Assembly: GCA_002897115.2 (NCBI GenBank)
Contig: BCIH01000018.1
Location: forward strand, 62,001-126,000
Direction: 5' to 3'
DNA length: 64,000 nucleotides
From: Prototheca cutis
Lineage: Eukaryota > Chlorophyta > Trebouxiophyceae > Chlorellales > Chlorellaceae
Each line of letters opens with the position of its first letter. Position 1 is the first letter of the stretch. Below the pieces are notes generated by a model, which saw only the letters and a list, made by a program, of their open reading frames with translations, searched no databases and was not told the origin of the DNA. Below are positions 1 through 64,000 of the stretch, piece by piece. The position numbers and the translations under genes are program-made.

Positions 1-423
1 CCAGCAGGGCGGGCATATTGAGTTTCAGTCATGTTCACCATGCATGTGGCCAATGCAATGGGAAATTGTCATATTTAGTCAATGTCATACAGGGGCCACT
101 GGCAATGGTGCGACAAGCTCCAAAAATTCGCAGACTATGATACAGATGGGATCCATGGTCGTGTTCGCATGCATGTGAACGGCATTATCCATAAGCGCCA
201 ACAAGGCATATGGAGGACCTGCAGAGGAGCATGTTCAAAAACAATGCATTGCCTCCAGCAGGCTACACTTAGTGTATGCCGTTGTGAAATTTGCAAAACA
301 TTGGGCCCACAAGCGCGAGGGGCACCGTAACAAGTGCTTAGTATAGCGATGCATGAGATGACATGCGACCTTGGGTTTGGGCAGGGACCAGGTGAACACG
401 GTATGATCCACCCCATGCTCAGG

Positions 424-3049
424 CTAGAATCCATGTGCCTCCCTGTCCTTCTTCGCTGCAGCCAACATCATCCTGAGTTCTTTGTAATCAACCCAGTCGA
501 ACCCTCTACGGTCGCGACCATTGCCAGAGAGGAACTCCGTCGCTGCCACCACTCCAGACACAAAGAGCCTGAACTTGTCTGAGTCGGTCAGGTTGAAGTT
601 CAGCCAGCTGACTCCAGAGGTGTCTATACTCGTCGTAACCCTGCTATAATCCTGCAGACCAGGCATGGAGGAAGCAGGGGATGATGCAGGGCAGCAACTG
701 ACATTCCGAGTTTTGAACAGGGCATGTCTGCATTCCACCCAGCGGAACAGGACATCTTTCTGGCTCATCATCATCATGCGTACCTCATTCTCCTTCAGGA
801 AATCCCAGTCCGTGAACTTTGTGGCCGTTGCAACATCTGCCTGGAGCAGGCTGGTCAGTGAGTTCACCGAATGCTGTGGCCTGATGGGGCTCAGCTCCCC
901 GCCAAAGGTTGGGCAGCACACCCGCTTGCGCTGATCCACATGGAACAAGCTGATGGGAAAGTTGGACAGCAAGCCGCCATCTTGAAAGAATACCTGTGAA
1001 CGTGATGTGATTCAAGGATGAGGGAAATGCCATTGGTTGCTGGCAATACCCTAGGAATGCCATATATGCTGTCAGCTAGGGCTCAGCAAGACAACTTGAG
1101 CACTCGCCTCGCGGGGATGGCCCTCACGTATGTCATACCCCACATCGGCCCAGGCCTTGTCATTTGCAGGATTCAGAGGAGGATTCTCAATGCGCATAGG
1201 TTGAAACACAACAGGAACGGACGAGCTCGCTCTGACCAGCAACGCTGGTGACACTGTGTCTGCAGTGCAGAGGTGATCACCAATGAAGCATGAGACAGTG
1301 AACAGGAAATCAAACCGAAACGAGTTAGAAACATCGGCGTGTGTTCCTGGCACAGCAAGCAGAGAAACCGGACATTGATGTTGGGCACATCCGCTGTGCG
1401 TGGCACTTGAACCACCAGTCTGGCACCTCGGTGCGCCTCTGGTGCTGCACCACATCGAAAGTTGCACCGCCCATCCCTGCACAGCACGTGCCCAAACCAC
1501 AATTCCTCACCCGGATTCTCCCAGTAGAGCTCAGAAGTTGTCAAGGGCAAGTTCAGCCTTTGCCGATGCCCTCCTTCAGGTGTTGGCTCGTAGACCCATT
1601 TAGGCCTCGCCCAGCTGAGCACCGCCTTGGTGGACGTAGTGACATCGGCCGCCACGACAACGAGCAGCGACTCCGGCTTTTTCTTGAGTTTGCCATCTGG
1701 GTAGGTCTCCAGCTGCTCGACTTCAAGCTGCAAGGCTGCCGGATGTCGCTTGCGCTGTGATCCCCACCTGGTTGAACCATGAGCAGGGGCCGAAGGGCCG
1801 GCACCATCTCCATCGTCGTTTGTGTTGTTCTCAGCCGTCACCTATCAAGGAGAAGACACCGGGCGCAGACATTTCAGCACTTTATGAGCTGGAGTCCGGA
1901 AACGTGCAAATCTGCAGGACAGACCACCAGCCAACGAAACATGGCTGCAAACCTCAGGTGCAGGGCTTACCAGCGCCATGGACATATCATCTCTAAATTG
2001 GCATTTGGTATGAAGGTCACCAAGATTATGCACATCGAGCTTTTCCAGTTCCTGCTTGATCCAGTTTTGAAGCTCGTCGCCCTTGTGCAGGCCAATGGTC
2101 TGTTGCAGGTGAATCTGTGGCATGGCCCAAGGCATGTGGCTCATAGCCTCATAGCTTTTGAACATAGACAAACATTTCTGGTATGGATGCAGGTGCTGAT
2201 TTTGGCAAACCATTCCAGGAAGTGCAGACAGACAGGATGACTCTTCCCACTCCAACTCCCTCCATTCCTTACCAGATGCCGCATTCCAAACCATGCTGCC
2301 AAAGCGCGCAATGCGCGGTGGTTATGGCTTGAGGTAACTCTCAAAATCTTGTTCACAGCGGCCTTCACTTTGCGATCGCCATCATCGAAGGTGTCTACTG
2401 GCATGTCTAGCAGAATTTGCAGCAGTTCAGCCCCTGCGGGTTGGTCTGGGCTCTCCCTCGCTGCGGCAAGGAACATGGCAGTGATGGAGCCGGCAGATGT
2501 CCCGGCAATGGCCCTGCAGGCCAGGACATCGGCGAATAGCCGTCACTTCTTCATTCAGGGATAGCTCAAGCGCCCCACACCAGGAACAACACTGCCGGAT
2601 GGATCTACACACCTGAACCGGACCCCAACATGCTCAAGAGCGTATATGAAACCAACATGGGCAATGCCATGCAGCCCTCCACCTACACAAGGAAGGAGCA
2701 GAAGACCGCTTGAAGTGGTGGAGGATAGATAAATTGCGCCAGGAAGAGACCGTCTCTCGCCATTGCTTCGCGCAAGCAGCTCATGCAGTGGCATGCAACA
2801 CCATTCACCTGCCATTACGAGGTCCACCCAGTACAGCCTTCTGGAAGCGCCGTTGGCGTCCACATCCGAGACGAGATCACTCAAAGGACCGATGGGACAG
2901 ATGCTGTCGATGATGCCTTGAACGTTCTTCTTGAAAAGGGAAGTCATGCTCTCCTGCCCTTGAACAGGGCTCTGCTGGACAGAGGGTCCCAATCCAGCCA
3001 GATCGCTCTCGAACGCGGCGCAAGCACTTTCCACAAGGTGATGTCCCAT
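424..3049 (-). CDS. Patatin-like phospholipase/acyl hydrolase, copy A
   Basis: Predicted lipid acyl hydrolase of the patatin family, which uses a Ser-Asp dyad. Exons inferred from GT-AG junctions and from matching copy B are 2809-3049, 2613-2682, 2273-2513, 1971-2177 and 1511-1841. Several further exons run down to the stop at 424 and were not fully resolved. Exon 2 carries the glycine-rich oxyanion segment GGGLHGIAHVGF. Exon 3 opens with AIAGTSAGS, the GxSxG nucleophile elbow. A later exon near 930-993 carries FQDGGLLSNFP, the DGG motif with the catalytic Asp. The start was chosen because an in-frame TAA directly precedes this ATG and because copy B has the matching Met (MGHHLV versus MGEQLV). 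Both catalytic motifs are intact, so the gene looks functional. Family call is firm; substrate is unknown. Confidence 0.82.
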
Positions 3050-4245
3050 TTAAGGATCCAAGGCCAAGATTCCAGTGTACACTATAGCAGTGGCCGCAAC
3101 CAAAGACACGCCGGTGGGACTGGGGTGACGATCGCGCAGCTGTGCCGAACCTATGTTTCAAAGTGTCGATGCACACTAGAAGCAAATCCCCGGTGTGTAA
3201 ATGGATCTTGGTGGTTTTTACTCCGCTGAATCTGCGCGACATGGCATGATTTGCGGGGTTTTGAGACTCCTGCATCGTCTCGTTTCGGGGGAGCACGCTC
3301 GTGACACAACTTCCGGTAGTTGCGAATGGGTTCTCCCACCTTCCCCAATATGTCCAGAGTAGATTTCCGTATATTTAAATGCTAATGCATGTCAATAGAC
3401 ATATCTTCCGAGGAGTTTCGGGGGGCGTCGATCTTCCGCTGCGTCCCCGACATCAGGCCACAGGCATGATCTGATCTCAACCGTCGACACCTCAGTACGA
3501 CGACGCACGTGACAGCGCCCTTTGGCACTTCTGGTTTGTCCAGTATTTGGATGCCTAGGCCATGGCAGTGCTTTCGTGGCATGCGTGTGCTCATGTTCTC
3601 ATCGGTCACCTGAGCTGGCAGGCGTTGCCGAACACGAACCCATGGGGCATCCTTGAGGTATTTCCTGGCGTATCTCGTAACCAATCCTTTCGTTCAAGGT
3701 CCGATTTCTTCTCAAAAGAACGACTAGAGCGCCCTTTCAACGATCATTACGTACACGATTTGACGAAGTCTTCAAGAAATGGCGACGTCGATACATAGAA
3801 CCGGGATGTGTCCAGGGTGTTAACTGCACGCTGGACGGAGTGCTTGCTCGTTAAAGAAACACTGGTCCACGTCGCAATGTTTATGGGCATCTTGTGGCCA
3901 GTGAAGTGACATGCGGTTGGTGGAATGCAAAAACATACGAAGCAGGCCCCGGGAATGTTGGAGGCTGCATAAAGATGGGCCGATATTTGAATTACTTGCA
4001 TGGCTTGAATGGAGCGCATGCAGATATGCAAAACTTGGTCAGGAGGAGGAATTTCGAAAAACAATGCAAGGGCTCCCGTGAACTGGACATACTACATTCT
4101 GGTGTAAAGGTTGGAATATCTCACCCTCGTAGACGCAAATTCTAAGCACCCAACGTTAAAAATGTCTGTCATGCAAATGCGCAACCTTGGTGTTTTTTTG
4201 GCAGCCCGGGTGAGTGTGGTTGATTCGATCCATCCCATGGTCAGG

Positions 4246-6889
4246 CTACAGCCCTTGATCCTCCATATGCCTCCTTGCTACAGCCAGCGTGTCCCTAAGT
4301 TCCTTGTATCTGATCCAGTTGAACCCTGCGGGGCTAGAACCACCCCCCGAGATGAACTCCAATGCCGCCAGAACACCGCGAGCAAAGAGCATGAACCTGT
4401 CCGCAAGTGTCAGCTCAAAGTTCAGCCAGTTGACGCCAGTGGTGTCGATGGTCTTGATGATCTTGCTGTAATCCTGCAGATGATGGCATGGGGGAATCGG
4501 CGCTTGGCCTTGGGCCAGCAATTGGCATTTGTGCAAGTCTCGCCCGAAGAGCGTTCCACAATGCACTGCAAACATTTTCTGCCTCAACGCCACTATGCTG
4601 TACCTTGTTTTTCTCTAAGAACTCCCAGTCCATGAACTTGGTAGACGTTGTGATGTCGGCTTGGATCAGGTCGATCAGGGAGTCAACATACTGCAGGTTT
4701 CGAATGGGGCTCAGCCCGGCGCCAAATGTCGGGCAAGTCACCCTCAGGCCTGGCTTCACATGGAATAGGCTGATGGGGAAATTGGACAGCAAGCCACCAT
4801 CCTGGAAGTATATCTGCAGATGCATTGAGATGAAAACAATGAGGGATGGCTGATCGTTGCTGTCAGGCGAACACCAACCAGTGGCAACAAGAGCCCCCTC
4901 CGTTTGGGTCGATGAAAACCCAACCCACCGTGCCGGGTCTCCCATCTGCAATGTTATAATGCACGTCCTCCCAGGTCTTCCCGTTTGCGGGATTCCTGGG
5001 GAGATTAGAAACCTGCATGGGCTGAAACACGAGAGGAACGGACATGCTTGCCCTGACCAGCTCCGCTGGGCTTATCGCATCTGCCGTGCTGGGAGGGTGG
5101 GGACAGGAGTGTGAGCCAACCTCATTTCAATCACAGCCGGCTGAACAACAGACTTTGGCACATGTGCCTGGCAGTGTAATCAGACAAGTGGGCATTGCTA
5201 CTACCGACATCATCCTTGCAATGTACAGGCACTGCTATCTGCCCAGTGGTGAGCCTGAGTGCCCCATCACCAAAAGTCCTCACTGGTGATCGAATTCCAT
5301 CCATTCCATTGTGCAGCACACACAAAGCCTGCCTCCTCACCTGGGTCCTCCCAGTAGAGCTCCGAAACTGTCAGCAGTCCGTTCGTCAGTGGTACAGGCT
5401 CCACAGACATAGGCTGTTCAGACAAGGCCTCGGACGCCTTCTTGCCTGCGGTCTGTGGAGGAGGCTTGGGTCTCGACCAGCTCAGAGCTGCCTTGGTGGA
5501 TGTGCTGACATCTGCTGCTACGATGACAAGCACTGCCTCTGGGTTTGTCACAAGCAAGTCGCCTGAGGGGGGCTTCGACACCCCGATTGATGGCGAGCTG
5601 GTTGTTGCTGTTTTCCTGCTCGATGACTGCGCCTTCCCATGCACGTTTTGGGCGCCTGGCGGAAGCTGCGACCTTGTTTCCTCTTCATCACCACCATTCG
5701 TGGGATCCACTGCTTCTACCTATCAAGGGCAAGTGCATCTGGGCACAGGAGTCACCAATGAGGATGATGCATGAAGGCAAGCAGGTGACCAAATGGCCGA
5801 TCCAGCGGGCCCCGCTCCGCCTCAGGGACTCACCAGCTTGATAGGGATGCCATCCAACCTGCATTTTTCTTTCAGCTGGCCAAGAGTGCCTGCCTCGAGA
5901 AAGGTCATCTCATCCCGCAGCCAGCATCGAAATTCATCACCTCGGTACATGCCCTTGGTCTGCTGCAGCCTGGCCTGTGGCACGGACCAAAGGACATGGC
6001 AAGGGTTTTGTTCAGGGTATTCCAAACTCGACACCGCAGCCTCCAATTGGAAAAAGGGAGGGTTGCAGATGACTATTTCGGGGCTTCACGCCAGGATCCG
6101 AATGAATTCCATGCAGCCGACCTCCATTGCTACGTACCAGGTAGCGGATCTTCATCAATGCCATGAGTTTGGACCAACACCAGGCGTTGGGCTGGGAGAA
6201 GGACTTGATGACGTAGTCCATAGCCGACATGACTTTGGGATCTCCATCAGCAAACTTGGAAGTTGGCATCTCCAACAGAATTTCCAGCAGCTTGCTCCCG
6301 GCTCGCTTGTCTGGGGTCTCCCTCGCCGCCGCAAGGAACGTCGCGGCGATGGAGCCTGCAGAGGTCCCGGCAATCGACCTACATATCAATGATAGTAGGA
6401 GAGGGCGCCATTTTCAGATCGGCACAACTCAAAGCACGGCATATCAGACATGTCGCTACCGCCATCATCCGCCCACCTGAACCGGACCCCGGCGTGCTCG
6501 AGGGCATATATGTAGCCCACATGGGCAATGCCAAGCAGCCCTCCCCCTGTGCCATGTGGGCATAGGAGTCTTTGCTGTTTGCGTGATTGTGAGAAGTTTG
6601 TCCCACCCCTCAGCAGCACCGCTCAGCAGCACCGCTCACCGGCCAGCACGAGGTCCGCCCAGTACAGCCTCGTGGAAGCACCATTCTCATCCACATCGTC
6701 CGAGACGAGATCACTCAAGGGACCAGTGGGTTTGATCATATTGATCATTCCCTGGACGTGCCACTCGAAACAGCCGGCTACGTTCCTCCCGTCTCCCCCG
6801 TAGATCGGGCAAGTTTCGCTTAGCCTATGCCTGACAATGGCATCGTTACTGAATGCAGCGCAAGCATTCCTGACAAGTTGCTCCCCCAT
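4246..6889 (-). CDS. Patatin-like phospholipase/acyl hydrolase, copy B
   Basis: Tandem paralogue of the gene to its left, on the same strand about 1.2 kb upstream of it. Resolved exons are 6640-6889, 6477-6546, 6138-6378, 5834-6040 and about 5341-5719, followed by unresolved exons to the stop at 4246. Exons 2, 3 and 4 are 70, 241 and 207 bases in both copies, so the intron positions are conserved. Motifs seen are GGGLLGIAHVGY (oxyanion loop), SIAGTSAGS (nucleophile Ser) and FQDGGLLSNFPISLFH (catalytic Asp). A shared C-terminal exon contains the segment GVNWLNFEL. The reading frame stays open about 30 codons upstream of the chosen Met, so a longer N-terminus is possible. Predicted lipase or phospholipase; cell location is not evident. 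Confidence 0.82.
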
Positions 6890-7260
6890 ATCGCAAACTT
6901 TGGTGGACCGGGGGTGCCAGCCCCGCAGCCCAACTCTATTCACGAAGGCGCGATCCACACAAAAGGCAGACGCACGGTGATTATACAAACATCGGTGGTC
7001 TCTATCACGGTGGACGAGGTCGAAACGATGTCATTGCTTGAGATTCCGGCATCATCCCGTTTCGGAGGAACACCCTCGACACAACACAACTTCCGGTAGT
7101 TGCTAATGACTTCTCCCACCTTCCCCGATATGTTCAGAGTACGTTCTGCATATGGAAATGGTTGAATCCATGTCAATAGACATGTCTGCCGAAGAGTTTC
7201 GGCGGGCGTCAGTCTTTCGCTGAATGTCCGACACCAGGCCGCAGGTATGATCTGTGTTCG

Positions 7261-8409
7261 ACAGTCGGCACCTCACGACGTCACTAGCCGCAGCCCTGTC
7301 AGTCGTTCCTCGTTTTATGTTACGTTTCTCTGTCAGCGCACCACGATGGAGGGAGTGGACGCCCAGCGAAGCGCTGAACGGCGCGTCGCTCATGACTGCG
7401 CGGCTTCCTCGTCCCGAACCTGAAGCAGCACATCGACAGGAGGTGCTTCGTCTTCGAGGAAGTTTAGTTTCTCGTCAGGGAGGGCCATCATCCGAAATTT
7501 TCGTGTCTCGATGTTGTTTTCACTTGGTGTAACAGCACAGTTGTTTTGAATCGTGCGCGAGGGTTACGGTGTACCATGCAAGCAGTTTTTCCGAAGTTGC
7601 GCACGTGGACGGGCGGCGGAGCTCATGGTTCACGCCTCGTACCTCCAGCAGGTCCTCTCGACATGGAACTTGTTCGAAACTGCGAATGCACAAAACTTGT
7701 TGCTAATGAGAATGCTGGTCTACTCTGCGATCGCGTGAAAATAAAGTTGTCGGATCACAGATTTTCCCTTGGTACCTGTTGTATCTGCGGACCAGGCCAG
7801 GGGAACGACAGGGAATACTCAAGGCGAGACGAACATGGTGTCGAGGAAAACGTCCTCTAAGTTTTTGCAGGGCAGCATGATCGAATAACTCTGGGTGGGA
7901 AACACATTGGGGCAGGTTCACATCCGGGAGTCTTGAGCACCGGTGGCCGTGGATTCCTGATGAGCACAAGCATGGAGGCTGCATCGATTTTTATCGTACA
8001 TTAGGGTCCCCAGACAGGGCAGCCCCAACGTAACGTTGGTAAGACTAGGCAGCAGGACCAAGCGCCGGTGACCCTTTTGCGCATGGCTGCACATGGATGA
8101 AACATCCCCATGCCTGCCACTTCATTCTCATGTGTGCACCTAAAGTAGAAGCCACCCGTTCCACCAATTCTGCCATGAACGGCGATTCGTGAGTGTTCTT
8201 GTGTTTCTTCGCATGACAGGGATGTGCCTGGGGCGATGGCCCCCCGTGTGATGGATGGCGGTCCTTTTCTCGCTCCTCGCTCGTGACGAACGATTTTTTG
8301 CGGGCACCCCGCATTTCACTCGATCACCCAGTGCGCGCACTCATACAAAACCGACCGAGGTTCCGCACGCATTTTGCATCATCTTCTATAATTACAAGGG
8401 TAAAACAGC
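7261..8409. other. Intergenic stretch without recognised gene
   Basis: Between the patatin B upstream flank and the HCCS promoter. It contains only short open frames with no recognisable family and no clear splice-joined exons. I see no RNA gene or repeat structure here. Confidence 0.5.
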
Positions 8410-8418
8410 TATATAAAA
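8410..8418 (+). promoter_or_regulatory. TATA box of the HCCS gene
   Basis: TATATAAAA lies 29 bases before the HCCS start codon. This leaves room only for a very short 5'UTR, so transcription would begin close to the ATG. Confidence 0.5.
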
Positions 8419-8446
8419 ACTCGCACTTTCTCCCGAAGACATCGCC

Positions 8447-9518
8447 ATGGCTGCCGCCTCTGGCGTGGAGAGCCCAGAGGCTTCCGGGTGGAGACTGTTC
8501 AGGCGTGCAGCCTCCCAGGCCGCCCAGGAGTCCACGACGTCCACTTCTGGACAAGACCCACCAGCGCATCCGCCCGTAGCGCCTGGCTCCTATGCCGGAG
8601 GTACGGGTTGTTGCCAGGGTCGCGGGTGGCTGCGTGCCAGCCTCATATGCTACAGGGCCAATCAGGCAGAAACTGCGGCACTCTGCCCGCCAGGCAGTCT
8701 CATGAACCGATTTCTTTCTGCACGCTGGTAGCATTGTTCTGTCAGATAGATAATGAGTCCTTGACACCCCGCCAAAAAATTCCGTCACAGGATGCCCTGT
8801 CGTGGGGATGACGCCTACGGCCATGCCTCCCCAAGGCTATGGCCCCTCCCCCAGCGGCGGAGCGAACTATGCCGGGGGCTGCCCCGTGCTGGGTGCTGCG
8901 CCCTCACCCGTCTCTCCCGCCAATGGCATGCCAGAGTCAGCCAACGCGCCGCTGCCCGGGCAGGCCAAGCCGCTGTCGACGTGGCGGCAGCCCAGCAGCA
9001 TTCCCACCACCGACGGCAGCGACCTTCCCCAGCACCAGCAAGGTCAGGCCGTCCAGTCTGGCGTCTGGACCTACCCCTCTGAGCAGATGTTTTACAATTC
9101 CATGTCGCGCAAGGGTTGGGGCCCCTCCGAGGACGACATGCCTGCGGTCGTGGCCATCCACAATGCTGTCAACGAGCGGGCATGGCGGGAGGTCCGGGGG
9201 TGGGAGGCCGTGGCGGGCAATCCCGAGCCCCGGCTGCTCCGTTTCCGGGGCCGGCCGCGCGACGTCTCTCCCAAGGCCCGCCTGCTCAACCTGCTGGGGT
9301 ACAAGCTGCCCTTTGACCGCCACGACTGGGTGGTCCTGCGGCCCAATGGCTCGGAAGTGCGTTATGTCATCGATTTCTACAACGGTGCGCCGGCGCCCAA
9401 CATGCCCATGGCCATGCACCTGGACGTCCGGCCTGCCCTGGATTCGCCCACTGCACTCTGGAGCCGGCTCACCCGCCAAGCCCAGTGGGTCGGGAGCGGG
9501 CGCTGGAGGAGCGAGTAA
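8447..9518 (+). CDS. HCCS: Holocytochrome c synthase (cytochrome c heme lyase)
   Basis: Attaches heme covalently to apocytochrome c in the mitochondrial intermembrane space (System III). Exons 8447-8600 and 8791-9518 join to 293 aa. The junction recreates the codon for a glycine just before CPVVG. Two Cys-Pro-Val heme-regulatory motifs follow each other, CPVVG at the junction and CPVLG about 27 residues later. The conserved core includes MFYNSMSRKGW, HNAVNERAWREV, RFRGRPRDVSPKARLL, GYKLPFDRHDWVV and the near-C-terminal YVIDFYNG. Length agrees with the family. The N-terminal 50 residues are low-complexity and unrelated to other members. The ATG at 8447 sits 29 bases after a TATA box, supporting this start. 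Presence of System III argues for a green alga. Confidence 0.93.
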
Positions 9519-10014
9519 TGGATTGTTTTGAAAGGAGGGCGATTGCTGATACGGGCATCGCTGGGCTGTTGTCTGTCCTCGTTGGACATGTCTGTGGTGA
9601 GTGGAGAGTCTGTACAAGCTCAGAGTCGAACGGGGCTTGTGTGTGCCAGGAGGTGGTCTGAGTTTTGACAGTGCCATGCGTCCCCCTCGGCGAGCGGCCG
9701 GGTTGGCTTTCTCGTGTGAAGAATCAACCATCAGCAGCAGGAAAGCTGACGCAGCTCGAGTGCATGGGAATGGGCTCGCTGGCCACGCGTGCCAGCGCAC
9801 AGGCAGACAAACTCTGGGAATTCCTACCCTCTTCATTCTGCAGAGCACACCAGTCCATAGTATCAGGCTCTTGCTTTCGATTACTTTTTCAATGTCCAGA
9901 TCAGATGCTGCAATTTCTCAAATGCAACAAGGAGCATTTCCTGCCGTGACACCCAAGCAGCAGGCAACAATCGGATCCTTGCCGCAGTGCCAAATGCCGA
10001 ACGGAACTCGTCTC
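9519..10014. other. Convergent intergenic region between HCCS and PreP
   Basis: About 500 bases separating two gene 3' ends. It presumably holds both 3'UTRs. No additional gene or structured element recognised. Confidence 0.5.
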
Positions 10015-13000
10015 TCACAGGATCTTCAGCTTCTCAGCAAAGAAGCCCGGCCGCTCGGCCTCGGCAGCCGCCGCCTTCTCATGCGACGTCACGGCCACAA
10101 CTTGGCCCTTGGACCGTACCGCATCCAGCACGTCCGCAAACGCATGGAAATCGGCCAGCGTCGTCCCCAACACCTCGTCCCTGTCAATTGGGGAGCACTT
10201 CAAGTGTTGTTGGAAGTGAAGACACCCCACATTGGTTTCGGCGCTCCTTCTCACTGCTTTTCACCATCTGCACCCATTTTTTTCTGCCCCCTCCCNCCCC
10301 CCCCATCTCCATAAACACATACAACAGCGACAGCCCCGCCAACAACAACAAAATGAATAAATAATAATGATTTAAAAAAAAAGGATCACCTGCGCTGTTG
10401 GCGCTCCTCGTCGGAGACTTCCAGGAGGTGGCGCATGAAGGCGGTGCGGCCCTTGGCGTCAGGAAGTTGATATGCATCAATGTCCCCAATGGTCCCGATG
10501 ATGGCCTTGCTCAGCTCATCCGGGGTCAAGTCGAGCGACCTCAGGAAATCCACCGTGCCTGTATGGATTGGGGGAAATTGGGGTGGGGTGCAGGGTCGCT
10601 CCGCATCATGTTCAATGGGGGGGCTCTATTGTTTCTTCTCTATTCAGGTGTGCTCATCACAGTGAAACTCGACTCTCCATTTCAAAACACGCCCCTAGAA
10701 AAGCGTCAATCACAAGCCAGCCAGCCAGCCAAAACCCGCGCAGCCCACCATCGTAGACATCCACCGTCTTCAGCAGGTTGGGATCGCGATAGGAAGAATA
10801 AGTAAACATGCCCGAATGGCTGTCAAAGTCGGAAAATCCGCCATAGGCACCGCCAGACACCCGCACCCTGCGCATGGATGGTAGGATGATGGGTTTTCGT
10901 ATTCTCTCTTTCTTGCTGGTGAAAACACAAAAACACACACTGTCTATTCAACCGACCCGCACACCTGTCCCAGAGCCAGGAGGTGCCCAGGAACTTGTTG
11001 ATGACGTAAGAGGAGCCCGACAGCTTGTATCCGGCATCCTCATACAGATTGGCAGCCTTGGCGACGTAGTTCACTTGCGTCGGCACGAGCAGGGCCTCGT
11101 TGACCCGTGGCAGCGACTGGCGCCAGTCTGCCAGTGGCGTCTGGCCTTCCAGAGTGGCGCCATGAGCAGGCAGTGCCGATAAGAAGCCAGTCAATGGCGC
11201 CTCGGCAGCCCGGAGCACACGCTCATCCCCGGTAAGACTGACCAGGGCACCGGCACGTGCCAGGGCAATGCCACGCACCCGCTCCAGATCGGCCCGCACG
11301 CCGTCCCAATCGGTGTCCACACGCCGTACCAGGTCCCGAAGGTACTGCAGGTAACTGATGCCGCCCATCTGCTCAGACACCCACCCCGCCGTCCTGCGGT
11401 TGATTGTTTGCCGTATTCATTATTCCTCTTGGCGAGTTACTTTGTCAGTGTATTTAATTTTATTCAAAGTTGAAGGACTCGACAAGTCAGCAACGCCAAC
11501 CCTAACAAGACCTCCCTCCCGCCCGTCACCAGCAATACAATGTCAACACGAACGTCGTCCTCCTCCAACTCACCCACGCTGGGCGTCGAGTCGCAGCCCC
11601 GCAAAGGAATGGCCGCTGCCAACGACGCCTGCCTCCATGGCGCTCTTGCTTTCCAGCACCATCTGCTTGAACCGCGCCTGGTCGTCCAGGCGCGCTGAGA
11701 GTGCGACGTCGGTCAGAATCTCCAGGAGGTCTGGAGTCTGGGCGGCGGTGGCCTTTCCTCGCAGCATGACAAAGGCCTTCGGATCCGACCGGCCCTTGAC
11801 CGCCGAGACGAACGGCGAAACGCCCACGCCACCTGTCTTGCGCCCCACACGCTCCGTAAAGCTCACAAAGTCCTCCTTCTCCGTGCCCATATTTGTCAGG
11901 CACCTGCGGTGATTGGTTGGCGGGGTACGTGTCAAGTGGCGCAAAACCAAAAACAAGGGGCCCACGCATTCCTCACTCCATAAACGCTCATCAACGCTAC
12001 CTGCAGAACAGCGGCACGAGAGGCAGCAGCTCGGCAGGGAGGCCTGTCATGTCCAGGGCAACATCGAGATAAAGGATGTCGTTGGTGAAGAGGTCGTGGC
12101 TCAGCAGCGTGGCACCCGTGGCGTGACTAGTAATCTCGGAAGGAATCCGGGGCGCCTGGGTAGGCATATCCGCCAGCTGGAGACTGGGCACACAGGCCAG
12201 GGCCTCAGGGCTGTCGGGTGTCTCCTGCCGCCGCAGCAGCTCCTCTGTTTCCCGAGCCACACGCTCAATTTCCGATGACGTCATCCCCGCCAGCTGTGCG
12301 TCGAGAGATGCCCGTTCCCGGGCCTCCCGCTCAGTACCAAGCTTCTCATCCGGCAGTACCCGCACACCGACGCGGTGCGGGTTGTCCAGCAGGTACTTGC
12401 GGATCAGCGGCGCTGCGTGTCGTTTGGGAATTGATGGAGGGATATGCAATTGGGATGGGGATTCCGCAATGACCCTTCTCATGCAAAAGGTCAATCCCCC
12501 CCCAACACACGCGCGCGCGTACCGAACACGGCGCTGCCCTTGACTTCCACACGTTTGCGGAGGTTTGAGAGGTCCTTTTGCCACTTGAGGGGCTGGAAAG
12601 GGTCGCGGTCATAGATCCACATGCTCATGCTGCGCAGCATGAGGGACAGGCCCCGTGGGAACCGACCTGTGTTGTTCTCCCGCAGCGCAAACTCTGCCGT
12701 GTTGAGCGCGGCCTCCATGGCGCCTGGGGTGAACCCGTCGCGCTCGACGGCGGTCAACGTGTCCAGGACCAGCTTCTCGACGGCTTCCACGTCCTCTGGT
12801 TTCACGCCCTTGAGCCCGATGGCAAAGGTGGGCTGCCGCATTTCGTCCTCGAGCCCACCTCCAACCAACGACTCACCCAGGCCGCTCTCCTCCAGCGCCT
12901 TGCGCAGCGGTGCAGCAGGCGTACCCAGCAGCAGGGCGTTCAAGAAACCGAGCGCGAGCTCCGTCTCCAAATCCAGGTGGTCGGCCGCCAGCACCCAGTT

Positions 13001-13277
13001 GAGCGACACAAACGCCTTGTCAGAAGCATCCTCGCCCGTCCCGGCCGCATACTTTTCCGTCACCGTCCGCGGGGCTTGGAAGAGAGGTTGGGGCTTGACG
13101 ACAGAGTCGACCTCCCGTGCCTCAAATTTGTCCAGGTACGCGGCCAGGATCTTGAGGCGCTCCTCGGCGGGGTCGTCGCCGTAAAACCAAAATCGGGCAT
13201 TGGAAGGGTGGTAGTACTTGTTGTAGAATTCCTACACAAGTGTTTGTTGGTGATGGTCGATTTTGAGAGAGAGAGAG

Positions 13278-13360
<83 letters not shown>

Positions 13361-14353
13361 TTTCCTTCTGTCTCTCACTGAGGCACGGAGCACCCTCGCT
13401 TCCCACCCAAACACCCCCCCCCCAAAAAAAATAAAAAAAATCAAGGCAACCGACCAACTCACCTTGAACCCATCAAAATCCAGGTCTGGGATGGCTTCGG
13501 GATCGCCACCAGAATCGTGGGCGTACGAGGTGTCTGGGTGCAGGGCCTGCTGCGCCACGCGGGCATGCACAGAGTCCGGGGACGAATACACGCCCTTCAT
13601 CTCGTTGAACACCACACCCTTGTAGTCCAGCGGCTGCCCCGGCTCGGCCAGCTCAAAGTGCCAGCCCTCTTGCGCAAAGATGCGCGGGTCGCGCACGCAG
13701 TTGGGGGCGAGCACCGCATCTAGGTAGACATCCACCAGGTTGTAAAAATCACGGAGGTTTGCGGATGCGACGGGGTAGCAGGTGCGGTCGGGGTAAGTGA
13801 ACGCATTCAGAAACGTGTTCAGCGACCCCTTCATCAGCTCCACAAAGGGCTCCTTGATCGGGTAGTGCTCGGAGCCACAGAGCACGCTGTGCTCCAGGAT
13901 GTGCGGCGTGCCCCGGGAATCGGCCACGGGCGTCCGCAGCGTCACGCCGAATGTCTTGTTCTCGTCGGCGTTCAACAACGACATGACCTGTGCACCCGTG
14001 CGCTCGTGGCGGTACAGCCGTGCAGTACTGCCGTACTCGGCGAGGTACTGCTCCTCCACCAGCTCAAAGCCATGTTGCCGTGCCGGCGCAGGCGGGTGGT
14101 GGACTGGCTGCGCCGGGGTAACGGCTTCTGCGGTCGCCGCCTGTGCTGCCACAGGTGTGGCCGAGGCTGCAAAGCACCTTGGGGTGAGCTTAGGAGCGGC
14201 GCCAAGTCGGGCCAGACGGCCTCCACCAAGGCGAGTTGCCCATGCCTGCCGTGTGCTGGTGCCTAGAGCTGGGGCGACTGAGCGAACGGGTGTACACAGG
14301 CCCTGCGCAGGGCATAGGGCATGGAAGGGTGAGAAATGGCACATTGGAAGCAA
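10015..14353 (-). CDS. PREP: Presequence protease PreP (M16C zinc metalloprotease)
   Basis: Degrades cleaved targeting peptides in mitochondria and chloroplasts. Eight exons join in frame to 1074 aa, about the length of plant PreP: 13463-14353, 12523-13231, 12001-12412, 11574-11903, 10965-11393, 10749-10867, 10390-10558 and 10015-10180. The inverted zinc motif HILEH lies in exon 1 (HxxEH; the two His bind zinc and Glu is catalytic), followed by the downstream zinc ligand region GVVFNEMKG. GWVSEQMGGISYL at the exon 4/5 junction and GGAYGGFSDF in exon 6 are family hallmarks. The N-terminal 80 residues are rich in Ala, Arg and Ser without acidic residues, as expected for a transit peptide. The exact start Met in that segment is uncertain. 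Intron 1 contains the long TG repeat. Confidence 0.95.
10296..10296. other. Single unresolved base (N)
   Basis: One N interrupts a C-run inside a PreP intron. It does not touch coding sequence and probably marks an uncertain homopolymer length. Confidence 0.9.
13265..13359. repeat. GA/GT microsatellite in PreP intron 1
   Basis: A (GA)n run of 16 bases passes directly into about 39 uninterrupted GT units. It lies in intron 1 of PreP, close to the acceptor site of exon 2 (13231). On the transcribed strand it reads (AC)n. It generates spurious Val-Cys and Thr-His repeat reading frames. Confidence 0.95.
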
Positions 14354-14926
14354 TACTGTCGATGCGCATGATAACTATGGATGAGATGCACGTGACAACC
14401 CATTGTGATGGTCTCCTCAACACCAGCGCACCACCCCTGCCCATTCCAATCACATTACCCCCGTGGGCAAGCCCCACAGCCCCGGCGCCTCTACGAATGC
14501 ATCGCATTCATACTTACCCTGCTCGAGGACAAAAGGGTCGTGCGCATCGCGCTGGAGCGCAGGCCGGTGACCGCCCGCAGGGCAGACAGCATGTCGGGAC
14601 ACGCCAAGGGTGTCCCGCGGCGCAATCCCAGCTACAAGTTCACGAGTTGCAAGAAGCTCAATCCTATTGATCAATATTCTTGCTTGAACCCAATACAGTG
14701 CATGGAAGGCGCTGCAACAGGGAGGTCGTATGCAATTTGCGTTCTGCATGGATGGATCACTCGTTGTCGCGCGCCAGTGCAAGGAAAAGTGGTCCACCCA
14801 GGGGTGCGCCTGATCAGGAAAGCACACTGCAAACGCGCTCCATGATCAGGCTGGCGACAATCCATTTCTGAATGCATCTGGAATAGGCGGACACACGGAA
14901 GGAGAGGGGGCGATCTCGTCGCCATC
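14354..14926. other. Divergent intergenic region between PreP and UBA5
   Basis: About 570 bases between two genes that diverge, so it should carry both promoters. No clear TATA box, repeat or extra gene recognised. Confidence 0.45.
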
Positions 14927-17021
14927 ATGCCCGCGGAGACCGCGGCGAGCTCACTGCAGGCCCTGCAGGTGAGGTCCCGGGACCATGACACGGGTCCTAT
15001 TGCCCGTGTGTTCGGTGCAGGTGACACCAGTGCATGCTCAATTTGATCACGTGCGCCTTTGATCGCCAGGATGCCGTGAGCAAGCTGGAGGATCAGGATG
15101 TCAAGGCAGCGGCGCAAGAGGTAGGTACCAGTGCGGTGGGACGCGGAGGGGGGCAAGCAAGCATGGGGGGGTGTAGGGCTGTTACAGTAGTTCTGAGACT
15201 GCATGTGGGACCACGAATACGTGCGTATGCTCCATGTGGTTTGCCGCGTCCCGTCGCAAGGCCTGCGGCGGGGAATCCAGCGCCCCCAAAGAAGAGGTGG
15301 TGCTTGCGTTGCTGCCAGTCTCAACGCCCCCACCCACCCCCTTCCTCTGGCATCCTCTGTCACTGCAGCTGCAGCAGCAGCTGGAGGTGCTGCGAAATCG
15401 GATGGGAGCCTTGCTGCAGCCCAATGCCCAGACCGCCCAGCTCACCACTGCCGGCCGGGAGCCCATTGCCAAGATGAGCCAGGAGGTGGTAGACAGCAAC
15501 CCCTACAGCCGCCTGATGGCGCTGCAGCGCATGGGCATTGTGAAGAATTACGAGGCCATCAGGGACAAAACGGTTGCCATCGTGGGCGTGGGTGGTGTGG
15601 GTTCTGTGGCGGCAGAAATGCTGACCCGTTGCGGCATTGGACGCCTGCTGCTCTACGGTGCGAGGTGGTTGCTGTTGGGAGTTTGCTTGCTTTGTTTCTT
15701 CTCTTTCTTTTATTGAAACGATGTGGTTCCGCATCTATTCACCAGACAGACAACTGTTTCTTGGAAAAAGGTGACAATCCAACCCCCTCATCCCTCCGAA
15801 CCCCTCTCCTCGCCATTTTTTTCAATTTACAGACTATGACACGGTGGAGCTGGCCAACATGAACCGGCTCTTCTTCCGGCCCGAGCAGGCGGGCCTGACC
15901 AAGACGGCTGCGGCCGCAGAGACGCTGGCCGGGATCAATCCTGATGTTGCCATCGAGCCCTACCACATGAACATCACTACACTCACGGGTTTTGACGCCT
16001 TCAAGGCCTCCATCTGTCATGGTGGTTCAGGTGGTGGTGACGACGCAGATGGTACCACAGGGGGTTCCACTGGCCCCTCACCCACCTCCCGGGTGGACCT
16101 GGTGCTGTCGTGCGTGGACAACTACGAAGCGCGGATGACGATCAACCAGGTGTGCCTGGAACTGGGGCAGGCCTGGATGGAGTCGGGTGTCAGTGAGGAC
16201 GCCGTGTCGGGTCACATCCAGACGGTGCTTCCCGGCGAGACGGCGTGCTTTGCCTGCGTGCCGCCACTTGTCGTCGCCTCGGGCATCGACGAGCGCACGC
16301 TCAAGCGCGAGGGCGTCTGCGCCGCCAGCCTGCCCACCACCATGGGTGCGCGGCTGTTATTTGGCAGCGGTGTCATCAGTTTGGGGCATGGCGGGGATGG
16401 TTTGTGACGTGGGGACATTTGCGATGCACACGCACGTTTCCCTCCAATAAACAAATAAAAGAAACAAGCACCTCAAGAAGGCTTGCCACCAATTCCACAG
16501 GCATTGTGGCGGGCCTGCTGGTTCAAAACTCGCTCAAATATCTGCTCGGCTTTGGCACGGTGTCCCGGTACTTGGGCTACTCTAGTCTGACGGATTTCTT
16601 CCCAAGCATGGACATCAAGCCAAACCCTGGCTGCGACAACCGGCTGTGCGTGGAGCGACAGGCCCAAGTGGCCGCCCGCGCCACGGCCAGCGCGGAAACC
16701 GCCAAGGAGCTGCCGGTGGCCGATGACACAGAGCCCGAGGACCTGCACCCGGAGAATGAGTGGAAGATCGAGGTTGTGCGGGAAGAAGTGGATGATAACA
16801 ACAGGGAGGCTGGGGGGTTGACATCTGCGGCGCTAAGTGCACCCACAACAGCAGCAGCAGCGGCAGCAGCGCCTCAAGTGATGCTGCCGCAGGGCATCAC
16901 GTTTTCGGTGGCGCCGGGCACCGATGTCTCAGAGAGGGACCTGGCTGCGCAGGCTTTGACCCCGGACAAGGACGTCGGCCTGGACGACTTGCTGTCCCAA
17001 CTGGACTCCGTGCAGCAGTAG
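14927..17021 (+). CDS. UBA5: UBA5, E1 activating enzyme for UFM1
   Basis: Adenylates the ubiquitin-like protein UFM1 and passes it to UFC1. Exons 14927-14968, 15070-15120, 15369-15657, 15833-16345 and 16501-17021 join in frame to 471 aa. Seen in order: a short N-terminal coiled coil, [20 protein letters not shown], the nucleotide-binding loop [17 protein letters not shown], a CxxC zinc pair (CFAC), the catalytic-Cys segment [16 protein letters not shown] and the second zinc pair in PGCDNRLC. The tail holds EWKIEVV, matching the UFM1/ATG8-interacting motif (WGIELV in human). It ends in a short amphipathic segment (LDDLLSQL) like the UFC1-binding end. Exon 4 carries a Gly/Asp/Thr-rich insert (about 20 residues) that human UBA5 lacks. 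Confidence 0.96.
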
Positions 17022-17316
17022 CTCCCCTGTTTCTGCTTGCCGAGGAATTGGAGTCCGTGCTGGATGCATGATTTGACTGTCAGTTGGTGTGCCTCTTTGA
17101 CAAACAACAAACCCTTGGCTGTGCGGTTGTTTTACAAACAACTGTCGTACGATGGTCGATGGTGCAAGTTTGGACAAGAGACAGTGCAGACTAGAGGCTC
17201 TCTTCTCGGGGAGTGGATGGAGAGAGGTGGAATTCGGGGTTTGAAAGGTGCACCAGCGGCTCTCAAGCCGCAGAACCACCAGAAAAAAAAAAAAATGTTC
17301 CTTCCCACCCTGTTCG

Positions 17317-18504
17317 TCAGCGGGCAAAGCGTCGCTCCGACCACCACTGGCGCACGGTCACAGCACACCGCTGGCTCACGCCCCGGACACTGCCATGGCA
17401 GGTGGCCCACGCGTGGGTGGTGGCCTGCCGCAGCGCACGCCTCGGCTCCGACCCCGGGGGGGATGCCCGGAGGCCGAACACCTGCGCCAGCGGCCAGCCC
17501 TGGGCCGGCAGATGTGGCGCCGTCGTGGGCCCTGTCGTTGGCCCGCGCCGGGGAGACTTGGCTGCCCGGTCGTCTTCGGACCCTGTGCGCAGCGCCGCGT
17601 GCGTCAGCACCGCGCCAGCTCCCAGGGTCAAACCCAGGGCCAAGATCGGCAGGCACCCGGACCACGTCACCGTCACGAATGTCAGCACCGCCACTGCGAC
17701 AACAAGCATTTGCTCGGTGCCTGGCTCTGAAGCGATTCTATTTCCAGGTTGATCATGGTCGGGCTGATGCGTTCTTTCTGCTTCTGTGGCTTCATCTTCT
17801 GCCGAGCCATCCCCGGCAGCCACCACGGCCCCAGACCCCGGCTGGAGCCGGCGCAGAGCGGCCCAGCCTGAGCCCGCCAGCGTCGCCAGGCCCAGCACCG
17901 CTCGGGGCCGGAGGTACATGGCCATGAACACAAACACCATCACCACACGAGCGTAGTTGGCTGCCCAATACACCAGATTGGCCTGCAGAATTGGTTTTTG
18001 GGGGAGGCAGGGGCTCGTTGGGAGGAGAAGAGCCACATTGTTAGCTCCAACGCGTGTTGCAACGCACCAGTCAGGCACAGTCGCCGACACATCTGCACCA
18101 TACAACAGTACCGTTCAAAATCCACACCGACTACCCACCTCCATCCTGTCGGTAAGGCCGTCCAAGTCCCCAGGGAGCGTGAAGGCATGGTCAAAGGTTG
18201 GAGCGTCACGGCCAAGAAAGCTGCCCCAAGGCCGCGCCGCCGCGTGCAGGTCTGCCGCCGTCAGGTTGGACAGTCTTCGGCCCTTGTACTTTCTGGACCG
18301 GGTGGAGCCGGGTGGGGCGGGGGATCGACGCCATTCCTCCAGGGCACTGCGCTCCAGGCTGTGCAAACCCTGCACCTTGTCCGTGCCTTCCAGGGGCACC
18401 GACAGGCACAGCGGGCTGCTGTGCAGCCGATGGCCCTCGAACATCCGCCGCATGCCGTCCCAGCCGCGACCTAGCTGGCCCGGCCAGTACTGGGGAGCAT
18501 GCAC
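17317..18504 (-). CDS. PRA1-family (prenylated Rab acceptor) membrane protein
   Basis: PRA1 proteins are small ER/Golgi membrane proteins with two hydrophobic hairpins that bind prenylated Rab GTPases. Exons 18139-18504 and 17317-17982 join in phase 0, giving 343 aa. The junction yields the family signature, RPWGSFLG then later ANLVYWAANYARVV followed by VFMAMYLRPRAVLG. The second hairpin is near residues 223-260 (LVVAVAVLTFVTVTW onward). The protein is longer than the usual 180-220 aa. It has an acidic/polar insert of about 45 residues between the hairpins and a basic C-terminal tail of about 75 residues. The start at 18504 is the first Met of the open frame and could be further in. Confidence 0.75.
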
Positions 18505-19010
18505 AGGCCGGGGGGATGTCCCAGGCCACTACGCCGTGCCGCCGGGCGCCGGGACCCCTCGCCCACCGTGCCCCCAATGGTTCGAAATCATCCCGCGAGT
18601 CGCGCTCCTGCTCCGCAAAGCAAACCCAAGCGTGTCGGGTGCACACATGTTGCGTGCATCCCTTGCATTATTCGCAGGACCAGATCATGGGCTTCCACAG
18701 TGCCGGATCACTTGCTGCCGGCACGGCCGGGCCCATGATGCAGCCAGGGTGGAGGCCATTCGGCAGCCAGTGCCAATGGCTCGCTGTTCGCCCGGTTGCA
18801 GCGCCCATGTGCTGGGGCAAATTCAAATGTGGCCTTACCCTGACGCTCCAGACCGGTGTCATCCGCGATGGCGGGCTGGGCGGGGCAGGGGCCCGGGCTC
18901 CGACAGTGGCTAGGTGAGGGGCCCGGGGCGTGGGACTTGAAATCGGACCACAGGGTTTGGACGGCTAATCCCGTCCCCAACTGGCACGATACCCACCCTG
19001 CACAACGCAG

Positions 19011-19923
19011 GCCCAGGCTCGCAAACTGGAGGGCCAGGTGCAGGGCTGAGCTGGGTCAGAGTGGGTTCCAGGAATGTGACGCCGCAGAGGGGCAGCAGGC
19101 TCTGGAGCCGCCGGAGCTTCCAGAAACGGCGGCAACCAATGACAGCCAGCTACCACCTACAGATGCAAAAGTAGATGCAGATGGAAAACCAGTCAAGGTG
19201 AAAGATCTGACGCAGTGCATGTGTGTGTATCGGGGGGGCCCATCGTGGCGTCGTCGTCCAGGCAGTGGGGGGGCCTGCTGTTTCTCTGACCGCGGGCCGA
19301 CCAACCCCAATCTGACCACCCCCAGACAAACACTGATTTTCACTGTGTGCAGCCAAAAAGAAAGATGTCCCTAGAATCTAGGAGGAGGATATCCGACGCA
19401 AAGAAGGGCGTCCGGTTCTCATTGAGTGCGTGGGTGTATGGAGCGCTGCTGTGAACGAGACAGGTTTGGGAGGACATCACCTGTGCTTGCACTCGAATCT
19501 ACACCCTGCTGTGCCCTCCATGCATGGCACGAGTCATCCCTCATCAGCAACACTGCGCTGCCACCCACCCTCCCACGACTGCAGTGCATCGGTATAAGCT
19601 GTCCCAAGTCAAGATGGGCATCAAGCGGCCGCCAGAGGTCCGCGAGAAAATTGCAGAGGCCATGCGAAAATGGCACGCCGAGCGGCGAGCAACGTTTGGG
19701 TGAGCGAGCTGTCGCGCTTCGTGCGGGTGCTGCACACGGATTGAATGGCCAGGGTCCTGAGGAGGCAGTGAACATTGTGTATGCCAACAGTGGGTGTGCG
19801 TGCGTGCATGGACTGCAGCAAAGAATGCAGAGCCACGCGCTCACAGCCAGCGTGGCCAAGCCAACCCCTTGCCGTGCACCCTGCAGGAGCAAGAAGAGGA
19901 AAAGCCATGATGTGGGCTTCTAA
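19011..19923 (+). CDS. NUMOD3-motif protein, 5' end unresolved
   Basis: Five exons join in frame: 19011-19037, 19072-19197, 19353-19425, 19585-19699 and 19887-19923. They hold two NUMOD3-like motifs, SLESRRRISDAKKG in exon 3 and KRPPEVREKIAEAMRKWH in exon 4. NUMOD3 is a small helix-turn-helix-like module first described beside homing endonucleases. Plants have plastid-targeted proteins with such motifs but no nuclease. No nuclease domain is seen here. The end is a basic tail (SKKRKSHDVGF, stop). The first coding exon and start are not identified; candidates lie between 18650 and 18920, where a leucine/alanine-rich Met frame begins near 18647. Function unknown; DNA or RNA binding is an inference. 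Confidence 0.6.
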
Positions 19924-20412
19924 TTGGAGAGGTTATTTATCATTGCTGCTACTTGAGAGTTCCTGAACAGCTGTCAGAGAAGAAATAATTTGACTCGGGT
20001 GGAGCGCTGTGCACCAGTGGTGCGGTCGGGATTGTGGCTCAACCAGAACCGTCGGGCTGTGATATTTTGCAAGGTGCCAGAGGAAAGAAACGCCTCGCGC
20101 TGCAAGCAATTACTGAAGTATTGCTGCTTTGCTGGGTAATGTCTACGAACGTCCCGGGGCAGGCACAAGGCAGGGCTGCTGGCTGTGGAGGCTATCCTGG
20201 CACAGCAATGCTTGCTGGCACGGTCCCGCTCGTGGAATCTCCTTCCTCACCTGAACAAAAATATGCGCTCGAAACGAGATCATTCGCCTATGGTCGCCCA
20301 ACCTGGCCGTCCAAGGTTGCCTGTGTTTATAAAACGCAAAATCACACCGTGCATGGGCTCATGGACATTGTTACTCAACAGGATCCCATGCTGTCGTGAG
20401 CGCGACGGAAGC
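19924..20412. other. Intergenic region upstream of the PLC-like gene
   Basis: About 490 bases between two plus-strand genes. It presumably includes the NUMOD3 3'UTR and the next promoter. Nothing else recognised. Confidence 0.45.
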
Positions 20413-23313
20413 ATGCCCGGCACCGGTCTCGGCAGGGCTTTGTTCTTGGCAACGACCGTCGCGCTGTGCGGCTTGGTCCTGGGCTCGGCGTCCTTGGAGC
20501 CTTCCACTCGTCACGAGGAGGTCCTGCGCGCCGCGGCGGGCCTGTTCAGTCCCGGGCCTGGGGATGCCGAGTGCCTGTCCGAAAGCGCCTTGGTCAGGCC
20601 GGGTCTGGAACTGAGCCCAGAGGAGAGGGATCTCCTGCTTTACCTCTGCATCCCGCCCGCGGCCCTCGTGCCCTCCAACGACGCCCAGCCCCCCGTGTCG
20701 AGGCGTGGCATCCCGGAGGGTGTCAACTGCACAGAAGTCAAGTGGTATGCGATCTGGATGGTGGGGTGTGTATGTGGGGGGGATGGCGGTGTCTCTCCCC
20801 TGAAGTGGTGATCTTGGTGGAATGGATGGCAGTGACACTAGTACAGCAACATTTCTGGTTAGCAATGCCCTTCCTTTTTCCAAAAACAAGAAAACAAGCG
20901 CCAACGACAAAATCTCAGGTGCGATGGACAGGACCAGTGCACGATCGTGTGTGCCCGAGGCAGCGTGCAGATCCCCAACTGGCAGGTGGCCGCCACGCGG
21001 GCGCAACTGGATGCGCAGAGGGACGTGCCGCTGTGTCGAGCGGCGTTCCTGGGCACCCACAACTCGGCCATTACGCTGGCGGACGGTTACGGCAACCTTG
21101 ACGAGTACTGGGCGCGATACTTCAAGTACATCAAGTGGCTGCTGCCCAGTGGCGGTGGCGGCCGCACCCTGCGTACCAACGACCACTGGCTCTCCCTCAC
21201 CGACCAGCTCCGCCTGGGAGTCCGTGTGCTGGAGCTCGATACACAGTGAGGATTCGTGGGTTTTTTTGTATTTTGGAGGGATTTTTCCTTGTTTTTATTT
21301 GTCTGAACATTGTTTTTCCATGTTTTGTTGTCTAGGGGTATTGGAGGGTGGGAGGACATCGAGACCGGCATCCAACCGGCTGACTGACCAATACTGTGTC
21401 TTCCTCATGCACCTCTCTGGCAAACACCAAGTTCTGTCAGCAACTCAATACATAATCCATCTATACACGTACAATGCAGTTGGGTGGAGGGAGAGCTGCG
21501 GATCGCGCACTGCGGCGGGCTGCACGTGCCGCAGCTGAATGCGATCGTCAAGGCCCTGAACCTCGTGGCGAAGCTTTTAGGAAAGCGCATCCGCTGGGAC
21601 ACGGAGACACTGGGCTGCTCCCCCTCACTGTCCTCCATTCCCGTGACCGAGCAGCGGACGCTGCGTGACGCGCTGGGCGAGATCGGGGAGTGGATGCGGG
21701 GCCCGGATGCGGGCGACGATGTTGTCGTCATTTTCTTCGACGACCAGGCTGACCTGGCGGCCTGGGGCGTCGTGGCGCGGATGCTGGACGAGCTGCGCCG
21801 AGCGTTCCCCGACGGCATGATCTATACCCCGGCCGACCACGCGGCCTGGGTTGCGGAGCAGGAGGTGAAGCAAGCACAAGAGCAGGTTAGTCCCGGCGCC
21901 ACCGCCAGTCGAACCAACAACCCCTCGGCAAAGACCCTGCTGCCGCTGTCGACAACGTGGCCTTCGCCGGGACAGCTGGCGGCCATGGGCAAGCGCGTGA
22001 TCCTGCTGTCTGGCACAGACTACGGACCGGCCATGTCCCCGCTCATCTTCTCCAAGGAGACCGGCGACGTCTGCGGCTGGCACGAGCCCGCCATCCGTGA
22101 TGTCGTAGGCGCGCCTGTCTGCGATGTCAGAAGAAATGGGATTGCTGCTGCGGAGGTGACGACAGGCGCTGCTGGTGCTGTGGATGGGCAGAACAGCATT
22201 TTGACATCAACCAACCGCAGAACCGATGCTGTGGCTGCAAGGAACACAAGCACAACAACTCTGTTGCCAATTGAGGCCAGCAGCGGCGACACAGGGCTGT
22301 GGGATGGCACGTGGACGCGTGTCATCTCCTGCGAGCTTGTGTACGGCCCCTTCAACTGCGAGTTCCAGCTTGGCCGGGGCAACGACCCTTGGTTCGACGC
22401 CACGCTGCTGGCCAGCGTCGCCCCCTGCGGCCTCAACGTTCCCAGCCCCGACCTTTTGACCCCGGCCCGCGCGGCGGGGATGCTGTGGGCTTGGGCGCCA
22501 CGCAACCCGCCGCCGGCCCCACCCCCGCCGCCCATCCAGGGCCTGCCGGGCTGGTGGGGGGCCGTGCTCCGGTTCCTATACGACGTGCTAGGCCTGGCAC
22601 GCGTGTTTGCCGAATACAGCCGCACTGACTGCGCTGCGGTGCGAGCCGCTGACGGCCGCTGGGTGGCGGTGAGCTGTGCCCAGGACATGCACGTTGCCTG
22701 CAGGCGCGGCGTTGGTCGCGGAGACGTCGCTATGACTGGTGATGCTGGTGGTACAACCCGGCGATGGGATTGGGCAAGGGCTGCATCCATGCGTGGCAGT
22801 CGGGCACTTGACCCGGGCGCAGGGGGTCGTGTGCATCCCCAGCCTGGGGCGCCAGACGACGACGATGCAGAGTGGCCCATGTCATGGCGGGAGCGCCGGC
22901 GTGGGTTGCTGGATGCGCTGACTACGCGGACAAGGAGTGGACCGTTCGGGTGGAGCCTGTTTTCTTCACGGGGCGACGGCGATTCAGCGCAACAGCAGCA
23001 GGCAGCACGGCTTAATGACGAGCTTGCGGTAGCAGATGAAGCAGCGGCGCTTGATCCATCAGCCAGCAACCCTGACATGGCCGGCACCACCACCTCAGCA
23101 CTCATGCCCTGGTACGTTGCCGGGAGCTGGCTGGTCATCCCTGGCGCGAGGGACCAGTGCCCGCCGGGGTCACGGCCGGATGTGCCCCGGCACGCCGTGG
23201 ACAATGCCCGACTGGCCGCTGCCGTGGCCGCGGCCGGGCAGGAGCTGGCCTGGCTACCGCTCCAGGCCACCGGCGACAACGGGTTCGACCTGCACAACCT
23301 GCCCGCATGGTGA
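20413..23313 (+). CDS. Secreted PLC-like phosphodiesterase (PI-PLC X-domain type)
   Basis: TIM-barrel phosphodiesterase resembling bacterial PI-PLC and GPI-PLC. Exons 20413-20744, 20919-21245 and 21480-23313 join in frame to 830 aa. A signal peptide is visible at residues 1-27 (hydrophobic core LFLATTVALCGLVLG). The catalytic region starts with FLGTHNSAITLADGYGN, the first catalytic His. The exon 2/3 junction recreates LDTHWVEGELRIAHCGG, the second His box. A conserved DDVVVIFFDDQ strand follows. The last exon is unusually long (1.8 kb). It contains Pro-rich and Ser/Asp-rich inserts between conserved blocks and ends in a Cys-containing module finishing DLHNLPAW. Lipid or GPI-anchor substrate is inferred only. 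Cysteines in the mature part fit an extracellular or lumenal location. Confidence 0.75.
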
Positions 23314-23909
23314 CATGACGACAAAGTGGTTGTTCTTTCCTTCTTTTTGTACTTGCATTTTCTTTTCCCGCCTCAGTTTTGAGGGTCCTAGGCTTTCCTC
23401 TTATCACGCGCCTTGCGGTCTGGCTGGATGCAAGAAAAATCGGCGGCTCGCCCCTTTGCGCCCCTCTTGAACGCTGGTGAACGTCTGTTGTGTCGATCAG
23501 CGTCAGGACTTGTCTCCGTTCATGTGAACCTGCTATTCCACTGCATGCTCATGCCGATATTCTGGCCCTCACATGAAGCAACTACCCAGACCATCTCCGA
23601 TTGGTGTTGCCTTGCGTGACAAAGCGACCGGCACCATATTGGCATGGGAAGGCGCGAAGGCAGACAGGCATCGACGGCCATATCGGTCATGGTATGCGCA
23701 GGACGATCCGCAGTGAATGTGTCTCACGGTGTGTGTGTGTGTGTGTTGGGGGGGGACCTCTGTCCGCGCTCATCAAGGCGACTCGTGGAAAGATGCTTAC
23801 ATTCCACACATGGGTTATCATTGGCACTGCCGCCAGCCTTGGTCAGCCCCAGCATGGGATGGGATGGGATAAGCACATCCCACAATGCCCCAAACTCCGG
23901 CGTCAACAA
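23314..23909. other. Convergent intergenic region, PLC-like and TFIIA
   Basis: About 600 bases between two gene 3' ends. It contains a short GT run at 23730-23744 and no recognised gene. Confidence 0.45.
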
Positions 23910-24903
23910 TCAAAAGTTAAACTCCCCAGTGGCCTTGTGCAGGAGGTAGTCCCTGCCGTTGAGCTGCAGCACGCAGTGGCGGAGGTTGACCTTCCACCGC
24001 GCCTTGGAGCGATGCACTTTATCGAATTGACCCAGGACCATATCTGGCAGCGGCTCGTCCGATCCGCTGCCAGCGTTGTCAATCTCGTCCAGATCGTCAT
24101 CCTCGTTCAGCTCTGGGTGAACCTCGCAGTCCTCGGTGGGGTCCTGCGATGCAGTTGCAACGGCTGCCTCGCTGGACACCCCGGCCTCCTCGCTGCCGTC
24201 CCCCGCCCCATCCCACTGCGGTATGCTCGCCAGCTCGGGGTCCAGCTTTGGGATCTTGGTGGGGGGAGAGTCTCCCGTGGGCTCACGCTCCCGGGCCGCG
24301 GGGCCCAGGGGGGCCTGGGAAGCAGCAGCGGGCCGCTCCGGCTTCACCTCCCCATGACCCACGGCCTCCAGGACCGAAGCGTCCTCGCTCAGCTTCACGG
24401 GCTTGCCGGGCACGCTGGGCTGTGCCGCCCTGCAATCAGAGAACAATACAATTGGAGCAGAGGTCAGAAAGAATGCAAGGGTGCCACCGGCGCGAGTGCA
24501 TTGCCTGGGCTCCATGGGGGAAGGACCACCAGTCCCGGGGCCATCATCAGCTCAGTACCCGGCATCGCTTACTCTTCCCCTGCCGGCTTCTCTCGGTCGA
24601 CTGCTCCACTACGGACAAGATACGACTCCCATAGGGCTCGAAGCTCGTCCAGCACGGATCTGCGAGGGAAGGTTCCGTGGGGCCGGTCCCGGTGATCGCT
24701 AGTCACCCGAGCCAGCTGGCCATGCGGCGCCCCATTCCCGGCTGTTCTCTATTGCAATTCAATCTAACGCACTCGTCGACGCCTTCTTGCACAAAGTCGG
24801 CCTTGACATTGGCCACGACGTCATCAATGATGCCCTTGTACGCTGTCAAGGTGGCCTCCGCCACGGAAGGCCGACTGGGCCGCTCACCACCCGCACGAGA
24901 CAT
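23910..24903 (-). CDS. TFIIA-L: Transcription factor IIA large (alpha/beta) subunit
   Basis: General RNA polymerase II factor that stabilises TBP on the TATA box. Exons 24773-24903, 24573-24659 and 23910-24429 join in frame to 245 aa. The N-terminal four-helix segment is YKGIIDDVVANVKADFV, and the exon 1/2 junction gives GVDESVLDELRALWESYL. A variable acidic/Pro-rich linker follows. The C-terminal beta-barrel is classic, with VLGQFDKVHRSKARWKVNL then LNGRDYLLHKATGEFNF. All key family positions are present. The protein is shorter than the human form because the linker is short. A TATA-like element lies 40 bases upstream. Confidence 0.95.
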
Positions 24904-24942
24904 GGTGGCTGTCTGGCAAACTGTGCAGGGTGCTGGTCCAGC

Positions 24943-24950
24943 ATTATATA
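24943..24950 (-). promoter_or_regulatory. TATA-like element upstream of TFIIA
   Basis: TATATAAT on the minus strand lies 40 bases before the TFIIA start codon, at a spacing comparable to the HCCS TATA box. Confidence 0.4.
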
Positions 24951-25077
24951 GCTGCCGGGACCGGGGTCCATCGGGGGGGGGATGCTGGGCGGGAGGTGTG
25001 GCCCCGACGCGCACCGTCCGTCCCCTTTTATTTCATCACACGAATGCCTGCGCCGATAGACACCGGGGTGGGGGGTG

Positions 25078-26355
25078 GGCACATTCTTGACACATGGTCT
25101 TCAGGGCCCTCCTACGCCCACCAACCTCGCCCGATGCACGACAATTTTTATCCCAAAGTACTGACGCAGTCTGCGGGCACCTCTGGGAAGGAGGTGGGCG
25201 TGCCTGCACGCAGTCCCCCTCCAAAGCACCCCAGAGCGCCGTTCCATGGATCGAGACCTCTGAACAGCGTGGATAGGGCCTTTGCAGCGCCTTTTTCTTC
25301 CAGAATTATGTATATCAACAAATCTTAGAAGATGAGAGATGGAAAGAGCACCTGGTATTCGCGACTGAAGTGGTTTCACGAACACCGTCTTAAAGACCCT
25401 TGATCATTACGCCACTTCCCGGAACGGAACACTGGGCTGCCATGCAACGATCCAAGGACCATTGTCTGAGGTGAGAAAGAGTCCCAGGCCGGGAGTTGCA
25501 GGCCATGCATGCAAGACGAGAAGGTGGTACTTGTCACTAGCAAGGCGAATCGTGACAAGAAAGCATGGTTGGAAAATGTGGAATCCACTGGGATGTGGTG
25601 GTTGGGGCCAGGCCGACGGGCAGCCTGGCGTGCAACAACTCCAGCCATTTCCACATTGCAGAGTGAGTGGGAGACGTGTGGAGCCCACAGGGTGACCGTT
25701 ACATTGCGTCAGTGGCCGCAGTCCCATCCGTGGCATGTTCTTTGGCATGTTACTGCAGGGTCTGCACTTTCGCACCGCTCGCCGGACTCCTGGCGAGCTC
25801 CCAGATCCCCGGCAGGACCCTGGGCTGGTCCTGGTCCCCTGCTTTGCTGCCACCTAATAGCCAGTCTGTCAACAGCTGCAACATCCGATCGGCAAATCCA
25901 CGGAGGCACCATTGCACATCTGCGGCCAACGCCATGCAGTAGTGGGTGGGTGGGTAGGTGGGCGGGTGTGTTTATGTGTGGGTGCGCTTATGTGTGGGTG
26001 CGCACGTGCAGAGTGCGCCTGGACATGGGCACGGAGTGCGCCGGCGCAACCACAAGTGCACGCAGCGTGCGAGGTGTCAACTGGCCGCCGGCTGACACCC
26101 TCCCCGACCAAACATGCCGCTCCGCAGATCTGCTGCAAGTGCCATCACAAAGGGTGCCTGGTCCACATCGCCAGCACCAACTGGAGCCACTCTGTCCTGC
26201 AGTGCCCGGCATGCGGCGTGATCCATCGCCGCGACGACAACTCGGGCGCAAACATCCGCTTCCTGGGGTTGTACGCGGTCGTCCACAACACCAACGTCAG
26301 GCCTGAACCTTTTGATAAGCAACTCGGGCCACCCAAGACACCAGGGCAGGGCTGA
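25078..26355 (+). mobile_element. Degenerate transposon-like element, copy 1 (TnpB/Fanzor-type zinc ribbon)
   Basis: The left 300 bases (about 25078-25390) match 52023-52345 closely, including the blocks CAGGGCCCTCCTACGCCCAC and GACAATTTTTATCCCAAA. The right end, exon 26128-26355, is a 75-aa frame preceded by a good acceptor site. It reads CCKCHHKG, then LQCPACGVIHRRDDNSGANI, then RPEPFDKQL and a stop. Two CxxC pairs followed by an RDxN motif are typical of the C-terminal zinc ribbon plus last RuvC motif of TnpB/OrfB and eukaryotic Fanzor proteins. The central 700 bases show no intact RuvC-I or RuvC-II motifs and do not align with copy 2. It is most likely a remnant. An unrelated host zinc-ribbon gene is a weaker alternative. 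Confidence 0.5.
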
Positions 26356-26880
26356 GCATTGGCCCCCCTGGCATACCTTCCTTTGGCATGAGCCATATCG
26401 CCACGGGTTTCGGCCTCCGGGCTGGAGCCCGCGGCGACTTCCGCACTTTGAAAAGTGTCGAGGGTCACGCAATGAATGCATGCCAAGTCTGACTGTGCAT
26501 TTCTTGCATACCCGCCTGCGGGGACGCCTCTCATCAACATTTTGGCGTGCCCGAGGGACACGCATCCCGAATCACTGGCAGCCCCCAAGCATTCCTTGAA
26601 CGGACAGCACAACAAGTCCATACTGTCTATCTGACCTGTTTGCATGTGCGAAACATCCTGGTTTCACACACTACATGTCAACTCTGCGTCGCCAGGCAGG
26701 GAGGGCAGGCGGCGCAAGAACGGTGCATGCGGGGTCAATTCCTGAGGGACTGGCCGTGCTGCTGGGACAGACATGTCGCGTAGAATAGCGCCATTTTGAG
26801 AACCTGAACAAAAGCAAGTTCTGAGGATGCCCTTTTCATAAAAAGAAGTCCCGCTCCATGCGTGCGGCGTCCCACTGCGG
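26356..26880. other. Region between element copy 1 and the AP180 3' end
   Basis: About 525 bases. No recognised gene or structure. Confidence 0.4.
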
Positions 26881-29800
26881 TTACAGGCCGCCCGGGGAGG
26901 GATTGCGGTTGACCGACCCCGGGGTCAGCGAGGACAGTGCGGCAAACGGGTCGCGCGCGCCCGCGGCCGCGACGAGGTCCTCCCCCCCCACGCTGCCCGG
27001 CGTGCCTGTGGGCGGCCTGCCACGCATGGATGCGGAGCCGCCGGGCGTCACACGGGCGCCGGCTTGCGCCGCACCGAGCCCCGCCGCCGCGCCGCCAAAG
27101 AACGAGACATCCAGCGGCGGTGGGCGGGGCGCGCCGGCGCCAAAGGCTGCCGGTCCGGCCTGGCCTGCCACGGGGATGGCCTGCGGCGATGGCCCCGGGG
27201 ATGGCCAGCCCTGCTGGACCCAGTCAGCGCCCTGGGTGGATGCGGCGGGGCCCCCGGCAGTGGCATAGCCTGCGGGGACCGGCTGGGGCGTTGTGGGCAG
27301 CGCAAACGGGTCGACTGCTCCCGCCGGGGATGGCGCAGGAGCAGGCCATTGAGCTGTGGGGGCGGCACCGCCAGTGGCCCCCCCCATGAACCACTGCTGG
27401 TGCTGCGGTACCTGCGGTTGCTGCTGCATGGGCAGGGCAAAAGGATCCCCGGCAGCAGCGGCCGGCACAGCGGCAGCGTACACACCACCAGTTCCAGGCA
27501 GCGCAAATGGATCATGCGGAGCCGCCGGCTGTGCCGGTGCCACGCCATGAGCAGGAACCCCAGAGTCAACCGTCAGCTCGCTCAGGAGGTCCATTATGGA
27601 CGGCTGCTGCGGCTGGGGCGTCGCAGTATTGCCAGCAGCTACGGGTGATGTGCTGGCCAACAGGTCATCGGCGGCTCCTGGTGCTCCAGCTGGCCCAGCG
27701 GCGCCAGAGGGTGAAGAAACAGGCCCTGCTCCGGATGGAGAAGGCTCCCCCTCGTCGCTCTCGTCCTCGGCCCGTGGCAGCGCAAGTAGCATGCCCGGAT
27801 CATTAGAACCCATGCGCTGCACCGGACGTGCCGACGCTGCTGCAGACGCCCCACCCGTGCTTCCGCGGGCCGACCCGGGCCCCGTGGCACGGCCCTTGCG
27901 CAGGGGCCCGCGGCGCGCGGCCGGGGCCGAAGCGCCCTCGGGCACGGGGGCCTCGGCCAGGTAGGCTTCCATGCTTGCCACAAAGTCTTCGGGCGGCGCC
28001 GTCAGTGCGGGGAGGTTTGTGCCAGCGTGGGAGCCACTCAGCTGACCCACGGCGCCGTAAAACAGGCTCAGCGCCTCGGTGCCCGCCCCGGCCTCACGGT
28101 ATATCTCCAGGCCCTTGACTGTTTTGAGTGAAGGTGTTTTGGAGTCCGATTGTTGTTCGTGGGGTCCCGTTCAAATCAAGTACCGTCCTTTGTTGCTTCT
28201 ACCTCCATTGTCATTACTACAAGGCATACCCGGGCCATGCAGCTTGTTGCCCCTGTTGTCAATGAGGGCCCCTCCTGAACACACGCACACACACTCTCTT
28301 TCTCGCAAGAGAACAATCCCCCCCCCCCAACCCACCGGCTTCCAGGTAGGGCATCGAGAAGTAGGCGTCCGCCAGGTTGATCACCCCCTCGCTGACAGCC
28401 TTGTAGAGCCGGAACGACTCACGGACCACCATGTCCAGTGCCGCCTGATTTGTCAATGAGCAGCAGTGTTTGGAGGTTTTTATTGGTTTGGCTGTTGCTC
28501 TTTCTTTTGGTGGAAATTTGGATTCTTTGGGGTGCTTAACTGCTTTCTGAGAGAACGAGTGACCGAAGAACCTGGGCACAGCCTGGGCCAGCGACTTACT
28601 TAAACAAGCCCCCCCCCCCCCCCAAAAAAAAAAAAAAAACAAATAAATAAATTTAGACGTACGATGGCCACGGCATCGTTGGCAGCGGCGCCACGGGGCA
28701 CGCAGTCCACCAGGCGCCGCAGCAGGCGCTGCAGGTGCGGCAGCTGGTGCAGGAGTTCTGCCGGGGGGAGGTTACGGAACCGACCGTCATCGCTCCCGCT
28801 GCCACTACCGGCGGTGCTACCCCCGGCACCCGCAGACGGTGAGTTTGGACTGGCCAGACCATGGCCGGACACCGGGAACGCGGCGGAGGCGGCCCCGGCG
28901 TCTGCACCAGTGCTGCCACCGCCAGCACTGCCCCACCCCTCTCCAAACGTGCCGCCGCCGGTGGCATGCTGCCCCGGGCTGGCAGCCATGGAGCAGCAGG
29001 TCCAGCGGATGGCAGCCCACACCGCCAGCTGTTCGTCGAGGTACTTGCCATAAGCACGGACAAACTCGGAAAAGTCAAACCGCCCTGCGATGTTTGTCGT
29101 GTCAATAAAGTTGTCCACAGCAAAAGGGTGCGGCCGGGGTCCCTCGCCTGGACCACGCAGCAGCTCATCCCACACGCCGGGGCCCGTCTCCGCCATCAGT
29201 CGGTGCAGTGTGATCAATGTCTTCAGCGCCGTCTGCAGAGTGTTGGGTGGGTTATCTTGGGTGGGGAGGTGTGCGGGTTGTGCTGATCGAGGGAGGGGAA
29301 GGAGGGAGCAAAGACGTGCATGCATGTGTGTGCACATGGCTGGGGAGGGGAGAGAAGAGGCAGCAAACGGAGGGCCGGAATCTCGACAAAAGGCGCCAGG
29401 CCAGCGCCACAGTCCCCACCGGAAAATCTCTCGCCCACCCACCCATGCGTACCAGCCAGTCGGTGGCATTGTGCAGGCGCTCCAGCAGCTGGGACACGAC
29501 ATAGGACGTGGAGGTCCCACCGTAGCCCCCAACAACCGCAAGCTTGAGTGCTGCATTGAAAAATATGGACGTGTTCAGAGCGGGATGGGGATTCCTCTCC
29601 ATGCACAGTCACATGCACCATCACTCCTTCCACACGAGTCAAACTACACCCCCGTACGCACTCCGGACGTGCTTCTCCTTTGGCGGGACGTGGGTGCGGG
29701 CTGAGGTGGCCTTGACCAGGGCCACGTCCAAGTTCTGCGGGTGGGATCACGAAAGCCATGTGGCTCACCCTTGCTGCTGTGCCATGCCATGGCACCCAGC

Positions 29801-29994
29801 CATGTGGGCCAGGACAACTGCATGGTGGCTTAGCCACCCTTGTCCCAGGCCACAGGCCCATGCATGGCAAGACCCAGTACCTTTGTGTCAGCGCGGGATA
29901 TCTTCGTGCCCGTGAGCTTCCATGCGTCAGAGGCTTTCACGCCGAGCTGGCGCACAGACTGTTTGACAGACTGCGCCGTCGTCAACTCCGTCAT
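26881..29994 (-). CDS. AP180/CALM-type clathrin assembly protein (ANTH domain)
   Basis: Endocytic adaptor that binds phosphoinositides through its ANTH domain and recruits clathrin/AP-2. Six exons join in frame to 733 aa: 29881-29994, 29662-29734, 29453-29550, 28663-29232, 28336-28444 and 26881-28118. The N-terminus has VKQSVRQLGVKASDAWKL and then LDVALVKATS...HVPPKEKHVR, the lipid-binding Lys cluster. ALKTLITLHRLM, RESFRLYKAVSEGVINLADA and VKGLEIYREAG complete the ANTH fold. A Gly/Ser-rich insert of about 110 residues splits the domain inside exon 4. The disordered C-terminal half carries at least four Asp-Pro-Phe repeats (DPFAL and DPFAALS), typical AP-2/clathrin-binding motifs. Confidence 0.93.
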
Positions 29995-30453
29995 GCTGGC
30001 GGACGGTCAGGAGCCACCCCTGCCAGCAGGGAGATCGCCAGCAGGCACGGTCTGGGGTCCGCCCCCACTCGAAGATCCGACAAACTGTCAAATACAATAC
30101 AGTACACAATGCATTGATGTTCTGGGCTGTCAATGCAGTTGGTCCCTGACGGGATCTCTTTCTAGGACCCCGCTCGTTTCTTCAGAGACCAGCGGTCCCC
30201 AAAGGCTCGTCCCACCCCAGATCGTGCCGCAGGCACCCCTCCTGGCAGTGCAAACTCGTGCCGCATCTGGAAAGGGCGACGCCCAGGTCGCAAATGTGTC
30301 AAGCTTGACGGCCCAGAGTGCACTGCGAGTGAAATTTCCACCAAAAAAACATTCAAAGCCTTGACTTTGTTGCGGCGCAAGAGGCAGCAGCCCCAACAGC
30401 AGACGCCTCATCACCCGGGCATCTGCACGACCTAGGGCCTCTCTTCTGGCACA
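29995..30453. other. Divergent intergenic region, AP180 and SR protein
   Basis: About 460 bases between diverging start codons, expected to hold both promoters. No distinct motif recognised. Confidence 0.4.
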
Positions 30454-31786
30454 ATGTCCCGCTACGCTGCTGACCGTGGTTGCCTGGTGTATGTTGGAAA
30501 TCTTCCCGATGACATTCGGGAGCGCGAGGTGCGCATGGGGACTGGGGTGGCGCCCCCCCGCAGCTGTGCCACTGTCCCTGCGCGGGGTGGGGTCCCAGGC
30601 AGCGGGTGGGGGCTTGTGCGCACATGGCACATTACTCATCATTGTGTATGCTTGACGCGGTGGTCTTAGCCCACACCCCCGCCCCTACCTGCAGATCGAC
30701 GACCTGTTTGCCAAGTACGGCCGGGTGCGGCACATCGACCTGAAGACCCCGGCTCGTCCCCCTGCCTTTGCCTTTGTGGAGTTTGACGATCCCCGGGACG
30801 CCGAGGACGCCGTGCGCGGCCGGGACGGCTACGACTTTTACGGCAACCGCCTGCGCGTGGAGCTGGCCAAAGGCTCCCGGGGCGCCGGGGGCGCAGGCGC
30901 AGGCGCAGGCGCGGGCAGCTTTGGCGGCGGCCGCAGCGCAGGCGGCTCCAGCTTCCACCCCCGCTCCACCGGGTTCCGCGTGACGGTCAAGGGCCTGCCC
31001 ATGTCCGCCAGCTGGCAGGACCTCAAGGACCACTTCCGCAAGGTCTGCACCCCAGCCTTCACCAACGTCGTCCGCGATCGGGGCCAGCCCGTTGGCATCG
31101 TCGAGTTTGAAACTGAAGAGGACATGGACCGCGCCATCCGGTGCGTTTTAGGGTTTTTTGTGATTTCATTCGTTTGATGAGTGGCATGTGTCCTGCTTTT
31201 GGATTTTTTGGTTGTGGTGCGGCGGCTGCCAGGCTGCAGGACGGGGGCTGCGGTGGTGGATTTGCAGGGGGAGGCCCTGGGCTTGATATGCATGCATCAC
31301 CACCCCTTTGCACGCACGCGCACACACACACACACACACCAAGCAACGCCCTCTCCCCCATGCAGGCGCCTGGACGACACCGAGTTCAAGAACCCCTTTG
31401 AGCGGTCATACATCCGCATCTACGAGGAGGGCCGCAGCGGCGGCGGCCGTGGCCGCTCTCGGTCTCGCTCCCCCCGCTCCCGCTCCCGCTCTCCCCGCGG
31501 CCGGCGGTCCCCGTCTCGCTCCCGCTCCCCCCGCGGCCGCAGCCGGTCCCGCTCCCCCGCCTCGCGGTCGCCCAGCCCGCGCCGGTCCATGAGCCGCAGC
31601 CCCTCGCCCCGTGGCCGCAGTGCAAGCCGCAGCCGCAGCCCGGCTCGGAGCGCAAGCCGCAGTCGCAGCCCGGCTCGCAGTGCCAGCAGGAGCCCCTCAC
31701 GCAGTCGCAGCCCTGCTCCCAGCCGCAGCCCTGCTCCCAGCCGCAGCCCGCCACGCAGCCGCAGCCCCACGCCCCGCGATGACTGA
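30454..31786 (+). CDS. SR-family splicing factor (SRSF1/SR34-like)
   Basis: Pre-mRNA splicing regulator with two RNA-recognition motifs and an RS domain. Exons 30454-30528, 30695-31140 and 31366-31786 join in frame to 313 aa. RRM1 has RNP2 CLVYVGNLP and RNP1-like FAFVEFDD. A Gly/Ala linker follows. RRM2 has the pseudo-RRM signature SWQDLKDHFR (SWQDLKD is diagnostic of SRSF1-type proteins) and GIVEFETEEDM. The C-terminal 110 residues are Arg-Ser and Ser-Pro repeats. Such proteins sit in nuclear speckles and their RS domains are phosphorylated. Intron 2 contains a CA repeat just before the acceptor. The gene diverges from the AP180 gene. Confidence 0.95.
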
Positions 31787-32886
31787 TCGGGCCCGGCCTT
31801 TGTGGCATGGCGATGGCGCGGCGAGAGGTCGCTGTTGAGCGGGCATCGTGCTCGGAGGAGGGAATGGGATTGGCCTGATGGATGTGGGTGGGGGTGCATG
31901 GATCCCGCGTGTCTGGCGTGCAGATGCACGGCGAGAGGGTTTTTCTCGCCTGTGTTGCCTGCGTGGACATGGCGCCTTGGTTTGAATTGCGTTGGTGAAT
32001 GCACAGGGTCTGCGTTCTTTCCTTCTTCACGCTGCCACAGCTGCCTCACGAACGTGCACCGACCGCCCACGATCGTGGTAGTGCTTCTCAAACGCAGTGC
32101 GGCGCCACTGTGTATGCTTGTTTGCTTGCATGCTTGTGACCTTCCCAACCCAGCCTCCCCACCTTTGCCGAGGGATGGATGCCAGCGGCGAAAAATGGAT
32201 TGGCGCCCGGGACGTATGGCTCGCTGTAACCTCGGACTGGACGCCGGGGACCGTCGGCTCTGTCACGCGTTTGCCTGCGGAGCTGTGCCCTGGAAAAACT
32301 GCTGTGGCGGCACCAGGGGAGCTGGAATGGCCGACCGCGTATTGGAAGGGGGATGGACTCGCGGCAACGGGACGTGTGTGCGCTGACAGGTCATTCGTTT
32401 AGTAGGGGACGCACGGCAGGCGACAGGACTCGTGCAGGAGGGAGTGTCTCATTCAAGGAAACTGCCGCAAAGGCGGATGGCTGGTGTGCCTAGCGTCAGC
32501 AGAAGCGTGCCGCGGAGCCGTGGCTTCAGGGGACATGGACAATCTAGGGGCGCGGCATTGCTGCTGGACATGGAGGGAGGGAAGCACCGGGGACCATGGC
32601 GCTCGCTGGCGAACCGATCCGTGATACAGGACGTGCGCAATGGACGCAGGGCGGGCATTCATGTCTCTGAGTTACGCGACGCTGCAGCTCTGCCGCGGGA
32701 TTGCTGCAGTCAACTGCTGGACATGGCAATGCTTTGAACATCCATCTTGCGAGGACCGTGCGCGTGTTTGCGATGGGACAGCCCTGTCACATCATGAGCA
32801 GGAGCATGTGGGAGCACCAAAAACTGGCTGGATCGTGGGACATCGGGGACAGGTGGACATCTTTCAGGGACTCCTTGCTGCCATGC
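31787..32886. other. Convergent intergenic region, SR protein and SDR
   Basis: About 1.1 kb between two gene 3' ends. Only short shadow frames; no gene, repeat or RNA element recognised. Confidence 0.45.
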
Positions 32887-34919
32887 TCAGTTGGCAGGCT
32901 CTGGCGGCACTTGGCCTGGCTCGAGCCCCACAGCCTTCACCGTCCAGTCCCAGACCCAGCGGATCAGCTCGGGGTCCTCGGAGGCTGGCAGCGGCGCGTG
33001 CGGCCGGCAGTCGCTGTCAAAGTAAATGTCCGTCGGATCGGTGTCAAGTTCGGGTGCCGTGGCACAGTGCAGCGTCGACCGCGCGCCTGGAAGGAAGGAA
33101 AATGTGGGCTTGTTATTGGGTGAGGATTTTTGGGTTTTTTTGATATACTTGACGGCATGCATGGATGGTCATGTGGTTGGGTGGGTGGGTTCCGTTTGCT
33201 TGCTGGTGTCCTGACCAACCCCTGCATTGATATCAACACCCCTCAACACTGCACTGCACCCAAACCCAAAATAAACTGTAAAAAAATTCATGTGCAAGAC
33301 ACGGAACAGCAGGCTTTCCTTGTCGTCGTATGAGGGTGTGGGTTTTGCATAGTACCACCACAGCTGCCAATCAGGCCTGTCGCCAGCACACCACAACACA
33401 GACACGCTGGGGAAAGGAATCACCCAAACTCTGCAGCAAAACAGCACACACGTCCCACCTTGCTGGGGCGTCAGCAGGGCGAGTCCCATCGTCTTTTGGT
33501 AGAGCCACTGCATCGCACTCGGCAGCGTGTTGATGACGTTGGTCAGGACCTCGCCCGGGTGGATGGCCACGCTGCGCACGCTGTGCCCCGCGCGGCGCTG
33601 CGTCTCGCGCGCCGCGATCACCTGCAGCAGCTTGCTCTGCGCGTACGCCCGCAGCGAGGTGTAGCCGGTGCCGAGGTTGGGGTCGGCGCGGTCGACGATG
33701 CCCAGATAGTGCAGCCGGGACGCCACGTTCACCACACGCGCGGGCCGCCCCGTCTTTATATATGCGTATAAGTGTATGTGTGTGGGGGCTTAAAAGCGAG
33801 GGATATGCATTGGCGGGCTGCAGGGTGAAAGTGAGGAGCGGCGCATGCTCGTTCCTAAATATAAAAACCCTGGCTCAGACCTTGTCGGAGGCGGCACGGA
33901 GGCTGGGAAGCAGGAGGATGCTCAGCAGGAAGGGACCAAGGTAGTTGGTTGCCAGATGCGACTCAAAGCCCTCTGCCGTCACCGTGCGCTTGGCTGTTGG
34001 TGAGGGAGTAGGGTTGAGTTTGGGTGGTTGATCGTCAAACCAATCATAATAAACCACGCTGCATCCACCATCCTGAAAGAACACATTCAGCCCGGTTTCC
34101 CCACCTCCAATGGCAAAGATGCCAGCGTTGTTGACTAGGATGTGGAGGGGCAGTCCCTTGGCTTCCCATGCGGCGGCAAACTTCCGTACAGAGGCCATGC
34201 TGGACACATCACACTCCATCACCTGTGGGCAGTATTTTTAGCAAGGTTTCTGCGCGTATCGCTGAAGGGGGTTTGTTATTTCGCGTCCACGTCCCGAAGC
34301 ACCTGGATCCTTGCACCATCACATGCATGTCCCCCCCCACACACACTCACCTCCAGGACGGGCTTCTTATCGCCGGCCGCTGCCGCCTGCTGCTCAAGCT
34401 CCTCCTTCCTTGCCTTGCCCTTGGCAACATTGCGACAGGCCATGTAGACTGCGTGCGGGGAAGGTGCCCGCGTGGGAACAGGCTCTGAACTGTAGTGACC
34501 CCGGCACAGCAATCCAGCACAGGGCCCCCCTTGCCAGTGAGCACTCCCCAGCAAGCCACTGCAGGTCTCGTGCAACCCCAACAAGGCGGACACATGCTTC
34601 ATCGCACCATTTGCACCGCGACGGGCAAACTCGGCGGCAGCCTGCTTGCCAATGCCCTCGGTAGGGCCCGTGATCACCACGTTCAGGCCCTGGCAGGGTC
34701 CCCCAACCTTTGACAACTCCGGCACATTGCGAAGTCTCAGCTTCTGCGCGACGTCCGGTATGGGCATGTGCATGTAGTTGTATAGACAGTATTTCAGTAA
34801 AACATGCTCCAGAACAGGTGCATGGTGGCTCCCGGCAGCCCACAGGGGCTCCGGCTCACCTGGGTGCCGACCTCCAGGCCAATCCCACAAAACTCCTTTA
34901 GCCACTCCAGCGTGGACAT
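32887..34919 (-). CDS. Short-chain dehydrogenase/reductase (retinol dehydrogenase-like)
   Basis: NAD(P)-dependent oxidoreductase of the classical SDR fold. Seven exons join in frame to 360 aa: 34860-34919, 34608-34806, 34351-34448, 34105-34222, 33881-33993, 33459-33753 and 32887-33086. Motifs in order are TGPTEGIG (TGxxxGxG cofactor loop), VYMACRN, CDVSSMASVRKF, LHILVNNAGIF (NNAG), VVNVASRLH (catalytic Ser region), YAQSK (catalytic Tyr-xxx-Lys) and IHPGEVLTNV. The N-terminal 60 residues contain the hydrophobic segment LLKYCLYNYMH, which may act as a membrane anchor. Arg in VYMACRN would suit NADPH, which is an inference. The specific substrate cannot be told. Confidence 0.88.
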
Positions 34920-35610
34920 TGCAACCGCTCTATGAAGGCTTGAAGCTTGTAAAAATGATGAACACTTTTGGATTGCATCGGCTGCCCAAGGCTTGGAAGA
35001 TGCGCTCGGCCGTACACCTAGCCAGGTTCCGTGCGGTAATCCATCCCGTGTGGGTGGATGGGCCACCCGGCTTCGGTTCAGAGCACAATCTCAGACATGG
35101 CACTGGGTGAGTACCAAACAAGCACCTTCCCAACGCGATTGCAACACAAACATTGCCATCCGCACATTACGATGCACTTGCACGCTGATCTGAATTGCCT
35201 TTGGATATGTTCATCCGTTGCCGGGCGTTCCCATACCTGATTGTCGAGAGGAGGCCGACTTGGAGTTGGACGCATTCCGGTACCTGCACGCGCATCCATT
35301 TGTCGGATTCCCGCGGCATAGGACAACCCGCTTTTGCACGTGTCATCTGGACGCGAGATCGCCATGTCTTTGCGCGTGGAGCGTCGCATCGAGGGTGAGA
35401 ATGCGTCTGGCCGGGTGGATCTCCACCACCGATGGCGGTCGCCATCAAGGCAGCCACGACCGCTGGCATGTTCGGTTTTTAGCAGCAAGGTACTCAATCC
35501 ACGAGCCCCAATCAATGCACTCCAGGTGATGGCCCCTATTCAAAGCTTGTCTTGACTTTTAGAGGAGCGAATGTCCGCCGGCTCTTCAAGCCCGGTGTGT
35601 TCTGGCCAGT
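34920..35610. other. Divergent intergenic region, SDR and PWWP gene
   Basis: About 690 bases between diverging genes. The unresolved first exon of the PWWP gene may fall in the right part; an ATG frame starting MSAGSSSP at 35571 is one candidate. Confidence 0.4.
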
Positions 35611-36786
35611 TTGTGCGAAAAGGGTGGTGGAATTGTGGGTGCCGGACACCTTTGGTTGATGTGCAGCAAGCTCGATGTTCATACAGGACATTCACGGCAA
35701 AGAGCGTCCCAAATTCCAGTCACGCATGATGTCATTGACGCTCGCACGTCCACGCATCCACCTGCAGGTCGAGCAGCCGAACACACCGAGCGCCCTGCCG
35801 CCTCATCGGGAGCAAACTACGATGAAGAGGAGTCTTCCCCACGTGGTGAGCATAGTCTTGTTATTATTGAAAATGCTGTTGTGAGACAGTGCTTGGATCC
35901 ATATGTGCAGAATGTGCTTGGGGCTATTCTGTGTTGGCAGCGGCGCCATCTCCCCCCAGTGTTCTGTTTCATTTCTGCCCTTTTATTTTTTCAAAATGCT
36001 CCTGACCCACCCATCCGAGCAGCCAAACGGGCGCGGCGGGAGTGGGATCAGGCAGTGGTCGTGACGCCCGTGCTGGCGATGGACGACCCGGGGGCCATGC
36101 TCCACACGCCCAGCCCTCGGACGCCTGCGCCGCGGGGGATCTCTGCCTTCCGTGCTGGTCCCAGGCGTGCGTCAGTGGAAGAATGGGCGCACCATTTGCA
36201 AGGCCGGCAGGCAGTGGAGCCGACGCCCACTTCCCAGCAGCCACACCACCCGGCCTCAGCCCCGCTGCCACTCACTTCCCAGTCGGCCCCGTTCAGGCCG
36301 GGCGACGTCGTCTGGGCCAAACTCCCCACCTTTCCTTGGTGGCCAGCCCAGGTCCAGGCACCCGAGGCCAAGCAGAGCAAGGCCGGAGGCCAGACCCCTC
36401 CTGGCTCCGTATTCGTTGTATTTTATGGTCAGCGTGTTGGGCAGGCACGGGGGCCCCAAATTGGCGTCTGATCATCATGTTGGTGCTGCAAAAACAAGAG
36501 GGGATTGGGAGCAGGACAGGAGGCATGCAGTGGCCTGGCTGCACCAAACCAACCTCCCTTGTTTTTGCAGCTTGACCCCATCACCACCTCATTCCATACC
36601 AACCCAGGTACGGCAGACTACGCCAAGGTCCCAATCCAGGACTGCGCGGCATTCGGGGCCGGGCATCCGCACTACACGCGGCATGCCGGTGCGCAGCGCC
36701 GGGGTCTCCAGCGGGCCATTGATCTGGCATGGCAGGCGCTGGGGCTGCCGCGGCCGGACGTCGCAGGCAAGCCGCGAGGCGGCTGA
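35611..36786 (+). CDS. PWWP-domain chromatin-associated protein, 5' end uncertain
   Basis: PWWP domains read methylated histone lysine (commonly H3K36me) together with DNA. Exons ending at 35845, then 36023-36427 and 36608-36786, join in frame. With the first in-frame Met at 35611 this gives 272 aa; a Met at 35659 or an upstream exon is equally possible. A basic patch, AKRARREW, lies at the exon 1/2 junction. The PWWP core is FRPGDVVWAKLPTFPWWPAQV, with strand GSVFVVFYGTADYAKV formed across the second junction. The C-terminal helix ends LAWQALGLPRP. The gene precedes BRE1 on the same strand by about 400 bases. Function beyond chromatin reading is unknown. Confidence 0.75.
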
Positions 36787-37191
36787 GCGGACAAGGCCGG
36801 CGGCTGGGCAAGCCATATGTTTTCAGCTTGCAACCTTGTTGGACAAATTCACAGAGCTGAAAAGATGTTTCTGGAGTGCAGAGAACTGGAGTACAGGGTG
36901 AGCAGATTCCCCTCTGGATGGGGGGTTGAAATGGGACAGTGTTTTGCCCAGGCACTGTGGGCAAATGGTGCCAGCTGACAGGGGCCGGCCTGACCGGCAG
37001 GACACTGCCGGGCAGTAAATGTCTCCAAGCCCCGCACCACCCACGGTGCTGCGCAGCGCACCATAACGACAACCCGTCATGCGCATGGCACACTTGCACT
37101 ATTTTGTCCAAGTATCAAGGTGCAGGGCAGTGGGCGGCGTGGCGTGAGCCTCCGTGTCTGTCGGGTAATGCCCCGCAGGTGACGGGAGGCC
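36787..37191. other. Short gap between PWWP gene and BRE1
   Basis: About 400 bases. An open stretch at 36823-36898 followed by a GTGAGC donor-like site (frame LATLLDKFTELKR) could be an upstream BRE1 exon, but phase was not established. Confidence 0.35.
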
Positions 37192-40100
37192 ATGGGCACA
37201 AATCCGGCGGATGACGCCGTTTCGCGGCTGGTGGACAAGAATTCCAAATTATATGGTCAAATTGAGGTGCACAGGAGCCGCATCCACGCCCTGGAGAGCA
37301 GGTACGCGGGGGATGCAAAGGGAGCGATGGCCGACATGCCCCTGCCCAGGCTCACCTGGCTGCCAGCGCCCAGCCCTTTCCCGTGCGGTGAATTCGCAGA
37401 CTCGCGCAACTTGAGGTGCACGATGCGGAGCATGCCGAGACGGTGCTGTGCATCCGTCGCATGTGGGACGAGCTCAATGAGGCCATTGACTTCCTCAAGT
37501 ATTGGTGCGCAGGCGTGGGTGGCATGGATGGGAAAATGCAGGCCCTTGACGCGGCATGAGTACATGAGACCTGGGATATGATGTGGTCAAGAGTGATACA
37601 GATGCTGTGCCTCGTCAGCTGGGTGTTTGTGCGTGCGAAAACCCTGATTTTTTCCTCCCCATGTCCCACTGCAGCGTGAGGGGCACGCGGCCGGCGCTGG
37701 ACGGCCCCGAGGGCTCCGGAAGCGGGTCGAGCATCGTGACCGGCGCTTCACCCTTTCTTGCCACGGTGGCCAGCGCATTCCTGTCGGCCAAGGACCTCGC
37801 CTCGGCGGGCCTGGAGCCCGGTCCCGTGCCGGATCTCGAGGTCGAACTCCGCCGGCGCTCTGCTGCCACGCTCCAGGCCGCGGGTGTGCTGCTGCAAGAA
37901 GTGAACGGCCTGCAGCAGCGCTTTCGGGGGGCGGGGGCCGGGGGAGGTGCTGGTGGTGGTGGTAGTGGCGTTGCCGCGGCAGACGACGAGCCGGCAGGTG
38001 ATGTTGCATCTGCCGAGCCCATGGACACGGATGTGGCGGCCGAACGTCGTACCGGAGACGATGGCAACGAGCAGCCATCGCCGGCGCCGCCGGCCAGGCC
38101 GATCAACGGCGGCAGCGACCCAGGAACCGTCCACCTGGAGAAGAAGCTGGTGGCGCTGAATGTGCTGCTCAAGTCGGAAAACCGGCGGCTCCAGGACGCC
38201 GCCGATGCTGCAGCCGCCCGGCAGCACGACCTCGAGACCGCGCTGGCAGGTGTGTGACTGTGTGGAAAGCTCTGGCATTCGGCAATTGAATGTGGGGGGC
38301 TTTGGCGTGGTTGCTGCAGTGGACCGCGTGCCCTTGTATCAACCCCGCATTCGCTCGCTAATCACCCACACCCAGACCGCGAGGCTGAGCTGCTCGTGGC
38401 CCGGCGCAAGGCGGCGCAGCCCGCAGCCGTCCACGGAGCCGACAGCGCGCCTCACCCCGACCGGCCATGCTCCCCCGACTCGGTCGGTGGCCGGCCTTCA
38501 GGGACGACGACGGCCGCGACGACGGCCGGGGGGCCCTCGCCCAGCCCGCCCCCCCCGCCGCCCGCAGAAGAAAGCGAGGCCGCCGAGCTGTCGGCGGCCA
38601 ATGCCGAGCTGCAGGAGCGGCTGGGCCGAGTGGAAAAGGAGCTGGAGTCACGGGCCGCAGCCCTGGCAGCTGCCACAAGGTGTGTGGTCGTTTTTTTGGC
38701 TGTGTGTGTTTCTATTAGGTAGGATGGGTGCGTGGATTCGTGTATTTTTCTTAGGCGCCCTTCCCCCTAGCACTATGCCTGGCGTATGCCAAGGACATAC
38801 AACACCCCAAAACAAAAAAAACATGCGGAGGGGCAAAAAGCCTCGAGCACCGAAGTCTGATGCGCTTTCCACTGCGCCAAAGCAGCACCGGGCGGAAAAC
38901 CGCCGGGGTAGCTACTGCTTGAGGGATTCGAACCCCCGACCCTCAGATAGCATTCGCTCGGGAGGAAACGGAACTCTATTCCAAAATCGAATTAATGTCG
39001 CATCATAACGCGACGGGTCCTGTTGGGTCCGTCCAATCATGAAGAATGTCGTTCATGGTCTCCATGGACACCAAAAAAAAATCCTGGCAGCGTTCATGCC
39101 CAGTTTCCCGTCAAAAACACACAAAAGTAAACCTTGCCTTTTGCCATGTTCCAAAAAAGCCCACCCCAACACTCCGGAAACCCTGGCTCAGGGATGCGAG
39201 GGCGGCAAGGGAGGCTCTGGATCTGGAGCGTGACGGCATGGCACGCGCGCGCCAGCACGACCTGCAGCAGGCCCGGCGCCTGGAGGCCGAGCTGGGCGAG
39301 GCGGACGCCGCACTGCGCGCACTTCGCTCCGAGCGGGACCACTTGGCGCGGCGGTGCGCCGAGGCGCAGACAGCGATGGACGCGGCCGCCCACGCCGCGC
39401 GTCGCGCGCAGCTGGCAGAGGATGACGTGCGGCTGATGGAGCGGCGCCTGGCCGCCGCGCAGGCCGCGAGGGAGGAGGCCGAGAGTTTGCTGGGCGCCGA
39501 GCGCGCCAAGGCGGGGTCCCAGCCCACGGTCCAAGCCCTCCAGGATTTACTGTCCGCCGCCAAGGTACTAACAATGCTGTTATCATTCATTTGCTCGTTT
39601 GTTTATTGAGGGAATTTTGGGGGTTTTTTCCCCGAGAGAGAGAGTGTTCCATGACCGCACATCTGCTCTGACAACACCCACCGCCCCCCAAAAAAAATCT
39701 GCAGAGGGATCTTGGGGCGCAACAGACGACCGTGGCGCGGCTCCGGGTGCGGCTGGCAGAGATGCAGCAGGCAGCCGACAGCACCAATGCCGCGGTGTCC
39801 ATGGCCGAGGTGCGGTTCTGCTGGTGGTGTTTGGTGTCGATGAGGTGGAGTGGCAGGACCGTGCTATGTTTGTTTGGGTTGCTTCATCTTGGAAGATGGG
39901 GAGGCCTGTTGCAGTGCTGCCGCTCCTGAGTTTCCAGCACCCATGCCACCGGGCTTTCCTCCGGAACGACACGACGATACAGGAGACCCACGCCTCGGAG
40001 CTTGGGGAGCTCAGGCGAAAGTTTGCGGAGGAGGAAGCTGCGTGGAAGGTGGGTGGATGGGGGAACAGCGACTGCAGGATACGTAGACGGTGCGTGGCCT

Positions 40101-41317
40101 TTCACACAACATCACATAGACATTCAATGAACCAAGCAACTTTTCATCGAGCCGATGAACACGGCCATGCACAGGAGCGCGAGGCAGATCTGGTGCTGTT
40201 CATGGAACTCGCGCGGGAGTACGCGGGCGCAGGCGCGCGGAACGAAGAAAGCGCGGCGCGCGACCACGCTCGTGAGCTCCGCAGCCGCGTGATTCAGCTG
40301 GAACGACGAGTGGAGGAGTTGGTGGCTCAGCTGGAGGACGCACGGGCGGGGACACCAGCACCAGATTCCAATGGGCACGCGGCACCTGCCGGTACGACAA
40401 CTCCTGACACCTCCTTGCCAACCGACCAAGCCGCACTTAAGGACGCCAACTCCGCCTCGGCAGCACGGACGATCGCGCGGCTGGAGCGCGAGCTTGCGAC
40501 GACACGTAATCGTCTGTCCTCCAGCCAGGACGAGTGCGAGGCGTGTCTGGCAGAGCTGGAAAGCGTGGCGGCCGCGTATGAGGAGGCCCAGGCCCAGGCC
40601 AGCCGACTGGCCGAGCTGGCCCAGCGTGCCGACGACCAGCGGGGCACGCTCCTGACCGAACTCATGGCCGCACAGCGCGAACGGGCGACTGCGAGAGAGA
40701 ACGCGGCTGCGTCCGAGGAACGACTGCGTATCGCGGCCGCCGCGGCCGCCGAGGGCCGCACGAGGTGCGCCGAGCTGGAAGCCTCGGTTGCGGGGTTGGG
40801 AGCAGAGTCCGCCGCGCTGCGGCAAGAGGCTGGCGAAGCGCGGTCTGCGCTGACTGCAGCGCGAAGGGCCGTCGAGGAGCGAGACGTCGCGTTGGCGACT
40901 GCAAGCGCGGATGTCGAGGCGCTGCGGTCGGCGTTGACGGCTCGGTCTTCGGAGCGCGACGCCGCGGTCGAGGCTGCTGCAGCCGCCGAGGCACGCGCGA
41001 CAGCAGCAGAACAAAGCGCGGCCGCAGTCGCCGAACGCCAAGCCGCTGTCGCCACTGCTGCTGCTGCTTTGACAAACACGGGCGGCATCAACGCTGACGA
41101 GGACGTAGCGGGGCTGAAAGCGGAAGTCGCTGCTTTAAGAGACATGGTGAACTGCTCGGTGTGCCATGCCCGACGCAAGTCGGTTGTGCTGACAAAATGT
41201 TTCCACATGTTTTGCGGCGCGTGCATCAAGCGCAACCTGGAATCGCGGCACCGCAAGTGCCCTGGCTGCGGCACGGGCTTTGGCGCCAACGACGTTGCCC
41301 AGTTCTTCTTCACCTGA
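37192..41317 (+). CDS. BRE1: BRE1-type RING E3 ligase for histone H2B
   Basis: Monoubiquitinates histone H2B during transcription, with RAD6 as E2. Eight exons join in frame to 926 aa, similar to RNF20 and plant HUB proteins: 37192-37301, 37400-37504, 37675-38249, 38376-38679, 39192-39564, 39705-39809, 39983-40048 and 40175-41317. The N-terminal part has NSKLYGQIEVHRSRIHALE and MWDELNEAIDFL. The middle is a long Ala/Glu/Arg-rich coiled coil. The C-terminus is a C3HC4 RING: CSVCHARRKSVVLTKCFHMF, then CGACIKRNLESRHRKCPGCG, ending DVAQFFFT, which is specific to BRE1. Coiled coils are interrupted by Gly- and Pro-rich inserts. Intron 4 (38680-39191) hosts an antisense permuted tRNA gene. Confidence 0.95.
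38835..38839 (-). terminator. RNA polymerase III T-run terminator of the permuted tRNA
   Basis: Five T residues on the minus strand begin 11 bases after the end of the 5' half, as expected for Pol III termination of the permuted precursor. Confidence 0.7.
38850..38948 (-). tRNA. trnR-UCG: Circularly permuted tRNA-Arg(UCG) gene
   Basis: Read on the minus strand, the 3' half (nt 38-73) occupies 38948-38913. A 26-nt spacer (38912-38887) follows, and then the 5' half (nt 1-37) at 38886-38850. Together they make a complete 73-nt cloverleaf. Acceptor GCTGCTT pairs with AAGCAGT (one G-U). D stem is GCGC/GCGC around AGTGGAAA. Anticodon stem is TCAGA/TCTGA with loop CTTCGG+A, variable loop GGGTC, and T arm GGGGG-TTCGAAT-CCCTC, with A73. 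The loop CUUCGGA with anticodon UCG is the usual tRNA-Arg(UCG) loop, and D-loop A20 fits arginine identity. Flanks form a bulge-helix-bulge: outer helix 38844-38848 with 38956-38960, central pairs C32-G38951, U33-A38953, U34-A38954 and C35-G38955. The two 3-nt bulges are cut after their second base, giving G37/A38. CCA is not encoded. B box (38924-38934) precedes A box (near 38868-38879). Confidence 0.9.
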
Positions 41318-42337
41318 TAGCTTTGTTGGGTCTTAGGGTCTTAGGGTTGCGGCGGTGATCCACCACACCACACCACGGGTGTGATAAACAAACTGCAGAT
41401 GACGCTTGCTGTCGTTTGGAGCGCAGATGCTGGGTATCCCAGTTCATCGCCAGCCTAACACTCATATCCCTTGCCAAGGGCAGCATGTAAGCAGTTGACC
41501 CACCAACAGAATAGAAAGGCCGCGTTCTTCTACCATGCAGGGCAAAATAATGCAACCAGCTCAGCCAGCAACAGCGTCACATCACCCCAGGGGTTACTGG
41601 GCATCACTGACGGCTGTGAATTGTCCCCCCCCACAGGGCAATAGGAAGGTGGATGACCATCTTAATGATGGACCACCGCTGGGGCTGCTTTCCCTTGCCT
41701 GGCAAGGGAAGGAGCCCCGGGGTTCCCACCCCCAGTTGGGAAGGCTGTAACCTTTCAGGATGGATGGATGGATGGATGTTCATCAGCACTGCGGCACTGG
41801 GCGCTGGAAGCGCTGAGGCCGCTGGCCGGTCTTCCGCAGAGTCTGCACGATGTGCCTCATGTTCAGACACGCCATCAAGTCTCTGTTCCAGAGACGATGC
41901 TCGACTTTCGGGGGCCGCCACTCCGCATTGGTGCAACACCAGCTGATGGCACACCACCGTGGGCGTCTGCTCTCTGCATGACCTGCCCTGCTGCCAGGAA
42001 GGAACCCAACCCATCCTCTGAGCCATGTGGCCAGGGAATGCGGTCAAACAGGCATTTGAAAAACATGCCCATCCTGTTCACATGGGAGTGGACGAATCTC
42101 GAGAAGGTTTCATCGTTTGCTGCCGTTCGGCTACAGAGCATGGAGTGCAAGGAGGGGCCCACCAGCTTGCAAGGGAAACAAAGGGACTGAACATTAAAAA
42201 ACCCTTGCCATTCATTACAGTAGCGCGGTGGGCGGCGCCGGCGGACATCAATGAATCATTCATTCGTGCTCTTTCCAGCTCCACTCAACTTGTCGGAGCA
42301 TTCCCCAGGGAACAGGCTGTTGGCGGTTCAGAACACC
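41318..42337. other. Convergent intergenic region, BRE1 and FUSED
   Basis: About 1 kb between two gene 3' ends, with a (GGAT)n run near 41759-41777. A minus-strand frame at 41875-42162 contains a protein-like stretch (TFSRFVHSHVNRMGMFFK), but I cannot link it to a family or to splice sites. Confidence 0.4.
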
Positions 42338-45300
42338 CTAGACCCCATTGCCGCCGGTCGCCCAGGTAACGCCATCCGAACCAACACCGCCAACAGAGGC
42401 AGTCAATTTCGCACGGACGCGAGCGACGTACCGCTCGAGCACGGCGTCACCCGCGTGCCGGCGGATCAGCGAAACCAGTGCTGTGTGTAAGCCGGCACGA
42501 ACCAAGGCCGCCGCACAGGCCGCGTGTGCGCACATGTTGCCCAGGCTGAACAGCGCGATGTGCAGCGCGCTCTGGGCTTCAGCGGCGCCAGATCCAGTAG
42601 CAGGTGCCTCCAGCACCAGCGCCAGCAATGCGGCCGGTGCACCCGCGGCCACGAGCCCATCGCAGAGCAGCGAGGAGTTTCGCACGAGATTACCTAGTGC
42701 CCCGGCGGCGTTGGCACGGGTGCGGTCCTCCCGCTCCCCCAGCAGTGCGACCAGCGGCGCCAGTGCGGGCTCCAACTCGGGATACAGTGACGCATCATGG
42801 AAACCTGGCCATCCACAATTATTTATTTTATTTTTTTTGGGGGGGGGGGGGTTTAGTTTTTTGGATGGAAGGGAAAAAAATTTTCCCAAAAGGGGAGAAC
42901 AAAAGAGAGGTATGGTGGTCTGTTTGAATGGCAGTTGGAGGAAGAGAACTCAGCGTACGGCTCAGCTTGACCCAGATCAAAACAAATACCCTCCCCAAAC
43001 AAACAAAGAAACAAACGAAAAAACACACCGTTCTCCCACCCAACCCACCGGCATTGCCGATGGCGAAACAGGCAAATTTCCGGACGGCACGATCAGGGTC
43101 GGTACACAGGCGCATGAGGCGTGGGAGGCACCCCTCTCGCGCCAGCGCTTTGTAAAATGCACCACTGTGGCGGCACAGATTGCCCAGTAGGTTGGCTGCA
43201 CGCGCACGGACCGCAGGTTCCGGGCAATCCAGCAGCGGCGCTGTACGGGCCACAACCCGTGCCGCCGCCAGCGCGGGGAAGTGGCGCGCACTCCCACGGG
43301 CGAGCTGACTCACCACCAGCAGGCCCGACACCAGCAATGGCGTGGGCGCCCCAGGGTACAGCAGCAGACCCAATACTCCAGGGTCTAGACCTCCGGCAAT
43401 GACAAACGCAGCAGCAGCCGCCTCGCTGGCCACAGCCAGCCGAGCCAAAAGGCCGGCACACGCAATTGCCGCATCGCTGGCCTCCTGCTCCGACCATGAA
43501 TCATCGCCGACGCTGGATTCTGTCAGTGAGTTATTGAGCATGTGGGCGCATGTGAACGGATTTACTGTTTGTTAGAAAAAGATTCTAGAAACCGTAGCAC
43601 ACCAGTGACCATCCTGAACCAAAAAACAGCCAGAAGGACCTCCCACCATGATGAGCAACACTACCACTGCTGCCGCCGGCGGCGGCAGCCCTGCGGAGCG
43701 TGTCGATGGCGGCCGGCGCAAGGCGATCAATACTAGCCAGGCAGCATCGCTGCGCCTCGGCGGCCTCGGGGCCTGCCAGAGCGGCGGCCAGCAGGACAAA
43801 GCACGGTCCCACCAGACGCAGAGGTGATCCCACCGCAACGCGACCATTCATCCTCTCGCTGTCACGGCAGCACAGCCGCACCAGGGCCGCGGGCAACCCT
43901 GGAGGCAACGCCGTGCGGCCCCGGTCCACGCAGCAGCTTTGCAACGCCGCCACAAGTCTGGGCGCCAGCAATTCATACAGAAACGCCGTCGATGATGATC
44001 TGTCGCTGTCGGCCAGGCCGCCCTCCTGGCAACGGGACATGACTGCAAGGAGCAGCGACGAGCTCAGGCTCGCCAGCCTGTCCAACGCCTCGGGCGTGGC
44101 GGGGGCCAGCAGCGAAGCAGACTGCAGGATTGACGCCCAGGCACAAAGGCTCGTTGCCGGGCTCCGTCCTGGGGTGGCGACCTGGCGATCACCACTGCTG
44201 CCTTTGGAGGAAACACCGAGTGCTTCGTCAGACAGCCGCGCCGCGACGGTCAGTGCGACGTGCCCCCACTCACGCTCCAGATTCGCCACGAGCGCGGAGA
44301 GGGATGGCTGCAGAGCCTGCCTGGCGGCTGGATCTGTACAGCAGGTTGCTTGCTTGCTGATGACATCGCCGCCATTCGGCAGCACCGCAGTCCCCTGCCC
44401 ACCATTATCGTCGCTGTCTCCAGCGCAGGCTTCGATCAAGGCATAACAGAGATCCAGACAGGACGCCAGAGCCCACGTTGCGCTCTGTGCAACCGAGCCG
44501 TTGCTCTTCAGCGCCGTGCGCGTCAGCGCTTGGATGGCTGCCACCAGACAGCCCGCATCGATGCAACGGGTGCTGATATCGGCCGTGGTGTGATCCTGAC
44601 GAGCGGCGTGGACACCTTGCCCGAGCACCTCCTTGGCTGCCAGTCGGCACACCTGGTCCAGGACCATGCTCGCTGGCACCGCCGTGCTTTCGCCCAGGAG
44701 CGCCGTCTGCCAGGGTCCTGCCATGCCTTTTCCCAGCGCTCGGCACGTGGCCTGGTGGGAGACGGTGCTGCCAGAGGTCGAGCTGGCGCTCCCCGTGGTA
44801 CCCGCAGCAGCTGAGACAGGCCCGTTTGGAAGGACCCCAGCACTGCCGCTCCCCGACTGTCGTCGGCGCTCCAGCAGGCAGAAGAGGAAACAAAAGTCGC
44901 TGCTCGTCCCGCTTCGGATCAAAGCCGGCAGGACCCGCTCCGGTGTTGGGGCGCCATCCTTGGACCCAGATGAACAAGCCCAGACATCCACCGTCGGCTC
45001 GGCAGTCGCGGCAGCAAGCAAGGCCATGGCGGCCCCACGGCGGCGAGCAGCTGCAATACGCAAGTGCCGTTCGGGGTCTTGCATCTCTTCCAGGGTCAAG
45101 TCAGGTCCGCGGAGGGCATTCTCCATCCATGCAGTCCCACCGCGGCTGTCAGAGGGCAAGGGATCACAGCAGCAACCCTCGTCGCCTTTGCTGTTCCGGT
45201 CCTGCCCAGAAACCGGCGACAGTGCCGCGGCCCAGAGTGCCTCCAGCACCCGGGCGCCCCACGGCACTGATGTGGGTGGGGCGGCCAGGTTTGTCGCCGC

Positions 45301-48300
45301 ACCAGCACAGACCTCTTGCAGGAATGCCTCCCTCCATGATGGCCGGCCCCTGGCGGCGTGCCCGGCGGCGGCAGCCAAGGTCCCTCTGCTGCCCACGACA
45401 GTGCCATTTCCACCAAGCCCAAGCACGAGCTGGAACAGCGTGCACAGCGCGGCAGCTGCCAAGCCCTCGGCACCAGATTCACGACAGGATACAAGCATGG
45501 ATGCCAGGAAGTGCACGGCCTGCCGCGCCAGGTCTGTAAGGAAGTGGGGATGGACAGCGGTTTCGCACAGTGAACGAGTGGTTTGTGATCACAAGGTCGA
45601 GACCAGCGTTGTCCAACCAGGAGAAAGAGGATGGGGACGCATCTTGTCTCTTCCTAATCCTGTCATGGCAGGTGTGTATCTGCCCTGCCCGTCCCACCCA
45701 GCCATCCCCGAAGCTTGCTGTGCTGTGGGTCAGGAAGCACACTCCCCAAACCAGCACATGCATACCGTGAGCTTGATGCAGCTGGGAAGCCGCCGCCAGT
45801 AAAGCTAGGTTCACCGCTGTCGAGTTGCCATCCGGTAGATTCTCCGCCCGAGCTGAAGAATGGTTATCCGGATCTCTGCGGCCGGCCCCCAATCGCTTGG
45901 CGGCCTGCGCCAGCAGTGCCACCAGCTGCTCCGCCACTGCTCCGGCAGATTCTTGGGTGTCGGCAGGCCCCTGGGAGGGAGACGTCCCGCCGTCCCACGC
46001 TGCCTCCCGCAGCCAGCCCGCCGCGGTCCACAACGCACCGCGCAGGGCATCCTGGGGTCCATCCAGCGACTGCAACACACGAAACGCACCCTCTTGCCTG
46101 CCGGGGTCGCGCCAGGGACTGCCCCGATCATCGTCCACAGCATGCTGCAGCCAGGCCGCTGGTGCTGTCGTGGTGGTGGTGCTAGGCCCTGTGATGGGGG
46201 GACCAGAACTTATATCCTGCTCATGATCATGCGTCCTGGCTGCTGCCGCCGCCGCCTGCACTGTCGGGCTGGATATCTCATGGGGGCTTGGGGGCTGCAC
46301 CGCCGCTGGCGCAGCTGCGACACCGTCGGGTCGCCACAGTGTGGGTTCAGCGATGACAGTAGCCCCACTCGGACACGCGCCGGCCCCGCCGTCCCCCCTG
46401 CCTCGAAGCTGCTGCTGCTGCTGCTGGATCCTTGCTTGTCCAGCGGCCAAGGGCCCTAGGGTCCCGGTTGCATTGCTGGGCCCGGCGGCCCGCCGTTGAG
46501 CCTCGAGTTCTGCTGCTCGTGATGGCGTCAGCCCTGGCTGGTGTGTGGTGGTCCGAGCAAGCCCCAGGCAGGGACCTGCGGCCGCCATTTCCTGTTGCCG
46601 CTCAAAGTCCAGCCGCCGCCGCTCCGGAGAGGGCTCCCCACCCCGCCCGACCGCCGCGGGTGTCGTCGTTGTGGCAAAACCTGAGTGCGCACGAATGCCC
46701 CCCTCCGCAGCTTCATCTTCCTGTTCCTGGCCTGGGAGGGGGCCCCTGGTCGCTGGTGTGGCATCCGGGGACAGCCGTTGGCCGGCGACTGGCTCGTCAC
46801 CGCCGGGGCCCTTTTTGGCCACAGTGAACCCAGCGGCCGTCAGAGGCGTTGCCAACAGCTGCTTTGGCGTCGCCTGCTGCGGCGTCTGCCTTGCATCGAC
46901 GCCAGCGGATGTTGCATGGGCGGGCGTGCCACCGCCCACTGCCTCGGCCACCGGCCGAGGCACGGAGGTGGCAACAAAGGGGTGGTGCAGCAGTGCCGGC
47001 CAGTCCAGTCGCCGTGATGGCTGTTTCTCCAGCAAGCCCTGCATGCACCATTGTTTGCTGTTGTTACCTAGTTGGGTCGGGAATAAACTCCTTTGCAGTG
47101 TGAGTCGTGCTGTCATGTTCAAGGAATGCGGCAGCGCCTTGTGTGTCCTGCTTGACCAGCGGTCCCGTCTAGTCTGCACAACAAGCAAAGGCTTCTGTGG
47201 ACCCTAGGACCCGGCCATCACCCACACTGCACCTGCAGCAGCGACCTAAACTCTGGTCCCGCAGAGGAGGGAAATGCGACGGGTTCACGGACGATTTGCT
47301 TGACCAAGGTGTAAATGGAGCTCGCATAAAAAGGCGGCCGACCGACATAGAGTTCGTAGAGAATCACGCCCAGACTCCACAGGTCCACGGTGTGATTGTA
47401 GGGCCGCTCCTGGACCAGCTCCGGTGCCATGTAGAGCGGCGTGCCCTTGACCGAGGTGGCCACCAGCGTATGCGCCGACAGGCTCCGGGCAAACCCAAAA
47501 TCGCACAGCTTGACCGTGCCGTCCGCGGTGAGCAAGATGTTTTGAGGCTTCATGTCACGGTGCAGGATGCGGTGGGAGTGCAGGTAGTGCAGCGCGCCCA
47601 CCAGCTGCGCTGCCACGGCCCGCACCACATTTTCAGGGAGTCTCTGATCGTCCTCGAGCACCTGGAACAGCTCCCCTGTGTAAATGGAGGGTTGGATGGG
47701 CCTGTTGAGGCCGCCGCAATTTTTTATTTGGAGGAGGTTGTTGTTGCAGTGGTCATAAAGTGGTGTGCTGCATCCTGGGATTCCTAGATGCTTGGGGGAT
47801 GATGGTGGGTTAACCCCCCCCCCCCCCCATCACCACCGCCGCCCTCAACCAAATCACGCTCCCCACTCACCCTGGGCAAACTCGGTTACGACGCAAAAGT
47901 CTGTGGCGGTTTCAAAGGCGTCCAGCATCTGGATGATGTTGGGGTGGCGCATGGTCCGGAGAATGTCAATCTCCTGCCGCAGGCCCAGCAGGTCTCGCTC
48001 ATTCTTTCCTCGCTTGGTGATCAGCTTGACAGCTACCGTGGCCAGACTGCCCGTCCGACGAGCCTTGAATACCTGTGCGTTTGTGTGTGTGTGTGTTTTG
48101 CGGTGGAGGTTGTTGAAGGGGAGGTTGTGCTGTCCGGGAGAGGGTCACTACAGGGTAGTGCGCCCTGGAGGGGCGGGGTCACAACCACCTAGGAGACCAA
48201 CTGGGCTGAGACACGCCCCACTGGTGAAACACAACCTCCCATAACTCAAAATGAATCGGGTTTTCATTTTTCACGTATGGTCAAGCAGAACCATGGCACA

Positions 48301-48442
48301 TGGCATGGACACAGGATCCTCCTCTGCTTTGCGGCCAGCCCCTCTAAAGCCCCAAACCCACCTCCTGGCTCACCTTGCCAAAGGAACCCTCCCCCACCAG
48401 CTCCAGGATGCGATACCGCCCGACAAACTCGGGCTTGCTCAT
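42338..48442 (-). CDS. FUSED/TIO-type serine/threonine kinase with ARM repeats
   Basis: Homologue of plant TWO-IN-ONE (cytokinesis) and animal STK36/Fused (cilia, Hedgehog). Seven exons join in frame to 1603 aa: 48374-48442, 47871-48072, 47233-47675, 45766-47038, 43647-45533, 43049-43519 and 42338-42804. The kinase starts at residue 1 with [14 protein letters not shown]. It has [25 protein letters not shown] and GTPLYMAPE, all intact. It is followed by about 400 residues of Gln/Ala/Pro-rich linker, then a helical repeat region. The C-terminal ARM repeats ([20 protein letters not shown] across the last junction, then [17 protein letters not shown]) match the TIO C-terminus closely. It is longer than Arabidopsis TIO because of the linker. 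Confidence 0.9.
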
Positions 48443-48831
48443 CCTTTGTTACACCATGCACCAATGACCCATGTGCGGGGTTGCGTGCGAGCGGCACCCT
48501 AGTGCCCAAGGGAAGGCCCCCGGGGCGATCCCGCCCGCAGCAGGCGGTCAGCAGCGAGCCTCACCACGCATGATACAAACAATGCTACACACTACACGGC
48601 AACGATTGCGTGTGCGGGCTCTGAGTCTCCAGTCCTGCGCTGTATCACCCCCAGGTATCGACGACCGGTGCCTGTCGGGGAAGAGAATTAAACGAACTAC
48701 CCACGCGCGCCCTCTTTGAGAGAGAGAGAGAGAGAGACACACACACTCCGGAAAGCAGCCAGTGGGTAAGCCATCATGCATGGCAAAGCACCTCCAGTTG
48801 CACCCATGTCAGTAGTCTAATAGTACAACAA
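48443..48831. other. Divergent intergenic region, FUSED and CUSTOS-like
   Basis: About 390 bases between diverging starts. It contains a short (GA)n/(CA)n tract at 48719-48747. Expected to hold both promoters. Confidence 0.4.
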
Positions 48832-50055
48832 ATGTCGTCCTCATCGAGCTCATCCAGCTCGGACGACGAGGAGGCTGCCAAGTTCCGCAGCGTGGCGATT
48901 AGTGCGGAGACGCTGGCCACGGCCGCTGCAGCGAGTCAAGAGGTGCCAAGGGACAGGATCCGTGGCATTGATACTGACCCCTTTTGTAGCCCGTGCATGC
49001 GTGATTTGAACTGTGGACTTAACGGTAAATAAATCCCGGCTTGTCCCTAACCCTCCGCACGCAAGTGCAGGCAGCGCAGAGGCGACATGCCCGGGCCATC
49101 CAGAGAGCCAGAGGTGGTGGCTCTGTCCTCAGCAACCGGGATGACAGCGGTGGGTCAGGGGACGAAGGACCAGAGCTCAGCATAACTCACAAAAAGGTGA
49201 CATATTCTAAGTAGTGCAGTATAAATGCCTGCTTGGATCAACCTGGGTCTTGCCTTGTTGTTGTTGTTGTTGTTGTTGTTGTACCAGCTGCTGCCTGCAT
49301 GTTTCCAGTTTTGTGGCAGAATGCGTGCTGCACTGCGTGCTGACGCTTGCTTGGACTTTTGTGTACATACACATCCACCTGTGCAGCTGGCGGCAGCATT
49401 GACGGCCAGACTGGATGCAGAGCTCGCGGATGTTTGGATAGAGAATCCCCAGAAAGCCGGCGGGCAACTTCGTGAGCCGCCAGCTAGCAACGGCACACCA
49501 GAGAACAAGGTCGTTCCCGACGGGGACTTGCCCTTCCAGCTCTTCACTCGCATCGTACCTTCCAAGCCACCACCATCCAGTAAAAAGGCCAGTGGCAGGG
49601 GAAACAGGGCCAGTGGAAAGAAACGGCGACTGGAATGGGAGGAGCCGTCGCTGGAGATCTGTTCCTCGGTGGCAGTTTCAGCCGAGGACCTGGAGGCTTC
49701 CGCCTCCCAGGCACTGGACAAGAACAACAGCAGCATTGCGACCGCCACCTGGCCCCACGAGTCTGGCTGCACTGGGTCTGGCAAGGCCCACATCCGGAGC
49801 GTCCTCCGCCGGCGCGCCGCGGGGGAGTCTGTCAACTGCCCGCACGTGCCAGAGGCCAAAGAACTGCCGCCGACTCCCCAGAAGCGGCCTGCCCCGCCCC
49901 CGCAGCCCATCTCCACGAAGAAAGCATCGGAAAAGCGGCGGCTCAAGCGTGCAGCGGAGCGTGCCGCAAAGCGGGAGGCAGCCGCCGCGGCACTGGCTGA
50001 ACAGTCTGCCGGAGAAAGTTCCAAGACTGAGAATGGACCAAGTACCGCAGGCTGA
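48832..50055 (+). CDS. CUSTOS-like acidic/basic nuclear protein
   Basis: Exons 48832-48942, 49071-49196 and 49387-50055 join in phase 0 to 301 aa. It opens with a poly-Ser/acidic tract (MSSSSSSSSSDDEEAAKFRS) and VAISAETL. In the middle it has LAAALTARLDAELADVW, then LPFQLFTRIVP, then a basic stretch, an acidic WEEPSLEICSS and VAVSAEDLEASA. The C-terminus is Lys/Arg/Ala-rich (KKASEKRRLKRAAERAAKRE). The order of a Ser/acidic head, an xLFxxxxP block, an EE-VAVSAxDL block and a basic tail resembles vertebrate CUSTOS (C12orf43), a nuclear-envelope protein of Wnt signalling. Similarity is short, so the role here is open. Intron 2 holds a (TTG)n repeat. Confidence 0.55.
49255..49281. repeat. (TTG)9 microsatellite
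   Basis: Nine TTG units lie in intron 2 of the CUSTOS-like gene, about 105 bases before the acceptor. Confidence 0.9.
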
Positions 50056-50380
50056 CCTTTTTGCTCGTGGATTATTACAACATTTGCGATATCTAGGAGC
50101 CATGCGTGTGCAGAATTTCATGGCCGACATCCTCTGACCACAGATCACTCTGTCTATTCTCTGTTGGAAAATCCTGCTGTGGGGTCACCTGGAATGTGAC
50201 ATGAACACTCATGTGCTCCGCTCGTTCGACTTGCCAGTCCCCCTCACTCTACGACCATTCCGAAACTGTGATTTGCGCATCAGTTGAAAAGGGTGCGGCA
50301 CACACACACACACGTACATACGCTGCTGATATGACAAGGGCACTGCGTTTTGAAGAGGCAAGACTCGGGACACAGTGACC
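50056..50380. other. Convergent gap, CUSTOS-like and MAD2
   Basis: About 325 bases, presumably two 3'UTRs. A short CA run lies near 50300. Nothing else seen. Confidence 0.4.
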
Positions 50381-51846
50381 TCAGAGCTCCTCTTCGGCCT
50401 TGTAACTCACAAGGGTCGCCACGCTGTGAACCTACAGTGTCAAATGTGGGGATTTCACCTCATGCAAGGGCGCTGGGCGTGGGTGAGAGGGGAGCTATGG
50501 TGTCCGGACTGGCCCTCTGTAACTAGCAACCCAGCTTGGATACCTTGGTGGAGAATGACCGCAGCTTCACATCGGCGGCGTTCGTGATGTACCGAGGGTC
50601 GCTCTCCTCCCTGCACATTGCGCTCATGGTGGGTTGCCTGGCGTGCTTGCAAAAGCATTGCAACGGTGATTAACAATGGTCAGGGAAGAAAATGTGGTGA
50701 CCCAGGTCGAAGGCGTTAAAGTTTTGTGGGCTCAGAAGCCCCACCTGCCTACTGGAAGGGATAAACTGATCTCCCCCCCCTTTTCCCAACGTACCATTCG
50801 CTGGGGACCTCACACTCCCGATCAGTGTAAGCCAGCAAGTCAATAGTGCCTGTCAGTGTTTGGGGCCAGAGAACGTAGGTTGAAAGCCCAACCGGACAGA
50901 GCCGTGCAGTCTGGAACTCAGATGCCAGCATCGCCCTTCACTGGCTGCATGACGACTCTTCAATAGCCCCCTAATCCTTAATCTCTTGGCCACAACACAC
51001 ACGTACACGCATCGCTGAGCAGCGGGAGGAAAGTGATGCTGGCCGTGATTTGCCGGATGATTGCCTGGATCTCCCCGGAGATTTGGGCCTCGGGCTTGTC
51101 GGGGAACACCCTGTGGTGAGAGGAGTACATGTCTGGACCTTCTGAGATGTGTTCGATTGTTCTCCCCGTGTCCCATGGCACTTGGCTGTCACAGTTCCGT
51201 ACTGCCACGAAATTGCCTGGGCGAATCATAGCAGCGATGTCATTACCACCGCCATGGTGCCACGCACTGGGTGGTGATGACGTCCTTGTCTGTCTGGATG
51301 TCAAATGCCCAGCGCTCCTGGACCTGCCGGGTGTCGCGGGAGGCGATGACCAAGACCACCTGCTGCAGCGTCCCCCGGCTCAGCCAGTCTGCGGGCAAGA
51401 AAATGGGAATTAGCAGCAATTTTTTGCGCGGGGTGGGTGGGTGGGTGTGTGTGGGGGAACAGTGCGATCCCATCACACCAAGGCAACCACACCGTGACTT
51501 CAACGGTCTCCCATGCTCAATGCCCTGCAAGGACCATCACGATCAATAACGTACACATCACATGTGCATGGTATCAATGCACTATCTCCAGGGCTACGGC
51601 AAAATACCACGGGCGCCCCTGCTGACCTTTGAACTGCTGGAGCACTGCCTGGAGATAGGTCTCCAGCTTGGGGTCCTTGACGCCCATGACAGTCAGGCCG
51701 TACCGCTTCTGAGGCTCAAAGGACTCGGGAGGGTACACGCCGCGCTGGTAGAGAATGGAGGACAGCGCCGTCTGGAAGAACTCGGTCACCGTGGCCGTGC
51801 TGCCCTTGAGCGTCACGGTGTTCCGGCTCGCCACCGCGGTCGACAT
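50381..51846 (-). CDS. MAD2: Spindle-assembly checkpoint protein MAD2
   Basis: HORMA-domain protein that inhibits CDC20-APC/C until kinetochores attach. Six exons join in frame to 205 aa, the same length as human MAD2: 51627-51846, 51268-51388, 51007-51110, 50795-50849, 50544-50610 and 50381-50431. Seen in order: TEFFQTALSSILYQRGVYP, KRYGLTVM, QERWAFDI, IQAIIRQITASITFLPLL, CTIDLLAYTD, EWEESDPRYITNAADVKLRS and the safety-belt end FSTKVHSVATLVSYK. The HORMA fold and mobile C-terminal segment are complete. All five introns are GT-AG. The start Met lies in a consistent context at 51846, with no upstream in-frame extension needed. Confidence 0.96.
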
Positions 51847-52022
51847 AATGGCGCCTGTCTCGTCTCGTGCACCAGCTCTCTCGTCTAAATGCCAACATCA
51901 ATGCGATGCACGAGAAACGCAATCATGTGCTTGCCCTCGCTCAGTACTCGACTTTTGCTTTGGCCGCACGGCAAGCGAGTCGGCATGGCGTGGAGATCAA
52001 AAGCCTCCAGCTGTCGATAGGG

Positions 52023-53321
52023 TGCGCATTCTTAACAAATGGTTTTCAGGGCCCTCCTACGCCCACCAACCTCGCTCGCCCTGCACGACAATTTTTATCC
52101 CAAATTTCTGACGCAGTCTGCGGAGGGTACCCCTCGGAAGGAGGTGGCCGTGCCTGCACGCACTCAGCCCTCGTCCAAAGCACCCGCGGAGCGCCGTATC
52201 AGGGATCGAGCCCTTTGAACAGCGCGGATAGGCCTTTGCAGCGCCCGTTCCTTTCAGAACTATGTATATTAGAAACATTTAGGAGATCAGGAATGGGAGA
52301 GAGGATATTCTATTCGCGGCTGAAGTGGTTTCAAGAGCATCCTTTACATACCCTTGAGCATGACTGCGGGAAGGAAGGTGGTTCACAGAAGCCGGGCTCT
52401 GTCTTGTTTGGAGCCCTCGGTACAACCCCAACCATCTGGGGGGATATTCCTCGTGGTCTTCTCTCTGCATGGTTATTACATTGGTGTATTGACAATCCAA
52501 ATCAGGACACATTTGATCAGGGAGTTGTACAGGCAGTTCAGCCTGCCCGTGAACTGGCGCTGCCAGGAGCGTGGAGAGAGTGTGGAGCGGCACCCCTGAG
52601 ATTTTGCCCGGATTGTTGCACTCTTCTTGGGATTGATATCCAGCCAAGGCTAGTGTATCCTCGACGACCTGGTGCTGATATTGCTGTGGGATCGCCGGAA
52701 ATAGCGATACTATCGCTTCTGGCGAGCCACCAACGCAGAGCAGACTATCTGGTTTGAGTTCAGGTGCCATTGCCACGAAAGTCGTCAGAACTGCATGCAT
52801 GCTTGCCATGGTACGACAGCCCCCCGTGTGGGTCCAGGCCAAGCTATCAGCGATGAACGCTGTTAGCCAGATGGCCGTTGCATGCATGTGCGCAGGGCGA
52901 TGAGGAAAGCACCGTCGGCCACTGTCCCCACGTGACGTCGCAGTCGCTGCTGCTGCACCGCCTCCCTTATGTGATGGTGGTGCTTGCGCGGGTGCAGGGT
53001 GAGCACACACATGCACATGCGCGCGCAGCCATGCACGGACGGTTTCCACGGGCTGTGGGTCACGCCTACGCCAAGCGCGCCGCACCGCAGGTTTGCTCGG
53101 CGTGCAATAAACCATTGCGCCTGGGCGACTGCCCCACCGCCGCGCAGAAGCACTTTGTCCGGCAGTGTCAGAACGAGGCCTGCGGCCTCGTGCACAACCG
53201 CGACGAGAACGCGGCGCGAAACATGTGCTACGTGGCACTGGGCCTGATCTTCAACGGCGTCCGGCCGGAGCCTTTTGACAAGCAGCTCCCCCCCCTGGCC
53301 CCTGCCCTGAGTTCAGCCTGA
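52023..53321 (+). mobile_element. Degenerate transposon-like element, copy 2 (TnpB/Fanzor-type zinc ribbon)
   Basis: Partner of the element at 25.1-26.4 kb: similar length, same orientation, same 300-base left repeat and a related right-end frame. The last exon (from about 53028 to the stop at 53321) reads QVCSACNKP, then VRQCQNEACGLVHNRDENAARN, then GVRPEPFDKQL and a stop. Two CxxC-type pairs (the second is CxxxxC) are followed by NRDENAARN. This is closer to the TnpB/Fanzor consensus (RDxNAARN) than copy 1. An upstream exon, ending near 53000 before a GTGAGC donor, reads LHRLPYVMVVLARVQ. RuvC-I and RuvC-II motifs were not found, so it may be truncated. It lies upstream of MAD2 and, like copy 1, points away from the neighbouring minus-strand gene. 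Confidence 0.5.
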
Positions 53322-53658
53322 ACACCCCCCACCCACTAACGTGTCCAGCTACTGATTTCTGCTGGTCTCAAAGGAGGCTTTCGCTTCCTCCCTTGATGCT
53401 TGAGCAGGCATCGGAAAACCCCACCCTGCACGCACGTTCGTTGCTGAGAAGGGGTTGCTCCAGGGCACCGTCAATGTTGTGTTTATTGCTTGCATGTTGT
53501 CTTGTGTTTGGCCTGCATGATCGATGGTCTAGAATTGGTGGCGCCGCTGTCGATCGTATTTTTAATTTTTTTGTACCCTTCCGCCCATTGGCCGGCGCGA
53601 CGGCCTCGGGAGGACTCCACATAGCCCCACATGCGGACCTCGCTTTGCACAATGCAAT
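53322..53658. other. Gap between element copy 2 and Tic22
   Basis: About 340 bases before the Tic22 start codon, probably promoter. An A/T-rich patch lies at 53555-53572. Confidence 0.4.
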
Positions 53659-55884
53659 ATGGGTAACGCGAAAGATCCTTTCGCGGCGCCAAGGCGCATG
53701 CAGGACCACATCGGGCGCTGCATAGAGGCATGGCAGCGCAATGTGGCAGCCCTTTCACAGACGCTCGGCACGGCCATGAGGGCCCACGCCGCGCAGGCAC
53801 AACAGGAGATGCAGATGGTGGCCGATAACATGACACGGCTGCACTCGCATCTCAAGGGCCACCAGAAAGCGCAGCCCGGCGCGGTCTTTGCGGTGCGTCG
53901 ATGGGGTGGGGGTGAGTCCTGTTCTGGCACCCCGGCTGATGAGGCAGGCGCCCCGTCATCACCACCGCCTCCAGCGATGCGTGCATGGCCCATGATATGA
54001 AATATTGCATTCCACTGCCCAAATGCAGTCCATCTCGAGCACTGCGAGGGTGTTGACGGGACGCCGGCCCCAGGCAGCCTGCCAGCTGGCCATGAGTGCC
54101 GCCGCCATCAAGGACAGGCTTGCCAATGTGCCCGTGTTCACGGTCGTCAACGATCGCGAGGAGTTTGTGCTGGTGTCCAACGAGGTGCGTTGGTGGGGCA
54201 TTGTGAACTAATGGATGGATGGTGTGGGTTGGAGTGAGGTTCCGGGGGGTTCTTGCCATGTGGGGCGTGTGTAAGGGTCTACCGTGGCGAGCAGGGTCTC
54301 GTCCGCGTAAATGTCCTGGGCGCGTAAAGCCAGCACACGCCTGCCTGGTAACCTCTGTCAATTTCATTATTTGCAGGGGGATGAAAGCTCCAAGGATCGG
54401 TATATGGGCATGTTTTTCTTCAGTGAAGACGAAGCCGAATCCCTGCTTGCCAAGGTCTGCGTCTGATACTGGTGGTAATGATGGAACACGACGGCATCAC
54501 CACGCCAAATCACTGGAAAGTTGCTTGTATTTGCGTGCGGGCCACACCCCTGCTGCGCTGCATTGCCAAACGTGTGCCTGGGGTGGTGGAGAGTCCCAGG
54601 CCAGATGGCGCGTTGTCATGTCATGTTGCCGGCTGGGGAGCCCAAACCCTAAACCTGAACTCTGACGATGCCACACCCCACCCATGGGCCAGCAAACTTT
54701 CACCACGGCTCACGCAGATGCGGGCAGAGGGCGGCGAGCAGGGGCGCAAGGCGCGAGTGGTGTCCACCAACCTCGCTTCCGTGTACGACTACACGATGAA
54801 ACCTGTCCACAAGTCCAGCGATGACGTCATCTTCCGGTTTGTGCCCGCGCCGGCAGAGGTGGAGGCGGCGCTCCACCTGTACGCCACCGCCGGGATCGGG
54901 GCCGGAGGGTTCATGGGTGTCCCGCTGTTCCAGGCGGAGGGCCTCACCGTCGTGGCCGATGGCAAGCGCTGCACACCCCTGTTTTTCAGGTACGATTGGG
55001 GTATGTGAAAACGGGCAGTTGGGGGGAGGGGGTCACTGGACAAAATGGAGAGCAAGCGTCTTGTTATGACCCTCGGCTTCCCTGCAACCGATGCCAATAG
55101 TCACATCCACACGAAAACAAGCGTTCACCCACCCATCCATGCCAACACGCGAATTGCAGCAAGTCGGATTTGGACGTCGCGCTGGGCAGTGCCGCGGATG
55201 CCAAGCATACTGGCATGGAAGCAGAGCTCCGGGATCGAAGCCAGCAGCTGGTGGAACAGATCAAAGCCCTTCGCCGAAAAGTCAGTCTGCGAGTCTTTTT
55301 TTGGTTTCTCGAGGGGGGGTGTTTGGGGGGCATATTCTTTTCCAGGCTCTGCATCACCTATTCCGGAAGGAACAGTGGCATGTGCTCTGTTCTAAATGCG
55401 ATGTACATATTTCTGTGTGCCCATCATCCATATCAGCAAGCCAGCACCATGACAATGATCTGTGTAGGTTGACGAGCTGAAATCTGACAAGGAGGCACAG
55501 AAGGCGGCCAGCCAGGAGCTGAGGCAGCTGATGGCCTTGGATGCGCAGCAGCAGTCGGTCCTCAAGAATATGACAAGGAGCAGGGTGGGCACACGGGAGG
55601 ATGGCTGGTCTGGACTTGTTTTGTTTTAGGGGACCAGTGGCAAGAGACGCTGTCGCAGGCGCACTGCATCTGCCCATCAACTGCACGGCGAAAAGCCTCG
55701 CTGACAATGCCGCCCATCCACATGCGGACCACCTCACCTCAACACACTACCTCAGATGAAGCTGCCGAAGGTAGATTTGGGGAGCCTGGAGGAGGTGCTG
55801 GGCAGAATGGAAGCTGACGTGTCGGGCGAATGGGATGACGTGTTCTTCGTGCCGGCCGGCACCATGAATGCCCCTGCAAAATAG
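53659..55884 (+). CDS. TIC22: Tic22-family plastid protein import factor
   Basis: Tic22 acts in the intermembrane space of the plastid envelope, helping preproteins across. Seven exons join in frame to 368 aa: 53659-53892, 54029-54184, 54377-54454, 54718-54989, 55160-55280, 55468-55584 and 55756-55884. Family blocks are LANVPVFTVVNDREEFVLVS, GMFFFSEDEAESLLAKM, ARVVSTNLASVYDYTM, VPAPAEVEAAL, FMGVPLFQAEGLTV and TPLFFR. Unusual features are an amphipathic, His/Gln/Met-rich N-terminal helical region and a C-terminal coiled-coil extension of about 100 residues (exons 5 and 6). That extension precedes a final block, GSLEEVLGRME, then WDDVFFVPAG. The N-terminus is not a classic transit peptide. Confidence 0.88.
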
Positions 55885-56200
55885 CTGCTTGATTGAAGCC
55901 TTGCTCCTGACAGACACACCAGCATGTTGCACAACCAGACATACGCCACTGCATGTAAACAATTTTGTCCGGCTCAAGGTTGTTGAATGGAAGGCAAGGG
56001 GGCGACCTTCTTGCCAGGTGCCCGGCTGCCACGGCACCAGGTTTCTCTCACGCTGCGCATGCCGACCCAACAGGACTCCCCCCACATCCAGCGGCCCACG
56101 GGCAGCTGTCACCTCCCCCCCGGGCCTGGACTGGATCGATGGACGGTATAAGCTGCGCATTGGAAAAATCGTTTTTCTCGTCCTCTGGCCCGCGGTGATC
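55885..56200. other. Short gap between Tic22 and fatty-acid hydroxylase
   Basis: About 315 bases. The frame of the next gene stays open back to 55868, so part may be coding. Confidence 0.35.
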
Positions 56201-57489
56201 ATGGCAATGGGCGGCGACAAGGGGTCGGATCAGGGCCCGGGGCGGGTGCTGTATGTCTGCTCTCAGCCCTTTGTCCTGCCGGCAGATTTCCCGCACCCCG
56301 GCGGCAACAAGGTAGCCCTGGGGATTGGGTATGGATCACAAACCCATGTCATGATCCATGAAGCATCGCGCGAGCTCCTTAAGGGGCCATGCGGTGCCCA
56401 ACTGCTCGATCCCGTTGATGGTGGGTTGTGCAGGTGCTGGAGGCAGGCTTTGGCAAGGAGGTGGGGCAGCTGTTCACGGGCAAGAAGGGCGGCCACGCCC
56501 ACTCTGATGCCGCCTGGCAGATGCTGTGGGAGCACCACCGCCCAGAACTGGCTGCGTGCATGCCCTCTGGAGGCGGCAAGGAGATGGGGGGGGCCGGCCC
56601 GACACTGCCCTGCCGCGACCCGCCACCAGTGGATTGCAGCCTTCCTATTCTGTCCCAGGTCCGAGGATCGTGCTGGATTGGAGAGCATGTGCTGTGCATT
56701 GTAGTGGTCGGTGCCAGCCAATTAAGGGCTCCAAAGCATGGAACAGCTGCTGTGGTTGGTCAGCAGAGTCAGTGCAGTGCCCATCCGTGCCAGCCGGTTT
56801 TTCCCACCATCCTACGAGTCATTCTGAAATCCCATGATATGCAGGTGTACCGGTTGGACAGCGCCACCTATGCATCTTGGGTGCATGCACCTGTGCCCGG
56901 CCACCCCCGTTTCTTTGCCTCCGGGTGGCTAGAATCCATCACCAAGGTGCAGTGGTGGGTGGTGCCCCTGGTCTGGTTGCCCATTGCTTCCCTGTGGTTG
57001 GCCTGGGCAGCACAGCGGCTAGGCTGGGCATCGGCCGCCGCACTGGTGCTGCTGGGCGCCGGCGGCTGGCAAGCCGTCGAGTACAGCCTTCACCGCTGGA
57101 TCTTCCATGCCACGGCGCATCGCCCCTGGACCATCTGGGCGCATTTTCTTCTGCACGGCTGCCACCACAAGTTCCCGCTGGACACCGAACGCCTGGTGTT
57201 CCCGCCGCTGCCTGCAGCTGCCATCGCTTCTGTCATTTATCGCATGATTGCGCTCTGCTTGCCTCCCATCGCCCGTGACGCTTTCTTTGCCGGCATTCTC
57301 TTTGGTTACGTGCGCTACGACGTCATGCACTATCTCATGCATGCGGGGCGGCTGGGCGGGAGGCTCAAGAGCGCGCACATGCGGCATCACTACGTCGACC
57401 CCACCCGCGGCTTTGGCATCTCCGGCGACGCCATGGACTGGCTGCTGGCCTCGGCTGCAAATCAAGCATCAGCACCCCTGCACACATGA
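56201..57489 (+). CDS. Cytochrome b5-fused fatty-acid 2-hydroxylase
   Basis: Membrane di-iron enzyme that 2-hydroxylates acyl chains, usually of ceramides, in the ER. Exons 56201-56311, 56434-56658 and 56845-57489 give 326 aa. The N-terminal b5-like domain shows HPGGNK (first heme His) and GHAHSDAAW (second). The catalytic domain has four His boxes, HRWIFH, HGCHHKFP, HYLMHAG and HMRHHY, with hydrophobic segments between them (VVPLVWLPIASLWLAW and others). The intron 56659-56844 is a multiple of three with no stop, so a retained-intron form is possible. The upstream frame is open to 55868, so the start may be earlier. The C-terminus (ASAANQASAPLHT) differs from the usual ending and may reflect a missed splice. 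Confidence 0.82.
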
Positions 57490-57626
57490 GTTGTGAACAG
57501 GGTAGAGGCCTGTTACGCTTCCATGTGCTGTTGTACACCGTTTGATTTCTCTTCTTCTCGAAGGCCATCGCCCCGTTCTGGCTACATTCACAAGATCCAT
57601 AATGAAGTGAGCTGTGACTCGGAGCA

Positions 57627-59022
57627 TCAGTGCTTGGGCCGCCGTGCTTTCTTCTTCAGCCGCTCGTTCGACGTCTTCCGGCCACGGCGGCCGGATCCCG
57701 CCTTTTCCGCTTGCAGCTTGTTGAAGCGCTTTGTCCGCGCCTAGATAGGGGGTGGCGAGGGGAGAGGATTGCTGTCGTGGACGCCGGCATTCCAGCTGCG
57801 CTCAGAGGGGTTGTGCTGCGAGCATGGTGGAGCAGCTCGCTCTGGTGCCGGTCAATTGCAAGGACGCTGCCGACACCTGTTCCTACCGCGGAATCCCCTC
57901 CAAAAAGCCACGTTCCCCACCTCGTTGTAGTAGGGGTTTGCGGCAATCTCCTCTGCAAATGTCTGTTTCCGCTCGGCCTTTGACAGGCGGCCTGAGAAGG
58001 GTGGAGGAGAGGTGGCACGATGTCTTTACGGGCCAACGGGCTTGCAGAGGGTTGAGCAGCTCCTGTGCATCACCCAAGACACCGCCAGGTACCAGTGCAG
58101 GCACTGGCGGCAACCCGCCCTCCCCTGCAATCCCCCCCTACTGGAATAAAATTCGGCCGAGGATTCCACGACCGTGCCCATCTGGAAATACTTCGGGAAC
58201 TTGGTCCGGTCAAACTTCTTGTAGAATGTCTTGGGATCGAATGCAGACCTGCAATTTAATTTTTTGGGGAAGGAGGGGGTGAGGGGGGGCTTGGGGGCTG
58301 GTGCGAGCTGAACCTGTGTGGCAGTACAGAACAATCAGAATATCCCCCCCACACATCGATGCGGTCCCCTTCCCCCAGCAAACACATACACACACACACC
58401 TGAGTCGGAGCATCTGCAGGTCCCTCTTCACCTCATCCGTGATCTTGGGAGCCGTCATGTCAAACCAGGACTTGCCAGTCGTGTCTGGCGCTGCAGTCTT
58501 GGCGGCCCGAGCTGCCTTTCGGGCATTAAGCGTCGGCAGTGTCAACTGCAAGCGACGGGTGGGTCGTGCATGGGTGGTAGAGGAAGGGGGCATTGCAAAC
58601 GGCTGCCCTTCGTTCATACAAGGCCTGGACTGGTGAGTGCACTTTCAGCTTGCCGGGACCTCAACCACAGGGACACCGTCAGCTCAGCGGCTGGGTGGTC
58701 TGGCCAGTCCCAGACATACCTGCTTTGCAAGACTGGTCCCCGATGGCAGCGACGTGCCGGGCTGCCCGGCCTGAGAGATGCTAGGAAGCCGCACCTCCGG
58801 CTTCCATTGAAGACCCTCCAGGTCTGGCATGCCACTGCTGCCAGCCGCTGCCCCCGAGCCGGCCCTGGCCAGCGCCATGTCCGCTGACTGCTCCTTTGCC
58901 AGCTCGGCCACCACTCCATGAACGAGCTGATCCAGGAAAGACTCGGTCGCCGCAGTGCCAGCGGCATTCTCGACCTCAGCCTCCTCCGCCGGGGCCCGAC
59001 CGCCCGACCTGGTGGATACCAT
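57627..59022 (-). CDS. FCF2: Fcf2-domain rRNA-processing protein
   Basis: Nucleolar factor of early 18S pre-rRNA processing in the small-subunit processome. Exons 58720-59022, 58400-58545, 58142-58248, 57921-57991 and 57627-57740 join in frame to 246 aa. The Fcf2 domain begins SWFDMTAPKITDEVKRDLQM. It continues KFPKYFQMGTVVESSAEFYS and, across the exon 3/4 junction, SSRLSKAERKQTFAEEI, then ANPYYNEARTKRFNKLQ. The C-terminus is strongly basic (KTSNERLKKKARRPKH), fitting a nucleolar protein. The N-terminal 100 residues are Ala/Glu-rich and variable. Intron 2 begins with a run of TG. Confidence 0.92.
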
Positions 59023-59422
59023 GGCGACGCTCCTTCCCTCGAGGAGGTAAAGACTGACAAAGGTTGCAGCCAAGGAAAGCTATGCAAAACGTTCGCCAAG
59101 TTATTTCCATGTGCATGCGCCAATGAGTGGTGCACGTTGAACCTCTGCATGGACTTGCACATCCATCGATTCCGAGAGTTTGGCTTTTGCGAAGGTGGGT
59201 GGGTGCGACCCTTCCGCGCCTTCCCTCCCTGTTATGTGGCCGAAACGTAGTGCCGGCTCGCTTAAGCAATTCAAACAAGGGTGCAAAATCAAAGGTATGA
59301 CTAGGCAACATGCAGGCACCTGTTTTCAAGTGTGCACAGCATATGCAAGGCAATCTGGTTTCTCCATGTTCTCGTCAGGGAGGCGGCTGGCGTGCGCGAT
59401 GATGACTCTGAAACGAATGTGC
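59023..59422. other. Gap between Fcf2 start and CABIN1-like stop
   Basis: About 400 bases, likely Fcf2 promoter plus the 3'UTR of the next gene. No element recognised. Confidence 0.4.
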
Positions 59423-62400
59423 TCAGGCAGGAGGGCCACCCTGTGGCTCTGCTGCCAGCGGCGGCATCTTCGCAGGCGATTCCACCCTAGGCAGCTCCGT
59501 CGGTGACTGAGTGCCTGCCTGGGCGTCACCGTTCGGAACTTGATCCGTGACCGGCATCGGCCCGGGCTGACTGGTTCCCTCCGTCCCCGTCGCCGCTGCA
59601 TTTGCGCCCCGCTCCTCGCGGCGCCTCTTGTCAGGGCTTGACCTCTCGGAGGCTGCGGCGGCAGCCGCAGTGGCCTCTGTGCCTGCAGCGCTTTCCCGCT
59701 GGCGTTTCCGCTCTTTCTTCAGCAGGTCCTCCACGGCCTTGGTCACCGCGGCGTCGGCCCCCACCACCTCTGGGAGGATGCCCGTCGACAGGAAGCCGTG
59801 CAGCTGCAGCAGCCTGCACCAGTGAAAGAGAGTCCGATAGCTGGCACACAGAGCTGGCAAGTGGGTGGGTGAGAATGCAGGGAAGAGGGGGGCACCGAGC
59901 GCTATTGAAACCCACGAGCAGGCACGCCCCGCTCATGGCGAAGCAAGTCAGCCAGCCAGCCACCACAGCGGGCAGCCAGCTCCCACAGTTTTTCTGCGCC
60001 AAGCAATCCCTCCCAAGTCAACCCCCCTCGCGCCCGCTTACGTGCGCATGCTGTCTGCTAGCTGGGCGTTGGTTCGAGCCAGGCGGGCTTCGACCGTCGC
60101 GTCCTCGGTGCATTTGAGTTGCTGCAGGACATGAATGGATGCCATGGTTGGGCGGTGGGTAGAGACGTGTCCAGCGATCAATCAATCAAAAAAACCTTTG
60201 CGTGACCCAGCCCACTAAACCCACCAAGGCCCAGGTGCTAGCCTTGATCGCCGCCTGGAATCTCCGCATAAAGTCGAGCGTCGCCTCCAGCACGGCCGCC
60301 CGCCGCTCGGGCGAGAGTGCGTCCGCCGGCAGCTGCACGGGCTGTGGCGGTGAAGGGGTGGCCGCGAGTGTGGTCGCTGGAGTCGACAACGGTACCACTA
60401 CAGACGACTGCGCCACCGGCGGCACCGGAACAGCAGCGGAAGAGGGTGTCGTCGCAAGCGTGGCTGCGGTTGAACTCTCTGCCATCACAGTGCCGACAGC
60501 GATGCCACCAGGTGCGTGTTGGCCATGCACCGCTGCGACGCAGGCCTCGAGCCTGCGGTTGGCATCCTCGACGGCAGCCTGCATGCGCCGCGCTTCCTGC
60601 ACCTGGACAGCCACCAGGGCGTCGCGCCGCGCGGCCATGGACCCATGCAGGGCCGCAGTGGTCGCTGGGTCAGCGCCCGCCGCGACAATGGCTTGGAGCT
60701 CCAATGCGCTGCGCACAGAAAGCTGGTGCAGTTGGACGACGTGCGTCGCCCGGAGCTGGTGCTCCACGGCGGCTAGTTGCCGCAGCGCGTCTTGCGATGC
60801 CGCGACGTGCGCTGCCAGGGCCTTGGTCTCGGATGAACCTGGACTAGGCTCGCACACCACCACCACCGGTGCTAGCGTTTGGTCACCGGGCATTCGGGGT
60901 GGCATAGGGACTGCTGCGCTTGCTGCCTGAGCAGCACTGGCGGCTGAATCTTGCCGCTTGGCTGCCGCTTTTGCCTCTGCGGCTGCCTTCTCGGCGGCGG
61001 CGACGACGGCTTTGCGCCGGTGGCGCAGCTGGCGCCTCGCGCTGGCCAGCAACCCGAGCTCCCAGCCCAACGCGTCCTGCACCTCGTTCCACAACGCCGC
61101 GCAGCGGCAGGTGTGCAGCATCTGCGCCAGCCGCGCACAGGCAAACACCGCGGCACGAGGCGCATCGGGTCGAAGCCGTCGTCGCAGTCCCGCCGCCAGC
61201 GCCGTCAGTGCAGGCTCGCCACCTGCTGGTGTCACGGCTGCCTCACGCTCGGCTTGGGGCGCTGCGCTGTTGAGAACAGCATCGTCGCCTGCCGCCGCCG
61301 TCGCCGGCTGCTCGCCACTGTGGTCGGTGGGCCCCCGGCCGGCAGCACCTTGCACTCTACGTCCGGCACCTCCTCCACCAGTGCCACCACCCGCCGGCGC
61401 TCCCGCAGCGGCAAGCAACAACACGTAACTGTCGGTGGCCGCAGCGAAGGAGGCCGACTGCGCACGGGGATCAGTCAGCCAATGGCTGTCTTCCATCGAC
61501 AGCAGGTCCGGCTCGGGCCAGCCCGGGTATGCTGTCTGGACAGTCAGGCTCCGCGCCGCATCGGCCGCGGGCTCCGCACACCGCAGGCGCCACGCCTCGC
61601 CCGGCGCCGCCGCCACGACGCCGTCGACAAACACGTCGTAAGCCCGCCGCAGCGGGTCCATCACCTCTGGCCGGGCCGCGAGCCGCATCGGCCGCCGGCC
61701 CATCCACACCAACCCCGTCGTGTGCATGGCATGGCTGGAGCGATTGCCGCCACCTCCACCGGTGGGGCCGTCGCTGTCTGAATCAATGAGCACCACTTCA
61801 CTCGAGTTGTCCCTGCCACCTTCTTCATCGGCCGTTTCATCACCATCAGCGAGCACTCGGGCGAGGGAGGGCGCCCAGACCATGCGTCCCAGGGTCACGA
61901 GGTAGGCGCCCCACGCCAGCCGGGCCGCGGCGCCGGCTCGCGCCAGCCGCACGTGGGCGCCCGACGCCGCGGCCGCCGCTCCGCCCGCGGTTTCTCGTCT
62001 CAGCGCCACCGTCGCGGCCTGCAGCGTCTCCAGATCTCCGTCGGCGCTCAGCATTGCCAAGTACATTGCCAGCGCCCGAGCCGCTCGTCGCCAAAACTGC
62101 CATGGCTTTTCCCGCCGCCCGTTGCCCGCAGCACGCATGGACGATGGGGATGACGATGTCGGGTTGCTACAGCCCCACAGCGCCCATTCCTGGAGGGTGG
62201 TATAGCTGGCGGCGGGCGCGGGTAGTTGCCGCGCCACAGTGCTGACCCCGCCACCATTTGCTGCCCTGACATTGCCAGCACCACCACTGCAAGGGGGAAA
62301 GCTTTGCAGCATATGCTCCAGGTCCCGCCCAAACGCCGCGCGCAGCGCGGCGCCCTCATCGGCTTCGGACTCGGGGCCAGCAGCACCCCCGCCATGCTTG

Positions 62401-64000
62401 CCCACATCGCCAGCCTCGATGGGGAACATGTTGAACACCCAGGTCTGCTTGGCACGGCTGAACAGCGGCGCCATCTCCGCCACTGCGGCCATGTTCTCCC
62501 CAAGACCAAGCTGCAGCTTGGCCGCCCTGTGGGTTTTAGGGGATGTCAGAGCAGCTTTCCTGGGAAACCACCGTTGCGTGAGTGGGGGGGGCCACAGTTC
62601 ACACCCGCATGCATTCATGCATTTACCATGGACATAACGACGACGCAGGGTCCCTTTCAACATCAGGGTCCCCCCCCCTCCCACCCTCCCCACCCACACC
62701 CACACCCCCCACCCACACCCCCAATAAGATCCATACATTGTGGCTGCGCGGTGAAAGTACTTGTCCCGAGCCAGGCACCAGTGCATCGCTGCGAGCACAT
62801 CACGCATCAGATACTGGCGGTCAGACTCCATGACCTCAGCGCCTTGTATTGGTGCCGCCCCTCCATAATGTCCTGCAGGCATACGAGGAGCAAAATGGTC
62901 AAGGTTGCTGACGCCTTGGACACAGCATCCCCAGATAGCATGCATGCCCTGTCCCTGAAACCTAGCATCCCCAATCGCCAAGGAAACGAATTCCCCGCTT
63001 CTCGAATCGCAGGGCCCTCACGCACCTGAAAAGCACGTGGCACGGAGGACGGCTGCCAGGTCAGCCCCGATGGCCGGCAGGCGCAGCAGGAGACGAGCGC
63101 GTGCCGCGTGCAAGTCATAAATCGGCTCGACGAGTCGACCATGGAACTGGGCACCGCAACGAACCGCATGCGCCCTGCGGATCAGCGACCGCTCATAGGC
63201 ACCGGCTTTCCAGTCGCATCGAGCCAGCGCCAGCTGGACCTCCCAGGCACAAGGATCCACCTCTGCCACCATGGCCCCCAGTGCGGCCACTGGCTCGCAG
63301 GCAGCAGCAGTCGTGTGCCCGGAGCTGCGCATTGCTGCTGCCAGGTCGCGGTGCGGCCCCAGGGCCTCCATCCAAGGCAAGTCTGGAGACAGGCGCAGCG
63401 CCTCCCTGCGGCGACGATCGATCGTGGTCGCGGTCAACGTGGGAGCCAGCACATGCCCTCGCTTCCAAAGCCAAACGCTGCGCGGCATGCCCATGCGACT
63501 GCCTACACCCACTGTCTGCACGAGATGCACACATGACAAAACAGCGTGAACAGCCTACCCAGGCCCCCCTCTTCATTCCCCATGCAACAAAAACAACACA
63601 CAGGTCTAGCAGGACCAAGAACATCTCAATCTGCTGCTCCTTGTTCCGGGCCCGCACAATGGCCCCGACGCAGCACGCCGCTGCCAGCGCCCGGAAACGG
63701 TGCACCCTGCGCACGCGTGCTTGTTCTGATTGTCGGTCGACCGGCAAGTGATGGTGCAGCATGATACGCATCCTCCTCCTCACATTCGAAGAAAACATGC
63801 CCACTGTGCAATCCCCCTCTCTCAAAAACACACACACACACACACACACACACAACCTGTGCCAAAGCTCATCCGAAGCAGCTGCCAGCTTGGGTGTCAG
63901 TGCAATGGTGGCTTCCGTCTGGTTTTGTGTGTGGGTTTGTTGGGCCTCCTGTTTCATGCCGTCGTCGTTGTTCTTGTTCTTGTTGTGGCACATGCAAAAA
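59423..64000 (-). CDS. CABIN1/HIR3-like histone-chaperone complex subunit, 5' end off the window
   Basis: Large helical-repeat protein resembling calcineurin-binding CABIN1, a subunit of the HIR histone H3.3 chaperone complex. Exons read from the stop are 59423-59813, 60042-60121, 60225-62526, 62737-62872 and 63026-63515, all in phase, plus at least two more to the right edge. Matching blocks are VEPIYDLHAARARLLL, YLMRDVLAAMHWCLARDKYF, AKLQLGLGENMAAVAEMA, TWVFNMFPIEAG and ARALAMYLAMLSADGDLETL. These follow the order seen in plant homologues. The very long 2.3-kb exon also contains Ala/Gly-rich low-complexity segments. The C-terminus is charged and Pro-rich. Identification rests on short blocks recalled from the family, so it is tentative. 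Confidence 0.55.
63829..63854. repeat. (CA)13 microsatellite
   Basis: CA repeat in a CABIN1-like intron, next to the probable donor of the exon at 63855 onward. On the coding strand it reads (TG)n right after the exon. Confidence 0.85.

Follow-up and report, generated by a model that had tools for sequence, protein, structure and literature searches.

The closest described counterparts of the locus presented here are the type II permuted tRNA genes of prasinophytes and Cyanidioschyzon merolae, in which, as set out in the review by Soma (2014; PMC3978253), the 3' half of the tRNA is encoded first, the halves meet at the junction between positions 37 and 38, and a short spacer lies between them; CCA is not encoded, a T-run follows downstream and the flanks of the junction are able to pair. 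All of these features recur at the locus described below. Table 1 of the same article comprises 34 permuted genes from seven organisms, with at most 11 in any one of them, and tRNA-Arg(UCG) is absent from that table. The largest set given there is that of C. merolae, where 11 of 43 tRNA genes are permuted, and permuted genes have so far been known as a minority oddity. The order of processing steps in its section 6 derives from work on C. merolae and on green algae.

Published carriers of permuted tRNA genes also include the trebouxiophyte Auxenochlorella UTEX 250-A (Plant Cell 2025, PMC12636532), which by inference probably belongs to the same order, Chlorellales, as the organism studied here; according to that article, the set delivered by tRNAscan-SE was incomplete and the permuted genes were found afterwards. 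The view expressed in the initial annotation of our locus, that permuted tRNAs are known mainly from Cyanidiales and prasinophytes, is thus out of date. No other report of permuted genes for this lineage appeared among the titles and abstract openings of the matches listed, and the word tRNA is absent from the main text of two Prototheca genome papers.

The permuted tRNA-Arg(UCG) locus

Within the window, by which we mean the whole 64-kb stretch of Prototheca cutis DNA that was analysed (GC content 60.5%, against a published 61.3% for P. cutis), the gene lies on the minus strand. For an M16 protease exon elsewhere in this stretch, Micractinium and Helicosporidium supply the best named green-algal relatives among the 120 matching proteins listed of 2643. 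Its 3' half (positions 38-73 of the tRNA; 38913..38948, minus strand) comes first in gene order and is followed by a spacer of 26 nt that leads from position 73 to position 1 (38887..38912, minus strand), and then by the 5' half (positions 1-37; 38850..38886, minus strand) with the anticodon UCG. The minus strand accordingly reads 38948-38913, spacer, 38886-38850, which is the swapped order first described for it, and the gene junction is 37/38. The spacer is inside the published range of 1-74 nt, has no encoded CCA and contains a TTTT at 38896-38899. When the halves are rejoined, ARAGORN names the resulting 73-mer tRNA-Arg(tcg), the identity originally proposed, and the stems all pair as had been claimed, including the acceptor stem of the rejoined molecule: 7 of 7 pairs in the acceptor stem (one G-U), 4 of 4 in the D stem, 5 of 5 in the anticodon stem and 5 of 5 in the T stem (one G-U). 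The D-loop has an A at position 20, which we take to be an arginine identity base.

Searched in its unrearranged form, the 64-kb window yielded no tRNA by ARAGORN (also with introns allowed) or by Rfam at gathering thresholds. A permuted-tRNA finder of our own gave a single match in the window, at the locus initially annotated, and none in 150 dinucleotide-preserving shuffles of the window. A covariance model of the permuted order, trained on 24 randomly generated textbook tRNAs and containing no sequence from this genome, scored the locus at 61.2 bits (E 2.9e-18 in a search of 82.5 kb). These results bear on the possibility that tRNA-like halves came to lie side by side by chance, an idea that gains some footing from the abundance of short motifs like the B box: three of the four B-box pattern counts used in our census were near or under those of a reversed control (105 against 87, 108 against 167 and 37 against 39). 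The finder, however, also gave no match in 40 sets of shuffled versions of 161 loci, and the shuffles together with the independent covariance model rule out a chance origin of the Arg(UCG) halves, to which we accord a negligible probability.

At low scores the covariance model does not separate cleanly: a false positive of 29.0 bits ranks above the permuted Leu(AAG) gene at 28.5 bits; the latter gene is accepted on the basis of the finder and of ARAGORN on its joined halves. The false positive is a colinear, intron-bearing tandem of Pro(AGG) and Asp(GUC) (L020/L038; C2:1800616-1800932, minus strand) that mimics a permuted gene. An artefact of this type does therefore occur in the genome, and the Arg(UCG) locus might likewise be a remnant of tandem intron-bearing tRNA genes with the outer halves still nearby, in which case a colinear tRNA would be made and the permuted reading would be incidental. 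Against this, ARAGORN found no tRNA in the whole window even with introns allowed, and each Arg(UCG) half is present only once by BLAST, so that such an origin is ruled out at this locus and is, in our estimate, extremely unlikely. Indeed, both halves have 100% BLAST matches in the 19.9-Mb genome at the window locus only, and a colinear tRNA-Arg(UCG) gene elsewhere, raised in the initial annotation as the mark of a rearranged pseudogene, was not found in this genome at BLAST sensitivity. We thus regard the locus as confirmed, at the level of sequence, as a genuine circularly permuted tRNA gene of type II, a kind already known.

The tRNA gene is antisense inside a GT-AG intron (38680..39191, plus strand; 512 nt) whose exons join in frame. 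An ORF at 39599..41317 (plus strand) carries, by sequence match, a BRE1 coiled coil and a C-terminal RING domain, the two together matching human BRE1B with an E value of 7.7e-20 over query positions 284-570. With BRE1 proteins as the best match of this region, the host gene is BRE1 by sequence, and the antisense placement in a BRE1 intron stands as first annotated. That 38680-39191 is a real intron is plausible; at 512 nt it is long against the published mean of 204 nt for introns of P. cutis. The intron was also considered as a repeat and rejected as such, since it is present once in the genome.

Permuted and colinear tRNA genes across the genome

In a partial census of the genome, at least 30 permuted tRNA genes with a 37/38 junction, for 21 anticodons, were found together with 18 colinear genes for 11 anticodons, and the two sets of anticodons do not overlap. 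The permuted genes are those for Arg (CCG, L095; UCG; UCU), Asn (GUU), Cys (GCA), Pro (UGG), Gln (CUG, two genes; UUG), Glu (CUC, four genes), Gly (GCC, four genes; CCC; UCC), Ile (AAU, two genes; UAU), Leu (AAG; UAA), Ser (CGA; UGA), Tyr (GUA) and Val (UAC; CAC, two genes). The first further permuted gene to be noticed was a Gln(CUG) gene, met at a neighbouring tRNA locus. The colinear anticodons are Lys CUU, Arg ACG, Phe GAA, Arg CCU, Met CAU (which we read as the initiator), Leu CAG, Asp GUC, Pro AGG, Pro CGG, Leu CAA and Leu UAG. In the colinear genes for Asp, Pro(AGG), Pro(CGG), Leu(CAA) and Leu(UAG) an intron lies likewise at 37/38; the site is common to both kinds of gene, whereas the halves of the intron-bearing genes are in normal order.

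These assignments draw on several methods. Seventeen colinear genes come from the Rfam tRNA model and the remaining one is Leu(UAG) (L054), which ARAGORN calls Phe and which we take as Leu(UAG) by reading; at L024 ARAGORN gives Asp with a long intron in one run and Pro(CGG) in another, the latter being the identity used here. Applied to joined halves, ARAGORN named 28 of 29 permuted genes as listed above, the exception being Pro(UGG), which it called Gln with the register off by two and for which the register was set with the start given by the covariance model. The 30th permuted gene, Val(CAC) L149, has halves equal to those of L148. The finder is of limited sensitivity: it missed the four Gly(GCC) genes and placed Pro(UGG) and Glu L046 in the wrong register. 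Candidates were drawn from four B-box patterns with 43 places (43 examined), 105 (67 examined), 108 (at least 36 examined) and 37 (at least one examined), so that about 147 of 293 places were covered, 37/38 being the one junction type sought. Of 246 candidates, 63 received a score in the Rfam tRNA search. Some of the stretches examined were short (301-331 bases), and a colinear gene with a long intron could be truncated in them. Genes for Ala, Thr, His, Trp and elongator Met were not found in this partial census, which means that the tRNA set assembled here is incomplete, and further tRNA genes of either kind probably remain in the genome. One locus, L057 (C12:216306 region), has a tRNA-like ARAGORN match without an assigned identity.

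The permuted Ser(UGA) gene (L037; C2:1778301-1778461, minus strand) has a spacer of 80 nt, as against a maximum of 74 in Table 1 of PMC3978253. Two of the permuted Gly(GCC) genes stand in tandem (L091; C13:122144-122224 and 122460-122539, minus strand), separated by 235 bases; their halves agree fully, whereas their spacers differ. The Arg(UCG) gene had initially been called noteworthy for its antisense place in an intron; it is indeed permuted and antisense in an intron, but it is one of at least 30 permuted genes in the genome. The unusual part, as far as the sequence informs us, is the predominance of the permuted kind among the tRNA genes found. At least 30 permuted genes in one genome contrast with the maximum of 11 per organism in Table 1 of PMC3978253, and the permuted share is larger here than in that table. 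For Prototheca wickerhamii, the published account gives all tRNAs except selenocysteine, in 64 genes, by tRNAscan; this argues against the permuted form predominating in all members of the lineage.

Junction pairing, transcription signals and processing

The initial annotation had described a bulge-helix-bulge at the junction of the Arg(UCG) gene. Such a structure can be drawn as proposed: leader bases at 38951..38955 (minus strand) are able to form a central helix in which 38951 and 38953-38955 pair with tRNA positions 32-35 (38855-38852), U38952 is bulged, two 3-nt bulges flank the helix, and the cuts fall after 37 and before 38. It continues into an outer helix of 5 bp beside the junction, seen in sequence and fold, between a leader arm (38956..38960, minus strand) and a trailer arm (38844..38848, minus strand; paired in the order 38848-38844). 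It is, however, not the minimum-energy fold, the strict form having -11.1 kcal/mol against -15.7 for the best fold of a mini-construct; the outer helix is common to both. In the precursor, the acceptor pairing can shift onto spacer bases, a form favoured by 0.8 kcal/mol over the canonical one. Shuffle tests of the junction are weak gene by gene (p 0.217 for Arg(UCG) alone; p<0.05 in 5 of 29 genes, with a mean z of -1.0).

A clearer signal comes from exchanging leaders and trailers among the permuted genes. Own pairs have a mean pairing energy of -5.71 kcal/mol against -4.03 for permuted partners, and none of 20000 permutations was as low (24 genes); when the Arg(UCG) gene is left out, two of 20000 were (23 genes). 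The Arg(UCG) leader and trailer themselves pair at -11.2 kcal/mol, which beats all 22 foreign trailers and is the strongest of 23 genes. Own pairing was not significant in flanks farther out (fraction 0.136; 23 genes) or at the ends of colinear genes (fraction 0.239; 15 of 17 genes). The preference is not uniform, as in six of 23 genes at least 12 of the 22 foreign trailers did equally well or better. For these flank tests one Glu and one Gly(GCC) copy were used and the three others of each dropped, while both Gln(CUG) and both Ile(AAU) genes were included and both Val(CAC) genes entered the 24-gene version; otherwise, and apart from the version without Arg(UCG), tests on 29 genes or 23 flank sets exclude the second Val(CAC) gene (L149), and those on 30 or 24 include it.

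Comparison of gene copies provides a further view of the junction. The four Gly(GCC) copies do not differ in their halves (210/210 and 216/216 positions agree in pairwise comparison), and the bases near the junction are largely kept (leader positions 1-6, 33/36; trailer positions 1-4, 24/24), as against the drifted spacer (20/54), far leader (52/180) and other far flank (37/180). In the Gln(CUG) copies (halves 35/35 and 36/37 kept) and the Ile(AAU) copies (36/36 and 37/38) the junction bases are not conserved. In the comparison of copies, one N in the Glu copy L093 was taken as G.

Downstream of the Arg(UCG) gene, a TTTTT resembling a Pol III terminator (38835..38839, minus strand) starts 11 nt past the 5' half and is followed by a run of eight Ts (38814-38821, minus strand). 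A run of at least four Ts lies within 45 nt downstream of all 30 permuted genes, compared with 142 of 1760 background 45-mers, and within 45 nt upstream of 8 of the 30. Upstream of the permuted genes there is no clear peak of a TATA-like element, the mean AT fraction being 0.47-0.56 per 10-nt bin. The TTTT in the Arg(UCG) spacer (38896-38899) is the sole T4 inside any of the 30 permuted gene bodies; in the remaining 29 there is none, and for the spacers of C. merolae a termination signal is not reported in PMC3978253. Since a run of only four Ts is also the longest to be found within 60 nt downstream for 4 of 29 permuted genes, early termination in the Arg(UCG) spacer is possible. A GC-rich hairpin is predicted in which the spacer TTTT occupies the loop.

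By analogy with other algae, the gene would be expressed along the following path. RNA polymerase III would copy leader, 3' half, spacer, 5' half and trailer into one RNA and stop at the downstream T-run. The precursor would then fold into a tRNA in which the spacer closes the acceptor stem, and leader and trailer would pair beside the anticodon loop, so that tRNA-splicing endonuclease could cleave after 37 and before 38, at the paired flanks. A ligase, for which an encoded RtcB is the candidate, would link 37 to 38 to give a circle, from which RNase P and tRNase Z would remove the spacer before CCA is added and the tRNA enters translation. In the genome, the endonuclease model tRNA_int_endo (PF01974) has two matches above cut-off, and RtcB is matched in four pieces of one genomic stretch, the pattern that a single intron-containing gene would give.

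The main competing interpretation is a rearranged pseudogene, in which a duplication left the halves swapped and unused; a divergent colinear gene that escapes BLAST, or the ACG and CCG tRNAs, would then suffice. The spacer TTTT unique to this gene among the 30 would fit a locus out of use, and by the standard wobble rules the colinear Arg(ACG) and the permuted Arg(CCG) (L095) could decode CGN. On the other hand, BLAST finds no colinear Arg(UCG) copy, all four stems are intact, and for 21 anticodons in this genome the genes found have their halves swapped. Moreover, its leader and trailer pair more strongly than those of any other of the 23 genes compared, a property that a dead locus would have no cause to keep. 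We thus consider a pseudogene improbable. Gene order, cloverleaf, the lack of a detected colinear copy, the gene's own leader and trailer pairing, the T-run, and the genes for endonuclease and RtcB are each shown by the sequence, and together they argue that the locus is very probably a working nuclear gene for tRNA-Arg(UCG), circularly permuted (type II, 37/38), in a genome with a largely permuted tRNA set.

Possible origin of the permuted genes and their meaning

One pair of genes bears on how the permuted form arises. The mature tRNAs of the permuted Pro(UGG) gene (L036; C2:935281-935361, minus strand) and of the colinear, intron-bearing Pro(CGG) gene (L024; C1:222817-222936, minus strand) are identical at 71 of 72 positions, the sole difference being the wobble base, and by eye there is no similarity between the two loci in flanks or intron. 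This pair suggests that permuted genes arise from intron-bearing colinear ones. It could be a leftover of the duplication-and-loss model or, alternatively, a product of reverse transcription of the circle, both of which are considered in section 10 of PMC3978253. With a permuted and a colinear gene separated by one base, the debated origin of permuted genes becomes directly testable.

More generally, with permuted genes in the majority among those detected, many of the tRNAs of this genome probably pass through an RNA circle, and colinear tRNA finders alone would miss many of its tRNA genes. We consider it likely that permutation is the normal nuclear state here, the majority of genes and of anticodons (21 of 32 detected) having the permuted form only, that an RNA circle is obligatory for most translation, and that colinear genes with introns continue to give rise to permuted ones. 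If permuted genes do outnumber colinear ones, circular RNA would be the default route to tRNA in this organism.
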